A stretch of DNA of 64,000 nt from Phyllobacterium myrsinacearum (lineage in GTDB: Bacteria; Pseudomonadota; Alphaproteobacteria; Rhizobiales; Rhizobiaceae). This document shows, piece by piece, positions 1-64,000 of the stretch (within the stretch, counting starts at the first letter, position 1; every line of letters begins with the position of its first letter). Both the position numbers and the translations under genes were made by a program. Under the pieces are notes generated by a model, which saw only the letters and a program-made list of their open reading frames with translations, searched no databases and was not told the DNA's origin. Location of the stretch: positions 1 through 64,000 of the forward strand of contig NZ_PVBT01000003.1 in the NCBI RefSeq assembly GCF_002980555.1. Direction: 5' to 3'.

Positions 1-90
1 CAGCACACCCCATGCTGGGAACAGGCATTTTCCCGCGATGGCGGCGAAACCTGGGAAACCAACTGGATGATGCGGTTCACCCGGACGTGA
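1..90 (+). CDS. C-terminal fragment of a DUF1579-like protein
   Basis: Frame 1 is open from the window edge to a TGA at 88-90 and gives 29 residues ending in a tract with WEQAFS, DGGETWETNW and a final MRFTR. This tail resembles the C-terminus of DUF1579-type proteins, beta-rich proteins of unknown role that often end in a W-DGG-TWE-NW pattern. The start and most of the gene lie outside the window, so only the end is annotated. The family call rests on the short tail alone. Confidence 0.5.
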   Translation, partial: QHTPCWEQAFSRDGGETWETNWMMRFTRT

Positions 91-120
91 TGCTGCCATG
101 CTGAGATTGGATCGTGTTCT

Positions 121-281
121 CACCCCCCTCTGCCCTGCCGGGCATCTCCCCCACAAGGGGGGAGATCACATCGGCATCAACGCCATTGCATTATTTTCAA
201 TGTTGAAGATTGGCTGAAACAGCAATGACAGCTGATCTCCCCCCTTGTGGGGGAGATGTCCGGCAGGACAGAGGGGGGTGA
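121..281. repeat. Palindromic intergenic element, copy 1 (161 bp)
   Basis: The element begins CACCCCCCTC and ends with the inverted GAGGGGGGTG. Each roughly 47-base arm folds into two hairpins: GCCC-TGCC-GGGC (132-143) plus ATCTCCCCC/GGGGGAGAT (144-166) on the left, and GTCC-GGCA-GGAC (258-269) with its own C-rich/G-rich hairpin on the right. The core of about 65 bp is variable apart from a conserved edge, ACATCGGCATCAAC. Copies 2 and 3 are at 6621-6782 and 54878-55039. This copy ends five bases beyond the stop of the small gene at 287-562. I recognise the arm sequence as a repeat class common in Rhizobiales but cannot name it with certainty. Confidence 0.9.
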
Positions 282-286
282 AATCG

Positions 287-562
287 TCACCCCCGCCGCC
301 GCAATTCCCGCCGCACACGGCGCCAGACGCCCTGGCGCACCATGTCGCCGCGCCGCCAGGCATAGTCCTCCTCGATCCAGGCCTGATATCTGGCAAACGC
401 GCCATGCCTGGCAACAAGTGCGTCGGCCATGTCAGTGATTTGATCCCTCGGAACCAGCCGCGGCTTGATCGATGCTTCCCATGCATGGAAAAGCAGCGTG
501 CCCCAGATCGGGGAAAGGCAGACGATGAAAATGAACCATTCAAAACAATTGGAAAAATACAT
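287..562 (-). CDS. Small membrane-anchored protein of unknown function
   Basis: This encodes about 91 residues. The N-terminal part is one hydrophobic segment (roughly residues 4-24, rich in F, I, W and L), followed by a cytoplasmic-looking basic tail ending in RRVRRELRRRG. I do not recognise a family. The in-frame upstream GTG at 574 would add four residues (MGTA); the ATG at 562 is preferred, though neither has a clear ribosome binding site. It is divergent from the XRE regulator at 642, and the shared 79 bp contains two dyads, so it may be that regulator's target (inference). The palindromic element starts right after its stop codon. Confidence 0.55.
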   Translation of the reverse strand: MYFSNCFEWFIFIVCLSPIWGTLLFHAWEASIKPRLVPRDQITDMADALVARHGAFARYQAWIEEDYAWRRGDMVRQGVWRRVRRELRRRG

Positions 563-579
563 GGCAGTGCCCACATATA

Positions 580-596
580 GACGATATTAAATCGTC
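580..596. promoter_or_regulatory. 17-bp dyad between divergent genes
   Basis: GACGAT and ATCGTC are perfect inverted arms around ATTAA, sitting midway between the divergent starts at 562 and 642. The size and position fit an operator for a dimeric HTH protein. Binding by the neighbouring XRE protein is inference. Confidence 0.45.
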
Positions 597-625
597 ACAT
601 TGTAGATCGACCTGTGGTTTTTGCC

Positions 626-640
626 AGAACAAATTGTTCT
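626..640. promoter_or_regulatory. Candidate autoregulatory operator of the XRE gene
   Basis: AGAACA-AAT-TGTTCT is a perfect inverted repeat one base before the ATG at 642. Repressor bound here would block initiation of its own gene. It is not the GTTC-N7-GTTC direct repeat typical of alphaproteobacterial LexA. Confidence 0.5.
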
Positions 641-641
641 C

Positions 642-974
642 ATGGAATCATTTGCATCGAATCTGCGCCTGCGAACCAAAGAGCTTGGCATTCATCAGGC
701 GGATGTGGCGCGGCGCGCTGGCTTGAGTGAGAAGCGCTACAGCAATTATGTCACTGGCAGGCGGGAACCTGATCTGGCGACCGTCGTGCGTATTGCCAAA
801 GTGCTGCAGACGACGCCGGATCGATTGCTGTCGTTCGGCGAGGAGACTGATGCCGAGCCGATTGCGCAGCAGCGCATCCGCGCGGCCATCGGGGTGCTGT
901 CGCCGGATGACCTCGAAACCGTGGCGATCATGGTCGAGGCATTGGCGAGCAAGCGCCATGCGGGCGGGGGCTGA
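642..974 (+). CDS. XRE-family helix-turn-helix transcriptional regulator
   Basis: This 110-residue protein has a Cro/CI-type HTH over roughly residues 5-60: an LRLRTKELG helix, then QADVARRAGLSEKRYSNYVTG as the HTH, and the usual PDLATVVRIAKVL helix. The C-terminal 45 residues are acidic and helical and may dimerise. A TTG at 621 would extend it by seven residues, but the ATG at 642 is preferred because the upstream stretch overlaps a perfect palindrome that reads better as an operator. No convincing ribosome binding site precedes the ATG, so the mRNA could be leaderless or very short. Likely a repressor of itself and of the divergent small membrane gene (inference). Confidence 0.85.
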   Translation: MESFASNLRLRTKELGIHQADVARRAGLSEKRYSNYVTGRREPDLATVVRIAKVLQTTPDRLLSFGEETDAEPIAQQRIRAAIGVLSPDDLETVAIMVEALASKRHAGGG

Positions 975-1003
975 GGCCGGCGCCCTCCCCGCCGCAAGCA
1001 AAT

Positions 1004-1168
1004 TCAGCGGCGGGTCATTTCCCGGGCGATGCGGGTGAAATCCGCCTGCTTGATGCCGATATCGGCGCGGTCGGCCGGGCTCATGGCGTTGAGGAGGGCC
1101 ATGGCGTTGCGGAAATCCTGGTCCTTGCGGCGGCGTCCGCGCGCGGTGAAATCAAAGATGAAGCTCAT
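1004..1168 (-). CDS. DUF1127-like small basic protein
   Basis: This 54-residue ORF starts MSFIFDFTARGRRRKDQDF and continues with ALLNAMSPADRADIGIKQADF. The L-x(6-8)-D-x-x-DIG-I-x-x-x-(D/E) pattern is the signature of the DUF1127 family of small arginine-rich proteins. Some members in rhizobia and Rhodobacter take part in stress, phosphate or RNA-related regulation (family knowledge). It is convergent with the XRE gene and divergent from the DUF1801 gene. No function can be assigned from sequence beyond the family. Confidence 0.7.
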   Translation of the reverse strand: MSFIFDFTARGRRRKDQDFRNAMALLNAMSPADRADIGIKQADFTRIAREMTRR

Positions 1169-1283
1169 TGGTGTGTAACCCGTGTCGATGTAATGTTACC
1201 CCAAGGATAAATCGACATGCCCGGATTGTGCAGTGCAATATGCGCATGGGTGGTATGCCGGCATAAAGGGAAACGCCAAGACG

Positions 1284-1682
1284 ATGGACAAAACAGCAGC
1301 AACCAAGACTGAAAACCCCTCAGCGCTGATCGATGCGCGGATCAGCGCGCTCGGCGACTGGCGCGGCCCGATGCTGGCGCATGTGCGCGCCCTCATCAAA
1401 CAGGCCGACCCCGAAGTGGTGGAAGAGGTGAAGTGGCGCGGCGTGCCGGTCTGGGAGCATGCCGGCATCATCTGCACCGGCGAGACCTATAAGAGCGCGG
1501 TGAAGCTGACCTTTCTCAAGGGCGCGGCGCTCGCCGATCCGGCAAAGCTGTTCAACTCCAGCCTGGAGGGCAATGCCCGGCGCGCCATCGATCTGCACGA
1601 GGGCGATATCATCGATGAGGAAGCTTTCACGGCGCTCATCCGCGCCGCCGTCGCGCTGAACACCGCCAAATCGCGCACATAA
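1284..1682 (+). CDS. DUF1801 (YdhG/YjhX-like) domain protein
   Basis: This protein of about 132 residues resembles the DUF1801 fold: an N-terminal helix with LIDARISALGDWRG, a central VEEVKWRGVPVWEHAGIICT segment in place of the usual W-G-x-P-x-W core, then a strand pattern with K-LTF. Proteins of this fold are small, soluble and biochemically poorly defined. The ATG at 1284 is chosen because it starts the recognisable domain; an in-frame ATG at 1233 would add 17 unconvincing residues. It ends eight bases from the stop of the lipoprotein gene on the other strand. Confidence 0.75.
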   Translation: MDKTAATKTENPSALIDARISALGDWRGPMLAHVRALIKQADPEVVEEVKWRGVPVWEHAGIICTGETYKSAVKLTFLKGAALADPAKLFNSSLEGNARRAIDLHEGDIIDEEAFTALIRAAVALNTAKSRT

Positions 1683-1690
1683 TCAGGCGG

Positions 1691-1885
1691 TCAGCGCCCG
1701 ACCTGTTCGGCCTGTTCGACCGTCAGCGGCTTGATTTCCGGCGGCAGCGGTTCCGGCCTGTCCGCCTGCAGGACAGGCGCCGGTGGCGCGGGCGGCCGCA
1801 CCGTGGTGCAGGCGGCCGCGCAGGCCAGAATGCCAAAAAGGGCGAGCATCCGCGCCAGGGCGCGGGGAAAACCGGCTTGCATCAA
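1691..1885 (-). CDS. Small proline-rich lipoprotein
   Basis: A 64-residue ORF with a classic export signal: basic N-terminus, hydrophobic core LALFGILACAAAC, and lipidation cysteine candidates at the ILAC or AAAC positions. The mature part is short and proline-rich (PPAPPAP, EPLPPEI). It begins three bases after the lepA stop on the same strand and is probably co-transcribed. No family is recognised; such tiny lipoproteins in Rhizobiales are generally uncharacterised. Confidence 0.6.
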   Translation of the reverse strand: MMQAGFPRALARMLALFGILACAAACTTVRPPAPPAPVLQADRPEPLPPEIKPLTVEQAEQVGR

Positions 1886-1888
1886 GCC

Positions 1889-3697
<1,809 letters not shown>

Positions 3698-3823
3698 GCG
3701 CGCGATTTAGCAGTGAACAGGCAAAACGCAAAGCGGGAAATGCACGGCCGGGACCGGGACCGTCACAAGATTGCATCGTCTGTGCTATATTTTGCCCCTG
3801 CGCCACGCACCGGGGATGTGATG

Positions 3824-5587
3824 ATGGACGAATTCTTTAGTTTCAAGGAGACCGACGGCTTCCGGGTCAAACTGTGGCGGGGCGAATATATGTGCCTGCT
3901 CGGCTTCGACGTGGATGCGCCGGAGGATGATTTTGTCGGTTTCGCGGTGGAATACAAGGAGCCGAAGGGCAGCACATTTTTGAACCTGCGCAACCGCATC
4001 GCCTTCGATTACGGCGAACCGGTCAAAAAGGCGGTGACCGGCGGGGTCAAGTTCCCCACCACCGAAGCGCCGCTGCAGATGTTCCGCTGGGTGCATTTCC
4101 CCTATGAGCCGCAGGACGGCATCTACACCTACCGCATCACCAAGATGCACATGCCGCAGGACGGCAAGCTGGTGCGCGGCACCATGATCGAGCTGCCGAT
4201 CCGCTATGACAGCGTCACCTATGACGGCTTTCTCGACATCGGTTTTACCCGCAACTTTGCCTCCTCGCAGGCCTTTGAGGACAAGAAAAAACGGCTGCAC
4301 CTGACCAATGACATCATCCCCAGCAACGCCGATGACGGCCTCGCCTTTGCGGCCAAGAAAGCCGAAATCGCCAAGACCGGCATTTACGACTGGCTGGGTT
4401 TCGAGGCGCACCGGCTGCTGTTCGGTTTCCTCGACTGGGCGGTGAAGGACCCGACCATCGAGGTGGATGCGCTGGCCTACGACCTGAACGAGCCGGATTT
4501 TCTGGCGCAGCTGGAAAAGCTCGGCAGCCGCCTGCGGGTGATCATCGACGATTCCGGCGTGGCGGACAAGAAGAGCGGTGGCATGAAAAGCGGGCATGGC
4601 GCGCCGGACAGCGCCGAAAGCCAGGCGGCGGCGCGGCTTGTTGCCAGCGCCGGAGCGGATCATGTCAGGCGCGGGCATTTTCGCGGACTGCAGCACAACA
4701 AGGTGCTGATCGCCAAGCGCAACGGCGTGCCGGTGCGGGTGCTGGGCGGCTCGATGAATTTTTCGTTCCGCGGCTTCTACATCCAGGCCAACAACCTGTT
4801 CATTTTTGACGACGAGGCGGTGGCCGGGCTGTTCGCACAGATGTTCACGCTCGCCTTCACCGACATGGCCAATTTCCAGAAAGACCCGTTTTCGAAAGTC
4901 TGGCATTCGGTGAAACGCGACGGCCGCCCGGCGGTGCATGTCTGTTTCTCCCCGCACAAGACGTCGGACCTGTCGCTGCGGCCGGTGGGCGGCGCCATCG
5001 ACCAGGCGACGTCCTCGGTGTTCTATTCCTTCGCCTTCATGAACCAGACAAAATCCGGCCCGGTGCGCGAGGCGCTGGACCGGCTGATCAAGAAGCCGCT
5101 GTTCAGCTATGGCGTTGTCGACAAGAAGAGCGGCATGGAAATTCACAAGCCAAGCGGCGAGAACGGCCTTGTCGATTTCGCCTATCTGGCCAAGAACGCG
5201 CCGGAACCGTTCAAGAGCGAATGGTCCGGCGGCAGCGGCATCAATATCCACCACAAGTTCGCCGTGGTGGATTTCGACAAGCCGACGGCCAAGGTGTTCA
5301 CCGGATCGAGCAATTTCTCGCCCTCCGGCGAGACCGGCAATGGCGATCATCTCGTGATCATCGAGGATCAGCGGGTGGCGACGGCCTTTGCCATCGAGGC
5401 GCTGCGCATGTTCGACCACCTGAACTTCCGCAACCGCATGCAGGTGGAAATCGCCGCGCTGCCCAAACAGATCACCCTGAAGAAACCCAAGGCCATATCG
5501 GGTGAAAGCACCGCGTGGTTCGACAAGTTCTACGTGGCGGGAAGCCAGCGCGAGCGCGACCGGCTGACCTTTTCGCGTCAGTCATAG
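3824..5587 (+). CDS. Phospholipase D-like domain protein
   Basis: This 587-residue protein has two PLD-type repeats. The second HKD motif is intact (H476-x-K-x4-D, followed by GSSNFSPSGE about 14 residues later). The first, at H291-N-K293, has lysine where aspartate is expected and is followed by GGSMNFS. The N-terminal 200 residues form a beta-rich domain without a recognised family. The start is MDEFFSFK, with GGGGA seven bases upstream; an ATG three bases earlier is also possible. An extended -10 (TGCTATATT, 3783-3791) lies upstream. The frame stays open another 1.9 kb upstream across lepA, which I treat as a shadow. Possibly a phosphodiesterase or nuclease; substrate unknown. Confidence 0.8.
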   Translation: MDEFFSFKETDGFRVKLWRGEYMCLLGFDVDAPEDDFVGFAVEYKEPKGSTFLNLRNRIAFDYGEPVKKAVTGGVKFPTTEAPLQMFRWVHFPYEPQDGIYTYRITKMHMPQDGKLVRGTMIELPIRYDSVTYDGFLDIGFTRNFASSQAFEDKKKRLHLTNDIIPSNADDGLAFAAKKAEIAKTGIYDWLGFEAHRLLFGFLDWAVKDPTIEVDALAYDLNEPDFLAQLEKLGSRLRVIIDDSGVADKKSGGMKSGHGAPDSAESQAAARLVASAGADHVRRGHFRGLQHNKVLIAKRNGVPVRVLGGSMNFSFRGFYIQANNLFIFDDEAVAGLFAQMFTLAFTDMANFQKDPFSKVWHSVKRDGRPAVHVCFSPHKTSDLSLRPVGGAIDQATSSVFYSFAFMNQTKSGPVREALDRLIKKPLFSYGVVDKKSGMEIHKPSGENGLVDFAYLAKNAPEPFKSEWSGGSGINIHHKFAVVDFDKPTAKVFTGSSNFSPSGETGNGDHLVIIEDQRVATAFAIEALRMFDHLNFRNRMQVEIAALPKQITLKKPKAISGESTAWFDKFYVAGSQRERDRLTFSRQS

Positions 5588-6582
5588 CGCAGGTCGTGCG
5601 CCTTGCCGCCAAACACCCGGTAGGCGAAGATGGAATAGCCGATAATGGCGGGCAGCACGACAATGACGCCGACAAGGATGATGCCAAGACTTTCCGGCGC
5701 GCTGGCGGCGGCGAAAATCGTCAGCCTCTCCGGCACCACATAGGGATAGAAGGCATAGGCAAGCCCGGCAAAGCCGAGGGTGAAAATGCCCGCCATCAGC
5801 ATGAATGGCAGGGCCGAATAGCGGTCATTGGCGGCAGGCAGCCGGGCAAGCACCGCCCAGAGCGCGGCAAAGAGCGCTGCAGTAACCAGCGGCAGCAGCG
5901 TCAGCAGGATCATCTCCGGCAGCGCAAACCATCTGGCGAAAATGCGCGGGCTGGCCAAGGGCGCCGCCAGCGCAATCGCAACCATGCCAAGCGCTGTGAA
6001 AACCAGCGCCCGGCGCATCAGGAGGACGGCCTTGCGCTGCAGGGCGCCCCCGGTCTTGTAGATAATCCATGCGGCGCCGATGGCAGCGTAAGACGCGGTG
6101 AGGCAAAGACCGACCAGCAGGCCGAACAGGATACCCGCCGCCGACTGGTCGAGCCCCAGCGCATAGACGCCGAGCATATAGCCCTGCGCCAGGGAAGCGG
6201 TGATCGAACCCAGGCAGAATGCAAAATTCCAGCGCGGCTTCACAGGCAGGCCGACCTTGGCGCGAAAATCGAAGGCGACACCGCGCAGGATCAGGCTGAT
6301 CAGCATGACGGTGACGGGGATATACAGCGCCGGCAGGACGATGCCATGCGCGGCGGGAAAGGCCACCAGCAGCAGGCCGCTGGCGAGGACCAGCCAGGTT
6401 TCATTGGCGTCCCAGAACGGACCGATGGCGGCGACCATGATGTCGCGCTCCGTATCGTCCGCTGCGGCAAAAAGAATGCCGACGCCGAGATCAAAGCCAT
6501 CGAGGATGACATAGGCCAGGATCGACAGGCCCATCAGCCCGGCAAAAATCAAGGGAAGGATGATGGCGGGATCAAAGCTCAT
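5578..6582 (-). CDS. cydB: Cytochrome bd-type quinol oxidase subunit II (CydB/CioB)
   Basis: Subunit II pairs with CydA in the inner membrane to reduce oxygen with ubiquinol, without proton pumping. The 334-residue sequence has the conserved start with GFDLGVG, the GPFWDANETWLV motif and about nine hydrophobic segments. It follows cydA on the minus strand, but the 216-bp gap contains a 162-bp palindromic element, which is unusual for this otherwise compact operon. No cydX-like small ORF follows: its 3' end overlaps the PLD-like gene by 10 bp, tail to tail. No cydDC genes are in the window. Confidence 0.96.
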   Translation of the reverse strand: MSFDPAIILPLIFAGLMGLSILAYVILDGFDLGVGILFAAADDTERDIMVAAIGPFWDANETWLVLASGLLLVAFPAAHGIVLPALYIPVTVMLISLILRGVAFDFRAKVGLPVKPRWNFAFCLGSITASLAQGYMLGVYALGLDQSAAGILFGLLVGLCLTASYAAIGAAWIIYKTGGALQRKAVLLMRRALVFTALGMVAIALAAPLASPRIFARWFALPEMILLTLLPLVTAALFAALWAVLARLPAANDRYSALPFMLMAGIFTLGFAGLAYAFYPYVVPERLTIFAAASAPESLGIILVGVIVVLPAIIGYSIFAYRVFGGKAHDLRYD

Positions 6583-6620
6583 GAATGATGCCGTATCTGA
6601 TTTTGGCTATGGCTTCAGAA

Positions 6621-6782
6621 CACCCCCCTCTGTCCTGCCGGACATCTCCCCCACAAGGGGGGAGATCAGCTGTCACAGCTGTATCGAACAGTTCTGAGAC
6701 GTTGCAAAATCGGCAAGAATGTTGATGCCGATGTGATCTCCCCCCTTGTGGGGGAGATGGGCGGCAGCCCAGAGGGGGGTGA
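6621..6782. repeat. Palindromic intergenic element, copy 2, between cydA and cydB
   Basis: Same architecture as copies 1 and 3 but in the opposite orientation, since the conserved core edge ACATCGGCATCAAC lies on the minus strand near the right arm. Left small hairpin GTCC-TGCC-GGAC (6632-6643) and right GGGC-GGCA-GCCC (6759-6770) are both perfectly paired but differ in sequence. The element occupies nearly all of the cydA-cydB spacer. Confidence 0.9.
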
Positions 6783-6798
6783 GTTGTGAAAGAATGCG

Positions 6799-8163
6799 TC
6801 ATCCACTCCCCCGCACCGGCTGGCCCAGCGGCTGGTTCTCGACACCCGGCTCCGGCTGCCTGTCACCCTCCCGGGCGGCTCTGACCGCCAGCCGCAGGAT
6901 CACGCCGGTATAGGCCAGGAGCAGCACCGCGTAGACGATGAGATAGGCCGCAAGCGATGTGGCGACCGCTCCCGCGGGCACCGGTCCGAGCGCATCCGCC
7001 GCTTTGAGCACGCCGCTGACCAGCCAGGGCTGGCGGCCGATCTCCGCCGTGTACCAGCCGGCCAGCGTTGCCACCCAGCCGGACGCCGCCATCGGCACCA
7101 GCACGAGCGCGAGCGGCCGCGTGAGCGTGCCGCGCCGCCACAGCATCCACGCGGCTGTCCAGCCGACCAGCAGCATCAGCATGCCGGTACCGGCCATGAT
7201 GCGGAAGGCAAAGAACAGCGGCAGAACCGGCGGATGATTGCCCGCGAACTGGTCGAGGCCCGGCACGGCACCGGCGGCGCTGTGCCGCAGGACCAGGCTG
7301 GCACCGTCCGGCACCGCGACCTCGACACGGTTTTCGTGTCTCGCTTCGTCGGGCAGGGCGAACAGCAGCAGCGGCACATGGGAGCGGGTTTGCCAGTTGG
7401 CTTCGATGGCGGCGATCTTCTGCGGCTGATATGCCAGCGTGTTCAGCCCATGCTGGACACCCGCGGCGATCTGCACCGGGATGAGCACCGCCGCGAGATA
7501 AACGCCGGTGCGCAGGGCTTTGCCCATGGCATCGCTGCGGTCGCCCAGCAGCCAGCGCAGGGCGGACAGGCCTGAGATCAGAAAGGATACGGTCAGCCCC
7601 GATGCCAGCAGCATATGCACGAGCCGGTAGGGCATGGACGGGTTGAAGATGATGGCGGCCCAATCGGTGGCAAAGGCCTTGCCGCCGCGCATCTCGAAAC
7701 CATCGGGCGTCTGCATCCAGGAATTCAAAACGATGATCCAGAAGGCAGATACCGTCGTGCCGAAGGCGACAAGCAGGGTGGCTAGCGTGTGGACGCGGTT
7801 GGACACGCGGCGAAAACCAAACAGCATGATGCCGAGAAAGGCGGCTTCGAGAAAGAAGGCGGTGAGAATTTCATAGGCCAGCAGCGGACCGGCGATGTTG
7901 CCCACCGTTTGCATATAGCCAGGCCAGTTGGTGCCGAACTGAAAGCTCATGGTCACGCCCGACACCACGCCGAAGGCGAAGGACAGGGCGAAAATCTTGA
8001 CCCAGAAATGGTAGGCCTTCATCCAGCCTTCGTCGCTGGAGCGGCGGTAGCGCAGCTTGAAATACAACAGCACCCAGCCGAGCGCGATGGTGATCGTCGG
8101 GAACAGGATATGGAACGAGATATTCGCAGCGAATTGTATTCTCGACAGAATGAACGGATCCAT
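6799..8163 (-). CDS. cydA: Cytochrome bd-type quinol oxidase subunit I (CydA/CioA)
   Basis: Subunit I carries the haems and the quinol site of the bd oxidase. The 454-residue chain shows the N-terminal SRIQFAANISFHILFPT region with the haem-ligand histidine, RLVHMLLASG, and the invariant GRQPW motif late in the protein. The quinol-loop region is short, as in the cyanide-insensitive (CioA) subgroup. The start at 8163 is set by AAAGGA eight bases upstream and by MDPFILSRIQFA, the family's usual start; the longer frame adds 28 unrelated residues. It is the first gene of a two-gene operon interrupted by a palindromic element. Confidence 0.96.
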   Translation of the reverse strand: MDPFILSRIQFAANISFHILFPTITIALGWVLLYFKLRYRRSSDEGWMKAYHFWVKIFALSFAFGVVSGVTMSFQFGTNWPGYMQTVGNIAGPLLAYEILTAFFLEAAFLGIMLFGFRRVSNRVHTLATLLVAFGTTVSAFWIIVLNSWMQTPDGFEMRGGKAFATDWAAIIFNPSMPYRLVHMLLASGLTVSFLISGLSALRWLLGDRSDAMGKALRTGVYLAAVLIPVQIAAGVQHGLNTLAYQPQKIAAIEANWQTRSHVPLLLFALPDEARHENRVEVAVPDGASLVLRHSAAGAVPGLDQFAGNHPPVLPLFFAFRIMAGTGMLMLLVGWTAAWMLWRRGTLTRPLALVLVPMAASGWVATLAGWYTAEIGRQPWLVSGVLKAADALGPVPAGAVATSLAAYLIVYAVLLLAYTGVILRLAVRAAREGDRQPEPGVENQPLGQPVRGSG

Positions 8164-8230
8164 GACGGCGTCCTTTCGCTGCGGACATATGTCACCCGAA
8201 CGGACTGCGTGAGAAGTAGACATGCTGTCG

Positions 8231-8252
8231 CGTGCGTGGTTCGACACGCACG
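8231..8252. other. Stem-loop in the 5' region of cydA
   Basis: CGTGCGTG and CACGCACG form a perfect 8-bp stem around a 6-base loop. There is no adjacent T-run on either strand, so it is not a standard intrinsic terminator. It sits between the stop of the dehydratase gene (8280) and the cydA start (8163) and could end the former transcript or mark an operator. Confidence 0.35.
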
Positions 8253-8279
8253 ATAGCCATGCAAATCGGGCCTTTGCCC

Positions 8280-9263
8280 TTAAGCCGCGGCGATCAGCCC
8301 GCCATAGATATCGAGGTCGACATTGCCGCCGGACAGGACCACGGCAACCGTCTTGCCTCGCAGCTCGTCCGCCCGCGCCGCCACGCCGGCAAGCCCGACG
8401 CAGCCGCCGGGCTCGACAATCACCTTGAGGTAGGTCGCCGCATCGCGCATGGCAGCAGCAACCGCTTTATCGGAAACCGCGACGCCGCCCGCCAGGTTCT
8501 GCTGGTTGATCGGAAAGGTCAGATCGCCCGGCTGCTGGGTCAGGATCGCATCGCAGATCGAGCGGTAGCCCGGCTCGTTGGCGACCTGCCTGCCAGCCGC
8601 CAGCGACCGGCGCAGATCATCGAAATGATCGGGCTCGACACCCCAGATGCGCGTGTGCGGCGAGCGCGCCTTGACGGCAACGGAAATGCCGCTGATCAGC
8701 CCGCCGCCGCCGCTCGGCACGAACAGGTCGTCGAAGACGATGCCGCGTTCCTCCGCCTCGTCGATCAGTTCGATGCCGATGGTACCCTGCCCGGCCATGA
8801 TCGCGGGATCGTCATAGGGCGGGACCAGGATCATGCCGCGTCCGTTGATATACTCGGCCGCGATCTCCTCCCGGCTCTGCTTGTAACGGTCATAGAGCAC
8901 CACGTCAGCGCCATAGGACCGTGTATTGGCAATTTTCAGCTGCGGTGCATCGGATGGCATGATGATGACAGCCTTGATGCCGAAAAGCTGGGCGGAACTC
9001 GCCACGCCCTGCGCATGATTGCCGGAGGAAAAGGCGACGATGCCGCGCTTGCGCTCGTCCGCCGTCATCTGGCTGATGCGGTTGTAGGCGCCGCGGAACT
9101 TGAACGAGCCGGTCCGCTGCAGGCATTCCGGCTTGAACAGGATGCGCGCGCCATACTTGTTGTTAAGCGCTTCCGACTCGATCAGCCGGGTGGCGACGAG
9201 CTGGCCTTTGAGCCGGATGGCGGCATCGACGATATCGGTATTGGCAATGGCGAACGCGTTCAT
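8280..9263 (-). CDS. Threonine/serine dehydratase-like PLP enzyme
   Basis: A fold-type II PLP enzyme of 327 residues. The Schiff-base lysine is in GSFKFRGA (about residue 55), SSGNHAQG binds the substrate carboxylate, and PSGGGGLISG holds the PLP phosphate. It lacks the regulatory ACT domain of biosynthetic IlvA, so it belongs with the short catabolic dehydratases (threonine/serine deamination to 2-oxo acids and ammonia) or the related serine racemases and hydroxyaspartate dehydratases. The ATG at 9263 has GAGG five bases upstream; another ATG lies at 9266. It is divergent from mbfA. The substrate cannot be chosen from sequence. Confidence 0.85.
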   Translation of the reverse strand: MNAFAIANTDIVDAAIRLKGQLVATRLIESEALNNKYGARILFKPECLQRTGSFKFRGAYNRISQMTADERKRGIVAFSSGNHAQGVASSAQLFGIKAVIIMPSDAPQLKIANTRSYGADVVLYDRYKQSREEIAAEYINGRGMILVPPYDDPAIMAGQGTIGIELIDEAEERGIVFDDLFVPSGGGGLISGISVAVKARSPHTRIWGVEPDHFDDLRRSLAAGRQVANEPGYRSICDAILTQQPGDLTFPINQQNLAGGVAVSDKAVAAAMRDAATYLKVIVEPGGCVGLAGVAARADELRGKTVAVVLSGGNVDLDIYGGLIAAA

Positions 9264-9387
9264 CATGTCCTCGGCGGTTCAATGGGCGGGTCTGGCCATT
9301 CATAGCACCAGCGCAGCGTTTCAGCATCCAAATCATTGTCATCATTGTCGCGGGCGCCCTCTTGAAAAGCGCGGCTGCTTTCTATAG

Positions 9388-9404
9388 TTTAGAATTATTC
9401 TAAA
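9388..9404. promoter_or_regulatory. Iron control element (Irr box) of mbfA
   Basis: TTTAGAATTATTCTAAA matches the symmetric ICE consensus TTTAGAA-N3-TTCTAAA bound by the haem-sensing regulator Irr in Rhizobiales. It begins on the last base of a possible -10 (TATAGT, 9383-9388) and ends 13 bases before the ATG of mbfA, so it would cover the transcription start and repress under iron limitation, as described for mbfA in Agrobacterium and Bradyrhizobium. Confidence 0.9.
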
Positions 9405-9417
9405 TTAGGACAGTGCC

Positions 9418-10401
9418 ATGCTCAGCCGCTTCTTCGGTCCCCGCCGCCACGAACTCAACGAATTGTCGGAACAGCAGCTCCTCGCGCTCGCCATTTCATC
9501 GGAAGAAGACGATGCGCGGATCTACCTTGCCTATGCCGACGGGCTGCGGGACGATTTCCCGCAAAGCGCCAAAGTCTTCGAGGACATGGCGGAGGAGGAA
9601 AACCTGCACCGGCAGGCGCTCATCGACATGCACCGCGAGCGCTTCGGCGACCGCATTCCACTGATCCGGCGCGAACATGTGCGCGGCTATCTCGAACGCA
9701 AACCGGACTGGCTGGTACGGCCGCTCGGCATCGACAAAGTGCGCGAGATGGCGGAAAAAATGGAGGAACAGGCCTATCGCTTCTACACGGAAGCGGTGAA
9801 GCTGGTCAGCGACGCCTCGACGCGCAAACTGCTCGGGGATCTTGCCATTGCCGAGAAAACCCATGAATCGCTGGCGCACCGGCTGGGCGAGCAGCACACG
9901 CCGGATGCGGTGCAGCAGGACGAGAAGCTGACGGAAAAGCGGCAGTTCCTTCTGACCTATGTCCAGCCGGGGCTGGCGGGGCTGATGGATGGCTCCGTCT
10001 CGACACTTGCGCCGATTTTTGCAGCGGCCTTTGCAACCCAGGACACCTGGCAGACATTTCTCGTCGGCCTCTCCGCCTCGCTCGGCGCCGGCATCTCGAT
10101 GGGTTTCACCGAAGCCGCCCATGATGACGGCAAACTGTCCGGGCGCGGATCGCCGTTGAAGCGCGGTCTTGCCAACGGCCTGATGACGGCGATCGGCGGC
10201 CTGGGCCATGCCCTGCCCTATCTGATCCCGGATTTCTGGACGGCCACGACGATCGCCGCACTGGTGGTTTTTGTCGAGCTTTGGGCGATTGCCTATATCC
10301 AGCACAAATATATGGAAACGCCGTTCTTCCGGGCAGCGATACAGGTGGTGCTGGGCGGCAGCCTCGTCCTGGCCACGGGCATTCTCATCGGCAATGCGTG
10401 A
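9418..10401 (+). CDS. mbfA: Membrane-bound ferritin-like iron exporter MbfA (erythrin-VIT1 fusion)
   Basis: MbfA exports iron and protects against iron and peroxide stress. Residues 1-155 are an erythrin/ferritin-like four-helix di-iron domain with paired acidic motifs (SSEEDDARIYL, MAEEENLHR, MEEQAYRFY, AEKTHESL). Residues 160-327 are a VIT1-like membrane domain with DGSVSTLAPIFAAAF and GISMGFTEAAHDDG. The 327-residue length fits the family. The start has AGGA seven bases upstream. The perfect Irr box predicts induction when iron is plentiful. A strong intrinsic terminator follows at 10448, so the gene is monocistronic. Confidence 0.95.
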   Translation: MLSRFFGPRRHELNELSEQQLLALAISSEEDDARIYLAYADGLRDDFPQSAKVFEDMAEEENLHRQALIDMHRERFGDRIPLIRREHVRGYLERKPDWLVRPLGIDKVREMAEKMEEQAYRFYTEAVKLVSDASTRKLLGDLAIAEKTHESLAHRLGEQHTPDAVQQDEKLTEKRQFLLTYVQPGLAGLMDGSVSTLAPIFAAAFATQDTWQTFLVGLSASLGAGISMGFTEAAHDDGKLSGRGSPLKRGLANGLMTAIGGLGHALPYLIPDFWTATTIAALVVFVELWAIAYIQHKYMETPFFRAAIQVVLGGSLVLATGILIGNA

Positions 10402-10447
10402 TGGCCGGTGGCTGCGAATTTGCCCTGGCGGCGAATCAGAATTCACA

Positions 10448-10478
10448 AAACCCGGTGGTTAACACCGGGTTTCTTTTT
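10448..10478 (+). terminator. Rho-independent terminator of mbfA
   Basis: AAACCCGGTG and CACCGGGTTT form a perfect 10-bp stem with a five-base loop (GTTAA), followed by a T-rich tract (TTTCTTTTTGG). It lies 46 bases past the mbfA stop. Confidence 0.9.
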
Positions 10479-10650
10479 GGCTTTTCAACCGGAAAATGAT
10501 GCCCTGCCTCAGGTGTTAAAGCTAATTTTCCATGAATTCACCGGGCCTTAACCATCGGTATTCAGCAAGCGTTCATATTTATCGGTTAAATTTTAGCTAA
10601 ATGATCGCCAACCGATTTTTTCGGGCGATCGAGATTCAGGAAATGAAGAT

Positions 10651-10785
10651 ATGACTATGCTTGTTCAGCTGCGCGATACGCTTCGCGTCGTCCGTGAATT
10701 CATTGTACCGTCCTACCGGCCGGAACGCCATTACATGCGCGGCCCCGGCCCCGCCTGTGCACAGCGCAACCACGGTCAGGCATGA
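10651..10785 (+). CDS. Possible 44-residue protein of unknown function
   Basis: This short ORF reads MTMLVQLRDTLRVVREFIVP and then a basic, proline-containing tail with one cysteine. A possible ribosome binding site (CAGGAAATGAAG) lies just upstream, and an AT-rich leader with an imperfect hairpin (10603-10630) precedes it. Its stop codon overlaps the 3' end of the monooxygenase gene on the opposite strand by about 10 bp. I recognise no family. It is proposed because the start signals are good and no other gene explains the 370 bp between mbfA and 10776; codon evidence on 44 residues is weak. Confidence 0.4.
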   Translation: MTMLVQLRDTLRVVREFIVPSYRPERHYMRGPGPACAQRNHGQA

Positions 10786-11123
10786 TGGTAAACGCGCGCG
10801 TCAGACGGAGCCTCATCACGGGCTCGCAAGCCATAGTCACGCATAACAGCCGCAATCCGCAGCCGGTAACCGGCAAAGATTTCGGCGCGGCCTGCGCTCT
10901 GGGCAGCGCGATGTTCCTCGGTCTGGCGCCAAGCCGCAACTGAGGCTTCGTCACGCCAGAACGACAGGGAGAGATAACGGTTCTCGTTGGCAAGACTGCG
11001 GAACCGTTCGACGGAAATGAAGCCGTCCATCTTTTCCAGAAGCGGGCGCAGATTCGCCGCCCGCTCGAAATAATCGCCCTCGTGGCCTTCCCTCGGCTCC
11101 ACTTCGAAAATCACAGCAATCAT
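10776..11123 (-). CDS. ABM-type (antibiotic biosynthesis monooxygenase fold) protein
   Basis: This 115-residue dimeric alpha/beta-barrel protein has the standard ABM outline: MIAVIFEVEP, then GHEGDYFE, MDGFISVERFRS, YLSLSFWRDEASVAAWR and the H in EEHRAAQ. The fold covers quinone/haem-type monooxygenases and many proteins of unknown chemistry; in Rhizobiales close relatives are usually annotated only by domain. It overlaps the upstream NIPSNAP-like gene by 4 bp (ATGA), so the two are translationally coupled and probably act together. Confidence 0.85.
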   Translation of the reverse strand: MIAVIFEVEPREGHEGDYFERAANLRPLLEKMDGFISVERFRSLANENRYLSLSFWRDEASVAAWRQTEEHRAAQSAGRAEIFAGYRLRIAAVMRDYGLRARDEAPSDARVYHHA

Positions 11124-11449
11124 CGGATCAGCCCTCCATTGTTTCCAGTAACCCGGCGCAGGAACGTGCGGTCCTCGCGGCGGATGAATTTCCGTTCGCG
11201 TGAAAATTCGTAATTGGCGCGGCCCAGCGGATCGTCCGTCAGTTTTGCGCGGTAGGCCTCATAGGCCGCCAGATTCTCGATGGTGTAAATCCCGTAGGCC
11301 AATGTGGCCGAGCCCTCATGCGGAGCGAAATAGCCGATCAGATCGGCACCGCAGCGCGGGATCGCCTCGTTCCAGCTGCGTGCATAGTGTTCGAATGCAT
11401 CCTTCTGGTAGGGGTCGATCTCATATTGGATAATGCAGGTGATGCTCAT
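11120..11449 (-). CDS. NIPSNAP-family dimeric alpha/beta-barrel protein
   Basis: 109 residues beginning MSITCIIQYEIDPYQKDAF, with the family's Y-x-I-x-P segment, a central G-Y-F-x-P-H-E-G and a C-terminal R-F-I-R-R-E. NIPSNAP proteins share the ferredoxin-like dimeric barrel; their role in bacteria is largely unknown. The start at 11449 has AAAGGAG nine bases upstream and starts the domain; the longer frame adds 67 unrelated residues that run over the cysK terminator. It is the first gene of a two-gene unit with the ABM protein. Confidence 0.82.
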   Translation of the reverse strand: MSITCIIQYEIDPYQKDAFEHYARSWNEAIPRCGADLIGYFAPHEGSATLAYGIYTIENLAAYEAYRAKLTDDPLGRANYEFSRERKFIRREDRTFLRRVTGNNGGLIR

Positions 11450-11532
11450 GACGGCCGCTCCTTTGCGTGGACTGGCCTGTTTTAGAGCCGCCGGATCACC
11501 CGATGCTTCGATGACGGCCGAACTGTCATGAC

Positions 11533-11580
11533 TGAAAACAATCAGCCCCGCCGCGCATTTGGCGCGCGGCGGGGCTGATT
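11533..11580 (-). terminator. Rho-independent terminator of cysK
   Basis: A 17-bp perfect stem (arms 11540-11556 and 11564-11580, beginning AATCAGCCCCGCCGCGC) with a seven-base loop lies 20 bases past the cysK stop. On the minus strand it is followed by TGTTTTC, giving a short T-run. The stem is strong enough to act in both directions. Confidence 0.85.
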
Positions 11581-11600
11581 GCAAAACAGTATCTGTTCTA

Positions 11601-12575
<975 letters not shown>

Positions 12576-12712
12576 GGAAATGCTCCCTCAATTGCTGTGG
12601 CAGCCATCTTATGGCGCAAGCTTGAAAATTCATAGTCGATCCCATGCATAAACAGCCCGATCACGGGAATTTCATGCCAATATGCATATCGTATTAGAAT
12701 AAAATTCTACGA

Positions 12713-13333
12713 TCAGGATGCCCGGCCGGCGATGGCCAGGGCGGCGCCCGCCATGCATGCGGCGGCGGTGCGGTTCAGCCGTTTCAGCGCGCGCGGCGAT
12801 TGCAGGAACCAGCGCGCCTTGGACGCAAGCGCGAGATAGGGCACCAGCACCACAAGCAGCGTCACAATCGTCACGCAGGCGAGCAGGGCATAATCGGCCG
12901 GGGTAATGGCGTGCAGATCGATCAGCGTCGGCGTCAGGGCGATGTAGAAGATCATGGTTTTGGGGTTGCCAAGGGTGACGGCAAGCCCGGAAAGCACGCT
13001 GGCAAGGGCCCCGCCGCTGCCGCGCCTGGCTTCAATCTTTTCGGCGGAGATTCCCGCGGTCCAGAAACTCCAGGCGAGATAGGTGAGATAGGCCACACCC
13101 GCCCATTTGATCAGCAGAAACAGTGTTCCGAAGGTCTGCGCCACCATGGAAAGACCGAGCACCACGGCCGTCAGATAGGTCAGATCGCCAAGGACGAGAC
13201 CAAGCGACATGAACAGGGCCGAGCGAAAACCGGAGCCGAGCGCCCGCGCGATGAGGGCGGTGAGACCAGGCCCGGGAATGGCGGCGGCAATGGCAAGGGC
13301 GCCCGAATAGGCGATGAAACCGGCAAGTGTCAT
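12713..13333 (-). CDS. LysE/RhtB-family amino-acid exporter
   Basis: A 206-residue inner-membrane protein with about six hydrophobic helices. The N-terminal A-IPGPGLTALIARALG-G and the central LGNPKT motif are diagnostic for the LysE/RhtB exporter family, which pumps out amino acids or related metabolites. The ATG at 13333 begins the family's usual N-terminus; the open frame upstream adds 20 basic residues that would disturb the first helix. A second paralogue is encoded at 39717-40352. Substrate unknown. Confidence 0.92.
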   Translation of the reverse strand: MTLAGFIAYSGALAIAAAIPGPGLTALIARALGSGFRSALFMSLGLVLGDLTYLTAVVLGLSMVAQTFGTLFLLIKWAGVAYLTYLAWSFWTAGISAEKIEARRGSGGALASVLSGLAVTLGNPKTMIFYIALTPTLIDLHAITPADYALLACVTIVTLLVVLVPYLALASKARWFLQSPRALKRLNRTAAACMAGAALAIAGRAS

Positions 13334-13427
13334 GATCACTCTCTGCGTGAAGTGTGTGCGGCGGGACAATACGCCGATTTTCCGCGCAGGCAATCGGGTT
13401 TGAATGTTTGTGCTTTGAAGGCCGAAT

Positions 13428-13817
13428 TCAGTGGGCCGGATTGTAAAAACTCATGTAAATCACCTTCAAATACTCGTAGAAGTCAGGGTTTTTTACAACG
13501 GCAGAATACGGCGCACAGCGCGTAACCGCACGAACCGCACTTTCGGCTAACAGGCCAAAAGCCTTATCCTTTGATCGGCTCTGAATTTCCGGCTTGCCAA
13601 TGATGGTGCCATCTTTTGCCAACCGAATTATCACTGTGACGACGGACGTATCGTCCTTGTTCATATCGGGTTTGTTCCAGCAAGCTTGCACACTGGCCCT
13701 CAGTTCTTTGACAACCGCGGCAAAACGCGAATCAACCAGCTTCCTATCCTCCGCACGAACCGGCACGGTTGCCATCAAAAGTGAAAAACACGCTGCACCT
13801 GCAATCCGTCCGACCAT
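13428..13817 (-). CDS. Secreted TolA C-terminal-like protein
   Basis: 129 residues with a signal peptide (hydrophobic core IAGAACFSLLMATVPV, cleavage likely at VRA-ED) and a mature domain with QACWNKPD, then VTVIIRLAKDGTIIGKP and AVRAVTRCAPYS. This CW-(N)-P ... V-x-L-x-x-DG-x-(I/V)-x-x-P ... A-(L/V)-RA-x-x-x-CxP(Y) pattern is that of the TolA C-terminal (TonB-C-like) domain. It lacks the long coiled coil and membrane anchor of TolA. The ATG at 13817 has GAGGGA eight bases upstream. It follows the hydroxyproline dehydratase gene by 12 bp. A periplasmic partner-binding role is inference. Confidence 0.72.
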   Translation of the reverse strand: MVGRIAGAACFSLLMATVPVRAEDRKLVDSRFAAVVKELRASVQACWNKPDMNKDDTSVVTVIIRLAKDGTIIGKPEIQSRSKDKAFGLLAESAVRAVTRCAPYSAVVKNPDFYEYLKVIYMSFYNPAH

Positions 13818-13829
13818 GGTCACTTCCCT

Positions 13830-14834
13830 CTAGAGAACCAGAAACCCCTGTCCGAGCGGATCATCGTCTTCCACGATGAACTCCGCCTTGCCGCTGTAAT
13901 AGGCGTGGCCGGAGACGCGCGCCGTAATGGCGTCGAACGGTCCCGCCCTGGTGAGCGAGGCGACAGCCCCGGCAAAGCGCGAGCCGACAATGCTTTCGAA
14001 AATCCGCGCTTCGGTGGCATGAATCTGGCCCTTGGCGTGCATGGCAGCCAGCCGCGCGGTCACACCCGACCCCGTCGGCGAGCGGTCGAGCTGCGCATCG
14101 GCGAAAATGCAGACATTTTTTGTCGGCGCCTCCGACCAGTTGTCGAGACCGTCGGTGAGGATGGAACCATAGAGGAAGGCAAGGTCGCTGTGATCCGGGT
14201 GCGTCAGCGGCACGGCATCTTTCACCGCTTCGGTGAGCAATGTCGCCGCCTCGATGAATTTGCGGGCGGGATCGCGGCCGAATTCAAGGCCGAACTGGCC
14301 GCAATGGGCGAGCGCGTAATAGGCGCCGCCATAGGCCACGTCGAACGTCACGTCGCCATAGGGCGGCAGATGGATGGTCCGGTCCCCGGCAAACAGAAAG
14401 GCCGGGACGCTTTCGAAGGACACGCTGGCGGATTTGCCGTCCTTCACCTCGACGGAAGCGACCACCATGCCGCAGGGGCATTCGATGCGGACCGTGGTGA
14501 CCGGCTCGACCTTCTCCACGAGGCCATAGTCGACGGCATAGCGGCCAAGCGCGATGATGGCGTGGCCGCACATGGTCGAATAGCCCTCATTGTGCATGAA
14601 CAGCACGGCAAGATCGGCGCCCGGCAGGTTCGGCTCGACCAGCAGCGCGCCATACATGTCGAAATGACCGCGCGGCTCGAACATCAGGATTTTGCGCAAG
14701 GCGTCGAGATTGTCCCTGACATAGGCGCGCTTTTCCAGGATCGTGCCCTTCGGCAGCGCGGGATAGCCGCCGGTGATGATGCGCAGGGGCTCGCCGCCCG
14801 TATGCATGTCGATGACGCTGAGCGGCGCGGCCAT
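13830..14834 (-). CDS. Proline-racemase-fold enzyme, probably trans-3-hydroxy-L-proline dehydratase
   Basis: The 334-residue protein belongs to the proline racemase superfamily. The first catalytic site is MCGH with C89; the second, normally SPCG, is SPTG with T254. Racemases and 4-hydroxyproline epimerases use Cys/Cys, while trans-3-hydroxy-L-proline dehydratases have Cys/Thr, so the dehydratase reaction (to delta1-pyrroline-2-carboxylate) is the better prediction. Its ATG overlaps the stop of the HAD gene (TGATG), so it is coupled to it. A proline-racemase annotation by homology would probably be wrong in function. Confidence 0.85.
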   Translation of the reverse strand: MAAPLSVIDMHTGGEPLRIITGGYPALPKGTILEKRAYVRDNLDALRKILMFEPRGHFDMYGALLVEPNLPGADLAVLFMHNEGYSTMCGHAIIALGRYAVDYGLVEKVEPVTTVRIECPCGMVVASVEVKDGKSASVSFESVPAFLFAGDRTIHLPPYGDVTFDVAYGGAYYALAHCGQFGLEFGRDPARKFIEAATLLTEAVKDAVPLTHPDHSDLAFLYGSILTDGLDNWSEAPTKNVCIFADAQLDRSPTGSGVTARLAAMHAKGQIHATEARIFESIVGSRFAGAVASLTRAGPFDAITARVSGHAYYSGKAEFIVEDDDPLGQGFLVL

Positions 14835-15490
14835 CAGGCAATGCCCAGAAGCGCGGGCAGCTTGCGCATGTCGTCAAAGAGGATGCCGCCCGCCGCGGCA
14901 AGCCCTTCGTGATCGGCGTGCTCGTCGCCGCAATAGGAAAACACCCGCATGCCGGCGGCCGTTCCCGCCGTTGTTCCCGCCACGCTGTCCTCGATCACCA
15001 CGGAGCGGGACGGCTCGAAACCCATCTGCTGCGCAGCGTGCAGGAACAGATCGGGAAAAGGCTTACCGCGCGCCACCATGGATGCACTGTAGAGCACATC
15101 GTGGAAATGGCCGATCAGGCCGGTTTTCCCGAGGGTCAGGTGCATTTTTTCCACATTGGCGGAAGAGGCCACGCAGTAGGAGAGTTGCGCGTCCTTCACG
15201 GCATCGATGACCGTTTCGATATGCGGGATGGCATCGACGCCGTTTTCGAAAATGACGGGAATGGCCTGATACCAGCGCTCGACAAAATCGTCGCCAAGCC
15301 TATAGCCTTGCGCCTCGACCTTCTCCTTCACCGCGCGCATCGGCATGCCGCAGAGGGTCTTGCGCGCCTCATCGAAGGTGATGGGATAGCCCGCGGCATT
15401 GAGCATCTTGATCAGGTGCCGATTGGCAAGGGCTTCGGTATCGACCAGGACCCCGTCACAGTCGAAAATCACCAGGTCGGGGCGTGTCAT
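14834..15490 (-). CDS. HAD-superfamily phosphatase (beta-phosphoglucomutase-like)
   Basis: 218 residues with all four HAD motifs: DCDGVLVDTE near the N-terminus (nucleophile Asp and acid/base Asp), SSAN (motif II), K in ARGKPFPD (motif III) and VIEDSVAGTTAG (motif IV). The helical cap between motif I and II places it with small phosphoglycolate/sugar-phosphate phosphatases (GmhB/YniC-like group). It sits 2 bp behind the PEP-mutase-like gene and overlaps the hydroxyproline dehydratase start by one base. The natural substrate is unknown. Confidence 0.88.
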   Translation of the reverse strand: MTRPDLVIFDCDGVLVDTEALANRHLIKMLNAAGYPITFDEARKTLCGMPMRAVKEKVEAQGYRLGDDFVERWYQAIPVIFENGVDAIPHIETVIDAVKDAQLSYCVASSANVEKMHLTLGKTGLIGHFHDVLYSASMVARGKPFPDLFLHAAQQMGFEPSRSVVIEDSVAGTTAGTAAGMRVFSYCGDEHADHEGLAAAGGILFDDMRKLPALLGIA

Positions 15491-15492
15491 GA

Positions 15493-16311
15493 TTAAATGT
15501 CCTTGTCTGCGTCCTGTGCGTAAAGCTTCTGCAGCTCCCCGAACGTCACGCCGGTTTTTGAAAATTCGAAGGTGCCCTTGTCAAGCACTTCGCGGGCCGC
15601 ATCGCGGATGGCGGTGAAGGCGGCGGTGGTCAGCCGCGGCCCGAGCGAAACGCGGCGCACGCCGGCGGATTTCAGCGCGCTGACACTCAATGACGCCGGT
15701 GCCAGAACACTGACAGGCTTCGACACGGCGGCACAGATGGTGCGGATGCTCTCGAGATCCGAAATGCCAGGCGCAAAAAGCACGTCGGCACCGGCCCGCT
15801 CGAACGCCTGCAGCCGCTTGATCGTGTCATCGAGATCGGCGCGGCCATGCAGGAAATTCTCGGCACGCGCCGTGAAGACAAAATCGCTCTTCAGCGCCCG
15901 CGCGGCTTCGGCCGCCGCATAGACGCGCTCGACCGCATGGTCGAAATCATAGATCGGCTTGTCCGGATCGCCGGAAAAATCCTCGATGGAGCAACCGGCA
16001 AGACCGGCGGCCTCGGCGGCGAAGATGGTCTCGCCGGCGCTGTCGGCGCTGTCGCCCTTGCCCTTTTCCAGATCACCGGAGATGGGCAGGTCCGTTGCCG
16101 CCACGAGATCGCGGCAATGCTGCATCATGACATCGAAGGTGACGCCGCCATCGGGCAGCGCGCGCGAAAAGGCAAAACCGGCGCTGCTGGTGGCCAGCGC
16201 CTTGAAGCCAAGCGAAGCCAGGAACCGGGTCGTGCCGGGATCCCATGGATTGGGCATCAGCAGAATTTCCGGCCCCTGATGCAGCTGACGGAAAAGCTTG
16301 CCCCTGTCCAT
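15493..16311 (-). CDS. Isocitrate lyase/PEP mutase-superfamily protein
   Basis: 272 residues forming a TIM-barrel of the ICL/PEPM family: N-terminal LLMPNPWDPGTTRFLASLGF, the metal-binding SGDLEKG region, and the SIEDFSGDP motif with conserved Glu-Asp. The short loop and lack of the ICL KKCGH motif exclude isocitrate lyase. Relatives act as oxaloacetate decarboxylases, methylisocitrate-type lyases or phosphonate mutases; this subgroup is widespread in soil proteobacteria without a settled substrate. It starts 15 bp after dut on the same strand. Confidence 0.85.
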   Translation of the reverse strand: MDRGKLFRQLHQGPEILLMPNPWDPGTTRFLASLGFKALATSSAGFAFSRALPDGGVTFDVMMQHCRDLVAATDLPISGDLEKGKGDSADSAGETIFAAEAAGLAGCSIEDFSGDPDKPIYDFDHAVERVYAAAEAARALKSDFVFTARAENFLHGRADLDDTIKRLQAFERAGADVLFAPGISDLESIRTICAAVSKPVSVLAPASLSVSALKSAGVRRVSLGPRLTTAAFTAIRDAAREVLDKGTFEFSKTGVTFGELQKLYAQDADKDI

Positions 16312-16326
16312 GTTGTCCTCCTGCGA

Positions 16327-16812
16327 CTACGACGTACCCGTTGACCCGAACCCTCCGGCACCGCGTGCCGTTTCGCTGGCATGCTGCCGTTCTTCAACCT
16401 CGAGCTGAACGACCGGCGCCAGCACGACCTGCGCGATGCGCATGCCGCGCTCGACGTAGAAGTCGTCATCTCCAAGATTGATCAGGATTACTTTTACCTC
16501 ACCCCGGTAGTCGGAATCAATGGTCCCCGGCGTGTTGAGGCAGGTAATTCCGTGCTTGAGGGCAAGGCCGGACCGCGGCCTCACCTGCGCTTCATAGCCC
16601 TGCGGGATCTCGAAGACGAGGCCGGTCGGCACCAGGGCCCTGCGGCCGGGCAAAAGCAGCAGCGGACGGTCCGCGGGCACGGCGGCGCGCAGGTCCATTC
16701 CGGCCGAGCCGGTGGTTTCATAGGCGGGCAAGTCAAGGTCCTGCCCATGCGGCAACCGGACAAGACCGAGAGCGGGATGCACGTGACGTGCGGAATCGGA
16801 TGATTGAGACAT
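16327..16812 (-). CDS. dut: dUTP diphosphatase
   Basis: Dut hydrolyses dUTP to dUMP and pyrophosphate, keeping uracil out of DNA and feeding dTMP synthesis. The trimeric dUTPase motifs occur in order: [36 protein letters not shown] and the flexible C-terminal [10 protein letters not shown] that closes the active site. The 161-residue length is normal. It is first in a same-strand run with the PEP-mutase-like and HAD genes. In related genomes dut often follows coaBC; here coaBC is 9 kb away. Confidence 0.97.
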
Positions 16813-16974
16813 GAGACCACCTTTTTCACCAGTCCGCCGGATTGGTCAACTCACAAGATTTGTCCCGATCATTGTTTACACACAATCTCTTTCTAGCAGT
16901 GGCGGAGCCTGACGATTCCCAAGCGCGGCGCGACGCGCTATTGTCAGTCGCATCAAGAGTGAATCGGGTGAATC

Positions 16975-17784
16975 ATGTGTCGATGGGCAGCCTATCTCGG
17001 ACCTCAGCTTTATCTCGAAGATGTCATCGCCTCCCCATGCCATTCGCTGATCGCCCAGAGCCATGATGCGCATGAGGCCAAGACCCGCACCAATGGCGAC
17101 GGTTTCGGCGTTGCCTGGTATGGCGAGCGGCCGGAACCCGGCCTTTACCGCGATATCCTGCCCGCCTGGTCCGACCAGAATCTGAAGAGCCTGTCGCGGC
17201 AGATCCGGTCGCACCTGTTTCTCGCCCATGTGCGCGCCTCCACCGGCGGCGCGACCAGCCGGACCAATTGCCATCCGTTCGTCTCGGGTCAGTGGAGTTT
17301 CATGCATAACGGGCAGATCGGCCATTTCGACCGGCTGCGGCGCGGGCTGGAAGCCAAGCTCGACGATGCGCTCTATGTGCAGAAGCTGGGATCGACGGAT
17401 TCGGAGCTGATTTTCCTGCTGATGCTGCAATACGGCCTCGACAAGGACCCGGCACAATCGCTGGTGGAGACGGTCAACGTCATCACCGCCGAGGCGGAGC
17501 GCGCCGGCGTGCCGCCCTTCATCCGGCTGACGGCGGCGTTTTCCGACGGGTCACAGCTCTACGCGGTGCGCTACGCCACCGACCGCTTTGCCCCGACGCT
17601 CTATACGGCAACACTTTCGCCGAGCGCGGGCCTGTGCGTCGTCTCGGAGCCGCTGGACGGCGAGGCGGAAAACTGGATGCCGGTGCCGCCGAACAGTTTC
17701 GTCACGGTCAAGAACAGCAAACGCATCGCCATCGAGCCGTTCATGGCACAGGAAAAGTCCGGCCCGGTGCTGGAGAAAGCATAG
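16975..17784 (+). CDS. Class II glutamine amidotransferase (EgtC/YafJ-like)
   Basis: The 269-residue protein starts MCRWAAYLG, so after Met removal Cys is the N-terminal nucleophile of a GATase2 domain. Further conserved elements are TRTNGDGFGVAWYG, FLAHVRASTGG and NCHPF...MHNG. It is a stand-alone glutaminase-type domain as in EgtC (gamma-glutamyl hercynylcysteine hydrolase) or YafJ. No ergothioneine genes are adjacent, so the substrate is open. The start is fixed by the need for Cys at position 2. Confidence 0.9.
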   Translation: MCRWAAYLGPQLYLEDVIASPCHSLIAQSHDAHEAKTRTNGDGFGVAWYGERPEPGLYRDILPAWSDQNLKSLSRQIRSHLFLAHVRASTGGATSRTNCHPFVSGQWSFMHNGQIGHFDRLRRGLEAKLDDALYVQKLGSTDSELIFLLMLQYGLDKDPAQSLVETVNVITAEAERAGVPPFIRLTAAFSDGSQLYAVRYATDRFAPTLYTATLSPSAGLCVVSEPLDGEAENWMPVPPNSFVTVKNSKRIAIEPFMAQEKSGPVLEKA

Positions 17785-17873
17785 CTCCGCGACCGCAGCG
17801 TTCGACTAAAGACTAATTGCGCGCAACATGCCTTCGTCGGCATAGTTCATCCATCCTAGTGACCGGAAGAATT

Positions 17874-19064
17874 ATGCTCGATCTGACATCACCTGACGCA
17901 AACATTATGCAGCATACGCGTGCTGTTCACACACGGCATGGCGAAATGTGTGTCCTGACACAGGATGACCCGATCGGCAGATCATTGGTTCAGTACGGCG
18001 AATGGGCAGAAGCCGAAATTGAATTCCTGCTGCATTTCATTGCGCCGGGAAATGTGGTCATTGACGCGGGAGCCAACATCGGGACCCACACAATACCGTT
18101 TGCCAAAGCGGCCGGTCCTGCAGGACATGTGATAGCGATCGAACCGCAGAACGCGATCGTAACCATACTCGACCACAATCTGCAGATTTCTGGATGTACA
18201 AATGTTACGACGCATCGTGCAGGGGCCGGTGAACATGCAGGCGAGATGTTCATTCCCCGTCTGAATTATCAGGGAAGGGCAAATTTTGGCGGCATAAGCC
18301 TGCAGCTTCAGAAAAATCAGGCCAATGTCAGCGTCCCGCTGATTGCAATCGATGACCTATCTCTACCGGAGCTTAGCTTTGCAAAAATTGATGCTGAAGG
18401 CATGGATGCCGATGTACTTATTGGCATGCGTAACACCGTCCAACGCTTGCGCCCTGTGATCTATGTCGAATGTAATTCCGTCGATGATGGGGCCGGAATT
18501 AAATCGGCACTCGGTCAGAATGGTTACAAGTTTTTCCTCGCAAGAACAGCAGCTTACAACGCCAGGAACTTTGCAGAGTGTTCCGACAATATTTTTGGAG
18601 TGGCGTGTGAGACCGGGCTTTTGCTTTTGCCAGATGAATGCCTGAAACTTCTTCCCCCATCGACAGACAGGGTGGAAATCATTGAAGTCCAAGACCTGCA
18701 AACATTGGCAGAGGCCCTTTTGGCTACCCCACGCTACGGTGACCTGACACCCGCGGATCGAAATTGGAGAAAGCTTTTACCGGAACTCAGAAACCAGCAA
18801 CAGATTGTGCAACAACAGAGTTGGGATATCAAGCGGCTGAAGTTCCGCGAAACAAGCGTCACCGAGCAACTTGAACGCGCCAGGCGGGAAGCAACTTTGC
18901 AAAGTGCTCCCGACTGGATCAGTGAAATGGCCATGTTGAGGGAAGAGATTCGAATGAAAGAAGCCGCGTTGTCTGCAGTTTACAATTCAATGTCGTGGCG
19001 GGCGTCACATCCCCTACGCGTTTTCAAGCGCTTGCTGAGCAAGCGATCTTTTCGCGCAGAATAA
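17874..19064 (+). CDS. FkbM-family methyltransferase with C-terminal coiled coil
   Basis: 396 residues. The SAM-binding domain shows VIDAGANIGTH (62-72), an acidic AIEP loop and KIDAEGMDADVL (171-182), the FkbM signature for sugar or lipid O-methylation. Residues about 290-375 are predicted coiled coil (LRNQQQIVQQQ..., EEIRMKEAAL), ending in SMSWRASHPLRVFKRL, a tail motif shared by many proteobacterial polysaccharide glycosyltransferases. The start ATG has GGAAGA upstream; the longer frame adds 19 residues. Base composition is poorer in GC than the neighbours. It forms a pair with the glycosyltransferase 15 bp downstream. Confidence 0.88.
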   Translation: MLDLTSPDANIMQHTRAVHTRHGEMCVLTQDDPIGRSLVQYGEWAEAEIEFLLHFIAPGNVVIDAGANIGTHTIPFAKAAGPAGHVIAIEPQNAIVTILDHNLQISGCTNVTTHRAGAGEHAGEMFIPRLNYQGRANFGGISLQLQKNQANVSVPLIAIDDLSLPELSFAKIDAEGMDADVLIGMRNTVQRLRPVIYVECNSVDDGAGIKSALGQNGYKFFLARTAAYNARNFAECSDNIFGVACETGLLLLPDECLKLLPPSTDRVEIIEVQDLQTLAEALLATPRYGDLTPADRNWRKLLPELRNQQQIVQQQSWDIKRLKFRETSVTEQLERARREATLQSAPDWISEMAMLREEIRMKEAALSAVYNSMSWRASHPLRVFKRLLSKRSFRAE

Positions 19065-19079
19065 TGCTGGGGGATATTT

Positions 19080-21509
19080 GTGAAATTCCTCCGAACAGAT
19101 GACGGCGCTTTGGATCGTGACCTCGTTGCATCCAGCGGGCTCTTTGACGAACTTTTTTATGCTCTTCAGCTGCCCGATGCGGGTGACTGTGGCACGGACC
19201 TTGTCGAGCATTATCTCAAGGCGGGCTGGAAACAGGGTATTGATCCGTCCCCTCATTTCAGCACGATATATTATCTCGACACCAACCACGACGTAAGCGC
19301 GCTGGGGATGAACCCGCTTCTACACTACATTCTGTATGGAAAGAAGGAAGGGCGCTTACCGCGACAAATCAGGATTCCACCTGCCGGGGAAACTACCCCC
19401 CTCGCGGTCGCACCTACCCCAGACGAATGGGAAGACCTGCTCGCTTCCCTCACGGTAGACCAAGAGCCCGAGATCGATGTGATCATCCCCGTTTACCGCG
19501 GATATGACGAGACATCGCGTTGTCTCTACAGTGTCCTGTCAGCCAGACAGGCCACGGAATACCGCCTCGTTGTGGTCAATGACTGCAGCCCAGAGCAACG
19601 CATTTCCGAGCTGCTTCGGTATCTCGCAGAGAGAAATGCCATCGAATTACATGTGAATGGTAAGAACAAAGGTTTTGTGAAGACCTGCAATTATGCAATG
19701 GGCTTGCACCCCGAGTGCGATATCGTGCTGTTGAACTCCGACACAGAAGTCTTCTCCAACTGGCTTGACCGGCTGAAAGACGCGGCATTGTCCGATTCCG
19801 CCATTGGTACGGTCACACCCTTCTCCAACAACGCGGAAATCTGCAGCTATCCCAAATTCATCGCCGACAACTGGAACAAACTTGAAATTGGCGATGCTGA
19901 GCTTGATCAGCTCGCTGCGCGGGTAAACGGGGGCCAATATATCGACATCCCCACCGGTATCGGCTTTTGCATGTACGTCCGCAGAATTTGTGTTGAAACG
20001 GTAGGCCTGCTTAACGAGGAGAAATTTGACAAGGGCTATGGCGAGGAAAACGACCTCTGCCGCAGAATCACCGCAGCGGGCTGGCGCAATATAATAGCGC
20101 CTAACATTTTTGTTCGCCATTATGGCGCGACGTCCTTTGGCGCCAGCAAAGCCGCGTTGATCGCAAACGCGACAAAAACAATGGAATTGCTGCATCCCGG
20201 TTATTCGCACACGATTGCCGAATTCATTGCTACCGACCCCATACGTCCCTTTCGAGAAGCGCTGGATATTGCACGGCTGAACCAGCGCTCAGACCGAGGT
20301 ACCGTTCTGTTTGTGATGCATCGCTGGGGCGGCGGCACCGAACGCCATCTGCATGAACTCGCTTCAAACCTGGAGCGGGATGGCATTCCAGTGATTTTCT
20401 GTCGAATGCATTCGTCCGACCCCAACAGAATCTGCCTTGAATATCAGTTGGCAGAGCTCATGCCCAATCTGTCGGAATTTGATGTCCGTCGCGATATGGA
20501 GTCGTTCATCCGGTATCTTCAAACACTTCAGATTGTGCATGTTCACATCCACCATCTTGCTGGCTTTCCGCGCTCTGGTCCGGACTTTTTCCGCTTGGTA
20601 TGCGACGGAGCAAGACTGTCGTACGACTTTACCGTGCACGACTATATGTCTGTCTGTCCACGCATCAATTTGATTGACCATAGTGACATCTATTGCGCGG
20701 AGCCCGACGCGAAAACATGCGAAACGTGCATTCTTCGCAATGGGTCACCCTTTGGCCATCCCGTCGTTTGGGAATGGAGAGACGCCTATTTCAGATTACT
20801 GCGCGGAGCCAGGCGGATATTTGTGCCGGATATCGATGTTGCACAACGCATGAGCCGCTTCTTTCCTTCGCTAGAGTACACGCTCCGGCCCCATGAAATG
20901 GTTCGGGTGAACAACGAGCTCCCGTCTATCAACCCCATCAAAAAGCGACAAAACGCCAGAGTAGCGATATTGGGGGCTATCGGACCGCACAAAGGGTCAT
21001 TGCTTCTGGAAGCGGTCGCAAAAGCATGCGTAAAACTTGGACTGTCTCTCGAGTTTGCAGTGATTGGCTACACTGATCGCGACCTCAAACTTGCCTCAAT
21101 CGACAACGTCACATGCACCGGCCCTTACGAGGAGAAGGATGCCGAACTAAAACTACTGGAGGCAAATGCAGATATCATCTGGTTTCCTTCCGTATGTCCA
21201 GAGACATACTCTTACACACTTTCGACCGCCTTTCTTGCCGGAGTCTACCCGGTTGGGTTTGATTTTGGAGCGGTAGGCAGCAGGATCCGCGATCAGAACT
21301 GGGGCGAAGTCATTCCGATTGAACTGATGCTGTTTCCAGACGATCTCGCAAAAATCCTGTTGCGTATCGCACGGTCTGACAAGCCGTTGAAACCGAAAAT
21401 ATTCTCGGAGGTTACCTACACTAACACCATGGCAACCTATTACGGCCTTGAGCCCATCCAAACCAAGGAGAACAAGGAAGCGGTTCCCTTTGTCAGTTCT
21501 TTGCTCTAG
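19080..21509 (+). CDS. Large multidomain glycosyltransferase (GT2 plus GT4-like)
   Basis: 809 residues starting with GTG after GGGGGA. Residues about 20-95 carry a module typical of rhamnan-synthesis-type transferases (YLDTNHDVSALGMNPLLHYI, G-KKEGR). A GT2 domain follows: DVIIPVYRG (133-141), the DXD-like LLNSDTEV (217-224) and GYGEENDLCRR (319-329). Residues about 405-790 are a second, GT4-like transferase beginning VLFVMHRWGGGTERHL. It probably adds two sugars in surface polysaccharide assembly. GC is lower than in the flanks and codon use looks different, which suggests transfer. No polymerase, flippase or sugar-nucleotide genes are nearby. Confidence 0.88.
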   Translation: MKFLRTDDGALDRDLVASSGLFDELFYALQLPDAGDCGTDLVEHYLKAGWKQGIDPSPHFSTIYYLDTNHDVSALGMNPLLHYILYGKKEGRLPRQIRIPPAGETTPLAVAPTPDEWEDLLASLTVDQEPEIDVIIPVYRGYDETSRCLYSVLSARQATEYRLVVVNDCSPEQRISELLRYLAERNAIELHVNGKNKGFVKTCNYAMGLHPECDIVLLNSDTEVFSNWLDRLKDAALSDSAIGTVTPFSNNAEICSYPKFIADNWNKLEIGDAELDQLAARVNGGQYIDIPTGIGFCMYVRRICVETVGLLNEEKFDKGYGEENDLCRRITAAGWRNIIAPNIFVRHYGATSFGASKAALIANATKTMELLHPGYSHTIAEFIATDPIRPFREALDIARLNQRSDRGTVLFVMHRWGGGTERHLHELASNLERDGIPVIFCRMHSSDPNRICLEYQLAELMPNLSEFDVRRDMESFIRYLQTLQIVHVHIHHLAGFPRSGPDFFRLVCDGARLSYDFTVHDYMSVCPRINLIDHSDIYCAEPDAKTCETCILRNGSPFGHPVVWEWRDAYFRLLRGARRIFVPDIDVAQRMSRFFPSLEYTLRPHEMVRVNNELPSINPIKKRQNARVAILGAIGPHKGSLLLEAVAKACVKLGLSLEFAVIGYTDRDLKLASIDNVTCTGPYEEKDAELKLLEANADIIWFPSVCPETYSYTLSTAFLAGVYPVGFDFGAVGSRIRDQNWGEVIPIELMLFPDDLAKILLRIARSDKPLKPKIFSEVTYTNTMATYYGLEPIQTKENKEAVPFVSSLL

Positions 21510-21549
21510 AAGACGCGCAACCCTACGATTACGAAATTTGAGCCGCTTC

Positions 21550-23139
21550 ATGTCTTCTGCCGACCATCCCGTTTCCAAACGCCGTACCTTTGCGATCATC
21601 GCGCACCCGGACGCCGGTAAAACCACGCTGACTGAAAAGCTGCTGCTGTTCGGCGGAGCCATCCAGCTCGCCGGCGAGGTCAAGGCCAAGAAGGACCGCA
21701 TCCAGACCCGCTCCGACTGGATGAACATCGAACGGGACCGCGGCATCTCGGTCGTCACCTCGGTGATGACCTTCGAGTACAAGGACTGCATCTTCAACCT
21801 TCTGGATACGCCCGGCCACGAAGACTTCGCCGACGACACCTACCGCACGCTCACCGCCGTCGACAGCGCCGTCATGGTCATCGACGCCGCCAAGGGTATC
21901 GAGGCGCGGACGCTGAAGCTCTTCGAAGTCTGCCGCATGCGCGATATCCCGATCGTCACCTTCGTCAACAAGATGGACCGGGAAAGCCGCGACCCCTACG
22001 AAATCCTCGACGAGATCGAACAGAAGCTGGCGCTCGACACCGCGCCGATCACCTGGCCGATCGGCCGCGGCAAGAGCTTTGCCGGCACCTACAACCTTAA
22101 GGACAATACCGTGCGGCGGCGCGACGAAGAGGAAACACCGACCCCGGTCAACGGACCGGACGCGTCCGGTGCCTCCGGCCTGCTGCCCGAAAACGAACGG
22201 CAGGCATGGATCGACGAGGTAACGCTGGCGCGCGATGCCTGCAATCCCTTCGATCTGCAATCATTCCGCGAAGGCCACATGACGCCGGTGTATTTCGGCT
22301 CGGCGCTGCGCAATTATGGCGTGCGCGACCTGATCGAAGCCTTCTGCGATTTCGGACCGAGCCCGCGCGCGCAGGATGCCGATATCCGCCGCGTGGAAGC
22401 GACCGAAGACAAAATGACCGGGTTTGTCTTCAAGATCCAGGCCAATATGGACCCCAACCACCGCGACCGCATCGCCTTCCTGCGCGTCTGTTCCGGCAAG
22501 CTGTCGCGCGGCATGAAAGCCAAGCTGGTGCGCACCGGCAAGCCGATGAGCCTGTCGGCGCCGCAATTCTTCTTCGCCCGCAGCCGCCAGATCGCCGACG
22601 AGGCCTGGGCCGGCGATGTGGTGGGCATTCCCAACCATGGCACCTTGCGCATCGGCGACACGCTGACGGAAGGCGAAGACATCCTGTTCCGCGGCGTGCC
22701 GAACTTTGCCCCGGAAATCCTGCGCCGCGTACGGCTCGACGATGCGATGAAGGCGAAAAAACTGCGCGAGGCGCTGCAGCAGATGGCGGAGGAAGGCGTG
22801 GTCCAGCTGTTCCTGCCCGATGACGGTTCGCCCGCCATCGTCGGCGTGGTCGGCGCCCTGCAGATCGACGTCCTGACCGAACGCCTGAAGGTCGAGTACA
22901 CCTTGCCGGTCGGCTTCGAGCCCGCGCGCTTCACCATCGCACGCTGGATCTCGGCCGATGATCCGGCGGAGCTGCAGCGCTTCATCAATGCGCACCGGGC
23001 CGATATCGCCCACGATCTCGACAATGATCCGGTGTTCCTGGCGCAGAATTCCTTCTCGCTGTCCTATGAGGCCGAGCGCTGGAAGGCCATCCGCTTTGCC
23101 GCGATCAAGGATTATCAGGTGCGCGAAAAAGCCGCCTGA
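21550..23139 (+). CDS. prfC: Peptide chain release factor 3
   Basis: RF3 is a GTPase that recycles RF1/RF2 from terminated ribosomes. At 529 residues it has the right length. The G domain shows AHPDAGKTT (18-26), ERDRGISV (switch I), DTPGHEDFADDTYRTL and NKMDRE. The C-terminal part has the RF3-type QQMAEEGVVQLF and GVVGALQIDVL motifs. The ATG at 21550 begins the usual N-terminus, with only a weak ribosome binding site. It starts 40 bp after the glycosyltransferase, and normal GC content resumes here. Confidence 0.97.
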   Translation: MSSADHPVSKRRTFAIIAHPDAGKTTLTEKLLLFGGAIQLAGEVKAKKDRIQTRSDWMNIERDRGISVVTSVMTFEYKDCIFNLLDTPGHEDFADDTYRTLTAVDSAVMVIDAAKGIEARTLKLFEVCRMRDIPIVTFVNKMDRESRDPYEILDEIEQKLALDTAPITWPIGRGKSFAGTYNLKDNTVRRRDEEETPTPVNGPDASGASGLLPENERQAWIDEVTLARDACNPFDLQSFREGHMTPVYFGSALRNYGVRDLIEAFCDFGPSPRAQDADIRRVEATEDKMTGFVFKIQANMDPNHRDRIAFLRVCSGKLSRGMKAKLVRTGKPMSLSAPQFFFARSRQIADEAWAGDVVGIPNHGTLRIGDTLTEGEDILFRGVPNFAPEILRRVRLDDAMKAKKLREALQQMAEEGVVQLFLPDDGSPAIVGVVGALQIDVLTERLKVEYTLPVGFEPARFTIARWISADDPAELQRFINAHRADIAHDLDNDPVFLAQNSFSLSYEAERWKAIRFAAIKDYQVREKAA

Positions 23140-23240
23140 ACCAGATTTTTCTTTAGCCGGACTGACCGCCGTCCACGTCCCTGCAGACTGCCTGCGGGGA
23201 TTGGACCGGCTTTACCCTGATCGGCCTTGTAAATTTATTT

Positions 23241-23293
23241 AACCAAATGGTTGACAATTGAAATTGCGCGTCTATATTAAACCTTATGGTTGA
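23241..23293 (+). promoter_or_regulatory. ArsR-type promoter with two operators and a leaderless start
   Basis: A -35 TTGACA (23251-23256) and -10 TATATT (23273-23278) are 16 bp apart. Two near-identical 14-mers flank them: AACCAAATGGTTGA (23241-23254) touches the -35, and AACCTTATGGTTGA (23280-23293) covers the start. Both are AACC-N4-GGTT dyads, with centres 39 bp apart. The expected transcription start falls at or next to the ATG at 23286. Confidence 0.75.
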
Positions 23294-23684
23294 ATATGAT
23301 ACCCCCACACTCGACGCCGTTTTCCATGCCCTCTCCGACCCGACACGGAGAGCCATGCTGCACCGCCTGTCGACCCACGAACGCACCGTCAGCGAGCTGG
23401 CGACGCCGTTCAACATGTCGCTGGCCGGCGCATCCAAGCACATCAAGGTGCTCGAGGCGGCGGGGCTGGTGCGGCGTCACGTGCAGGGCCGGACCCACAT
23501 CTGTGCCCTGCAGGCAGTGCGCCTCGCCGAAGCGCAGGAATGGCTGCGCTATTACGAGCAGTTCTGGGACGAGCGGCTCGACGATCTGGAAGACATTCTG
23601 CGTGCGGAGGACCGCGCGCTTGCCGACACGGCAAAACACGGGCCCCGCAAGGTGCCCAAATCCAAACCGGATACCAAGGAGTAG
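23286..23684 (+). CDS. ArsR-family winged-helix repressor
   Basis: 132 residues with a canonical ArsR winged helix: DAVFHALSDPTRRAMLHRLS, VSELATPFNMSLAGASKHIKVLEAAGLV (recognition helix) and RRHVQGRTHICAL (wing). There is no metal-binding Cys cluster, so it belongs to the non-metal ArsR group usually paired with SRPBCC proteins. The ATG overlaps an operator-like dyad and lies about 8 bp from the -10, so no ribosome binding site is possible and the mRNA is probably leaderless. It likely represses itself and the two genes downstream. Confidence 0.93.
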   Translation: MVEYDTPTLDAVFHALSDPTRRAMLHRLSTHERTVSELATPFNMSLAGASKHIKVLEAAGLVRRHVQGRTHICALQAVRLAEAQEWLRYYEQFWDERLDDLEDILRAEDRALADTAKHGPRKVPKSKPDTKE

Positions 23685-23688
23685 AACA

Positions 23689-24234
23689 ATGAGCCTGCAT
23701 CAGGGAAACGACCAGCTTGGCATTGCCACCGCACCGCGCACCGTTCGCATCGAACGGCTGCTCCCCGGCCCGGTGGAGCGCGTATGGGCCTATCTCACCG
23801 ACTCGGAAAAGCGCGGCAAATGGCTCGCCAAAGGGCCGATGGCGGGCCACGCCGGCGGGCCGGTGGAACTGACCTTCCGCCATTCCGAACTGTCCACCGC
23901 GCCCACCCCGGAAAAATACCGGAAATATGAAGGCCACCGGAATGTCGGGAAAGTCATACGGTGCGAGCCGCCGGCATACCTGTCCTTCACCTGGGAAGAG
24001 GGCAATGGCGCGGCATCGGAAGTGAGCTTCGAGTTGCAGGCGGCCGGCGGTGACACGCTGCTGACCCTCACCCACAGCCGCCTTGCCGATCACGGCGCCA
24101 TGGTCAGCGTCGCCAGCGGCTGGCACACGCATCTGAGCGTGCTGATCAACGTGCTCAACGGGGCTGAAACCGCGGATTTCTGGTCAAAGCTGGAGCACCT
24201 CGAGGCAGAATATGACAGGGCGCTGCCCGCATGA
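23689..24234 (+). CDS. SRPBCC (AHSA1-like) domain protein
   Basis: 181 residues with the START/Bet v1-like helix-grip fold of the AHSA1 group: IERLLPGPVERVWAYLTDSEKRGKWLAKG, VELTFRH, an RCEPPAYLSFTW strand pair and a C-terminal helix with SGWHTHLSVLINVL. Such proteins bind hydrophobic ligands. The start has AAGGAG seven bases upstream and follows the arsR stop by four bases, a common arsR-SRPBCC pairing in which the pair answers to an unknown small molecule. Confidence 0.9.
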   Translation: MSLHQGNDQLGIATAPRTVRIERLLPGPVERVWAYLTDSEKRGKWLAKGPMAGHAGGPVELTFRHSELSTAPTPEKYRKYEGHRNVGKVIRCEPPAYLSFTWEEGNGAASEVSFELQAAGGDTLLTLTHSRLADHGAMVSVASGWHTHLSVLINVLNGAETADFWSKLEHLEAEYDRALPA

Positions 24235-24287
24235 CATTTTTACTGCGTCAACGCGAACGCACCGCATTCACGGAAGGATGACCTCGC

Positions 24288-24653
24288 ATGAAACCGCGCT
24301 ATGAAGGCAACCATAACATCGCCATGAAAGTTCCGCCCCACCAGTATGAGGCAACGGTTGCCTTCTACCGCGACGTGATCGGCCTGAAGCCCCTCGACAA
24401 TCACCCTCCGCATATCGGGTTCCATTTCGGCTCGAACCAGTTGTGGATCGACCGGGTGCCCGGCATGAGCCAGGCCGAGCTGTGGCTGGAGATTGCCGCC
24501 GACGATGCCGGTGCGGCGGCAGTTCACCTGAACGCTGCCGACGTCGTCCGCTGCGATGAGATCGAGCCGCTGCCGGAAGGCCACCGGGATTTCTGGATCA
24601 CCAGTCCCTGCCAGATCGTCCATCACATATCGCAGAAGGGCGAGGGGTGGTAG
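24288..24653 (+). CDS. VOC (glyoxalase/bleomycin-resistance fold) protein
   Basis: 121 residues beginning MKPRYEGNHNIAMKVPPHQ, with ATVAFYRDVIGL and IGFHFGSNQLWIDRV typical of the vicinal oxygen chelate fold. The expected metal ligands are a His near the start and a Glu in AELWLEI. It follows the SRPBCC gene by 53 bp and is probably the third gene of the arsR operon. Chemistry unknown. It converges on the GNAT gene. Confidence 0.85.
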   Translation: MKPRYEGNHNIAMKVPPHQYEATVAFYRDVIGLKPLDNHPPHIGFHFGSNQLWIDRVPGMSQAELWLEIAADDAGAAAVHLNAADVVRCDEIEPLPEGHRDFWITSPCQIVHHISQKGEGW

Positions 24654-24672
24654 GCAGCTGGTTAGTGCCCGG

Positions 24673-25203
24673 TCAGCGCTTGAACCTGCGCTCGAGCAGC
24701 AGGACCGTTTCCCCGGTGTAGTCAACCTCGCCAATCCGGGCAAACCCGGTCTTTTCCGCCACCCGGACGGAAGCGGCATTCTCCGGCGAGATGATGCACA
24801 GGGCCCGCTCCTGTCTGAAAAAACCGTCGCCCCATGCCGCGGCTGCCGCAAGCGCTTCACTGGCATAGCCCTTGCCGTGGATTTCCGGCGCGAGAACCCA
24901 GCCCATTTCAGGCGTGTCGCCGAAGGGCGGCTCGATGTCACGCAGGAAATTGGCAAAGCCGATATCGCCGACATAGCGGCCGGTGGCCTTGTCTTCGACC
25001 GCCCAGAACCCATAACCGTTCAGGGCCCAGAGACCGGCATATTTGAGCAGCCGGCCCCAGGACGCCTCGCGGGTCGACGGCTTGCCCGAAATGAATTCAT
25101 AAACCGCCGGTTGCGTCCACAGGCTGTGCAGGGCTTCAAAATCCTCCAGCCCGTGCGCGCGCAGAATGAGGCGTTCGGTTTCAACGATAGGCGTAGCAGT
25201 CAT
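24673..25203 (-). CDS. GNAT N-acetyltransferase (RimJ/RimL-like)
   Basis: 176 residues of the ribosomal-protein acetyltransferase subgroup: VETERLILRAHGLEDFEALHSLW at the start, PEMGWVLAPEIHGKGYASEALAAAAAW containing the acetyl-CoA-binding G-x-G-x-A, and the C-terminal NAASVRVAEKTGF. Members acetylate protein N-termini, antibiotics or small amines. The ATG at 25203 starts the domain; the frame is open 18 residues further upstream. Confidence 0.88.
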   Translation of the reverse strand: MTATPIVETERLILRAHGLEDFEALHSLWTQPAVYEFISGKPSTREASWGRLLKYAGLWALNGYGFWAVEDKATGRYVGDIGFANFLRDIEPPFGDTPEMGWVLAPEIHGKGYASEALAAAAAWGDGFFRQERALCIISPENAASVRVAEKTGFARIGEVDYTGETVLLLERRFKR

Positions 25204-25308
25204 GGGGATTCCATCTTGAACAATGACATGGCTTTTCTGAAGATTATCGCGCATCAAGTCAAACGGCTTTTAACGTAAGCATATACTTACGCTTTGGGTG
25301 GCGCCGCG

Positions 25309-26703
25309 TCAGACCTCGATCGTCTGCAGCGCCGCGGCGATCCGGGCTGCCAACCGCTCCGCCACCTCCTCTTTGCTCATGTCGGGCCATTCTTCGACGC
25401 CGGAACGCGTGACGATGCGCACGGCATTGCGGTCGCCGCCCATCACGCCGGTGGTGTGGCTGACATCATTGGCAACGATCCAGTCGGCGCCTTTCTTGTC
25501 GAGCTTCTTGCGCGCATTGGCGAGCAGGTCCTGGGTTTCCGCCGCGAAGCCCACAACAAGACGCGGCCGCTGTTTGCTGTGCCCGACCCCGGCAAGAATA
25601 TCGGGATTTTCCACCATCTGCAGGGCTGGCGCCGCCGCGCCCGGCTGCTTCTTGATCTTCTCGCCCGCCTCATTTGCCGTACGCCAGTCGGCGACCGCCG
25701 CAACCATGACCGCCGCATCGGCGGGCAGCAGCCGCTCCACGGCATCGCGCATGTCGCGGGCGGATTCCACATGGGTGACCGACACGCCCTCGGGGTCGGC
25801 AATGGTCACCGGCCCGGAGACCAGATGCACGGTTGCACCCAGCCGCGCCAGCGCAGCGGCGATGGCATGGCCCTGTTTGCCGGAAGAACGGTTGGCGATA
25901 TAGCGCACGGGATCGATGGGCTCATGCGTCGGGCCGGAGGTCATGACAATGGTCTTGCCGGCAAGCGGTTTTGGTCTCGAATCCAGCAGCGTTTCAATTG
26001 CGGCGACGATCTCCAGCGGTTCGGCCATGCGCCCGGCACCCGCCTCGCCGCTTTCGGCCATCTCGCCGCTGTTCGGCCCGACAAAGCGGATGCCGTCATT
26101 GGCAAGGGTCGTGCGGTTGCGCCGGGTTGCCGGATGCGCCCACATTTTCGGATTCATGGCCGGGGCGATCAGCACGGGCTTGTCGGTGGCCAGCAGCACC
26201 GCCGAGGCGAGATCATTGGCCAGACCGCCCGCCATTTTTGCCATCAGATCCGCCGTTGCCGGGGCAACGACAATGAGATCCGCTTCGCGGGACAGGCGGA
26301 TATGCCCGACATCGTGCTCGTCCTCACGGGAGAACAGGCCGGTGAAAACCTTGTCTGCGGCCAATGCACCGACGGACAGCGGCGTGACAAACTCCTCCGC
26401 TGCCTTGGTCAGCACCGGGCGCACATGCGCGCCGCGCTCGCGCAGGCGGCGGATGAGGTCGAGACATTTATAGGCGGCAATGCCGCCGCCGATGATGAGA
26501 AGAATATGCCGTCCGCCGAGCGATCCGGCTGCCAGTCCTGATGAGGGCGCCGGGACCTGGGTGATGGAAGGGCTGGCATGCAGATCCAGCGCTGCAAGGA
26601 GAAGGCGCACTTCCTCCTCCATCGACCGGCCATGGGCAGCGGCGCGCAGCCGCAGCTTTTCCTTGGTTGCGTCATCGAGATTGCGGATGGTGATGCTGGC
26701 CAT
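25309..26703 (-). CDS. coaBC: CoaBC with an N-terminal FitA-like RHH domain
   Basis: CoaBC makes 4'-phosphopantetheine from 4'-phosphopantothenate and cysteine for coenzyme A. Residues 1-42 form a ribbon-helix-helix domain (ASITIRNLDDATKEKLRLRA, then HGRSMEEEVRLLLAAL) like FitA/VapB antitoxins. A linker follows to about 65. The CoaC flavoprotein (66-240) has GGGIAAYKCLDLIR, H134 in GHIRLS and PAMNPKMW (181-188). Its clamp reads ESGEAGAGRM, with S218 where E. coli has the catalytic Cys. CoaB (about 247-464) is normal. The start at 26703 has GGAG upstream. No toxin gene is adjacent. It follows ubiB by 68 bp. Confidence 0.93.
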   Translation of the reverse strand: MASITIRNLDDATKEKLRLRAAAHGRSMEEEVRLLLAALDLHASPSITQVPAPSSGLAAGSLGGRHILLIIGGGIAAYKCLDLIRRLRERGAHVRPVLTKAAEEFVTPLSVGALAADKVFTGLFSREDEHDVGHIRLSREADLIVVAPATADLMAKMAGGLANDLASAVLLATDKPVLIAPAMNPKMWAHPATRRNRTTLANDGIRFVGPNSGEMAESGEAGAGRMAEPLEIVAAIETLLDSRPKPLAGKTIVMTSGPTHEPIDPVRYIANRSSGKQGHAIAAALARLGATVHLVSGPVTIADPEGVSVTHVESARDMRDAVERLLPADAAVMVAAVADWRTANEAGEKIKKQPGAAAPALQMVENPDILAGVGHSKQRPRLVVGFAAETQDLLANARKKLDKKGADWIVANDVSHTTGVMGGDRNAVRIVTRSGVEEWPDMSKEEVAERLAARIAAALQTIEV

Positions 26704-26755
26704 ATGATTGCACTCCGAGAACAAAGACTGCATAAAATGCAATCATTGCAATCAT
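26704..26755. promoter_or_regulatory. Three TGCAATCAT boxes before coaBC
   Basis: TGCAATCAT occurs as a perfect tandem pair (26738-26746 and 26747-26755) and once inverted (ATGATTGCA, 26704-26712), directly against the coaBC start codon. Short tandem and inverted half-sites of this kind are what ribbon-helix-helix dimers bind. Since CoaBC itself carries such a domain, autoregulation is a natural inference. Confidence 0.6.
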
Positions 26756-26771
26756 ATTAGCGCAGAAAATC

Positions 26772-28349
26772 TCAAAAAAGAAGCTTATAAGTGATGGCGA
26801 CCAGACAAACTGCAATCACCCCGAGAGCAATACGGCCAGAGCGTGTATGCCGCGCCTCCGCCTTGCCGATGGCCTTTGCCGTCTCGTCGTCGAAGCGGAA
26901 GCCCTGCTCCGCCATCCGGTCCATCTCCTTCGACAGGCGGTCAGCGCGCGCCACCAGTTCGGGCGCCTGACGGGCGAGGTGCAGCAGGGCACCCACACCC
27001 TCGCGCGCATCGCCAAGAATTCCCTGCGGGCCGAGATTGCGGCGGATCCAGTCGCCGACGACAGGTTCGGACGCTTTCCACATGTTGAAATGCGGATCGA
27101 GCGTGCGGGAGACGCCTTCCACCACCACCATGGTCTTTTGCAGCATGACCAGTTCCGGCCGGGTCTCCATGTCGAAAAGCTCGGTGACCTCGAACAACAG
27201 GGTCAGCAGCTTGGCCATGGAAATGGTTTCGGCGGGCTGGCCATGGATGGGCTCGCCAATGGCGCGGATGGCCTGGGCAAAACTCGCCACGTCATGGTGA
27301 TGCGGCACATAGCCCGCCTCGAAATGCACCTCAGCGACACGGACATAGTCGCGCGTGATGAAGCCGTAGAGGATTTCGGCGAGGAAACGCCGCTCCTTCT
27401 TGCCGAGCCGCCCGGTGATGCCGAAATCCACGGCAACAATATGCCCGCGATCATCGACGAACATGTTGCCGGGGTGCATGTCGGCATGAAAGAACCCATC
27501 CCGCAATGTGTGACGCAGGAAGGACTGGATCAGTGTTTCGGCAAGGCCGACAAGATTGTGGCCAGCGGCGCGCAGGCCATCGATATCCGACATCTTGATG
27601 CCGTCGATCCATTCGAGCGTGAGCACATCGCGCCCGGTGCGCTCCCAGTCGACAGTCGGCACGCGGAACCCCGGATCGTCCTTGGTATTCTCGCCGATTT
27701 CCGAAAGCGCGGCGGCTTCCAGCCGCAGATCCATCTCGATGCGCGTCGTCTGCGCCAGAGTGCGCGTCACTTCGATCGGACGCAGGCGGCGCGTGGCAGG
27801 CACGTAGCGCTCCTGCCACTTTGCCACGAGGAAGAAGCTTTCCAGATCATTGTTGAAGCGCTGGCGCACACCCGGACGGACAACCTTGACGGCAACCTTG
27901 CGGTCCTCGCCGCCCGTCCTGACATAGGCTGGATGGACCTGGGCGATGGATGCCGCAGCAATGGGTTCGCCGAGATTGACATAGAGATCGCCGACGGGAC
28001 GGCCGAGCGATCCCTCGATGGCCTTGACCGACGCTTCCATCGGGAAGAAATCCAGCTGATCCTGCAACAGCGCCAGATCGTCGGCCACTTCAGTGCCGAC
28101 GACATCGGGCCGCGTTGCCAGGAACTGGCCCAGCTTGACATAGGATGGCCCGAGCTTGTTGATGGCGCGCGACATGCGCTCGGAGCGGCGGGCCGTGCGG
28201 GCGCGCCGCCTTGCCAGTAGCCCGGCGATGCGGTGGCCGAATGCGGGAAGGCCGCTCAGGCCTTCGGCGGGCAGTGCGGAAATAACGCCTTCGCGCGTCA
28301 TGATCCATCCAGCCCGGATCAGGCGAAATGTTGCGGTAAACTTACTCAT
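26772..28349 (-). CDS. ubiB: UbiB, ABC1/ADCK-like atypical kinase for ubiquinone synthesis
   Basis: UbiB supports ubiquinone biosynthesis as an atypical protein-kinase-like ATPase at the inner membrane. The 525-residue sequence has the family's KLGQFLATRPDVV (KxGQ motif), the A-rich loop region EPIAAASIAQVH, and HADMHPGNMFVDD with VAVDFG as catalytic and metal-binding loops. The C-terminal hydrophobic segment (IALGVIAVCLVAITY) is the membrane anchor. It lies 8 bp behind ubiE and before coaBC, an order common in Rhizobiales. Confidence 0.96.
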   Translation of the reverse strand: MSKFTATFRLIRAGWIMTREGVISALPAEGLSGLPAFGHRIAGLLARRRARTARRSERMSRAINKLGPSYVKLGQFLATRPDVVGTEVADDLALLQDQLDFFPMEASVKAIEGSLGRPVGDLYVNLGEPIAAASIAQVHPAYVRTGGEDRKVAVKVVRPGVRQRFNNDLESFFLVAKWQERYVPATRRLRPIEVTRTLAQTTRIEMDLRLEAAALSEIGENTKDDPGFRVPTVDWERTGRDVLTLEWIDGIKMSDIDGLRAAGHNLVGLAETLIQSFLRHTLRDGFFHADMHPGNMFVDDRGHIVAVDFGITGRLGKKERRFLAEILYGFITRDYVRVAEVHFEAGYVPHHHDVASFAQAIRAIGEPIHGQPAETISMAKLLTLLFEVTELFDMETRPELVMLQKTMVVVEGVSRTLDPHFNMWKASEPVVGDWIRRNLGPQGILGDAREGVGALLHLARQAPELVARADRLSKEMDRMAEQGFRFDDETAKAIGKAEARHTRSGRIALGVIAVCLVAITYKLLF

Positions 28350-28357
28350 TCAGAACG

Positions 28358-29134
28358 TCACAATTTCCAGCCGGAATGCAGGGCAGCGATACCGCCGGTA
28401 AAGTTGCGCCAGCTCACCCGCTCGAAACCTGCCGTGCGGATCATCTCGGCGAAATCCGCCTGGCGGGGGAATTTGCGGATGGATTCCACCAGATACTGGT
28501 AGGAATCCGCATCCCCCGTGACCGCCTTGCCGATTTTCGGAATCGCATTGAATGACCAGGCGTCGTAAATCTTGTCGAGAACCGGCAATTCCACCTCGGA
28601 AAATTCCAGGCAGAGGAAGCGTCCGCCCGGCTTCAGCACGCGATAGGCTTCCGCCAGGGCGCGGTCGATATGCGGTACATTGCGGATGCCGAAGGCGATG
28701 GTATAGGCGTCGAAGCTGGCATTCTCGAATGGCAGTTCCTCGGCATTGGCTTCGACAAACTCGGTATTGTCGGCAAGGCCCTTTTTCGCCGCGCGGTCGC
28801 GGCCGACACCCAGCATCGAGCCGTTGATGTCGAGCACGGTGGCATGGGCATTGCGATTGGAGGCCTCGACGATGCGGAAGGCGATATCGCCCGTACCGCC
28901 GGCGACATCGAGTGTCTTCCAGTTCGACGTCTTGGACGGCGCAAGCCAGGCAATCATCGAATCTTTCCAGACGCGGTGCAGGCCGCCGGACATCAGATCG
29001 TTCATCACATCGTAGCGCTTGGCGACGCGATGAAACACGTCGTTGACGCGTGTCTGCTTTTCTCCGTCGCCGACATCCTGAAAACCGAAGGATGTTTCCA
29101 TGCCGCCATGGGCACCGGTGCGTTGCTGGCTCAT
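28358..29134 (-). CDS. ubiE: Demethylmenaquinone/2-polyprenyl-6-methoxy-1,4-benzoquinol methylase UbiE
   Basis: UbiE is the C-methyltransferase of ubiquinone synthesis. The 258-residue protein has the signature [25 protein letters not shown], the SAM motif [13 protein letters not shown], and the second UbiE signature [15 protein letters not shown]. The ATG at 29134 is used; the upstream frame adds 12 residues that are not family-like. It is the first gene of ubiE-ubiB-coaBC and divergent from add. Confidence 0.96.
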
Positions 29135-29250
29135 TGTGCTACCTGCTGATCTCTTTTGCGGGCGGAGCATAGAAGATTGAAACGCAGAAGGCTATTGTCT
29201 GTTGCGCGATGAAGCGACGCGCTGCACATTTTGTCGAATGGAGACCGCCC

Positions 29251-30270
29251 ATGGTGTTGAAGGCCGAACTGCATTGCCACGTCGAAGGTGCCGCCTCTCC
29301 CGCCCTCGTTGCGCGAAAAGCCGCCAAGTATGGCGCCGATGTTTCCGCCTTTATCGTTGACGGCAGATTTGTCTGGCACGATTTCACCTCCTTCCTGCGC
29401 GCCTATGATCAGGCCTCGGCGCTGTTCCGCACGCAGGAGGATTATGCTGACCTGACCGAGGATTACCTGTTGGCGCTCAGCGCGCAGGACGCGATCTATT
29501 CGGAAGTGTTCATCTCCACCGACCATGCCATCAGCGCGGGACTTTCGCCGCGCGCCTACATAGAAGGGCTGGCGGAAGGCATGCGGCGCGCCAAGGCGGC
29601 CACCGGCATCGAATCACGCATGATCGCCACGGGCCTGCGCCACAAGGGGCCGGATGCGGTCATGGAAGCGGCACGATACATCGCCGAAAACCCGCATCCG
29701 CTGGTGACCGGGTTCGGCATGGCCGGTGATGAACGCATGCACCACCCCAGGGATTTTGCCCGGGCTTTCGATGTGGCCCGCGACGCCGGCCTCGGCATCA
29801 CGGTGCATGCGGGCGAACTTTCCGGCTGGGAAAGCGTGGCCAATGCGCTCGACACGATCAGGCCGTCCCGCATCGGCCATGGGGTGCGCGCCATCGAGAA
29901 TCCCGATCTGGTGCGGCGGCTGGCGGAAGAGCAAATCCTTCTGGAATGCTGCCCCGGCTCCAATATTTCGCTGCAGGTCTACGCCGATTTCCCGTCCCAT
30001 CCTTTTCCGGCACTGGCCAGGGCCGGGGTGCCGGTCACGCTCAATTCCGACGACCCGCCCTATTTCCACACGGACCTTGCGCGGGAGTACGATATCGCCG
30101 CCGCGTTTTTCGGCTGTGACGACGGCGCCCTGGCAGAGATCACGCGGACAGCCCTCAAGGCAGCTTATGTGGATGAAACCACCCGAAACACCCTGATTGA
30201 GCGCCTCGACGCCGACAAAACTGTGCGTGCAGGGGATGCGGACTTTGCGGGATCGGTTGCGAGCAGCTAA
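29251..30270 (+). CDS. add: Adenosine deaminase
   Basis: Add converts adenosine and deoxyadenosine to the inosines. The 339-residue TIM barrel has the zinc motif ELHCHVEG (H-x-H), TVHAGE with the catalytic Glu, IGHGVRA with its His, and the metal-binding SDDPPYF. GGAG lies 7 bp before the ATG at 29251, which is preferred over the ATG 42 bp upstream. Together with upp downstream and the nucleoside operon on the other strand, it belongs to a purine/pyrimidine salvage locus. The adenine versus adenosine preference is not certain from sequence. Confidence 0.93.
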   Translation: MVLKAELHCHVEGAASPALVARKAAKYGADVSAFIVDGRFVWHDFTSFLRAYDQASALFRTQEDYADLTEDYLLALSAQDAIYSEVFISTDHAISAGLSPRAYIEGLAEGMRRAKAATGIESRMIATGLRHKGPDAVMEAARYIAENPHPLVTGFGMAGDERMHHPRDFARAFDVARDAGLGITVHAGELSGWESVANALDTIRPSRIGHGVRAIENPDLVRRLAEEQILLECCPGSNISLQVYADFPSHPFPALARAGVPVTLNSDDPPYFHTDLAREYDIAAAFFGCDDGALAEITRTALKAAYVDETTRNTLIERLDADKTVRAGDADFAGSVASS

Positions 30271-30300
30271 GGTCGGGGAAAATTCGAGTAGGAGTTCTCC

Positions 30301-30927
30301 ATGGGCGTTACGATCGTTTCCCATCCGCTTGTCCAGCACAAGCTCACCATCATGCGCGACAAGGATACATCCACGGCGGGATTCCGGCGGCTGCTCAAGG
30401 AAATATCGCTGCTGCTGTGCTACGAGGTCACGCGCGATCTCGAACTGACCACCATCCGCATCCAGACGCCGATGATGGAAATGGATGCGCCGGTGCTCGA
30501 AGGCAAGAAGCTGGTCTTCGCCTCGATCCTGCGCGCGGGCAATGGCCTGCTTGAAGGCATGCTCGATCTGGTACCCGCTGCGCGTGTGGCGCATATCGGC
30601 CTGTACCGCGACCACGACACGCTGCAGCCGGTGGAATATTACTTCAAGGCACCCGAAGATATCGTCAACCGGCTGATCATCGTTGTCGACCCGATGCTGG
30701 CGACCGCCAATTCGGCCATCGCGGCAATCCAGAAGCTGAAGGATCGCGGCGCAACCAATATCCGCTTCCTCTGCCTGCTTGCGGCACCGGAGGGCATCGA
30801 GCGCTTCACCAAGGCCCATCCGGATGTGCCGGTGTTCACGGCGGCCATCGACAGCCACCTGAATGAAAAAGGCTATATCATGCCGGGTCTCGGCGATGCC
30901 GGTGACCGGATGTACGGCACGAAATAG
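30301..30927 (+). CDS. upp: Uracil phosphoribosyltransferase
   Basis: Upp salvages uracil to UMP using PRPP. At 208 residues it is of standard length, with the start [21 protein letters not shown], the [13 protein letters not shown] flexible region, the PRPP loop [12 protein letters not shown] and the C-terminal uracil-binding [18 protein letters not shown] precedes the ATG by six bases. It lies 30 bp after add and ends 3 bp from deoA, tail to tail. Confidence 0.97.
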
Positions 30928-30930
30928 GGT

Positions 30931-32247
30931 TCATCCGCCGATGCGGCGCAGCACGGGATTGACCGTGCGCGGCTTGCGGCCGGAAAAGCCATAGGCGGCA
31001 AGAATGGCGCGGGCAGCCGCCTCGGCATCGCCCTGGCTGCGCGCATGCACAAGGGCAATCGGATCACCCGTTTCCATCAGCGCACCGACCGGCTGCAGCG
31101 CCGTGATGCCCACCGCGTGGTCAACCGGGTCCTGCGGGCGGATGCGCCCGCCGCCCAGCGTGACAACGGCGACACCAACCGCCCGTGTGTCCACCGACGC
31201 GACATAGCCTGCCTGCGGCGTTTTCACTTCCAGCGTCACCGGGGCAACCGGCAGATAATGGCGGGCGCGGGAGACGAAATCCGCAGGGCCGCCAAGCCCG
31301 GCCACCATGCGGCCAAAGACCTCCGCGGCCTTGCCGGAATTCAGGGCTTCCCGCGCCATATCGGCGGCGGCCTTGGGACTGGCAGCAAGTTTTGCCGAAA
31401 CCAGCATTTCGGCAACCAAAGCCAGCGTCACCGCTTCAAGGCGGGCATCCCGGAGATCGCCAGTCAGGAAATCCACGGCATTCAGCACCTCCACGGCGTT
31501 GCCTGCGGCAAGCGCCAGCGGCTCGTTCATGTCGGTCAGCAAAGCGGTGGTGGCCAGCCCCGCGCCGCTTGCCACCGCGACAATGCTTTCGGCCAGGGCC
31601 ACGGCATCGCGGCTGCGCGCCATGAATGCGCCATTGCCCGATTTCACATCGAGCACCAGCGCGTTGAGCCCGGCCGACAGTTTTTTCGACAAGATGGACG
31701 CGGTGATCAGCGGGATCGATTCGACCGTGGCTGTGACATCGCGGATCGAATAGAAGCGCTTGTCGGCCGGTGCGAGATTGGCGGTCTGGCCGATGATGGC
31801 GCAACCGACCTCATGCACGACCTTGCGGAACAGCGCATTGTCCGGCTGGCTGCGGTAGCCGGGGATCGAATCCATCTTGTCGAGCGTGCCGCCGGTATGG
31901 CCAAGGCCGCGCCCGGAAATCATCGGCACATAGGCCCCGCACGCGGCGGCAATGGGCGCCAGCATCAACGAGACATTGTCACCGACACCGCCGGTCGAAT
32001 GCTTGTCGACAGCCGGGCCCGGCAGATCGGACCAATCGAGAATATCGCCGGAATCGCGCATGGCGAGCGTCAGGGCGACCGCTTCATCGCGCTTCATGCC
32101 GTTGAAGAACACCGCCATGGCAAAGGCGGCAACCTGCCCTTCGGTGATGGCGCCCGAGCTCATGGCATTGACGAAGGCGGTGATATCCGCCGCATCCAGC
32201 GCATGTCCATCGCGTTTGCGGCGGATGATTTCCTGCGGCAGCAGCAT
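30931..32247 (-). CDS. deoA: Thymidine phosphorylase
   Basis: DeoA cleaves thymidine to thymine and deoxyribose-1-phosphate. The 438-residue sequence opens LLPQEIIRRKRDG, has the family signature KHSTGGVGDN and the SGRGLGHTGGTLDK motif, and the two-domain length is typical. It is the last gene of a seven-gene minus-strand operon. The stop is 3 bp from upp on the other strand, so no terminator hairpin fits between them. Confidence 0.96.
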   Translation of the reverse strand: MLLPQEIIRRKRDGHALDAADITAFVNAMSSGAITEGQVAAFAMAVFFNGMKRDEAVALTLAMRDSGDILDWSDLPGPAVDKHSTGGVGDNVSLMLAPIAAACGAYVPMISGRGLGHTGGTLDKMDSIPGYRSQPDNALFRKVVHEVGCAIIGQTANLAPADKRFYSIRDVTATVESIPLITASILSKKLSAGLNALVLDVKSGNGAFMARSRDAVALAESIVAVASGAGLATTALLTDMNEPLALAAGNAVEVLNAVDFLTGDLRDARLEAVTLALVAEMLVSAKLAASPKAAADMAREALNSGKAAEVFGRMVAGLGGPADFVSRARHYLPVAPVTLEVKTPQAGYVASVDTRAVGVAVVTLGGGRIRPQDPVDHAVGITALQPVGALMETGDPIALVHARSQGDAEAAARAILAAYGFSGRKPRTVNPVLRRIGG

Positions 32248-32250
32248 GAT

Positions 32251-33051
32251 CTAGCCTATCTCCCGGACCAGCGCCCGGATGATTGTCTGCAGGCGCGCAC
32301 CGCCCTTCGGCGCGACATCCTTGGTTTCCTCATGCGAGAGTTCCGCTCCCGTCATGCCTGCCCCGTAATTGGTGATGACCGAACAGGCGGCAACGCGCAG
32401 GCCGAAGAAGCGGGCGAGAATGACTTCGGGCACCGTCGACATGCCAACCGCATCGGCGCCGAGCGTGCGTGCCATGCGGATCTCCGCCGGTGTTTCGAAC
32501 GAGGGGCCGGAGAACCACATATAGACGCCCATCGGCAGCTTCTCGCCCACCTCGGCGGCAGCAATGACAAAGGCGTCCTTGAGCTTTCTGTCATAGGCGG
32601 CTGTCATGCCGACAAAGCGCTGATCAGAGGCTTCGCCGATCAGGGGATTGAGCCCGGAATAGTTGATGTGATCATCAATCAGCATGACACTGCCCGGCGC
32701 AAGATCGTGGCGCACCGAGCCCGCCGCATTGGTCAGGATCAGCATTTCGATGCCAAGGTCGGCCAGCGCCGCCATGACCGGGCGCATGACCGCGGCATCG
32801 CCCTTTTCATAGTAATGGGCGCGGCCCGCCAGCATCAGCACCGGCTTGCCGGAGAGATAGCCGGCGACCACTTCCCCGGCATGGCCGGAGACGCCGCTGT
32901 GCGGAAAACCCGGCAGATCGGCATAGGGAATGCGGATGGCATTGTCGACCGCATCCACGAGGGAACCCAGACCCGACCCGAGGACAAGCGCAACGCGCGG
33001 CGCCAGACCCTGCAACTTGTGGATGAGCGCTCCGGTGGCAGGCGCAATCAT
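32251..33051 (-). CDS. Purine-nucleoside phosphorylase (trimeric type)
   Basis: The 266-residue enzyme phosphorolyses inosine, guanosine or adenosine. It belongs to the trimeric PNP family rather than hexameric DeoD: VALVLGSGLGSLVD, the phosphate-binding GRAHYYEKG, LTNAAGSV, and the MSTVPEVILAR motif of trimeric PNPs. It overlaps cdd by 4 bp and is 3 bp from deoA, so the phosphorylases and deaminase are made together. Confidence 0.94.
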   Translation of the reverse strand: MIAPATGALIHKLQGLAPRVALVLGSGLGSLVDAVDNAIRIPYADLPGFPHSGVSGHAGEVVAGYLSGKPVLMLAGRAHYYEKGDAAVMRPVMAALADLGIEMLILTNAAGSVRHDLAPGSVMLIDDHINYSGLNPLIGEASDQRFVGMTAAYDRKLKDAFVIAAAEVGEKLPMGVYMWFSGPSFETPAEIRMARTLGADAVGMSTVPEVILARFFGLRVAACSVITNYGAGMTGAELSHEETKDVAPKGGARLQTIIRALVREIG

Positions 33052-33455
33052 GCGGCACTTCCTTTTCCCAGAACTTCCGCTTCAAAGCCGTAGGGGAAAA
33101 TCTCTTTCATCGTCAGCGTTTCGACAATGCCATCATTGTCGCACAGGTGCAGGCGCGTTTCAGGACCGGCGAACTCCGCCAGCCGCTGGCGGCAGCCGCC
33201 GCAGGGCGTGCATTTCGCCTTCTTTTCTGCAACCACTAGAATATCCGTGATTGTGCCACCGCCACCCATGACGAAGTGCGACAGGGTGGTGGTTTCGGCG
33301 CACCATCCCTCCGGATAGGAAATGACTTCGATGTTGCAGCCGGCATAAATCCGCCCGTCACTGGTGCGCACGGCAGCGCCCACGGGGAACTGCGAATAGG
33401 GTGCATGGGCTTTCTGCATGGCGGCAAAGGCGGCATCGAACAGGTCTGTATTCAT
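33048..33455 (-). CDS. cdd: Cytidine deaminase
   Basis: Cdd converts cytidine and deoxycytidine to uridines. The 135-residue, homotetrameric-type protein shows APYSQFPVGAAV, the CAE active-site motif with catalytic Glu (WCAETT), and the zinc cysteines in CTPCGGCRQ. The substrate-binding NIEVISYPEG segment replaces the more usual N-(I/V)-E-N-A-S-Y, a substitution also seen in alphaproteobacterial enzymes as far as I recall. It lies 1 bp after the permease gene. Confidence 0.95.
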   Translation of the reverse strand: MNTDLFDAAFAAMQKAHAPYSQFPVGAAVRTSDGRIYAGCNIEVISYPEGWCAETTTLSHFVMGGGGTITDILVVAEKKAKCTPCGGCRQRLAEFAGPETRLHLCDNDGIVETLTMKEIFPYGFEAEVLGKGSAA

Positions 33456-33456
33456 T

Positions 33457-34428
33457 CTATCGCTCTTTCACATAGGCCACACCACCCGCCTTGGGCGGAA
33501 TTGCCTTGCCGATGAAACCGGCCAGCAGCACGATGGTGAGAATATAGGGCAAGGCCTGCATCAGTTGCACGGGAACCTCGCCGATGAGTGGCACGGGATG
33601 CCCCTGCATGCGGATGGCAATGGCATCGAGGAAACCGAACAGCAGGCAGGCAAACATGGCATGGACCGGCCGCCACTTGGCGAAGATCAGGGCGGCGAGC
33701 GCGATATAGCCCTTGCCCGCCGTCATGTCCTTGACGAAACCCGCCCCTTGCGCGGTTGCAAGATAGGCACCGGCGATGCCGCAGAGCAAGCCGCAGCAGA
33801 TCACCGCGCGGTAGCGCAGCCACGGCACGGAAATACCTGCTGTGTCGACCGCCGCCGGGTTTTCGCCGACGGCGCGCAGGCGCAGGCCGAAGCGCGTCCG
33901 GTACAGCACCCACCAGGTGAACGGCACCAGCAGGAAGGCGAGATAGACCAGCACGGAATGGCCGGAAACCAGCTCGGAATAGATCGCGCCGATGACGGGG
34001 ATGCCGCTCAGTGTTTCCACGCCCGGCAGATCGATCGGGTTGAAGCGCGCGGCGTTGGGCAGCGATGGTGTGCGCCCGCCCTGCTGGAACCAGGCCTGGC
34101 CGAGAATGACGGTGGTCCCGGCGGCAATGAAGTTGATGGCGACGCCCGAAACGATCTGGTTGCCGCGATGGGTGATGGAGGCAAAGCCATGCACCAGCCC
34201 CAGCGCAACGGACACCGCGATGGCCGCAAGAAGTCCGGCATAGGCCGAGCCGGAATAGGTGGCCGCGGCGCCCGCCGCAAAGGCCCCCGCCAGCATTTTG
34301 CCCTCCAGACCGATATCGAAGATACCCGCACGCTCGGAATAGAGCCCGGCAAGACAGGCCAGCAGCAGCGGCACGGAGAGGCGGATCGTCGAATCGAGAA
34401 CCTGCAGGACGACGGTGAACATATCCAT
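33457..34428 (-). CDS. Nucleoside-type ABC transporter permease (NupQ/YufQ-like)
   Basis: A 323-residue inner-membrane permease with about nine hydrophobic helices, GIFDIGLEGKMLAGAFAA near the N-terminus and a C-terminal amphipathic segment, as in BmpA-NupOPQ and BPD-transp-2 systems. It pairs with the permease encoded just upstream; the two genes overlap by one base (TAATG). Uptake of nucleosides is inferred from the family and from cdd, PNP and deoA in the same operon. Confidence 0.92.
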   Translation of the reverse strand: MDMFTVVLQVLDSTIRLSVPLLLACLAGLYSERAGIFDIGLEGKMLAGAFAAGAAATYSGSAYAGLLAAIAVSVALGLVHGFASITHRGNQIVSGVAINFIAAGTTVILGQAWFQQGGRTPSLPNAARFNPIDLPGVETLSGIPVIGAIYSELVSGHSVLVYLAFLLVPFTWWVLYRTRFGLRLRAVGENPAAVDTAGISVPWLRYRAVICCGLLCGIAGAYLATAQGAGFVKDMTAGKGYIALAALIFAKWRPVHAMFACLLFGFLDAIAIRMQGHPVPLIGEVPVQLMQALPYILTIVLLAGFIGKAIPPKAGGVAYVKER

Positions 34429-35573
34429 TATTGGCCTCCCTCGGCGGCGACGGCCGGTGTGGACTGGCGCTTCGTGCGGGCGAGCCGCTGCAGGACGCGC
34501 AACAGGGTCGGACGGAACATGTGCTCCAGTGCGCCGGCAAACAGGATCACCAGCCCCTGGATGATGACGATCATGTCGCGGGAAATATTGGGCATGTCGA
34601 AGGCGATTTCCGCGCCGCCCTGATAGAGCATGCCGAACAGGATGGCGGCGAGAACGATGCCCGCCGGGTGCGAGCGCCCCATCAGCGCCACGGCAATGCC
34701 GACGAAACCGGCACCGGCGACAAAATCAAGCTGCACGCGGTGCTGCGCCCCCATGATCGGGTTCAGTGCCATCATGCCGGCCAGCGCACCCGATATCATC
34801 ATGGTGATGACGATGATCCTGACCTCGCCGATACCGGCGTAGCGGGCGGCCTTGGGGCTGTAGCCCATGGTGCGGATTTCATAGCCGAGCTTGGTGCGCC
34901 AGATGAGCACCCAGACAAGGAAGGCGGCAACCAGCGCCAGGAGGAAGCTGATGTTGAGCGGCGCGGAGCGCATGTTCAGCCCGATCAGGCTGAGCATCCA
35001 GCCGAGGCCCGGCAATTGCCCGCCATCGCCGAAGACACGGGTTTCCGGCGCCTGCGTGCCCGACGCCTTGAGATAGCCCACCAGCAGATAGACCATGATG
35101 CTGGCGGCAATGAAGTTGAACATGATCGTGGTGATGACCACGTGCGAACCGCGCTTGGCCTGCAGCCATGCCGGAATGAGCGCCCAGAGCGCACCGACCA
35201 GACCCGAGGCAATGATGGCCAGCGGAAAGGTGATCCACCAGGGCAGGATATTGCCGAGGCCAAGGCCGATCACCGCGACGCCGAGACCGCCAATATAGGC
35301 CTGCCCCTCACCGCCGATGTTGAACAGGCCGCAATGGAACGCCACGGCGACACACAGGCCGGTGAAAATGAAGTTCGTCGCATAATACAGCGTATAGCCG
35401 ACACCATCGCCGGAGCCGAAGGCGCCCTTGACCATCAGGACGGCGGCGTCGATCGGGCTTTCGCCGACAAGCAGAACGACGAGGCCCGCAACAAAAAAGG
35501 CCACGATCAGATTGATCAGCGGCAGCAGGCCATAATCAGCCCAGGCAGGCAGTTTGGCAAAGGGCTGGCTCAT
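34428..35573 (-). CDS. Nucleoside-type ABC transporter permease (NupP-like)
   Basis: 381 residues with about ten membrane helices and the family's FNIGGEGQAYIGGLG and ARYAGI segments. This is the larger of the two permeases in a heterodimeric BMP-dependent importer. The start overlaps the isochorismatase-like gene by 4 bp and the end overlaps the second permease by one base, which indicates tight translational coupling. Confidence 0.92.
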   Translation of the reverse strand: MSQPFAKLPAWADYGLLPLINLIVAFFVAGLVVLLVGESPIDAAVLMVKGAFGSGDGVGYTLYYATNFIFTGLCVAVAFHCGLFNIGGEGQAYIGGLGVAVIGLGLGNILPWWITFPLAIIASGLVGALWALIPAWLQAKRGSHVVITTIMFNFIAASIMVYLLVGYLKASGTQAPETRVFGDGGQLPGLGWMLSLIGLNMRSAPLNISFLLALVAAFLVWVLIWRTKLGYEIRTMGYSPKAARYAGIGEVRIIVITMMISGALAGMMALNPIMGAQHRVQLDFVAGAGFVGIAVALMGRSHPAGIVLAAILFGMLYQGGAEIAFDMPNISRDMIVIIQGLVILFAGALEHMFRPTLLRVLQRLARTKRQSTPAVAAEGGQ

Positions 35574-36124
35574 GGCAGGGCCTCAATGATGGCGTCGGAG
35601 GTGGAGATTTTGGCATATTCGCCATCAAGAATGGACAGCGCCAGCGCGTGAACATCTTCCGCGCTCCAGCTCTTGCCGCGATGATCGGTGCGATCGATGC
35701 TGGCGACGGCATCTTCAGGCACAATCACCTCAAAGCCGAGATTGGCCGCCATGCGGACAGTGGCATCGACGGAGTTTTCAAGAAGCACGCCCGTCACCAC
35801 AAGACTGTGCACCTGCAATTCGTCCAGCACGTCCATCAGGTCCGTGCCGATGAAGGCATTGTTGGTGCGCTTGTCGACCACGGGCTCGCCGATCTGCGGC
35901 GCCACCTCGGGCTTGAAATCATTGCCCGTGGTGCCGGGGCGGTAGGGCGATGCCGGATCGGTCGAATCGTGCTTGATATGGACGACCGGCAGACGGCGCT
36001 CCCGCCATGCGCCGAGCAGGCGGGCAATCTGCGCCTCGGCCTTCGGCTGGCCGCGTCGGCCCCATTTGGCATCGTCAATGGCATTCTGCACATCGATGAC
36101 GAGAAGTGCCTGGGTGGTGGTCAT
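35570..36124 (-). CDS. Isochorismatase-superfamily protein with Ser in place of the catalytic Cys
   Basis: 184 residues with the isochorismatase-like fold. The catalytic Asp (VIDVQN, D11) and Lys (VDKRTNNAF, K85) are present. The nucleophile position in TGV-x4-C-V-x-x-T-x-R-x-A is Ser118 (codon TCC), so it cannot use the usual cysteine-hydrolase mechanism of nicotinamidases and ureidoacrylate-type hydrolases unless serine serves. True isochorismatases also lack the Cys, but nothing here suggests that pathway. It is encoded inside the nucleoside ABC operon, overlapping both neighbours by 4 bp. Function unknown; a base- or ribose-processing role is inference. Confidence 0.85.
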   Translation of the reverse strand: MTTTQALLVIDVQNAIDDAKWGRRGQPKAEAQIARLLGAWRERRLPVVHIKHDSTDPASPYRPGTTGNDFKPEVAPQIGEPVVDKRTNNAFIGTDLMDVLDELQVHSLVVTGVLLENSVDATVRMAANLGFEVIVPEDAVASIDRTDHRGKSWSAEDVHALALSILDGEYAKISTSDAIIEALP

Positions 36125-37653
36125 TCCGCCGCCTCCTGATTTTCAACACCGGCCATCAGAAGACCCAGTTCGCCTTCGCTCGCATCCGCGTCGCGCTCAC
36201 CGACGATCCGTCCGGCGAACATCACCAGAATGCGGTCGGACAGGGAGCGGATTTCATCCAGCTCAACCGAAACGAGGAGCACGGCCTTGCCGGCATCGCG
36301 CATCTCGATGATCCGCTTGTGGATGAATTCAATCGCGCCGACATCGACGCCGCGCGTTGGCTGACCGATGATCAGCACGCCCGGATCACGCTCGATTTCG
36401 CGGGCCAGAACGATCTTCTGCTGGTTGCCGCCGGAAAAATTCGCCGTCTTCAGCCGCGGATCGCTCGGGCGGATATCGTATTTCTCGATCTTCTTGCGCG
36501 CATCGGCCTTGATGGCGTCGATATCGAGGAATGGCCCGTTCAGATAGAGCGGATCGTCGTGGTAGCCGAGAATGGAATTCTCATATTCCTCGAAGGCCAG
36601 GACCAGCCCCATGTGATGCCGGTCTTCGGGCACGTGGGCAAGGCCGCGATCGCGCAATTCGCCCGGATCGGCCGCACCCGTGATATCGATGACCTGTCCG
36701 TCCAGGAGCACGCGGCCGGACACCGCCGTGCGAATGCCGGCGACCGTCTCGATCAGCTGCGACTGGCCATTGCCCGCCACCCCGGCAATGCCGACGATTT
36801 CGCCGGCACGGACGGTGAAGGATGCATTATCGACCATGACCACGCCGCGGCTGTCGCGCACCGTGAGATTTTCCACCGAGAGCTTGACCTCCCCCGGCTT
36901 GGCTTCGCCTTTCTGCACGCGCAGGAGCACACGGCGTCCGACCATCAGTTCAGCCAGTTCCTCGACCGTCGTCTCCGCTGTCTTGCGCGTTGCCACGACC
37001 GCGCCCTGGCGCATGACCGAAACATTGTCGGTGACAGCCATGATCTCGCGCAGTTTGTGGGTGATGAGGACGATGGTTTTGCCCTGCGCCTTGAGCTGCT
37101 CCAGAATACGGAACAGATGGTCGGCTTCGGCGGGTGTCAGAACGCCGGTGGGCTCGTCAAGCACGAGAATATCAGCGCCGCGATACAGGGCTTTGAGAAT
37201 TTCAACGCGCTGCTGCAGACCGACCGGCAGTTCCTCGATCAGTGCATCGGGATCGACATCCAGCTGGTATTCCTGTTCCAGCCGCTTCAGCTCGGCGCGG
37301 GCCTTGGCAATGCCGCGCTTCAGCAGCGGCGCGCCCTCGACGCCAAGCATGACATTTTCAAGCACGGTGAAATTTTCAACCAGCATGAAATGCTGATGCA
37401 CCATGCCGATGCCCAGCCCGATGGCGGCATTGGGATCGCTGATCCTGACCGGCGCGCCATTGATGCGGATTTCGCCATTATCGGCCTGATAAAACCCGTA
37501 GAGAATGGACATGAGCGTGGACTTGCCAGCGCCATTTTCCCCGATAATGCCGTGAATAGTGCCTTTTTCGACGCGCAAATGAATGTCACGGTTGGCGTGA
37601 ACTGCACCAAACCGCTTATCAATTCCAACAAGTTCAATCGCCGGTTCTGCCAT
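36121..37653 (-). CDS. Nucleoside-type ABC transporter ATP-binding protein (double ATPase)
   Basis: 510 residues with two fused nucleotide-binding domains, as in NupO/RbsA/XylG importers. The first has [11 protein letters not shown], the [15 protein letters not shown] signature and [10 protein letters not shown]. The second has a degenerate Walker A region ([11 protein letters not shown]) but an intact signature [15 protein letters not shown], the usual asymmetry of this class. It is the first gene of the nucleoside operon, with a LacI-like palindrome 71 bp upstream. Confidence 0.94.
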
Positions 37654-37723
37654 GTCCCCATCCGCTGTTGATCAGCTTTTTATCGTTCCGAACTTTTGAC
37701 CCTAGAGCAAAGAAAAATCAAAT

Positions 37724-37735
37724 GGAACCGGTTCC
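37724..37735. promoter_or_regulatory. LacI-type palindrome between the nucleoside operon and Fe-ADH
   Basis: GGAACCGGTTCC is a perfect 12-bp palindrome with the CCGG centre common in LacI/GalR-family operators. A second small dyad, GTTC-C-GAAC, lies at 37685-37693. Both are in the spacer between the divergent starts at 37653 and 37851. No LacI-family gene is in the window. Confidence 0.5.
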
Positions 37736-37850
37736 GTTCGGTCCCCGATTGCTCTTTCACCGGATTTTTTACTTTTTAGTCAAGAATTGCATGTTTCCCG
37801 CTCCAGCGCAGGCCTCGACAAGCCCGCCCCTGCTCTGGCAATCTCCCGGC

Positions 37851-39035
37851 ATGACCGACATCATCGCTCCCTTTGCCTTTCACACCACCCCGCGCATCGT
37901 CTTTGCGGCGGGCGCCAGCGGCGATATCGCCGCGCACCTGCGCATAACCCCCAAGGACCGCCTGCTCATCGTCACGGATGCAACCATTCTGGCCCTCGGA
38001 CTGGCGCAACCGGCCATTGCGAGCCTGCAGGCCGCCGGAGCCGATATCACGGTGTTCGGCGAGGTGGAAGCCGATCCGTCGCTCGATACACTGCTCAATG
38101 CGGTGGAAGCAGCCCGGGAGAACAGTGTGAACCATGTTCTCGGCTTTGGCGGCGGCTCTTCGCTGGATGTGGCCAAGCTTGCCGCCTTGCTTGCAGGCTC
38201 GCATGAAAATCTCGACGATGCCTGGGGGGTGGGAAATGCCAGGGGGCCGCGCCTGAAATTGACGCTCGTTCCCACCACCGCGGGAACCGGCTCCGAGGTG
38301 ACCCCGGTCTCCATCATCACTGTCGGCAACAATGAAAAACGCGGCGTCTCGTCCCCGCTCATCCTGCCCGATGTGGCGCTGCTTGACCCGGATCTCACCC
38401 TCGGCCTTCCGCCGCACGTGACGGCGGCGACAGGCATCGACGCCATGGTGCATGCCATCGAGGCCTATGCCTCGAAGAACGCCAACAACAATCCGCTCTC
38501 CCGGGCGCTGGCTGTCGAGGCCTTGCGGCTGCTTGGGGCCAACATCGAAACGGCGGTTTTCCAGGGCCGGGACAAGGCGGCGCGTTCGGCCATGCTGCTC
38601 GGTTCCATGCTGGCCGGACAGGCCTTTGCCAACTCCCCCGTTGCCGCCGTCCATGCCCTTGCCTACCCCATCGGCGGAACCTTCCATGTGCCGCACGGCC
38701 TGTCCAATGCCTTGGTTTTGCCCCATGTGCTGCGGTACAACGCGGCCGATTCGATGAATGGAGCCGCAACACACTATGCTGCATTGGCGCCCCATGCATT
38801 CGCCGGTATCGATGTGTCGGGAGGCGTAGAGCTTGTCTGCGGCAGGTTTATCGACCGCCTGGCCGGCCTCTCGGCCAAGCTGGGGCTGCAGACGCGGCTG
38901 CGCGATGTCGGCATTGGCGAGGGCGACCTGCCTGTGATGGCAGCCGATGCCATGAAACAGGGGCGGCTTCTCGTCAACAACCCGCGGGATGTGACCGAGG
39001 CCGATGCCCTGGCGATCTACAGAACGGCCTGGTAA
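37851..39035 (+). CDS. Iron-containing (group III) alcohol dehydrogenase
   Basis: 394 residues of the Fe-ADH family, NAD(P)-dependent alcohol or maleylacetate-type reductases. The dinucleotide loop GFGGGSSLDVAK, TTAGTGSEVTPVSI and the metal ligands in TGIDAMVHAIEAY and HALAYPIGGTFHVPHG are present. The ATG at 37851 begins just before the domain (MTDIIAPFAFHTTPRIVFA), though it has no clear ribosome binding site; an ATG at 37791 would add 20 residues. It is followed by slyX 11 bp downstream. Substrate unknown. Confidence 0.88.
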   Translation: MTDIIAPFAFHTTPRIVFAAGASGDIAAHLRITPKDRLLIVTDATILALGLAQPAIASLQAAGADITVFGEVEADPSLDTLLNAVEAARENSVNHVLGFGGGSSLDVAKLAALLAGSHENLDDAWGVGNARGPRLKLTLVPTTAGTGSEVTPVSIITVGNNEKRGVSSPLILPDVALLDPDLTLGLPPHVTAATGIDAMVHAIEAYASKNANNNPLSRALAVEALRLLGANIETAVFQGRDKAARSAMLLGSMLAGQAFANSPVAAVHALAYPIGGTFHVPHGLSNALVLPHVLRYNAADSMNGAATHYAALAPHAFAGIDVSGGVELVCGRFIDRLAGLSAKLGLQTRLRDVGIGEGDLPVMAADAMKQGRLLVNNPRDVTEADALAIYRTAW

Positions 39036-39046
39036 CGGAGAGAGAA

Positions 39047-39256
39047 ATGACCGCTGATACGGACCGTGTCACCAGCCTTGAAATCCTGGTGACGGAACAG
39101 GAAAAAACCATTGAAGAGCTTTCCGCCCAGATCGCCGAACAATGGACGGTGATTGAAGCCATGCGCCGCAAGCTTGATGCCTTGACCGACCGTTTCCTTG
39201 TTCTGGAAGAACAAACAACACCGGACATTCCGGTGACCAAACCGCCCCACTGGTAA
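39047..39256 (+). CDS. slyX: SlyX-family small coiled-coil protein
   Basis: 69 residues, nearly all one heptad-patterned coiled coil (SLEILVTEQEKTIEELSAQIAEQ), ending in the SlyX-typical P-(x)-PPHW. The function is unknown in all bacteria; the gene was named for a position next to slyD in E. coli. GGAGAG lies upstream. It is between the iron ADH and a GNAT gene, with 4 bp before the next ATG. Confidence 0.92.
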   Translation: MTADTDRVTSLEILVTEQEKTIEELSAQIAEQWTVIEAMRRKLDALTDRFLVLEEQTTPDIPVTKPPHW

Positions 39257-39260
39257 GCTG

Positions 39261-39716
39261 ATGATTACTGTCGAACCCCTGGAGAATCGCCCAGAACTGG
39301 TCCCGGTCTGCGCCCGCTGGAATTTTCACGAATGGGGACAGGAAGCCGGACGGACAATGCAGGAGACCGTGGACGCGTTCATGGCGTTCCTTGCCCCGGA
39401 CAGCCGGCAAAAAGCATTCGTCGCCCTGCATGCCGGTATTCCGTCCGGCCTCGTGCTGCTGATCGACAATGATCTTGAGAGCCATGCGCATCTGGCACCC
39501 TGGCTCGCCAGCCTGTATGTCGCTCCGCCTTTCCGCAGCAAAGGCATCGGCAAGCAGTTGATTGCGGCAGCGGAAAATGCCGCCCGCAACCAGGGCCATC
39601 CGGAGCTTTATCTCTACACGGACAAGCCGGACTATTATCGTGCCGCAGGCTGGGAACACCACGAGGCGCTGGCCGGCGAGAACGCGGGAATGGCGATCCT
39701 CAATCGCGTCCTCTGA
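39261..39716 (+). CDS. GNAT N-acetyltransferase
   Basis: 151 residues with the GNAT core: LASLYVAPPFRSKGIGKQLIAAAENAAR holds the acetyl-CoA pyrophosphate loop (R-x-x-G-(I/V)-G), and LYLYTDKPDYYRAAGWEHHE is the usual late strand and F/Y-Y-x-x-x-GW motif. It starts 4 bp after slyX and ends exactly where the LysE exporter gene ends on the other strand. Substrate unknown. Confidence 0.88.
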   Translation: MITVEPLENRPELVPVCARWNFHEWGQEAGRTMQETVDAFMAFLAPDSRQKAFVALHAGIPSGLVLLIDNDLESHAHLAPWLASLYVAPPFRSKGIGKQLIAAAENAARNQGHPELYLYTDKPDYYRAAGWEHHEALAGENAGMAILNRVL

Positions 39717-40352
39717 TCAAATCCTGTGCGTCTTGAACGCCTCGACGATCAGCTTCATGCCCAGCGCCCCCATGACGGCCCCGGCGCCGCGGTCGATCCA
39801 TGCCTTGAACCCGGCATAGGTCGCGCGGGCGCGCGCCGTCGAGAACATGGTGGCGACGAATGTGTACCAGCCCGTTTCAATGATGAAGACCATGGGCGGC
39901 AGCGCCAGCAGCAGCCAGAGCGGGGCATTGGCGGGCAGCAGCGCGGCAAAAAGACTGGCATAGACGATGGCCGTCTTGGGATTGCTCAGCTGGGTCATCA
40001 GTGCAAAGGAAAACGACCGGGCCAGCGACATGTGCCCGCCGGTTCCCGGCAGGGCCAGGGGTTCGGCCGCACTGTTCCAGATGCGGATGGCGACGTAGAC
40101 CAGATAGGCGCCGCCGGCGACTTTCAGGATCAGGTAAAGCCACTCGACCTGCATCAGCAGGGCCGTCAGCCCCAGAACCGCAAGGCAGCTGAAGATCGTC
40201 CCGCCGATGCCCATGCCAAGGGCGGCCGCAAGCCCGTGCAGGCGCGGCGAGGTGATGGCAATGCGGGAAACCAGGACGAAGCTCGGACCGGGGCTCATCG
40301 CGCCCAGCAGCAGAACCCCTAGAATAGAGAAGAAAACGGCGATCGCAGACAT
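39717..40352 (-). CDS. LysE/RhtB-family exporter, second copy
   Basis: 211 residues, about six membrane helices, with the diagnostic GAMSPGPSFVLVSRIA near the N-terminus and QLSNPKTAIVYASLFAAL in the middle. It is probably an amino-acid or homoserine-lactone-type metabolite exporter. The ATG at 40352 has GGAG eight bases upstream; the frame is open 16 residues further. Its stop abuts that of the GNAT gene with no gap. It is only distantly similar to the paralogue at 12713-13333. Confidence 0.92.
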   Translation of the reverse strand: MSAIAVFFSILGVLLLGAMSPGPSFVLVSRIAITSPRLHGLAAALGMGIGGTIFSCLAVLGLTALLMQVEWLYLILKVAGGAYLVYVAIRIWNSAAEPLALPGTGGHMSLARSFSFALMTQLSNPKTAIVYASLFAALLPANAPLWLLLALPPMVFIIETGWYTFVATMFSTARARATYAGFKAWIDRGAGAVMGALGMKLIVEAFKTHRI

Positions 40353-40432
40353 GGGAAAATCTCCAGCGCGCGTCAGTGACGCGGAGTGGCATATTCTCAT
40401 GTTTCATGGATAAAACAAGCAGCCCCGGCACC

Positions 40433-40466
40433 CAAGACAAAGCCGCCGGTCTTGCAACCGGCGGCT
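40433..40466 (-). terminator. Rho-independent terminator of the BMP-family gene
   Basis: AGCCGCCGGT and ACCGGCGGCT form a 10-bp perfect stem (40441-40466) with a six-base loop, 18 bp past the stop at 40485. On the minus strand it continues TTGTCTTGG, a weak T-run. Confidence 0.8.
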
Positions 40467-40484
40467 CGTCAGACCGGAGAAAAA

Positions 40485-41483
40485 TCAGCCCTTGTAGGGG
40501 CAGGCATTGTCCGTGTTGTAGTTGTGAACCTTGACCTTGCCCGAAATGATATCGGCCTTTGCCGCCTCGACAGCCTTCTTGACATCGTCGGTCAGCAACT
40601 TGGCGTTGTTTTCGTCGGCGGCATAGTCGACGCCGCCTTCCTTGACGCCGAGAACATTGACGCCGGCGGTGAACTTGCCGTCCGCGCCGTCCTTGAACGC
40701 GTTGTAGGTGGCCACATCGACGCGCTTCATCATCGAGGTCAGAACCTTGCCCGGATGCAGGCCGTTCTGGTTGGAATCGACGCCGATACCGAGCTTGTTC
40801 GCATCGGCAGCCGCCTGCAGCACACCGATACCGGTGCCGCCAGCCGCCGCGAAGATCACATCAGACCCCTGGTCCATCTGCGATTTGGCGATTTCACCAC
40901 CCTTTGCAGGGTCGTTCCAGGCGGCAGGCGTGTCGCCTGTCATGTTCTGGATGACCTTGGCAGCCGGATTTGTCGCCTTCACACCGCCGACATAGCCGCA
41001 GGCGAAGTTGCGGATCAGGGGAACATCCATGCCGCCGACAAAGCTCACCGTGCCGCTCTTGGAGGCCTTGGCGGCGATAACGCCAACGAGATAGGAACCT
41101 TCATTGTCGTTGAAGACAACCGACCGCACGTTTGGCTTGTCGACCACCGCATCGATGATGACGAATTTCGTATCCGGAAACTCCGTCGAGACCTTTTCAA
41201 TGGCCGCAGCGGCGGAGAAACCGGCGATCACGATCGGCGAGTTGCCATCGGTGGCAAACTTGCGCAGAGCCTGTTCGCGCTGGGCTTCATTCTGGATTTC
41301 GAACTCGCGGAATTTTACACCGGATTCCTTGGTGTATTTTTCTGCGCCATGAAACGCCGCCTCGTTGAAGGATTTGTCGAATTTGCCGCCGAGATCGAAA
41401 ATCAAGGCAGGTTTATTGTCCGCGGCATAGGCCGAAACGGACATGGCTGTAGCAGCCAGCAGACCAAGAACAATACGCTTCAT
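40485..41483 (-). CDS. BMP-family substrate-binding protein (nucleoside importer)
   Basis: 332 residues with a signal peptide (MKRIVLGLLAATAMSVSAYA) and the BMP (basic membrane protein/Med) fold: LIFDLGGKFDKSFNEAA, GSYLVGVIAA and VSFVGGMDVPLIRNFACGYVGG. BMP proteins deliver nucleosides to NupOPQ-type importers, so this is the likely partner of the ABC genes at 33457-37653, although 3 kb of unrelated genes separate them. It is typically periplasmic in Gram-negatives. It ends at a strong terminator, and its long 5' region holds a 25-bp dyad and a tandem repeat. Confidence 0.94.
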   Translation of the reverse strand: MKRIVLGLLAATAMSVSAYAADNKPALIFDLGGKFDKSFNEAAFHGAEKYTKESGVKFREFEIQNEAQREQALRKFATDGNSPIVIAGFSAAAAIEKVSTEFPDTKFVIIDAVVDKPNVRSVVFNDNEGSYLVGVIAAKASKSGTVSFVGGMDVPLIRNFACGYVGGVKATNPAAKVIQNMTGDTPAAWNDPAKGGEIAKSQMDQGSDVIFAAAGGTGIGVLQAAADANKLGIGVDSNQNGLHPGKVLTSMMKRVDVATYNAFKDGADGKFTAGVNVLGVKEGGVDYAADENNAKLLTDDVKKAVEAAKADIISGKVKVHNYNTDNACPYKG

Positions 41484-41528
41484 TTGATACCAACCCTCTG
41501 GATTTTGTTGAGCAGGACCGGCATTCTG

Positions 41529-41548
41529 CCGGTTCCGGCCGGTTCCGG
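41529..41548. promoter_or_regulatory. Tandem CCGGTTCCGG repeats upstream of the BMP gene
   Basis: Two perfect head-to-tail copies of CCGGTTCCGG lie 46-65 bp before the ATG at 41483. The 8-mer CCGGTTCC is shared with the palindrome at 37724-37735 in front of the nucleoside operon, suggesting a common regulator (inference). Confidence 0.4.
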
Positions 41549-41605
41549 ACTGTGTTGCGGCCCATCCCGTCACAGCCGCCCCGAAAGCAATCTTGCACGG
41601 CTCAC

Positions 41606-41630
41606 GGCAAAATTCACGCGGAATTTTGCC
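41606..41630. promoter_or_regulatory. 25-bp perfect dyad upstream of the BMP gene
   Basis: GGCAAAATTC and GAATTTTGCC are perfect 10-base arms around ACGCG, 123 bp before the BMP start. There is no T-run on either strand, so an operator is more likely than a terminator. Confidence 0.5.
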
Positions 41631-41720
41631 TCCCGGTCAAATATCGCAAAATAACCTATTTCTATCAGTATCTTATGCAGGCTTCGCCTATGGAACGGCG
41701 CATTTCCGCAGGACCAGGCC

Positions 41721-42062
41721 TCACCGCGCGGCAAAACGCCCGGCGCGATTCTGGCGCCGGTAGCCGAGCGTGTAGAGAAGCAGGGCCAGGACGGCGAAAA
41801 CGATAAAGGTGGGCGTTGCAAGAACCCACAGCGTCAGCGGGTCCCACAGGGCGGCATAGAGATGGGCCTTGAAATAGGTCTCGACGGCGCCAAGGGACGG
41901 GGCGGAGAGGGATTGCCAGCTTTCCTGCAAGGGAGTGGTGACCAGATGTGAGGCACCCACGGACCGCGCCGCATCAAGAACCGCAGCGATGATTGCCATG
42001 GCAAGCGCAATATAGGCGAAAAGCCTCAATACAGGTCGGATCACGTCTCTCTCCAAAGTCAT
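41721..42062 (-). CDS. Small two-helix membrane protein of unknown function
   Basis: About 113 residues with two hydrophobic segments: one near the start (LRLFAYIALAMAIIAAVLDAAR) and one near the end (TLWVLATPTFIVFAVLALLLYTLGY), joined by a loop with SVGASHLVTTPLQESWQSL. The tail is basic. I recognise no named family, although the gene looks real by composition and topology. The start at 42062 (MTLERDVI) is chosen over the longer open frame, which runs into AT-rich intergenic DNA. It shares no operon with the BMP gene, which has its own long leader. Confidence 0.65.
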   Translation of the reverse strand: MTLERDVIRPVLRLFAYIALAMAIIAAVLDAARSVGASHLVTTPLQESWQSLSAPSLGAVETYFKAHLYAALWDPLTLWVLATPTFIVFAVLALLLYTLGYRRQNRAGRFAAR

Positions 42063-42415
42063 CGGCCGGGGCCATCCGGCGCCGGGAAAACGGTATTCTA
42101 GCGTGGAACGCTTACCGGTTGAATGCAAACTTGCCGGCATTTTGAGCCCGAACGATGAAGTTTCCCTGAAAATTCCCAGCAATTTCAGTGACAAGGGAAT
42201 GAAATTATGCCAAAGCGCATTTATGTTGAAATAGGTGTTGAACAAGAGCCTGTTCTGACTATAGTGCGCGCCGCACGGGGTCGTTGTTGGCTAACCATCT
42301 TCAAGTGACTCGCGCAAACTCCAAAGACTGAGTGACCGATGGTTGACGGTGCTCCTGAGCCGGGTTTTCCGGCTGAGAATGACCAACCCGACCGGCCCCA
42401 TGCCGGACGAATTGC
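42063..42415. other. 353-bp gene-free stretch before tRNA-Ser
   Basis: No ORF with gene-like features was found. It holds the tRNA promoter at 42238-42265, an inverted repeat GAACA-N6-TGTTC (42240-42255) overlapping that promoter, and a 6-bp hairpin AGCCGG-GTTTT-CCGGCT (42358-42374). About 144 nt of transcribed leader would precede the tRNA. Confidence 0.6.
42238..42265 (+). promoter_or_regulatory. Sigma-70-type promoter for tRNA-Ser
   Basis: TTGAAC (42238-42243), a 16-bp spacer and TATAGT (42260-42265) form a good housekeeping promoter on the tRNA strand. The -35 overlaps the inverted repeat GAACA-N6-TGTTC. Confidence 0.6.
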
Positions 42416-42506
42416 GGAGAGGTGGCCGAGTGGTTGAAGGCGCACGCCTGGAAAGTGTGTTTACGTCAAAAGCGTAACGCGGGTTCGAATCCCGCTCTCT
42501 CCGCCA
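42416..42506 (+). tRNA. tRNA-Ser, anticodon GGA
   Basis: The acceptor stem GGAGAGG pairs with TCTCTCC (one G-T), the discriminator is G and CCA is encoded at 42504-42506. The D arm GCCGAGTGGTTGAAGGC is typical of serine tRNAs. The anticodon loop CTGGAAA gives GGA at 42450-42452 (reads UCC and UCU). A long class II variable arm and GGGTTCGAATCCC T arm follow. Confidence 0.97.
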
Positions 42507-42531
42507 GTTCCCTTCCTTTCACACCGGCCCA

Positions 42532-43299
42532 TCAGACATAACCGAGGGATGCCAGCAGCTGCCTTGCCGCCGGCGGGACATCGTCATCGGAAAACAGAGC
42601 GGTGTAAGCCCCCATATGCGCAAACCGGTTTTCCCCGACATAGTCGTCCTTCGACACACCGTCAGCACCGAGAACAACATGCCGCGCATGATCGGCACTC
42701 GCCAGCCGTATGCCGCAATACCGCGCGATATAGGCGCCGACTTCCGCGGGGTAGTGAAGCAAATCCTCCTGCTTTACGGCGATGTGATCGACCTCATTTT
42801 CCCAGGACCGCCACGCCTCGATGGCGCTGATCCACTGTTCGAAGCCATGGTTGACGTCATCGGCCATGCTCTTGCGCAGCATGCTCGCCACGACATCGCG
42901 GCCGTCCCTGTAGATATAGATCACCTTGGCATTGGGGAAATGCTCTTTGATTTCCCGCATGTGAAACACGTAATCGGGCCATTTGTCGCCCCATTTCCAG
43001 CGCGGCTTGCTGCCATAAACCGCGTGAAGCGCGGCGGGAAAGCCGCGCTCAGCCTCATCGCCCGAAAGCTTCATTCGATAATTCCAGTGCTGAAGCCATT
43101 CCGTGTTTTCAACTTCCAGATGCTTGTTATACAGCCAATCGGAAAGTGAAAATTCATGCTGCCATGCGCTCCAGGCGAATAGAGCCCATTCATTGGAAAT
43201 AGTAATACCGTTCTCGTTCAATATTCGAACAAGCGCTGTAGTACCACTTCTCTTGCACCCACAGATTATCACTGGACTAAATTTTGAATCGTCCCCCAT
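42532..43299 (-). CDS. Sulfotransferase-family protein
   Basis: About 255 residues with the two PAPS-binding motifs of sulfotransferases: CKRSGTTALVRIL (5'-phosphosulfate loop, residues 15-27) and IYRDGRDVVASML (3'-phosphate motif, 129-141). It would transfer sulfate from PAPS to a carbohydrate, lipid or other acceptor; rhizobial relatives act on surface glycans or signals. The ATG at 43299 has AGGGG upstream; the open frame continues 37 residues. The 5' part of the gene is AT-richer than its surroundings, and it converges on tRNA-Ser, a common site for acquired DNA. No PAPS-synthesis genes are in the window. Confidence 0.85.
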   Translation of the reverse strand: MGDDSKFSPVIICGCKRSGTTALVRILNENGITISNEWALFAWSAWQHEFSLSDWLYNKHLEVENTEWLQHWNYRMKLSGDEAERGFPAALHAVYGSKPRWKWGDKWPDYVFHMREIKEHFPNAKVIYIYRDGRDVVASMLRKSMADDVNHGFEQWISAIEAWRSWENEVDHIAVKQEDLLHYPAEVGAYIARYCGIRLASADHARHVVLGADGVSKDDYVGENRFAHMGAYTALFSDDDVPPAARQLLASLGYV

Positions 43300-43513
43300 A
43301 TACCCCTGCTTCACCACCCCAATATCATTTATAGTCTTGTATATTACTATTTCCGTCAAGAGACGGCATGCGGTGCATCGCAGGAAATACGCGATATGGC
43401 CTGTTATCACTTACTTTTGAACAGTATATCCATGGAGAATTCCAACCGGAGGATGCCGCAAACGCCGTGATTGGGTGCATGATTGTGCATTGATCTGCAC
43501 TGTGGAAAGGTGC

Positions 43514-44029
43514 GTGCGGGAGAACAGACGGCCGTGCGATTCGACACGGGGCGGCATTGCGGGGAGGCGTGCATTGCTTGGTTTGCCAGCACTGATCGGC
43601 ATGATCGTTGTCGGTATTTCAGTCGGCGTTCTCGCCGTGCACCTGGCTGGCGGCAGTGAGCGGCCGCAGCTTGCCGATGACGGCGAGACCCGATCAATCT
43701 TCCTTGTCGATTTCCCCGAGAGCCGCATCGGGCCGATTGTCTATACGCACGACCGGCGGACGGCCTTTTTCGAACTCGCCATGCACCGGACCGGCATCGT
43801 GCACGGTATCGGCAACAAGTTCCTGACCCGCTGTATTTCCGCATCCGATGTTGCAAGCGCAGAGCCGGCCGGCGATCGCGCGCTCAAAGTGCGGTGGCAT
43901 GACATCACCTGGCCGCGCCAGACATTTTCATTTGCCAGCGAAACGGACCGGAGTATCGTTCGGGCCTGGCTTCAGGCTTCTGCGAATTCTGCCGAAGGGA
44001 TCACCCATGAACGCGCCCATGTTCTTTGA
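43514..44029 (+). CDS. Membrane-anchored protein of unknown function
   Basis: About 171 residues. A basic N-terminus is followed by one long hydrophobic segment (LLGLPALIGMIVVGISVGVLAVHLAG) and a domain of about 110 residues that should lie in the periplasm (IFLVDFPESRIGPIVYTHDRRTAFFELAMHR begins it). No family is recognised. The start is uncertain: GTG at 43514 has GGAAAGG close upstream, GTG at 43475 is also open. It overlaps the hydroxylase gene by 23 bp, so the two are likely coupled. Confidence 0.5.
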   Translation: MRENRRPCDSTRGGIAGRRALLGLPALIGMIVVGISVGVLAVHLAGGSERPQLADDGETRSIFLVDFPESRIGPIVYTHDRRTAFFELAMHRTGIVHGIGNKFLTRCISASDVASAEPAGDRALKVRWHDITWPRQTFSFASETDRSIVRAWLQASANSAEGITHERAHVL

Positions 44030-44939
44030 CGTCACGAAACTGGCCGTCCCGTTCTATATCATTGCCATCCTTATTGAACTTGCGGCCATTCGCTACTGGC
44101 ACCGCAAGGGCGACTTCGAGACGCGCGATACATTGACCAGCCTGCTGATGGGTACGGGCAATGTCGCCGCCGGACTGCTTCTGGGTTTCGTTTCGGTGAC
44201 AGCCCTGATGTGGGTCTGGCAGTTCCGCTTCTTCGATCTCGGCCTGCACTGGTGGGTGTTCATTGCGGCGTTCGTCTTCGACGACCTGCGCTATTACTGT
44301 TATCATCGCATTGCCCACCGCGTGCGCTGGGTCTGGGCGGAGCATGTCAACCATCACTCCAGCCAGCATTACAATCTTTCCACGGCCCTGCGCCAATCCT
44401 GGACCGGCCAGATAACCGGCATGTTCATCCTGCAGGTGCCGATGGTGCTGCTCGGATTCCACCCCGCCGTGATCGCCTTCGTCTACGGGTTCAATCTCGT
44501 CTACCAGTTCTGGATCCATACCGAAGCCATCGGCAAGATGTGGCGGCCGTTCGAATTCATCTTCAACACCCCGTCGCATCATCGCGTGCATCACGCCACC
44601 AACCCGCGCTATCTCGATGCCAACTTTGCCGGTACCCTGATCATCTGGGACCGCATGTTCGGGACATTCGTCGAAGAGCTGGATGAAGATGTCCCGCATT
44701 ATGGAATCGTCAGGAATATCGGCACGTTCAACCCGGTGCGCGTGGCTTTCCACGAATGGGCCGGCATGCTCAAGGACGTTTTCTCGCCGGACCTGACCTT
44801 GCGCGAGCGGCTGCTCTATATGGCGGCACCGCCGGGCTGGAGCCATGACGGCAGCCGCAGAACTTCGGAAGACCTGAAAGCGGACTATGTCAGGCGGCAT
44901 CCCGGGGAAGCAGGCAAGGCCGGGCTGCCCAAACTGTGA
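44007..44939 (+). CDS. Sterol desaturase/fatty acid hydroxylase-superfamily protein
   Basis: A 310-residue integral membrane di-iron enzyme. The histidine clusters are in order HRIAH, HVNHHSSQHYN, a lone H in WIHTEAIG and HHRVHHATN, between about five hydrophobic helices. The family hydroxylates or desaturates lipids, carotenoids or alkyl chains using oxygen. The ATG at 44007 has AGGGAT upstream and starts the domain. The gene begins inside the preceding membrane-protein gene and is followed by a YhhN gene 28 bp downstream. Substrate unknown. Confidence 0.9.
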   Translation: MNAPMFFDVTKLAVPFYIIAILIELAAIRYWHRKGDFETRDTLTSLLMGTGNVAAGLLLGFVSVTALMWVWQFRFFDLGLHWWVFIAAFVFDDLRYYCYHRIAHRVRWVWAEHVNHHSSQHYNLSTALRQSWTGQITGMFILQVPMVLLGFHPAVIAFVYGFNLVYQFWIHTEAIGKMWRPFEFIFNTPSHHRVHHATNPRYLDANFAGTLIIWDRMFGTFVEELDEDVPHYGIVRNIGTFNPVRVAFHEWAGMLKDVFSPDLTLRERLLYMAAPPGWSHDGSRRTSEDLKADYVRRHPGEAGKAGLPKL

Positions 44940-44967
44940 CAAACCACTGAAACCTTGCGGGGATGCA

Positions 44968-45645
44968 ATGACACCCAAAACACAACCGGCCATCCGGACA
45001 GCGCTGCACAGACTGTTCGCGATTGCGGCCGTGGCAGCCATCGCCAGCGCGCTGCTTGGCGCGGACGGGCGCTGGCTGCACTATGTCAGCAAGCCACTGG
45101 CGACGGCGCTGCTGCTCATCATCGTCGTGCAAACGGCCAACCCGGTTTCGAAGCGCTATCAATGGGCGATTGCGGCGGGTCTGGTCCTTTCGCTGTGCGG
45201 CGATATTTTCCTGATGCTGCCGCAGGACCTGTTCGTCGCCGGGCTGATCTGTTTTCTTATCACGCACTGCGCCTATATCATCGCACTGACGGGCGATGTC
45301 CGCCTTGGCGCCGTGCCCCTCACCTTTGCTGCCTGCGCCCTTGTGGCGCTGGCCATCGTCTGGGGGCTGTGGACAAGCCTGCCGTCCGAACTGACGCTTC
45401 CCGTCACGGTCTATGCGGCGGTTCTGGCCGTGATGGGCGCCCAGGCCATCAGCCGGGCACAATATCTTGCAACAGCCCCGGCCCGGCTGGCGGGGATGGG
45501 CGGCGTGCTGTTTCTGGCCAGTGACACGCTGCTGGCCTATGGGAAATTCCGCTTCGCCATTCCGCTGGGACCGCTCTGGGTGCTGGGAACCTATTATGCC
45601 GCACAATGGTTCATTGCCCGGTCGGTCTCATCATCTGAAGCGTGA
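44968..45645 (+). CDS. YhhN/TMEM86-family membrane protein (lysoplasmalogenase-like)
   Basis: 225 residues with about eight membrane helices and the YhhN motifs YVSKPLATALLLI, AGLVLSLCGDIFLMLP and GGVLFLASDTLLAYGKF. Mammalian TMEM86 members hydrolyse lysoplasmalogens; activity in this bacterial group is assumed from the family only. GGGGAT lies five bases before the ATG at 44968. Its position behind a lipid hydroxylase-like gene hints at a lipid-modification unit. Confidence 0.88.
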   Translation: MTPKTQPAIRTALHRLFAIAAVAAIASALLGADGRWLHYVSKPLATALLLIIVVQTANPVSKRYQWAIAAGLVLSLCGDIFLMLPQDLFVAGLICFLITHCAYIIALTGDVRLGAVPLTFAACALVALAIVWGLWTSLPSELTLPVTVYAAVLAVMGAQAISRAQYLATAPARLAGMGGVLFLASDTLLAYGKFRFAIPLGPLWVLGTYYAAQWFIARSVSSSEA

Positions 45646-45848
45646 GCCGCGGCCATTTCGCCCAATGCCGCGCCGGGCGCGGCGATCAACGGGAATAGGC
45701 GGCGCCCTGCGAAGCATTGCGACTTGTTGCCACTTCGAACCGGTTGAGCGATTGCTATTGACCGCCTCCAGTGAAACAGTGCGACGGAATTCGGCACTCG
45801 CACGCGTTGAGAGGCACGGCAGTCCCCCTGCCGCGATAACATGTTTCC

Positions 45849-47120
45849 ATGAATACAATTGATCAACAGCATGGCACCGACGGCACAACCGTGACCGCTG
45901 CGCCCGCTCCGGCCATTACAGATGAAGCCGGGACCGAATCGCGCTACTGGCGCCAGAACCTTGTCGTCTGCCTCATCGGATCGTTCACGACGATCGTGGC
46001 CATGACACTGCTCCTGCCCTTCCTGCCGCTCTATGTCGAACAGCTGGGCGTGAAGGAGCACGCGGCAATCGTGCAATGGTCCGGCGTGGCCTATGGCGCC
46101 ACCTTTTTCACCGCAGCCCTCGTCGCGCCGCTCTGGGGCCGGCTGGCCGATCTCTATGGCCGCAAGCTGATGCTCATTCGCGCAAGCCTCGGCATGGCCG
46201 TCGCCATGTCGCTGATCGGCATGGCGACGGATGTGTGGCAGCTCGTGGCCCTGCGCCTTGCTGCCGGGCTGCTCGGCGGCTATGCCTCCGGCTCCACCGT
46301 GCTGGTGGCGACCCAGACGCCAAAGGCGCGCACCGGCTGGGCGCTCGGCACGCTGTCATCGGGCATCATGGCGGGCAATCTGGTGGGTCCGCTGATTGGC
46401 GGCGGCCTGCCGCCCCTGATCGGCATCCGCCAGACTTTCTGGCTGGCGGGCGGCGTGATTTTCCTGACCTTTATCGCCACCAGTCTTTTCATCAAGGAGG
46501 AGCGGCGCCCGGCAAAAAGCAAGGGCGCCAAGGTGACGGGCGGCTGGTCCGCCATTCCCGACAAGCGGCCGGTCATCGCCATGCTGGCGACCGGTCTGCT
46601 GCTGATGTTGGCCAACATGTCGATCGAACCGATCATCACGGTCTATGTGGCCCAGCTGGTCAGCGACACCAGCAAGGTGACCATCGTCTCCGGCATCGTC
46701 ATGTCGGCTGCAGCGCTCGGCAGCATCCTGTCGGCGTCGCGGCTGGGCAAGCTGGCTGACCGGATCGGCCATTGGAACGTCATCATCGCGGCCCTCGCCG
46801 TGTCGGCGCTGCTGCTGATACCGCAGGCCTTCGTGACCGAGGGCTGGCAGCTGATCGGACTGCGCTTTCTGATGGGGCTGGCGCTTGGCGGCCTCCTGCC
46901 CTGCATCACCAGCGTCATCCGGCACAATGTCCCGGACCGCGTCGCTGGCGGCATCCTGGGCTATTCGACCTCATCGCAATATGCGGGACAGGTGGTCGGC
47001 CCCCTGGCGGGCGGTTTTATCGGCGGGCATTTCGGCATGCGCGCCGTGTTTCTGGCGACCTGCGTGCTGCTGGCCCTTGGTTCGGCCTATTGCTGGCTGG
47101 TGCGGCCACGGCAGCCTTAG
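45849..47120 (+). CDS. MFS multidrug-type efflux transporter
   Basis: 423 residues with 12 predicted helices. The MFS loop 2-3 motif appears as GRLADLYGRKLMLIRASLG and its pseudo-repeat as GKLADRIGHWNVI; the drug:H+ antiporter motif near helix 5 (LVGPLIGGGLPPLIGIRQTFW) points to the 12-TM efflux group. The N-terminal 35 residues before helix 1 are low-complexity. The 203-bp spacer upstream holds a hairpin (GCCGCG/CGCGGC, 45667-45683) and no other gene. Substrate unknown. Confidence 0.9.
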   Translation: MNTIDQQHGTDGTTVTAAPAPAITDEAGTESRYWRQNLVVCLIGSFTTIVAMTLLLPFLPLYVEQLGVKEHAAIVQWSGVAYGATFFTAALVAPLWGRLADLYGRKLMLIRASLGMAVAMSLIGMATDVWQLVALRLAAGLLGGYASGSTVLVATQTPKARTGWALGTLSSGIMAGNLVGPLIGGGLPPLIGIRQTFWLAGGVIFLTFIATSLFIKEERRPAKSKGAKVTGGWSAIPDKRPVIAMLATGLLLMLANMSIEPIITVYVAQLVSDTSKVTIVSGIVMSAAALGSILSASRLGKLADRIGHWNVIIAALAVSALLLIPQAFVTEGWQLIGLRFLMGLALGGLLPCITSVIRHNVPDRVAGGILGYSTSSQYAGQVVGPLAGGFIGGHFGMRAVFLATCVLLALGSAYCWLVRPRQP

Positions 47121-47131
47121 TAAATCAACGC

Positions 47132-47626
47132 TTACACATTACCGGCTTTTGCCGCCGCGGCGGCGAGCGCATCGCCGTCCATCCGGTAGAAAAGCTTGTC
47201 CTGCAGCGCAGACGCGTTGAAACCATTGTAAAAGGCCAGGACTTTCGGATTGTTGCGATCGGCGGTCCAGTCGACGCGCTTGTAGCCCCGTTCGAGGGCC
47301 AGCTTGGCCAGCGCCTGCATCAGCGATGTTCCGGCGCCGCTGCTGCGGTGCGCCTTCGAAACAAACAGCTCCTTGAGAAACAGGCCGGATTGCAGACCCG
47401 GTCCCGGATAGATCGACGAAAACGCGGCAAAGCCAACGAGCTCATCCGTGCCGGCAACCAGGATTTCCGTCCCGTCAGGCATGTCGCGCAATCCGCGCAG
47501 TATTTCCGCGCGCGGCGGACAGGGCACGTTGTAATGCGCCTGCATTTCCTCAAACAGGGCCGCAAGCTGCAGGTGATCCGACGGATTGGACAAACTGACT
47601 TTGATCAATCCCGCATTCCTTTCCAT
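47132..47626 (-). CDS. GNAT N-acetyltransferase
   Basis: 164 residues with a GNAT core: LFLKELFVSKAHRSSGAGTSLMQALAKLALERGY contains the acetyl-CoA loop, and VDWTADRNNPKVLAFYNGFNA the typical late helix. The start is not certain: the ATG at 47626 lacks a good ribosome binding site, while a TTG at 47608 (MIKVSLSNPSD) has AAAGGA upstream. It converges on the MFS gene with an 11-bp gap. Substrate unknown. Confidence 0.85.
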   Translation of the reverse strand: MERNAGLIKVSLSNPSDHLQLAALFEEMQAHYNVPCPPRAEILRGLRDMPDGTEILVAGTDELVGFAAFSSIYPGPGLQSGLFLKELFVSKAHRSSGAGTSLMQALAKLALERGYKRVDWTADRNNPKVLAFYNGFNASALQDKLFYRMDGDALAAAAAKAGNV

Positions 47627-47685
47627 GCAAAGGCGGCCCTGACCGGTACCAGAACCGCCTCCTTTCGTCTCTCCAGCCTTACGCT

Positions 47686-48516
47686 TTATTCGCCCGCGTT
47701 GATGGTAACGGGCGTCAGCTTGTTGGCCTTCAGACCATACTTATCCAAAAGTGCATCATAGGTACCATTCGCCTGCAGTTTTTCAAGCGCCACTTTCACC
47801 GCATCGCGCAATTGCGTCTCGCTTTTCAGGACCGGAATACCAGCCAGAGACTGGCTGAATGCTTCGCCAAGCGTAACATAAGTGTCAGGTTCCAGTTTCT
47901 GGTTGTAGGGCAGGGTTTCGTTGCCCTGGGCCGCTGCCTGGAGACGCTGGCTCTTGATCTGCGTGCGGGCATCGGCTGATCCTTCCGTGCCCATGACATT
48001 GATTGCGGGCTTGCCCTTGGCAACGCAGTTGGTTTCACTCCAGGCCGTGATCTGCGCGGGCCAATCCGTCGAACGGCTGGCACCCACCGACTTGCCGCAA
48101 AGATCGTCCACGGACTTGATTTCGCCGGCCAGGGCCTTGGAGGTGTAGAACTGCGCGCCGGATTTCATGTAGTCGACGAAGTCCGCCGTTTCCTGGCGGG
48201 CCTTCTTGTCGCTCATGCCGGCCATCGCCAGATCGACGCGGCCTGTCTGCAGCGATGGCAGCATCTGGGCAAAGGCGATTTCCTGCCATTCCACTTTCAC
48301 GCCAAGTTCCTTGCCGATGGCTTCGCCAAGCTCGATGTCAAAGCCCTGCAGCACATTGGTCGCCGGGTCCTTGTAGGTGATCGGCGGATAGTTCGGCATG
48401 GTCGCGATAACCAGTTTGCCGGCAGCCTTGATGCGGGCCGGAAGTTCCTGTGCCCCGGCGGAAAAGCTGAATGCCAGCGCTCCGCCAAGAATTGCAAGCC
48501 GTGTCATGGTTTTCAT
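47686..48516 (-). CDS. Amino-acid ABC transporter substrate-binding protein
   Basis: 276 residues with a signal peptide (LAILGGALAFSFSAGAQ) and the family 3 solute-binding fold: KLVIATMPNYPPITYKD, LQGFDIELGEAIGKELGVKVEW and DLAMAGMSDKKARQE. Family 3 proteins bind polar amino acids, opines or related compounds. GAGGAA precedes the ATG at 48516. It is last in the operon argH-like, permease, ATPase, binding protein. Confidence 0.93.
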   Translation of the reverse strand: MKTMTRLAILGGALAFSFSAGAQELPARIKAAGKLVIATMPNYPPITYKDPATNVLQGFDIELGEAIGKELGVKVEWQEIAFAQMLPSLQTGRVDLAMAGMSDKKARQETADFVDYMKSGAQFYTSKALAGEIKSVDDLCGKSVGASRSTDWPAQITAWSETNCVAKGKPAINVMGTEGSADARTQIKSQRLQAAAQGNETLPYNQKLEPDTYVTLGEAFSQSLAGIPVLKSETQLRDAVKVALEKLQANGTYDALLDKYGLKANKLTPVTINAGE

Positions 48517-48566
48517 GTCTGGTTCCTCTCTGGCCGGTTTTTCCGGCCTCTTCATTTCAATCCGGT

Positions 48567-49331
48567 TCAGGACAACACCGCAGCGATGAAGTCCTGTGTG
48601 CGTTTTTGCTTCGGGCTGCTCAATATGTCGTGCGGCGTTCCGGTCTCGACAATCCGGCCGTGGTCCATGAACACCACGCGGTGTGCAACCTCACGGGCAA
48701 AGCCAAGCTCATGCGTGACGACGATCATCGTCATGCCGCTGGTGGCGAGATCACGCATGACGCTGAGGACCTCGCTGACCAGTTCCGGGTCAAGCGCCGA
48801 TGTCGGCTCGTCGAACAGCATCAGTTTGGGCTGCATGGCGAGGGCGCGGGCAATGGCGATGCGCTGCTGCTGCCCGCCGGAAAGTTCGCTCGGATAGGCA
48901 TCTTTCTTGTCGGCAAGACCAACCCGCTCGAGCAATGCCATCGCTTCCGGGATGACACTGGCTTTGGCGCGCTTCTGAACGATAACCGGCCCTTCGATGA
49001 TGTTCTCCAGCACCGTCATATGGGCAAAAAGGTTGAACCTCTGGAACACCATGCCGCTGGCCAGGCGCTGGCGCGCAATCTGCGCATCGGTGAGTTCATA
49101 GAGCTTGTTGCCATCCTGGCGAAAACCGACCAGCTCATCATCGATCCAGATGGCGCCGGCATCGATCCGCTCCAGCTGGTTGATGCAGCGCAGGAGCGTG
49201 CTTTTGCCAGAGCCTGAAGGTCCGATGATGCACAGGACTTCGCCATGCTTGATTTCAAGCGACACGTTCTGCAACGCATGAAACGGCCCGAAATATTTGT
49301 TGACGTCTACCGCTACGACCATGGCTGACAT
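48567..49331 (-). CDS. Amino-acid ABC transporter ATP-binding protein
   Basis: 254 residues of the GlnQ/HisP class: Walker [13 protein letters not shown], signature [16 protein letters not shown], Walker [15 protein letters not shown], switch VVTHELGFA. It energises the permease encoded 2 bp upstream. The start could be ATG 49331 or, three codons in, 49322 ([11 protein letters not shown]), which fits the family start better. Confidence 0.95.
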
Positions 49332-49333
49332 GT

Positions 49334-50233
49334 TCAGGCTCCTTGCGCTGCGGCAGGTTCGGTGCGCTTGCCGGTCCGGCGCCCCAGGCTTTTCGAGTAA
49401 TGTTTCTCGAGGAGATGCTGGCCGATGGAAAGAATGGTCACAACAGCCAGATACCAGATGGCCGAAACGATCAGCAATTCCATGACGCGGTTGTTGGCAT
49501 AGTACACCGCCTGCGCGTTGCGCAGGATTTCCGCATACTGAATGACGCTGGCAACCGAGGTCAGCTTGACCATGCTGATGACTTCATTGCCGACAGGCGG
49601 GATGATCACGCGCATGGCCTGCGGCAGCACGATACGGCGCAGCATGGTCAGCCGTGTCATGCCGATGACTTTCGCGGCTTCGATCTGGCCGTTGTCGACG
49701 GAGAGGATGCCGCCACGCACGACTTCGGCGGTATAGGCCCCCTGATTGATGCCAAGGCCAAGCAGCGTTGCCATGAACGGCGTCATGAAATCGACGGTGC
49801 GCATTTCGAACAGGCCGGGAATGCCAAGCGTCGGAAAGATCAGCGCCAGATTGAACCAGAGCAGCAGCTGCAGCAGCAGCGGCGTTCCCCGGAAAAACCA
49901 GATGTAGAACACTGCCACATATTTCAGCACCGGATTGGGCGACATGATCATGATGGCAAAGACGACACCGAGCACCAGCCCGAGGGCCATGGCGCAGATC
50001 GTCATCAGGATGGTGTTCCACAGACCCGCGAGAATGGCCGGGGCGGTGAAGAACTGGCCGACCACCGGCCAGGCAATCTGCCCCTGGGCAAAAGCCTTGA
50101 CGATCATGGCCAGCGCCAGAATGATCAGGGCGGCGGCCAGCCAGCGGCCATAGTGGCGCCGTGGCTGGTGCTTCAGGTGGGCAATGGAATATATGGCAGG
50201 CGGGACGGAAGCCGTATGTTCACTGTTGGCCAT
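49334..50233 (-). CDS. Amino-acid ABC transporter permease
   Basis: About 299 residues of the HisMQ/GlnP type with five to six helices and the EAA loop ([25 protein letters not shown]). An extra cytoplasmic N-terminus of about 35 residues precedes helix 1. The ATG at 50233 has AAAGGA nine bases upstream; an ATG at 50242 would overlap the argH-like stop by 4 bp. It is a single permease and so probably homodimeric. Confidence 0.93.
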
Positions 50234-50238
50234 CGTTT

Positions 50239-51678
50239 TCATCCTTTCAGAGCCGCTATCGGGCTTGCATGGGAGGATAGCCACTCCCGTTGCGATTCCA
50301 ACACGGTTTTAAGCCTGATGATCTGCTCGAGCACCCGGTCCGGGGCTGTTCCGCCATAGCCCTTGCGCGCGGCGATCGCCGCCTGCGGCGACAGGCTCGA
50401 CCGGATCGATGGCAACAGCCTGACATCGACGGCGGCGAGATCATCGTCGCTCACGTCCTCAAGGCCGATGTTCCTGTCTTCGCAGTAGCGCACCAGTGCG
50501 CCGGTGATTTCATGCGCCTCGGAGAACGGCACGCCGGTCCTGGCCAGCCAGTCGGCAACCTCCGTTGCCAATGTGAAGCCATCGACCGACTGTTTGCCCA
50601 TGATGTCGGTGTTGACGCGCATGGTCCGGATCAGACCGGCCATGGCAGGCACAACCAGCGTCAAGGCGTCGATCGTATCGAAGGCGGCGTGCTTGTCCTC
50701 GGCAAGGTCACGGTTGTAGGCGAAGGGCAGCCCCTTGAGGGCGACGAGCATCGTCGTCAGGCTGCCAATCAGCCGGGAAGCGCGGCCGCGCGTCAGCTCG
50801 GCGATATCGCAGTTCTTCTTCTGCGGCATGATCGACGAGCCCGTGGCATAGCCGTCATCCATCTCGATCCAGCGGAACTGGCGCGAGGACCACAGGAAAA
50901 GCTCCTCGGCAAGGCGCGACAGGTGCACGCCGAACATGGCGGTGACAAAGAGGAATTCCGCCACATGGTCGCGGCTGCCCACCGCATCGATGGAGTTTTC
51001 GCACGGCGCGTCATAGCCAAGCTCGCGCGCCGATAGCTCCGGCTGCACGGCAATGCTTGAACCAGCCATTGCAGCGGCTCCGAGCGGCGAGCGTGCCGCG
51101 CGCCTGTCCCAATCGCGCAGCCGGTCGAGATCGCGGGCAAAGGTCTGGGCGTGGGCAAGCAGCTGATGGGCAAAGCTGATGGGCTGGGCCGGTTGCAAAT
51201 GGGTGAAACCGGCAGCGAGCGTCGTCACATGGGCTTCCGCCTGGCTGGTGAGCGCCTGCTGCAGGACAAGAATATCCGCGCCGAGCCCGCGCGCCACGTC
51301 GCGCAGATAAAGCTTCAGGTCGTTGGCGGCCTGGTCATTGCGCGAACGGCCCGCCCGCAGCTTGCCGCCGAGCGCGCCGATGCGTTCGCCCAGAACCCGC
51401 TCCAGAAATGTATGAATATCTTCATCAGCAGCGGATGGCTCGATCGCGCCGGCCGCGTAATCGGCACCGATGCCCTTGATCGCCGCGAAAACCGTTTCCG
51501 CTTCAGCTTCGGTCAAAATCCCGGCGCGCACCAGTTCCCGCGCATGGGACAATGACGATACCAGATCATACGGGACAAGCCGGAAATAGCTGCTTTCCGA
51601 ACGGGAAAGCGCTGTCAGCTCAGGTGATGGACTCGTCCTGAAACGAGCCCCCCACAAACGGACGGACTGCTCGGTCAT
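50239..51678 (-). CDS. Argininosuccinate lyase paralogue in an uptake operon
   Basis: 479 residues of the fumarase/aspartase superfamily, ASL branch: AGRSRNDQ (109-116), THLQPAQP (159-166) and the mobile signature loop GSSIMPQKKN (280-289). The next residue is Cys290 where ASLs have Pro. The gene is first in an operon with an amino-acid ABC importer and divergent from a LysR regulator, not with arginine biosynthesis genes. A catabolic lyase acting on an imported argininosuccinate-like or N-substituted aspartate compound is inferred. Biosynthetic argH is expected elsewhere. The start at 51678 has AGGGGA nine bases upstream. Confidence 0.85.
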   Translation of the reverse strand: MTEQSVRLWGARFRTSPSPELTALSRSESSYFRLVPYDLVSSLSHARELVRAGILTEAEAETVFAAIKGIGADYAAGAIEPSAADEDIHTFLERVLGERIGALGGKLRAGRSRNDQAANDLKLYLRDVARGLGADILVLQQALTSQAEAHVTTLAAGFTHLQPAQPISFAHQLLAHAQTFARDLDRLRDWDRRAARSPLGAAAMAGSSIAVQPELSARELGYDAPCENSIDAVGSRDHVAEFLFVTAMFGVHLSRLAEELFLWSSRQFRWIEMDDGYATGSSIMPQKKNCDIAELTRGRASRLIGSLTTMLVALKGLPFAYNRDLAEDKHAAFDTIDALTLVVPAMAGLIRTMRVNTDIMGKQSVDGFTLATEVADWLARTGVPFSEAHEITGALVRYCEDRNIGLEDVSDDDLAAVDVRLLPSIRSSLSPQAAIAARKGYGGTAPDRVLEQIIRLKTVLESQREWLSSHASPIAALKG

Positions 51679-51759
51679 GGCATTCATTCCCCTTTTTCTC
51701 GTTGTTGGAAGCTTATGGCCGTGCTTTTGACACGACAAACGAAATGAATTCGCATATCC

Positions 51760-51774
51760 ATTCCAAAAAGGAAT
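51760..51774. promoter_or_regulatory. LysR-type T-N11-A box
   Basis: ATTCC-AAAAA-GGAAT is a perfect dyad containing T-N11-A, in the 131-bp spacer between the argH-like gene and the LysR gene. It is placed as expected for a regulator controlling both directions, and it supports the LysR start at 51810 rather than further upstream. Confidence 0.65.
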
Positions 51775-51809
51775 ACCCTCTATTGCGAAGAACCAGCGAG
51801 GCAAAGGCG

Positions 51810-52718
51810 ATGGTATCCGGCCGGATATATCCATCCACACGGGCATTGCAGGTCATTGCGGCGATTGCCGAACATGGCAGCACGACGGCCTGCGCCAAGG
51901 CACTGAACATGACGCAGAGCGCTGTCAGCAAGCAATTGCTGGCGCTGGAAGCCCTGGCCGGCGTTCCGCTGTTTGTCCGCACCCCCTACGGCCTCTCGAC
52001 CACGGAAGCCGGCAGGATTTACGTGGCCGAAGCCCGCATCGCGCTCGGCGCCATGGAGAATGCGGCCCTGCGGATTGCCGCATTGGGATCGTCGCCCAAT
52101 GCCATCAAGCTGCATATCCTGCCGATCATGGGCGACCGCTGGCTGATCCCGCGCTTTGCCGGTTTCGCCGAAGCGCATCCGGATATCGATGTCGAACTGT
52201 CGACCTTCGCCAACAATGACCTGATCAATCAGGCGGATGCAGCGTTTCGTTTCGGCGAAGGCGATTGGCCTGGTCAGGACAACCATTATCTTTTCGGCCG
52301 CGAGGTGGCGCTCGTCGGCGCGCCACACTTCATCGCCCGGCTTGGCGGCATCCGGGATCCCGGCGATATCGGCAGGTTTCCGCTGCTCGACCACAAATAC
52401 ACGCCCTTGCGCTGGGAAGAATTTGCCGACGCGCAGCACATCACCGATTTTGCTCCGGACCGCATCACGCATTTCGGCTTCTATGCGCTGGTCATCCGTG
52501 CGGCGATTGCCGGACAGGGCCTTGCACTGGTGCCGCGCGGCCTGATCGCCGATGAGGTTGCCACCGGCAAGCTCGTCAATCCGCAAGGCTTTGGCTTCGT
52601 CAGCCGCCACGCCTATTGGCTGACATGTCCGCAAGACCGTCCGCAACGGCCGGCCATGCGCATATTCCTTGACTGGCTGCTCCGCGAAGTCAGCTCCATG
52701 CCCGCGGACATGCGGTGA
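51810..52718 (+). CDS. LysR-family transcriptional regulator (GcvA-like)
   Basis: 302 residues: N-terminal winged HTH (RALQVIAAIAEHGSTTACAKALNMTQSAVSKQLLALEALAG) and a C-terminal substrate-binding domain with LHILPIMGDRWLIPRFAGFAEAHPDIDVEL, the hallmark of the GcvA-like subgroup. It is divergent from the argH-like/ABC operon, which it probably activates in response to the imported compound (inference). Confidence 0.93.
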   Translation: MVSGRIYPSTRALQVIAAIAEHGSTTACAKALNMTQSAVSKQLLALEALAGVPLFVRTPYGLSTTEAGRIYVAEARIALGAMENAALRIAALGSSPNAIKLHILPIMGDRWLIPRFAGFAEAHPDIDVELSTFANNDLINQADAAFRFGEGDWPGQDNHYLFGREVALVGAPHFIARLGGIRDPGDIGRFPLLDHKYTPLRWEEFADAQHITDFAPDRITHFGFYALVIRAAIAGQGLALVPRGLIADEVATGKLVNPQGFGFVSRHAYWLTCPQDRPQRPAMRIFLDWLLREVSSMPADMR

Positions 52719-52876
52719 CGCGGCCGGTCAAATCCGCGTGTTTTCAGGACCTGTCCCGTTCAAAAATATTTAATCAACTTGTCATGGAACCGGACGGACT
52801 CCCGACGCATTTCCTCGTCTAGTCTGGCATTGCCAAACAGCATGCCATGCTCATCAGGATATTCAGGGAGGAAGTG

Positions 52877-53134
52877 ATGAACGACAAGCGTTTCCCCATA
52901 CCGGTCATGGTCAAACTGGGTGCCACAGGCCAGAGGGCCATCACCAGCGTCTGGGAAGCGATGGAGTGCCTGCAGCGCTACTGGCCGTCAAAGACCGGCG
53001 CGAGCTATCGCCGCGCATTGCAGGCCTGTCTCGATGCCCTGGACGGGTGGAAACCCGCCCACAAGGCGCGCCATGCCTTTATCAGCGCCGCGCGCGATGC
53101 CGGTGTGTTTCTCGACACGAGACTGCGTCAGTAA
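52877..53134 (+). CDS. DUF982 small protein
   Basis: 85 residues of the DUF982 family found almost only in Hyphomicrobiales: PVMVKLGATGQRAITSVWEAMECLQRYWP, then ASYRRALQACLDALDG and ARHAFISAARDAGV. The function is unknown; related rhizobial genomes carry many paralogues. A strong AGGGAGGAAGTG precedes the ATG at 52877, which is therefore chosen over one 30 bp upstream. A terminator lies at 53203, inside the 3' end of the convergent GMC gene. Confidence 0.9.
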   Translation: MNDKRFPIPVMVKLGATGQRAITSVWEAMECLQRYWPSKTGASYRRALQACLDALDGWKPAHKARHAFISAARDAGVFLDTRLRQ

Positions 53135-53189
53135 TCCGGGCGGGCGGCGCCGAAACGAGCACAGTCCCGGCGCCGCTCATTCTTCGATA

Positions 53190-54869
53190 TCAGCGAATAT
53201 CCGCCCGCGCCCGCGGGCGTTTTTCATTCATCTCATGGCTGAAGACAGCGGGCGGCAGCGGCGCTAGCTTGCGGATGATATCAGCCCCCTTTTCACCCAT
53301 CATGATGGTCGGCGCATTGGTGTTGCACGAGGGAACCCGCGGCATGACCGAACTGTCGCAGACGCGCAGTCCGTCCAGCCCATGCACCTTCAGGTCGAGG
53401 CCGACAACAGCCATGGAATCGGTGCCCATCTTGCAGGTGCCGACCGGGTGATGATCGGTCTTGGCATTGGCGCAACCGTAATCGAACAATTCCTCGTCGG
53501 AATTGTATTTCGGTCCCGGCAGGCGTTCCGCCATGACGAAGGGTTTCAGTGCCGCCTGGTTCATGATTTCGCGCGCAAGTTTCAATCCTTCGATCGACAT
53601 TTTGCGGTCGTGCGGATCGCTCCAGTAGTTGGGATCGATCAGCGGCGCGGCCATTGGATCGGCCGATTGCAGCCGCACCGTGCCGCGCGACCGCGGATGC
53701 AGATAGGCTGAATTGAGGGTGACACCCGCATTCTTCAGCCGCTCGACACCCGCCTCGATGCCCGACCCCAGCCCGAGATGGAACTGGATATCAGGCGAGC
53801 GGGCGTCGGGATCGGCGTACCAGAAACCGCCTGTTTCAAACAGGCTGGATGCGACGGGCCCGGAGCGGAACAGCACATATTGCAGCCCGGCCCACAGGGT
53901 GCGGTGCAGTTTGGCGACGCCGTCATAGGTGTGATCGCCGGTGCATTCGGAAATCACGAACAGATCCAGATGATCCTGCATGTTCTCGCCGACACCGGGC
54001 AGGTTGTGCACGACGGGAACACCAACTTTACGCAGGTGATCTGCCGCGCCGATGCCCGATTGCAGCAGCAGTTTCGGCGAGCCGATGGCGCCGGAACTGA
54101 CCAGCACTTCCCGCTCGGCGCGGATGATCTCGCGGGCATTGCCCCTGGCAATTTCAACACCGACGGCCCGGCTGTTCTCAACCACGATTCTTGTCACCTG
54201 CGCGCCCATGCGGATCGTCAGGTTCTTGCGCGTTCTGACCGGGGCAAGATAGGCCATCGACGCCGATGAGCGGCGGCGATCGCGCTGGGTCAGCTGGTAG
54301 AAACCGACACCGGCCTGCTGCCTGCCGTTGAAATCATGGTTGTAGGGAATGCCGAGTTCCTGCCCGGCCCGGATATAGGCATCGCAGATCGGCAGGGTTG
54401 CAACCGGCATGGAAACACCCAGCGGCCCGCCATAGGAATGGTAGTCATCGGCAAAGCGCTGATTGTCTTCCGCCCGCTTGAAATAGGGCAGCACGTCGCG
54501 GTAGCTCCAACCGGCACAGCCATCTTCCGAGGACCACAGGTCGTAATCGGTTGCATTGCCGCGCGTATAAAGCTGCGCATTGATGCTGGAGCCGCCACCG
54601 ATGACCTTGGCCTGCGTGTAGCGCAGCACGCGGTTCTTCATGTGCTTCTGCGGCACGGTCGACCAGCCCCAGCTGGCGACACCCTTGGTCATCTTGGCAA
54701 AGCCCGCCGGCATGTGGAACAGCGGATTCCAGTCGCCGCCGCCTGCCTCGAGCAGCAGGACCTTTACATCGGGATCCTCGCTGAGGCGATTGGCAAGCAC
54801 GCACCCCGCAGGGCCGGCACCGGTGATGATGTAATCGTAGGACGTGGATTTTTGGGCGGAGTTTGCCAT
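53190..54869 (-). CDS. GMC-family FAD oxidoreductase (choline dehydrogenase-like)
   Basis: 559 residues. The FAD-binding start YDYIITGAGPAGCVLANRLSED, the GMC signature around VIGGGSSINAQLYTRG, the second signature SSGAIGSPKLLLQSGIG and the active-site HPVGTCKMG are all present. It oxidises an alcohol, passing electrons to quinone or oxygen. It is read as the last gene of the catabolic cluster, but a palindromic element lies between it and the SDR gene. Only the element's terminal G-run resembles a ribosome binding site. It overlaps the terminator of the DUF982 gene at its 3' end. Confidence 0.93.
   Translation of the reverse strand: MANSAQKSTSYDYIITGAGPAGCVLANRLSEDPDVKVLLLEAGGGDWNPLFHMPAGFAKMTKGVASWGWSTVPQKHMKNRVLRYTQAKVIGGGSSINAQLYTRGNATDYDLWSSEDGCAGWSYRDVLPYFKRAEDNQRFADDYHSYGGPLGVSMPVATLPICDAYIRAGQELGIPYNHDFNGRQQAGVGFYQLTQRDRRRSSASMAYLAPVRTRKNLTIRMGAQVTRIVVENSRAVGVEIARGNAREIIRAEREVLVSSGAIGSPKLLLQSGIGAADHLRKVGVPVVHNLPGVGENMQDHLDLFVISECTGDHTYDGVAKLHRTLWAGLQYVLFRSGPVASSLFETGGFWYADPDARSPDIQFHLGLGSGIEAGVERLKNAGVTLNSAYLHPRSRGTVRLQSADPMAAPLIDPNYWSDPHDRKMSIEGLKLAREIMNQAALKPFVMAERLPGPKYNSDEELFDYGCANAKTDHHPVGTCKMGTDSMAVVGLDLKVHGLDGLRVCDSSVMPRVPSCNTNAPTIMMGEKGADIIRKLAPLPPAVFSHEMNEKRPRARADIR
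53203..53225 (+). terminator. Rho-independent terminator of the DUF982 gene
   Basis: CGCCCG and CGGGCG pair around a six-base loop, followed directly by TTTTT. It lies 69 bp past the DUF982 stop and inside the last codons of the convergent oxidoreductase gene, an antisense placement. Confidence 0.65.
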
Positions 54870-54877
54870 GACTCAGA

Positions 54878-55039
54878 CACCCCCCTCTGGGCTGCCGCCC
54901 ATCTCCCCCACAAGGGGGGAGATCACATCGGCATCAACATTATCGCTTGCTTTGTAATGCCGCAGAACGAATCGATTCAGGAATGAAAGCTGATCTCCCC
55001 CCTTGTGGGGGAGATGTCCGGCAGGACAGAGGGGGGTGA
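54878..55039. repeat. Palindromic intergenic element, copy 3
   Basis: 162 bp, same orientation as copy 1. The left small hairpin is GGGC-TGCC-GCCC (54889-54900); the right is GTCC-GGCA-GGAC. The core edge ACATCGGCATCAAC is kept while the rest of the core differs. It fills the spacer between the SDR stop (55061) and the oxidoreductase start (54869). Confidence 0.9.
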
Positions 55040-55060
55040 AATTCATATTTTTCCAACCTG

Positions 55061-55840
55061 CTAAAGTCGATTGATCGAAAGAGCGCCATCCGCATTGATG
55101 ATCGAGCCGGTGGCAAAATTGAAATCCCCGCAGGCGAGCGCCGCGACGATGCGGCCGAGATCATCCGGCTCGCCCCAGCGCTTCATCGGCACGAGTCCTT
55201 CGGCGATGCGCTTGTCATATCTGGCTGCGGCAACGGCCGTCATGTCGGAGCGGATGATGCCGGGGCGCACGTCGAAAACGCTGATCCCCTCCTCCGCGAG
55301 CCGCACGGCCAGCCCTTGCGTGAACGACGCCAGCGCCGCCTTGGTCATGCAGTAATCGAGACGTTCCGGCGAGGTCATCCCCGCGGAAACCGATGTGATG
55401 TTGACGATCGTACGCGGTGCAGCTTTGTCATTGCCGCCAAGCATGGCAGGCAGTACCGCCTGGGTGAAGAATACGGTTCCCCGCACATTGATATCAAAGA
55501 TCGCATCGTAGTTTGCCGGCTCAAGATCAAGGAAATCACCGCGCACCTTCGAGCCGATTCCGGCATTGTTGACGAGACAATCAATCCGGCCGAAGGCCGA
55601 CATGACGGCGTTGACCGTTTGTGCGTGATTGGAAAGATCAGCCAGATCCGCTGCAATGAATTCTACCCTGGCGCCGAGTGATTCCAGCGCTGAAACAGCG
55701 GCATTACCAGCTTCATCCCGCACAAGATCGATGACCGCAAGGTCGAAGCCTTTGGCGGCAAGCGCCGTGGCAATACCAAGGCCGATGCCGCGCCGGGCGC
55801 CGGTAACCAGGGCGACGGGTTTGGGCTGGATACTCATCAT
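55061..55840 (-). CDS. Short-chain dehydrogenase/reductase
   Basis: 259 residues of the classical SDR family: cofactor motif TGARRGIGLG, NNAG, catalytic Ser region SVSAGMTS and YCMTK with Tyr and Lys, and the C-terminal PGIIRSDM. The D at the end of the second strand (AVIDLVR) favours NAD(H). It oxidises or reduces a sugar, polyol or keto acid intermediate of this cluster. It overlaps the upstream GMC gene by 4 bp. Confidence 0.93.
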   Translation of the reverse strand: MMSIQPKPVALVTGARRGIGLGIATALAAKGFDLAVIDLVRDEAGNAAVSALESLGARVEFIAADLADLSNHAQTVNAVMSAFGRIDCLVNNAGIGSKVRGDFLDLEPANYDAIFDINVRGTVFFTQAVLPAMLGGNDKAAPRTIVNITSVSAGMTSPERLDYCMTKAALASFTQGLAVRLAEEGISVFDVRPGIIRSDMTAVAAARYDKRIAEGLVPMKRWGEPDDLGRIVAALACGDFNFATGSIINADGALSINRL

Positions 55841-57360
55841 GCAAGCTCCCCGGCAATGATGTGATCGGCGACGCGCAGCGCCTGCGCGGCAATGGTTAGT
55901 GCCGGGTTGACCGCGGCGGATGTGGGAAGGAAAGCAGCGTCAACGACAAACAGGTTCGGGTGGTCAAAGGCGCGGCAGTGGATATCGAGCGGTGCCTGTG
56001 CCGGGTCCGTGCCCATCCGCACGGTGCCGCATTGATGCGACGGGGTCTTGCGGTCAAAGGCCTTGGACAGGACCACGGGAAACCCGGCGGTGCGCAACAC
56101 CGACTTGATCCGGGCCACCAGTTTCTGATGTGCAGGCCAGTTGCTGCGCACCCATTCGAGTATGATCCTGTCACCGTCGACGCGAACGCGGCTTTCCGGC
56201 TTGGGCACATCCTCGCTCATGGCAAGGAAATCCACCGTATGGCGGCAGAACCGGTCGAGCACCCATTCAGGCACGAGCTTCAAGTCCGACTTCAGCACGG
56301 GGCCGCTGATCCGCCCGAGCAATTGCACATTGCCGAGTGGTGCGCCGCCCTCGCCGTCGGACAGGTAGAAATCATTGAAGCCGAATGTTTTCTGATAGAT
56401 GGAATCGTTGCGGAAACGCGGATCGAACCCGATGACCGCCGACAGGTTGTGATTCATGAAATTGCGGCCGACCTGATCGGAGCGGTTGGCAAGACCAGCG
56501 GGATTGCGGCTGTCGGCCGAGCGCAGCAGAAGCACCGCGGACTGCACCGCACCCGCCGAAAGGATCACCAGTTTCGGCTTGACCACCGCGGGCACGCCAT
56601 CCCTGACATAGTGCACGGCGGCAATCGACTTCCCGTCACCCGCCGTTTCCAGCCGCGTGACGCGCGAATTGGTCTGCAGGCGGATATTGCCGTGCGTCAG
56701 CGCCTGGGCAAGGGCCGTGGTTTCCGCATCCATCTTGCCGTTGAAACTGTTCGGATGCGCATCCCACGGCGTCCTGCCATGGGACAGCCAGGTGTCGATG
56801 TCGACGCCGAGCGGCAGCGAGAAAGGGTGGACGCCGGCAACGCGCAGCCGCCTGCGCAGGATGCCGATGGGTTCCTCGTCGGGTACGGGCGAAAAGCCAT
56901 AGGGCGTCGAATGACGCGGTTCCGTCGGGTCTTCGCCCGAAGTTCCACGCACCCGGTAGAGCGCCTCTGCCTTGCCGTACCATGGCTCGAGCTCGTCATA
57001 GGCAAACGGCCAGGCGGGCGAGACACCCTCGAGATGCTGCATCTCGGCAAAGTCCTCTGCCCGGTAACGCGTCAGCACCGCGCCATAGAATTTCGAATTG
57101 CCACCGACATTGTAGTAATTGCCGGGATTGAAGGCCTTGCCCTGCGCATCGTACCAGCTTTCATCCGGGCGGAAGAACCCCTTCTGGAAGATTGCACGCG
57201 GATCGCGGTTTTCCGGACGGTCAGGCAAATGATCGCCCGCCTCCAGGATCAGAATATCTGCTCCCGAGCCTGCCAGACCGGCGGCAATAGTCGACCCGCC
57301 AATCCCCGAACCGATGATGACGATATCGGGGGATCGGCTTTGTTGCGATGCGGCGTTCAT
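55837..57360 (-). CDS. GMC-family oxidoreductase, second type
   Basis: 507 residues. FAD site IVIIGSGIGGSTIAAGLAGSG, a central YYNVGGNSKFYGAVL segment, and active-site HQCGTVRMG. It is more like the flavoprotein subunits of gluconate- or sorbitol-type dehydrogenases and cholesterol-oxidase-like proteins than the choline-dehydrogenase type at 53190. The start at 57360 (MNAASQQSRSPD) lies just before the FAD domain; no strong ribosome binding site is seen. It follows the ABC ATPase by 13 bp. Confidence 0.9.
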   Translation of the reverse strand: MNAASQQSRSPDIVIIGSGIGGSTIAAGLAGSGADILILEAGDHLPDRPENRDPRAIFQKGFFRPDESWYDAQGKAFNPGNYYNVGGNSKFYGAVLTRYRAEDFAEMQHLEGVSPAWPFAYDELEPWYGKAEALYRVRGTSGEDPTEPRHSTPYGFSPVPDEEPIGILRRRLRVAGVHPFSLPLGVDIDTWLSHGRTPWDAHPNSFNGKMDAETTALAQALTHGNIRLQTNSRVTRLETAGDGKSIAAVHYVRDGVPAVVKPKLVILSAGAVQSAVLLLRSADSRNPAGLANRSDQVGRNFMNHNLSAVIGFDPRFRNDSIYQKTFGFNDFYLSDGEGGAPLGNVQLLGRISGPVLKSDLKLVPEWVLDRFCRHTVDFLAMSEDVPKPESRVRVDGDRIILEWVRSNWPAHQKLVARIKSVLRTAGFPVVLSKAFDRKTPSHQCGTVRMGTDPAQAPLDIHCRAFDHPNLFVVDAAFLPTSAAVNPALTIAAQALRVADHIIAGELA

Positions 57361-57373
57361 GACATTGTGATCG

Positions 57374-58492
57374 TCAGGCGCCGATGCGCAGCTGCGATTG
57401 CGGATCGAAGAACACGGCCTTGTCGAGATTGAATGCCAGCTGGGTCTTCTGCCCCGGCAGAATCTGAGCGTCGGCACGCAGGCGCGCCACCACTTCCTTG
57501 CTGCCAAGCTTGGTCACGGCAAAGGTATCGGACCCCGCCGGTTCAACCACGTCGATCAGGCATTCGCCTTCCACCAGCGATGTAGCGTTGCGGTCCGCGC
57601 CATCCGGATCGGTCAGCGCTTCCGGCCGGATGCCGAAAATCACGTCCTTGCCGGAATGGCCCACCAGCGCACTGGTGGTCTTCCTGATCGGCAACCGCAA
57701 TGGTGCGGAATCAGGGCGGTCAAGCACAACGCTCAAATCCGAAGCACCGCCCTCAATCTTGGCCTTGAGCAGGTTCATGGCGGGTGATCCCATGAAGTCG
57801 GCGACAAAGAGGTTGGTCGGATTGTTGTAGATTTCCGCCGGGGTGCCGAACTGCTGGAGGATACCGTCCTTGAGCACGGCGATCTTGGTGGCCAGCGTCA
57901 TCGCCTCGATCTGGTCGTGCGTGACATAGACGATGGTGGTTTTCATGCGTTGGTGCAGGCGCTTGATTTCGGTGCGCATGTCGACACGCAGCTTGGCATC
58001 GAGATTGGACAGGGGTTCATCGAACAGGAACACCTGCGGATTGCGCACGAGCGCCCGGCCCATGGCAACGCGCTGGCGCTGGCCGCCGGAGAGCTGGCTC
58101 GGCTTGCGGTCGAGCAGATGGCCGATCTGCAGCATGTCGGCAACCTGCTTGATGGCCTTTTCGCGTTCCTCCTTCGGCACGCCGCGGATTTCCATGCCGA
58201 AGGCGATGTTTCCGCCGACTGTCATGTTCGGATAAAGCGCATAGGACTGGAACACCATGGCGATGTCGCGTTTGGAGGGATGCAGTCCGCTAATCGACTT
58301 TCCCTTGATGGAGATATCACCGGAGCTGATCGGTTCGAGCCCGGCAATGGTGTTGAGCAAGGTGGACTTGCCGCAGCCGGAAGGGCCGACGAGGACGAGA
58401 AAGCCACCCTCGTCGATCTCGATATTGATGTCCTTCAGGATCGGGACATTGCCATAGGATTTATGCAGGTTCTTGATCTGTAGGAATGACAT
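57374..58492 (-). CDS. Carbohydrate-type ABC transporter ATP-binding protein (MalK/UgpC-like)
   Basis: 372 residues: Walker A GPSGCGKSTLL, signature LSGGQRQRVAMGRALV, Walker B FLFDEPLSNLD, and a C-terminal OB-fold (TOBE) domain with IFGIRPEALT. MalK-type ATPases power sugar, polyol and glycerophosphate importers. It is 4 bp downstream of the MalG-like permease gene. Confidence 0.95.
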   Translation of the reverse strand: MSFLQIKNLHKSYGNVPILKDINIEIDEGGFLVLVGPSGCGKSTLLNTIAGLEPISSGDISIKGKSISGLHPSKRDIAMVFQSYALYPNMTVGGNIAFGMEIRGVPKEEREKAIKQVADMLQIGHLLDRKPSQLSGGQRQRVAMGRALVRNPQVFLFDEPLSNLDAKLRVDMRTEIKRLHQRMKTTIVYVTHDQIEAMTLATKIAVLKDGILQQFGTPAEIYNNPTNLFVADFMGSPAMNLLKAKIEGGASDLSVVLDRPDSAPLRLPIRKTTSALVGHSGKDVIFGIRPEALTDPDGADRNATSLVEGECLIDVVEPAGSDTFAVTKLGSKEVVARLRADAQILPGQKTQLAFNLDKAVFFDPQSQLRIGA

Positions 58493-58496
58493 GAGA

Positions 58497-59378
58497 TTAT
58501 CCCTTCACGGCGCCGGACATAAGTCCACGGACGAAGTAGCGCCCGGAAACGATGTAGACGATAAGAGTTGGCAGTGCGGCGAGGATCGCGCCGGCGAAAT
58601 GCACGTTATATTCCTTCACGCCCGTCGACGAGTTGACGAGGTTGTTGAGCGCGACCGTCATCGGCGTGCTGCTGAACCCGGAGAACGAGGCGCCGAACAG
58701 GAAGTCGTTCCAGATATTGGTGAACTGCCAGATGACGGACACGACGATGATCGGACCCGACGATGGCAGAAGGATACGCCAGAAAATCTGGAAGAAGCTG
58801 GCACCGTCGATCTGCGCCGCGCGGACCAGCTCCGTCGGAAATGCTTCGTAGTAGTTGCGGAAATACAGCGTGGTGAAGCCAAGGCCATAGATCACGTGGA
58901 CGAAAATCAGGCCTTGAATTGTGCCGGCCATTCCGAGAGCCCCGAGAACCCGCGCCATCGGTATGAGAACGATCTGGAACGGAATGAAGCAGCCGAGCAG
59001 CAGCATGCCGAACATGACATTCGAGCCGCGGAACCGCCACTTCGTCAGCACGTAGCCATTCAGCGCACCCAGCACCGTTGAAATTGCCACGGCCGGGATG
59101 ACCATGATGATCGAATTGATGAAATAGGGCCGCAAGCCCGTCGGCTGCACGCCGATCTGGGCCGTCGACCACGCCGCAAGCCAGGGCTCGATTGTCCATT
59201 CATGCGGCGGCGACAGCATGCCGCCCTGGCGAATCTCGTCCAAGGTCTTGAGCGAGTTCACCACCATGACGTAGAGCGGCAAAAGATAGTAAAAGGCGAA
59301 AACCAGCAAGGCGATGTAGATCAAGACGCGGGTCAGCTTGCCGCTGGAGATGGCATTGTCCGGGCTCTGGGCGCTCAT
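58497..59378 (-). CDS. Carbohydrate-type ABC permease (MalG-like)
   Basis: 293 residues, six helices, with the EAA motif near the C-terminus (ELVRAAQIDGASFFQIFWRILLPSSGP). It forms a heterodimer with the MalF-like permease, whose gene overlaps this start by 4 bp. Confidence 0.94.
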   Translation of the reverse strand: MSAQSPDNAISSGKLTRVLIYIALLVFAFYYLLPLYVMVVNSLKTLDEIRQGGMLSPPHEWTIEPWLAAWSTAQIGVQPTGLRPYFINSIIMVIPAVAISTVLGALNGYVLTKWRFRGSNVMFGMLLLGCFIPFQIVLIPMARVLGALGMAGTIQGLIFVHVIYGLGFTTLYFRNYYEAFPTELVRAAQIDGASFFQIFWRILLPSSGPIIVVSVIWQFTNIWNDFLFGASFSGFSSTPMTVALNNLVNSSTGVKEYNVHFAGAILAALPTLIVYIVSGRYFVRGLMSGAVKG

Positions 59379-60253
59379 TTGCTGCCTCCCCTGACTTCGG
59401 AATAGAGATAGGGAATGATGATCGCGAAAATGGTGATCAGCATGATGATGGCCGAGGACGCGCCGATGCCCATGGAATTGCGGGTGAACGTATAGGAGTA
59501 CATGAAGGTGGCGGGCAGTTCCGTCGCCTGTCCGGGGCCGCCGCCGGTCAGCGCAATCACCAGGTCATACGCCTTGATGGCGAGATGGGCGAGCACGACG
59601 AAGGCCGACAGGAAAACCGGGCGCATCAGCGGAATGATGATACGGCGATAGATCATGGCGGTGGACGCACCATCGATCTGTGCCGCCTTGATGATCTCGT
59701 TATCGACACCGCGCAGACCAGCAAGGAACATGGCCATGACAAAGCCGGAGGATTGCCACACGGCGGCGATCACCACCGTATAGATCGCCATCTTGGAATC
59801 CTTGATCCAGTTGAAGGCGAAACTGGTCCAGCCCCACTGGTGCATGGTGTTTTCAAGGCCGATGCCGGGATCGAGAAACCATTTCCAGGCAACACCGGTC
59901 ACGATGAACGACAGCGCCATGGGGTAGAGGTAGATCGGCCGCAGGAAACCTTCGATGCGGATCTTCTGATCCAGCAGGATGGCAAGGCCGAGCCCGATGA
60001 CGGTGCAGATGATGATATAGAGCGAGGCAAAGATACCAAGATTGGTGATCGCCCGCCACCAATGCGGCAGGGCCCACAATTTGCGGTAATTCTCCAGTCC
60101 GACAAAACCAAAGGACGGCAACATCTTGCTGTCGGTGAACGACAGGACGCCCGTATAGATGATAAAGCCATAGACGAAGATCAGGACAATCAGAAAACTC
60201 GGCCCCAAGACCAGTTTGGGTATCAAGTCCTGTATGCGGCTGCGGGTATCCAT
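59375..60253 (-). CDS. Carbohydrate-type ABC permease (MalF-like)
   Basis: 292 residues, six helices, EAA motif NEIIKAAQIDGASTAMIYRRIIIPLMRP. The N-terminal LVLGPSFLIVLIFVYGF is the usual first helix. It is separated from the binding-protein gene by 94 bp with a strong hairpin. Confidence 0.94.
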   Translation of the reverse strand: MDTRSRIQDLIPKLVLGPSFLIVLIFVYGFIIYTGVLSFTDSKMLPSFGFVGLENYRKLWALPHWWRAITNLGIFASLYIIICTVIGLGLAILLDQKIRIEGFLRPIYLYPMALSFIVTGVAWKWFLDPGIGLENTMHQWGWTSFAFNWIKDSKMAIYTVVIAAVWQSSGFVMAMFLAGLRGVDNEIIKAAQIDGASTAMIYRRIIIPLMRPVFLSAFVVLAHLAIKAYDLVIALTGGGPGQATELPATFMYSYTFTRNSMGIGASSAIIMLITIFAIIIPYLYSEVRGGSK

Positions 60254-60310
60254 AGCCTCACCCCTTCAACTCTTAAGTTCTTGTCATTGCCGTGCATGTT
60301 CACGGGAACC

Positions 60311-60335
60311 TGTCCGGGGCTTAGCGCCCCGGACA
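60311..60335 (-). other. Intercistronic hairpin after the binding-protein gene
   Basis: TGTCCGGGGC and GCCCCGGACA form a perfect 10-bp stem with a five-base loop, 12 bp past the stop at 60348. It has no T-run. Such hairpins behind solute-binding-protein genes commonly protect the upstream mRNA so that binding protein exceeds permease. Confidence 0.65.
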
Positions 60336-60347
60336 GAAGGCGCGCGC

Positions 60348-61595
60348 TTACTTGGCAGCGTCCACGGCGGAAACGAGTTCCTTGACCGCTGCATCGGACG
60401 TCAGCTCACCGTTGAATTCGCGGGTCACCACGTCATAGATCGCATTCTTGATGGCAGCCGGAACCGCATAGCCATGGGCCATGGAGCCGTAGAGCGTGCC
60501 CGCCTTGTTGGCTTCGGCCAGATCCTTGATCGCCTTCTTGCCGCAGGCATCGAACGCTGCATCGGAAACGTCCGTGCGTGCCGGGGCGGAACCCTTCACG
60601 ACATTGAAAGCGGACTGGAAGGTCGGGCTTTCAATGGACGATGCCATGACGAGCTGCGACTTGTGCTCTGCTTCGCTCTTCTTGAAGAACAGGAACTGAT
60701 CGGAGTTGAAGGTGACCGAACCCTGGGTACCGGGGAAGCGCATGCAAACGAAATCCTTGCCTGGCTCCTTCTTGGCCTTGACGAACTCGCCCTTGGCCCA
60801 ATCGCCCATGAACTGCACACCGGCCTTGCCCTCGATAACCATGGTGGAGGCAAGATTCCAGTCGCGGCCGGAGAAGTTGCTGTCCACGTAGGAGCGCAGC
60901 TTGGTCATGCGGTCAAACGCTTCCTTCATCTTCGCGCCGCCCAAAGCCTTGGGATCGAGATCGATGAAAGCAGCCTTGTAGAAGTCATTGCCGAGCGACA
61001 GGACAACCGCATCAAAAATCGTCGCGTCCTGCCATGGCTGGCCGCCGTGGGCGATCGGTGTGATGCCCTGCTTCTTGAAGTTGTCGAGAAGGGCAATCAG
61101 CTCGTCCCAGTTCTTGGGTTCCTTGCCGCCAGCCTTGTCGAGAGCGGCCTTGTTGATCCACATCCAGTTGGTGGAGTGAACGTTGACCGGTGCGGCGATC
61201 CAGTGACCGTCATATTTGGAGAAATTCTGCAGTGCGCCGGGAATAACGTCGGCCCACTTTTCCTTCGAGGCAACATCGTCAAGATTGGCAAGAACACCCT
61301 GCTTGGCCCAGTCGGTAATGTCGAAGCCCAGGGCCTGCACGGCTGTTGGAGGGTTGCCGCCGGTCACGCGAGCGCGCAGAACGGTCATGGCTTCCGTACC
61401 GCCACCGCCGGCGACAGGCATGTCAGACCAGGTGATGCCCTTCTTTTCCAGATCCTTCTTCAGGACTTCCAGCGCCGTCGCTTCACCGCCGGATGTCCAC
61501 CAATGCAGGACTTCGACGTTTTCGGCAGCGCGGGCCATCGTGGCCGTGCCGAGCAGCATGGCTGCCGCAGCAACCGTATTCATCAACTTATTCAT
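60348..61595 (-). CDS. Carbohydrate-type ABC substrate-binding protein
   Basis: 415 residues with a signal peptide ([19 protein letters not shown]) and the family 1 solute-binding fold: [45 protein letters not shown]. Two distant cysteines (in DFVCMRF and DACGKKA) could form a disulfide. GGGAGG precedes the ATG. The ligand is unknown; neighbours suggest a polyol, sugar or sugar acid. Confidence 0.94.
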
Positions 61596-61702
61596 TTCAT
61601 TCCTCCCAAGGAAAAAAAGATAAAATTCCCACTACCCTAGACCTCAGTTATCCCTCAGCCTGCTCCATTCATACAATAAGCCGAACAGCGAATACAATCG
61701 AT

Positions 61703-63211
61703 TTAATTCGACGCCCAAAGTAATGTCCTCCGCCCCATATGCATGTTCAGGGTCTTGGTCTCGGTGTAGTCCTCGACCGCATGACGGCCCAGTTCACGGC
61801 CAAGGCCAGACTGGCGATAACCGCCGAACGGCAGCTCCGCTGCGCCGTCCATGAACGTGTTCATCCAGATGGTCCCGGCACGCACCCGGCGGCCAACGGT
61901 CAGACACGTATCGAAATCGCGGCTCCACACGCCTGCCGACAGGCCGTAGTCGATGGAATTGGCAATCCGGATGGCGTCTTCCATCGTCTCGAATGTTAGC
62001 ACGGAAAGCACAGGACCAAACACTTCTTCACGCGCCACCGCCATATCCGGCTGCACCGCCGAAAGAATGGTCGGGCTCATATACTGCCCGAGGCCCAAAT
62101 CAAGCGGTGCACCGCCATGCGACAGCGCCGCACCGGCGGTTTCGGCATTGCGCACGTAGGTATCAATCTTGGCCAGATGTTCCGGGGTGATGATCGCGCC
62201 GACCTTGGTTTCAGGGTTGAGCGGGTCACCCACTTTCACCTTGGCGGAAAGCTCCGCAACGCGGCGCGTTACTTCATCAGCAATGTCGCGATGCACGATC
62301 AGCCGCGAACCGGCATTGCAGCATTCGCCCGCGTTGAAATAGGCGCCGAACACCGCCGCATCAATGAAATCATCGAGATTGGCATCCGGGAAAACAATCT
62401 GCGGGTTTTTGCCGCCAAGCTCGAGCGAGACCTTTTTCAGCGTCTGGGCAGCATTGGCCATCGTCAGCTTGCCGACAAGGGTCGAGCCCGTGAACGAGAC
62501 CATATCGACATCCGGATGGGTGGTCATCGGCGCGCCGACTTCCGCGCCCGTACCGGCAAGGATATTGACGACACCGGCGGGAACACCGGCTTCCATCAGG
62601 ATTTCGCCGAGAACGAGCGTGGACCCCGAGGTCAGTTCTGACGGTTTTACAACAGCCGTGCAACCAGCCGCCAGGGCAAAGGGCAGTTTCTGGCTGACGA
62701 TCAGGAACGGAAAGTTCCACGGCGTGATAATGGAGATGACGCCGATCGCCTCGCGCAGAACCACGCCCAGCGTGCCGTCGCCCAGCGTGTTGTAGCTTTC
62801 CCCGTGCAGATCGCGGCCAAGCGCGGCGGCATAGCGCCAGATATCGACCGCACCACTCAGCTCGCCCTTGGCCTGCGAAATTGGTTTGCCGGATTCGATG
62901 CAGTCGAGATAGGCAAGTTCGTCGGAACGGGCAGCAATCAGATCGGCGGCCTTGAGCAGGATATTCGAGCGCTCGGCACCGGTCATGCGCGACCAGGGAC
63001 CGTTGTCGAAGGCATTGCGGGCGGCATGGATGGCGCGCTCCGCGTCGGCTTTCGTGCCTGCCTGATAGCGCGAGACCACGACACCATGGCCGGGGCTCTT
63101 GCGCTCGATCACGCCGCCTTGCGCCCCATTGGTCCATTTGCCGTCGATCAGCATCTGGAATTCGCGCACCTTGAAATTATCGAGCGCCTGTGGCCGCATC
63201 AGAACCGTCAT
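61703..63211 (-). CDS. NAD(P)-dependent aldehyde dehydrogenase
   Basis: About 502 residues of the ALDH superfamily. TPWNFPFLIVSQKLPFAL is the cofactor loop, SLELGGKNPQIV contains the general-base Glu, and FNAGECCNAGSR the nucleophilic Cys. The ATG at 63211 overlaps the hydratase stop (TAATG) and has GGGAG seven bases upstream. It would oxidise the aldehyde produced by the GMC or SDR enzymes of this cluster (inference). Confidence 0.95.
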   Translation of the reverse strand: MTVLMRPQALDNFKVREFQMLIDGKWTNGAQGGVIERKSPGHGVVVSRYQAGTKADAERAIHAARNAFDNGPWSRMTGAERSNILLKAADLIAARSDELAYLDCIESGKPISQAKGELSGAVDIWRYAAALGRDLHGESYNTLGDGTLGVVLREAIGVISIITPWNFPFLIVSQKLPFALAAGCTAVVKPSELTSGSTLVLGEILMEAGVPAGVVNILAGTGAEVGAPMTTHPDVDMVSFTGSTLVGKLTMANAAQTLKKVSLELGGKNPQIVFPDANLDDFIDAAVFGAYFNAGECCNAGSRLIVHRDIADEVTRRVAELSAKVKVGDPLNPETKVGAIITPEHLAKIDTYVRNAETAGAALSHGGAPLDLGLGQYMSPTILSAVQPDMAVAREEVFGPVLSVLTFETMEDAIRIANSIDYGLSAGVWSRDFDTCLTVGRRVRAGTIWMNTFMDGAAELPFGGYRQSGLGRELGRHAVEDYTETKTLNMHMGRRTLLWASN

Positions 63212-63990
63212 TACCATTCTCCCTTGAACACGGGCTCACGCTTTTCGGCAAAGGCCGAAACACCTTCTTTCAGGTCCGCTGTTTTGGCGACGAGGATCGA
63301 GCCGAGGGCTTCGACCGCCGTGCCATTGTCTTCGCCGTTAGCCGACGCAATCATCAGTTTCGCCACTTCCTCCGCAGCCGGGCCGCGCCTGGCGATCCGC
63401 TCGGCATAGGCCTGCGCCGCGGTGACGGCAGCGCCGGTTTCCACGACGTGATCGACGATCCCAAGCGAGGCCGCTTCAGTCGCGCTGAAGGTTTCGCCGC
63501 CCAGCGCCATGCGGCGCACGGCCTGCGCACCAAACCGGCGGACAAGCCGCTGCGTTCCCGACCAGCCTGGCACCATGCCGAGGCCGGTCTCCGGCAGACC
63601 GATGCGGATATGCGTCTCGGCAATGCGGATATCGGCAGCAGCCGCCAGCTCCAGCCCGCCGCCCAGCGCATGACCGTTGAGCGCGGCGATCAACGGCACG
63701 CGCAACGTCGCCAGACGCTCGAAGACGCGGTGCCCGAAGCGGACCCAGGCATGGCCGAATTCATTCGGCGTCATCGCCGCCCAGGCCTTGATATCGCCGC
63801 CTGCGGAAAAGGCCTTGCCGGCGCCGGTGAGGATGGCGGCGCGAATATCGGCATTGGCCTCCAATTCGTCACACGCGGCGGAGAGTTCCTTCAACATATC
63901 GATGTCAAAAGCATTGAGTTTTTCCGGGCGCGACACGGTGATGGTTGCGACAGGCCCGTTAACGTCAACCGTAATGCGGGGCTCAGCCAT
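63211..63990 (-). CDS. Enoyl-CoA hydratase/isomerase-family protein
   Basis: 259 residues of the crotonase fold: oxyanion-hole segments GAGKAFSAGGDIKAW and ALNGHALGGGLELAAAADIRIA, with the first catalytic Glu position in GGGLELA and a second in LPETGLG. It hydrates or isomerises an acyl-CoA. It is the first gene visible of the minus-strand catabolic cluster; AGGA lies upstream of the ATG at the window edge, and any earlier genes are out of view. Its presence in an uptake and oxidation cluster suggests that the compound ends as a CoA thioester. Confidence 0.93.
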   Translation of the reverse strand: MAEPRITVDVNGPVATITVSRPEKLNAFDIDMLKELSAACDELEANADIRAAILTGAGKAFSAGGDIKAWAAMTPNEFGHAWVRFGHRVFERLATLRVPLIAALNGHALGGGLELAAAADIRIAETHIRIGLPETGLGMVPGWSGTQRLVRRFGAQAVRRMALGGETFSATEAASLGIVDHVVETGAAVTAAQAYAERIARRGPAAEEVAKLMIASANGEDNGTAVEALGSILVAKTADLKEGVSAFAEKREPVFKGEW

Positions 63991-64000
63991 GGAGCGTCCT

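Follow-up and report, generated by a model that had tools for sequence, protein, structure and literature searches.

A FitA-like ribbon-helix-helix domain fused to the coenzyme A enzyme CoaBC, and a putative operator in front of its own gene, in Phyllobacterium myrsinacearum and relatives

The stretch of DNA analysed here, called the window, comprises 64,000 nucleotides of Phyllobacterium myrsinacearum. Its coaBC gene (25309-26703, minus strand) encodes, by translation, a protein of 464 amino acids. Residues 2-38 of this protein matched the FitA-like ribbon-helix-helix (RHH) family PF22513 of Pfam (E=1e-17; 64.2 bits against a gathering cut-off of 27), and residues 64-454 matched TIGR00521, coaBC_dfp, of NCBIfam with 404.5 bits against an equivalog cut-off of 219.7. 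Both CoaBC domains, PF02441 and PF04127, were found, and the Pfam families above the curated cut-offs were FitA-like_RHH, Flavoprotein and DFP only. The solved structure nearest to the RHH was FitA of N. gonorrhoeae (2h1o/2bsq, E ~1e-5), and the CoaBC part could be aligned with the M. smegmatis enzyme (6tgv, E=1e-79). With both profiles matched in one reading frame, the RHH-CoaBC fusion claimed by an earlier note on this DNA was borne out. The same holds for its statement that no PIN toxin gene is adjacent, the neighbours being ubiB and ubiE upstream and a gene for a GNAT acetyltransferase downstream. The genome holds one copy of coaBC. Phyllobacterium calauticae is the closest named relative, with a CoaBC that is 97% identical. 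The features of the locus are collected in Table 1.

Table 1. Features of the coaBC locus in the window
Feature	Position	Strand	Basis
CoaBC catalytic part, decarboxylase and ligase, residues 64-464	25312..26514	-	TIGR00521, PF02441, PF04127, 6tgv
Variable linker, residues 39-63, in place of the antitoxin's toxin-binding tail	26515..26589	-	Identity and length variation
FitA-like ribbon-helix-helix domain, residues 2-38	26590..26700	-	PF22513, FitA match, dN/dS 0.086
Operator-like dyad TGATTGCA (TGCAATCA on the coding strand), 1 bp before the start codon	26705..26712	+	
Ribosome-binding-site-like GGAG for the RHH start codon at 26701-26703	26713..26716	-	Putative, read from the sequence
Tandem operator-like site TGATTGCA-A-TGATTGCA, two dyads 9 bp apart	26738..26754	-	
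ubiB, upstream neighbour	26772..28349	-	PF03109 ABC1, E=2e-69
ubiE, precedes ubiB on the same strand	28358..29170	-	NF001242, 449.8 bits

The 68-bp gap between ubiB and coaBC contains the putative operator array. Three TGATTGCA/TGCAATCA sites were located in it, namely the tandem pair and the start-codon dyad, which sits between the GGAG and the ATG; a fourth lies at 26811, inside the end of ubiB. Across the whole window 7 half-sites were counted against 3.6 expected, which is not unusual, as 10 of 100 shuffles were as high. The putative operator signal is thus one of clustering, spacing and conservation, rather than of the window-wide number of half-sites. When the tandem pattern was searched in the 5.4-Mb genome with up to 2 mismatches, 8 places were obtained, and fewer than 2 mismatches occurred at coaBC only. 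Since the tandem site has no second match of that quality in its own genome, the likely target is coaBC itself. The inverted pattern, with a gap of 0-40 bp, was found at two places, the second within a predicted reading frame, where about one place is expected by chance (hand estimate). For these two patterns a regulon beyond coaBC was rejected, the other 7 tandem places all being at 2 mismatches and the second inverted place being near chance. The Rfam scan of 26600-26900 revealed no known RNA element. At 26726-26744 of the minus strand, shortly ahead of coaBC, a terminator-like hairpin overlaps the putative operator (1 found against 0.2 expected).

The earlier note had held that translation starting at about residue 60 would undo the fusion. 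Such a gene-call artefact is unlikely according to a comparison of 110 fused loci. At the canonical CoaBC start the window has no ATG, GTG or TTG, and the start codon of the RHH was ATG in 105 of the 110 loci, GTG in 4 and TTG in 1. From -14 to +2 codons of the CoaBC core, an ATG was present in 11 of these loci and any of the three codons in 59, at positions that were not conserved; these scattered codons may provide an extra internal start in some species. The residues that precede the core, RHH and linker together, amounted to 57-91 extra in the 110 loci. Judged from the sequences, the fusion is neither a gene-call artefact nor an oddity of a single strain.

The search of CoaBC proteins for an RHH, which the earlier note had proposed, was carried out at three levels. 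At the family level, 394 genomes were searched, the window's own included, and 385 matched. A fusion was counted when an unbroken match ran from residue 1 or 2 to 99-100 of an N-terminal query of 100 residues. By this rule, which misses long-linker forms such as those of G217 and G314, at least 88 of the 385 matching genomes and at least 28 of 109 genera carry the fusion. The carriers, many of them relatives of Phyllobacterium from soil and plants, include Phyllobacterium itself, Mesorhizobium, Pseudochrobactrum, Flavimaribacter, a Notoacmeibacter MAG and Brucella tritici, and at least 9 fusion genomes had a size of 1.4-2.4 Mb, most of them low in GC. The fusion is missing from many members of the family, and none was found in the Rhizobium, Ensifer/Sinorhizobium and Ciceribacter loci examined. 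At the order level (121 genomes, the best 30 places judged from DNA and the remainder from the match range), two further fusions were detected outside the family, both in one other family. At the class level (142 genomes, 104 matching), judged by match range, no fusion but the window's was found; in both of these searches a very divergent RHH could escape detection. In that other family of the order (L230, L236) the fused RHH is divergent (MASLTIRKLD), and upstream of the fusion TGATTGCA-N-TGCAATCA and palindromes with TGATAGCA were observed. One record titled Bacillus subtilis SK6B4 (L077) has a coaBC locus that groups with Pseudochrobactrum; the assembly is probably mislabelled or contaminated.

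The upstream regions of relatives were compared next to those of the window. An array of TGNNNNCA dyads, mostly in a 9-bp register, was found upstream of RHH genes at the coaBC site, and the fused type with serine as strand residue 3 of the RHH (Ser-3) showed the form TGATTGCA. Removal of CoaBC-core duplicates reduced 238 rows to 207. Sites within 120 bp, taken as one of the 8-mers named here or a 9-bp pair, were present in 135 of 138 RHH loci versus 0 of 62 RHH-less loci, 7 PIN-remnant rows being left out of this contrast. On the tree, RHH and sites yielded 12 supported independent pairs, with a mean of 11.6 concordant and 0 opposite (p ~0.0005). Among 89 non-redundant Ser-3 fused loci, 86 had TGATTGCA within 120 bp upstream, in 192 copies, against a mean of 0.4 and a maximum of 3 in shuffles. 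In L066 and L077, without sites in the 120 bp, TGATTGCA lies at -165 to -186; L168 shows no TGATTGCA, only a variant dyad. In L066 and L077, about 100 bp with an inverted repeat separates the operator array from the start codon of the fused gene. The dyad TGATTGCA is conserved across genera although the flanks diverge.

In the same 89 loci, TGNNNNCA occurred 290 times versus 35 in shuffles, and pairs at exactly 9 bp 95 times versus 0.1. The upstreams of 41 VapB antitoxins gave 145 occurrences, with 89 pairs at 9 bp, 56 at 18 and 30 at 27, which are contiguous arrays; such arrays would fit RHH dimers bound side by side. A 9-bp pair was present in 79 of 94 fused and 37 of 41 VapB upstreams. Control windows farther upstream of the fused genes (n=94) contained TGATTGCA in 0 cases and a 9-bp pair in 1. 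Five second tandem RHHs were excluded from the VapB tallies of the TGATTGCA scan, and both RHHs of those double-RHH loci from the tallies of TGNNNNCA and 9-bp pairs. These loci (L045, L047, L114, L125 and L151) have two tandem RHH genes, the second close behind the first, and then one PIN gene upstream of coaBC, a double-antitoxin operon.

The type of site was found to go with strand residue 3, a DNA-contacting residue. The dyad TGATTGCA was seen with Ser-3 in 88 of 92 cases and with other residues in 7 of 46, while TGACAGCA, TGACTGCA or TGCTAGCA was seen with a non-Ser residue in 44 of 46 and with Ser in 11 of 92. Corrected for descent, this match is represented by six supported pairs only, with median p values of 0.125 and 0.06. 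For 20 further fused loci tallied by hand, the exact 8-mer was present in 11 of 14 Ser-3 cases and in 0 of 6 others; the 9 without it had variant dyads at best, by eye. Where an antitoxin and a fused CoaBC occur together (L184, L203), each has its own site type.

Selection on the parts of the protein was estimated from relatives. In 29 disjoint pairs, dN/dS was 0.086 for the RHH versus 0.110 for the CoaBC core, and the pooled pN/pS over 1029 overlapping pairs was 0.318 versus 0.315. The median identity of the linker in the 29 pairs was 0.65 versus 0.94 for both RHH and core, and its length differed in 10 of them. By these substitution ratios, purifying selection evidently maintains the RHH and acts on it as strongly as on the enzyme.

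Taken with the arrays, this makes it likely that a bifunctional enzyme of CoA biosynthesis recognises an operator within its own promoter region through the RHH of a FitA/VapB antitoxin, and CoaBC probably represses its own promoter. Alternatively, the RHH could be a relic or structural tail, and the array an inactive old antitoxin operator or one that belongs to another regulator. The many lineages without the RHH fit this, neither RHH nor PIN being present in 38 of 181 unique family loci. However, selection on the RHH resembles that on the essential enzyme, array and RHH were gained and lost together, the fusion was retained in reduced genomes, and the dyad outlasted its flanks across genera. 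A relic is therefore quite improbable.

Binding to the array could also serve another end than repression. No sigma-70-like promoter was found in 26650-26860, and since the gap lacks a promoter consensus, activation in place of repression is possible. The RHH might then be an activator, might mainly block transcription that arrives from ubiB, or might act on translation via the start-codon site. In 46 of the 89 Ser-3 fused loci only 1 bp lies between the last TGNNNNCA site and the start codon, and coaBC lies close behind ubiB on the same strand, both of which would suit such roles. RHH proteins contact duplex DNA, however, which argues against a direct action on mRNA. Moreover, PutA and VapBC29 are described as controlling their own promoters, PutA by repression (PMC5293562, PMC6118392). 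We regard activation, roadblock or a translational effect as unlikely, and autorepression by CoaBC is preferred in what follows.

The origin of the RHH was traced in 80 relatives, 29 loci from the family search and 100 further family regions, 209 loci to which the window was added. These 210 loci comprised 110 fused, 46 with separate RHH plus PIN, 43 with neither, 6 with a C-terminal PIN piece and 5 with RHH and no PIN-profile match; they were chosen by similarity to the window protein, so that the class counts are not prevalences, and many of the records come from a genome that another record also represents. In 2 of the 110 fused loci (L184, L203) a separate RHH and PIN pair is also present, upstream of the fused CoaBC. 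Among the 46 loci with RHH plus PIN, L041 and L128 gave small matches only and were treated as remnants. UbiB was upstream in 187 of the 210 loci. For loci that have UbiB upstream, ubiB and coaBC were 27-194 bp apart when neither domain was present (28 loci) and 232-380 bp apart in 99 of 101 fused loci (the other two at 1274 and 1501). In the class with RHH plus PIN the distance was 708-1132 bp in 44 loci of 46, the two remnants being at 240.

In relatives, an intact FitA/VapB-PIN pair lies between ubiB and coaBC. Two loci have the appearance of pairs caught in fusion. In L133 the antitoxin part shares 52 of 68 residues with the antitoxin of L054, where the pair is intact; L133 lacks the PIN gene entirely and also the antitoxin gene's end, and the remainder is in frame with coaBC. 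In L112 an almost complete antitoxin continues into coaBC, at the place where a PIN gene stands in the sisters L035 and L118. The L112 antitoxin has low identity to those of the sisters (43 of 80 residues and 40 of 77), so the pair that was lost may have been a different one. An antitoxin-like tail behind the fused RHH was recognised, by eye, in L112 and L133 only. The RHH was apparently taken over from a toxin-antitoxin pair, to judge from these junctions.

The fusion was also mapped on a tree of CoaBC plus UbiB (109 rows, rooted on other families), as the earlier note had suggested. The deepest clade of the family is wholly fused, and one clade of 54 rows mixes fused, paired and empty loci. 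A single origin for all fusions was rejected, since the tree needs 12 changes of the fused state, 11 of them forced by supported branches. A simple reading would be an old Ser-3 fusion that was repeatedly lost, with repeated arrival of toxin-antitoxin pairs in the same place and fresh fusions formed from them. The direction of change is not proven, and gene exchange at the locus is likely.

Several further forms of the junction were observed. In L035 and L118 the end of the PIN gene that adjoins coaBC is near-identical, and the remaining antitoxin and toxin are strongly different, as if cassettes had been exchanged by recombination anchored at the coaBC side. The remnant loci L037, L113, L138, L144, L174 and L185 retain a C-terminal PIN piece. 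Four of the five loci with RHH and no PIN-profile match have a PIN of another sort between RHH and coaBC, recognised by Pfam in L120 and L131 and similar by eye in L163 and L183. With this other sort of PIN at the same junction, RHH-PIN pairs appear to have landed in the ubiB/coaBC gap repeatedly.

An RHH of such descent might have kept its old role, with CoaBC still countering PIN toxins or their operators as an antitoxin or anti-addiction factor. PIN toxins do occur within the same family, and the window's own genome retains an RHH-PIN pair elsewhere. However, the window RHH has no antitoxin-like tail behind it. In addition, fused RHHs and linked antitoxins differ in site type, even when adjacent in L184 and L203, which argues against cross-talk. 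A surviving antitoxin role is scarcely credible.

The earlier note had offered a captured antitoxin or a DNA-binding enzyme as alternatives, and the evidence favours both at once. Capture is supported by the intact RHH-PIN pairs at the ubiB/coaBC junction and by the PIN loss and antitoxin fusion in L112 and L133; DNA binding is suggested by the operator-like array that accompanies the RHH and is absent from 62 of 62 RHH-less loci. Its further idea, that CoaBC reports flavin, cysteine or CoA state to transcription, is speculative and rests on analogy with PutA and on the control of mycobacterial CoaB by CoA thioesters.

A possible mechanism can be outlined. Mycobacterial CoaBC is reported to be a dodecamer whose CoaB is inhibited by CoA and its thioesters (PMC7794376), and FitAB to bind DNA as an octamer via two RHH motifs (PMC3384007), with inverted-repeat halves of 8 nt (PMC6118392). 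In the fusion, two RHHs would pair into a DNA-binding dimer, and oligomerisation of CoaBC would replace the PIN toxin in gathering several such dimers for cooperative binding. Occupation of the array would repress coaBC, by which CoaBC would limit its own synthesis. Speculatively, binding of substrate or CoA could alter the affinity for DNA. A broader proposal is tentative: a selfish toxin-antitoxin module lodged before an essential gene may have become a homeostat, in which the enzyme replaced the toxin as multimerising partner and an assembly gated by CoA, acyl-CoA or cysteine reads CoA demand into its own transcription. This would have happened more than once, with operator specificity shifted for insulation from resident toxin-antitoxin pairs. 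Autoregulation varies among VapBC systems: of those tested, VapBC29 is described as controlling its own promoter, and VapBC1 and VapBC27 of M. tuberculosis as showing no auto-regulation (PMC6118392).

Enzymes that also control transcription of their own pathway include BirA, NadR and similar proteins, which have other DNA-binding folds and other enzyme activities. Closer to the fusion is PutA, a flavin-dependent metabolic enzyme described as repressing its own gene by means of an N-terminal RHH and as moving to the membrane on reduction by proline (PMC5293562). The window CoaBC is a different enzyme, without proline dehydrogenase and P5C dehydrogenase domains, and acts in CoA synthesis, whereas PutA is catabolic; a toxin-antitoxin origin of PutA is not mentioned in the part of that source drawn on here. 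On the best reading of the sequences, CoaBC would work like PutA, yet be built from a toxin-antitoxin module. With FitAB and VapBC it shares the PF22513 RHH family, the repeated short dyads upstream and, in relatives, intact pairs at the same locus. It differs from them in that an adjacent PIN toxin and a toxin-binding tail are absent, the RHH is joined to a housekeeping enzyme, and the prevailing dyad of the fused type is TGATTGCA instead of TGACAGCA/TGCTAGCA. As for standard CoaBC (Dfp), the full two-domain enzyme is present and aligned to the M. smegmatis dodecamer, and the N-terminal extension is the difference.

By what route toxin-antitoxin modules come to benefit their hosts is a standing question. 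At this locus an empty site, an intact pair, a decayed pair, a fresh-looking fusion and a widespread fusion with its own site type can be seen side by side. On the present reading, an essential enzyme of a large bacterial family is predicted to have a form that binds DNA, and feedback on transcription in CoA synthesis becomes open to direct test. In the open-licence literature no paper was found that combines CoaBC with ribbon-helix-helix or phosphopantothenoylcysteine with antitoxin, nor one with Phyllobacterium and coaBC, and an earlier description elsewhere is possible; a survey of type II systems (PMC2701414) does not use 'pantothen' or 'flavoprotein' in its main text. Over residues 3-52, the fused domain has 48% identity to the RHH-PIN pair elsewhere in the window's genome (L002, contig C2 near 374720).
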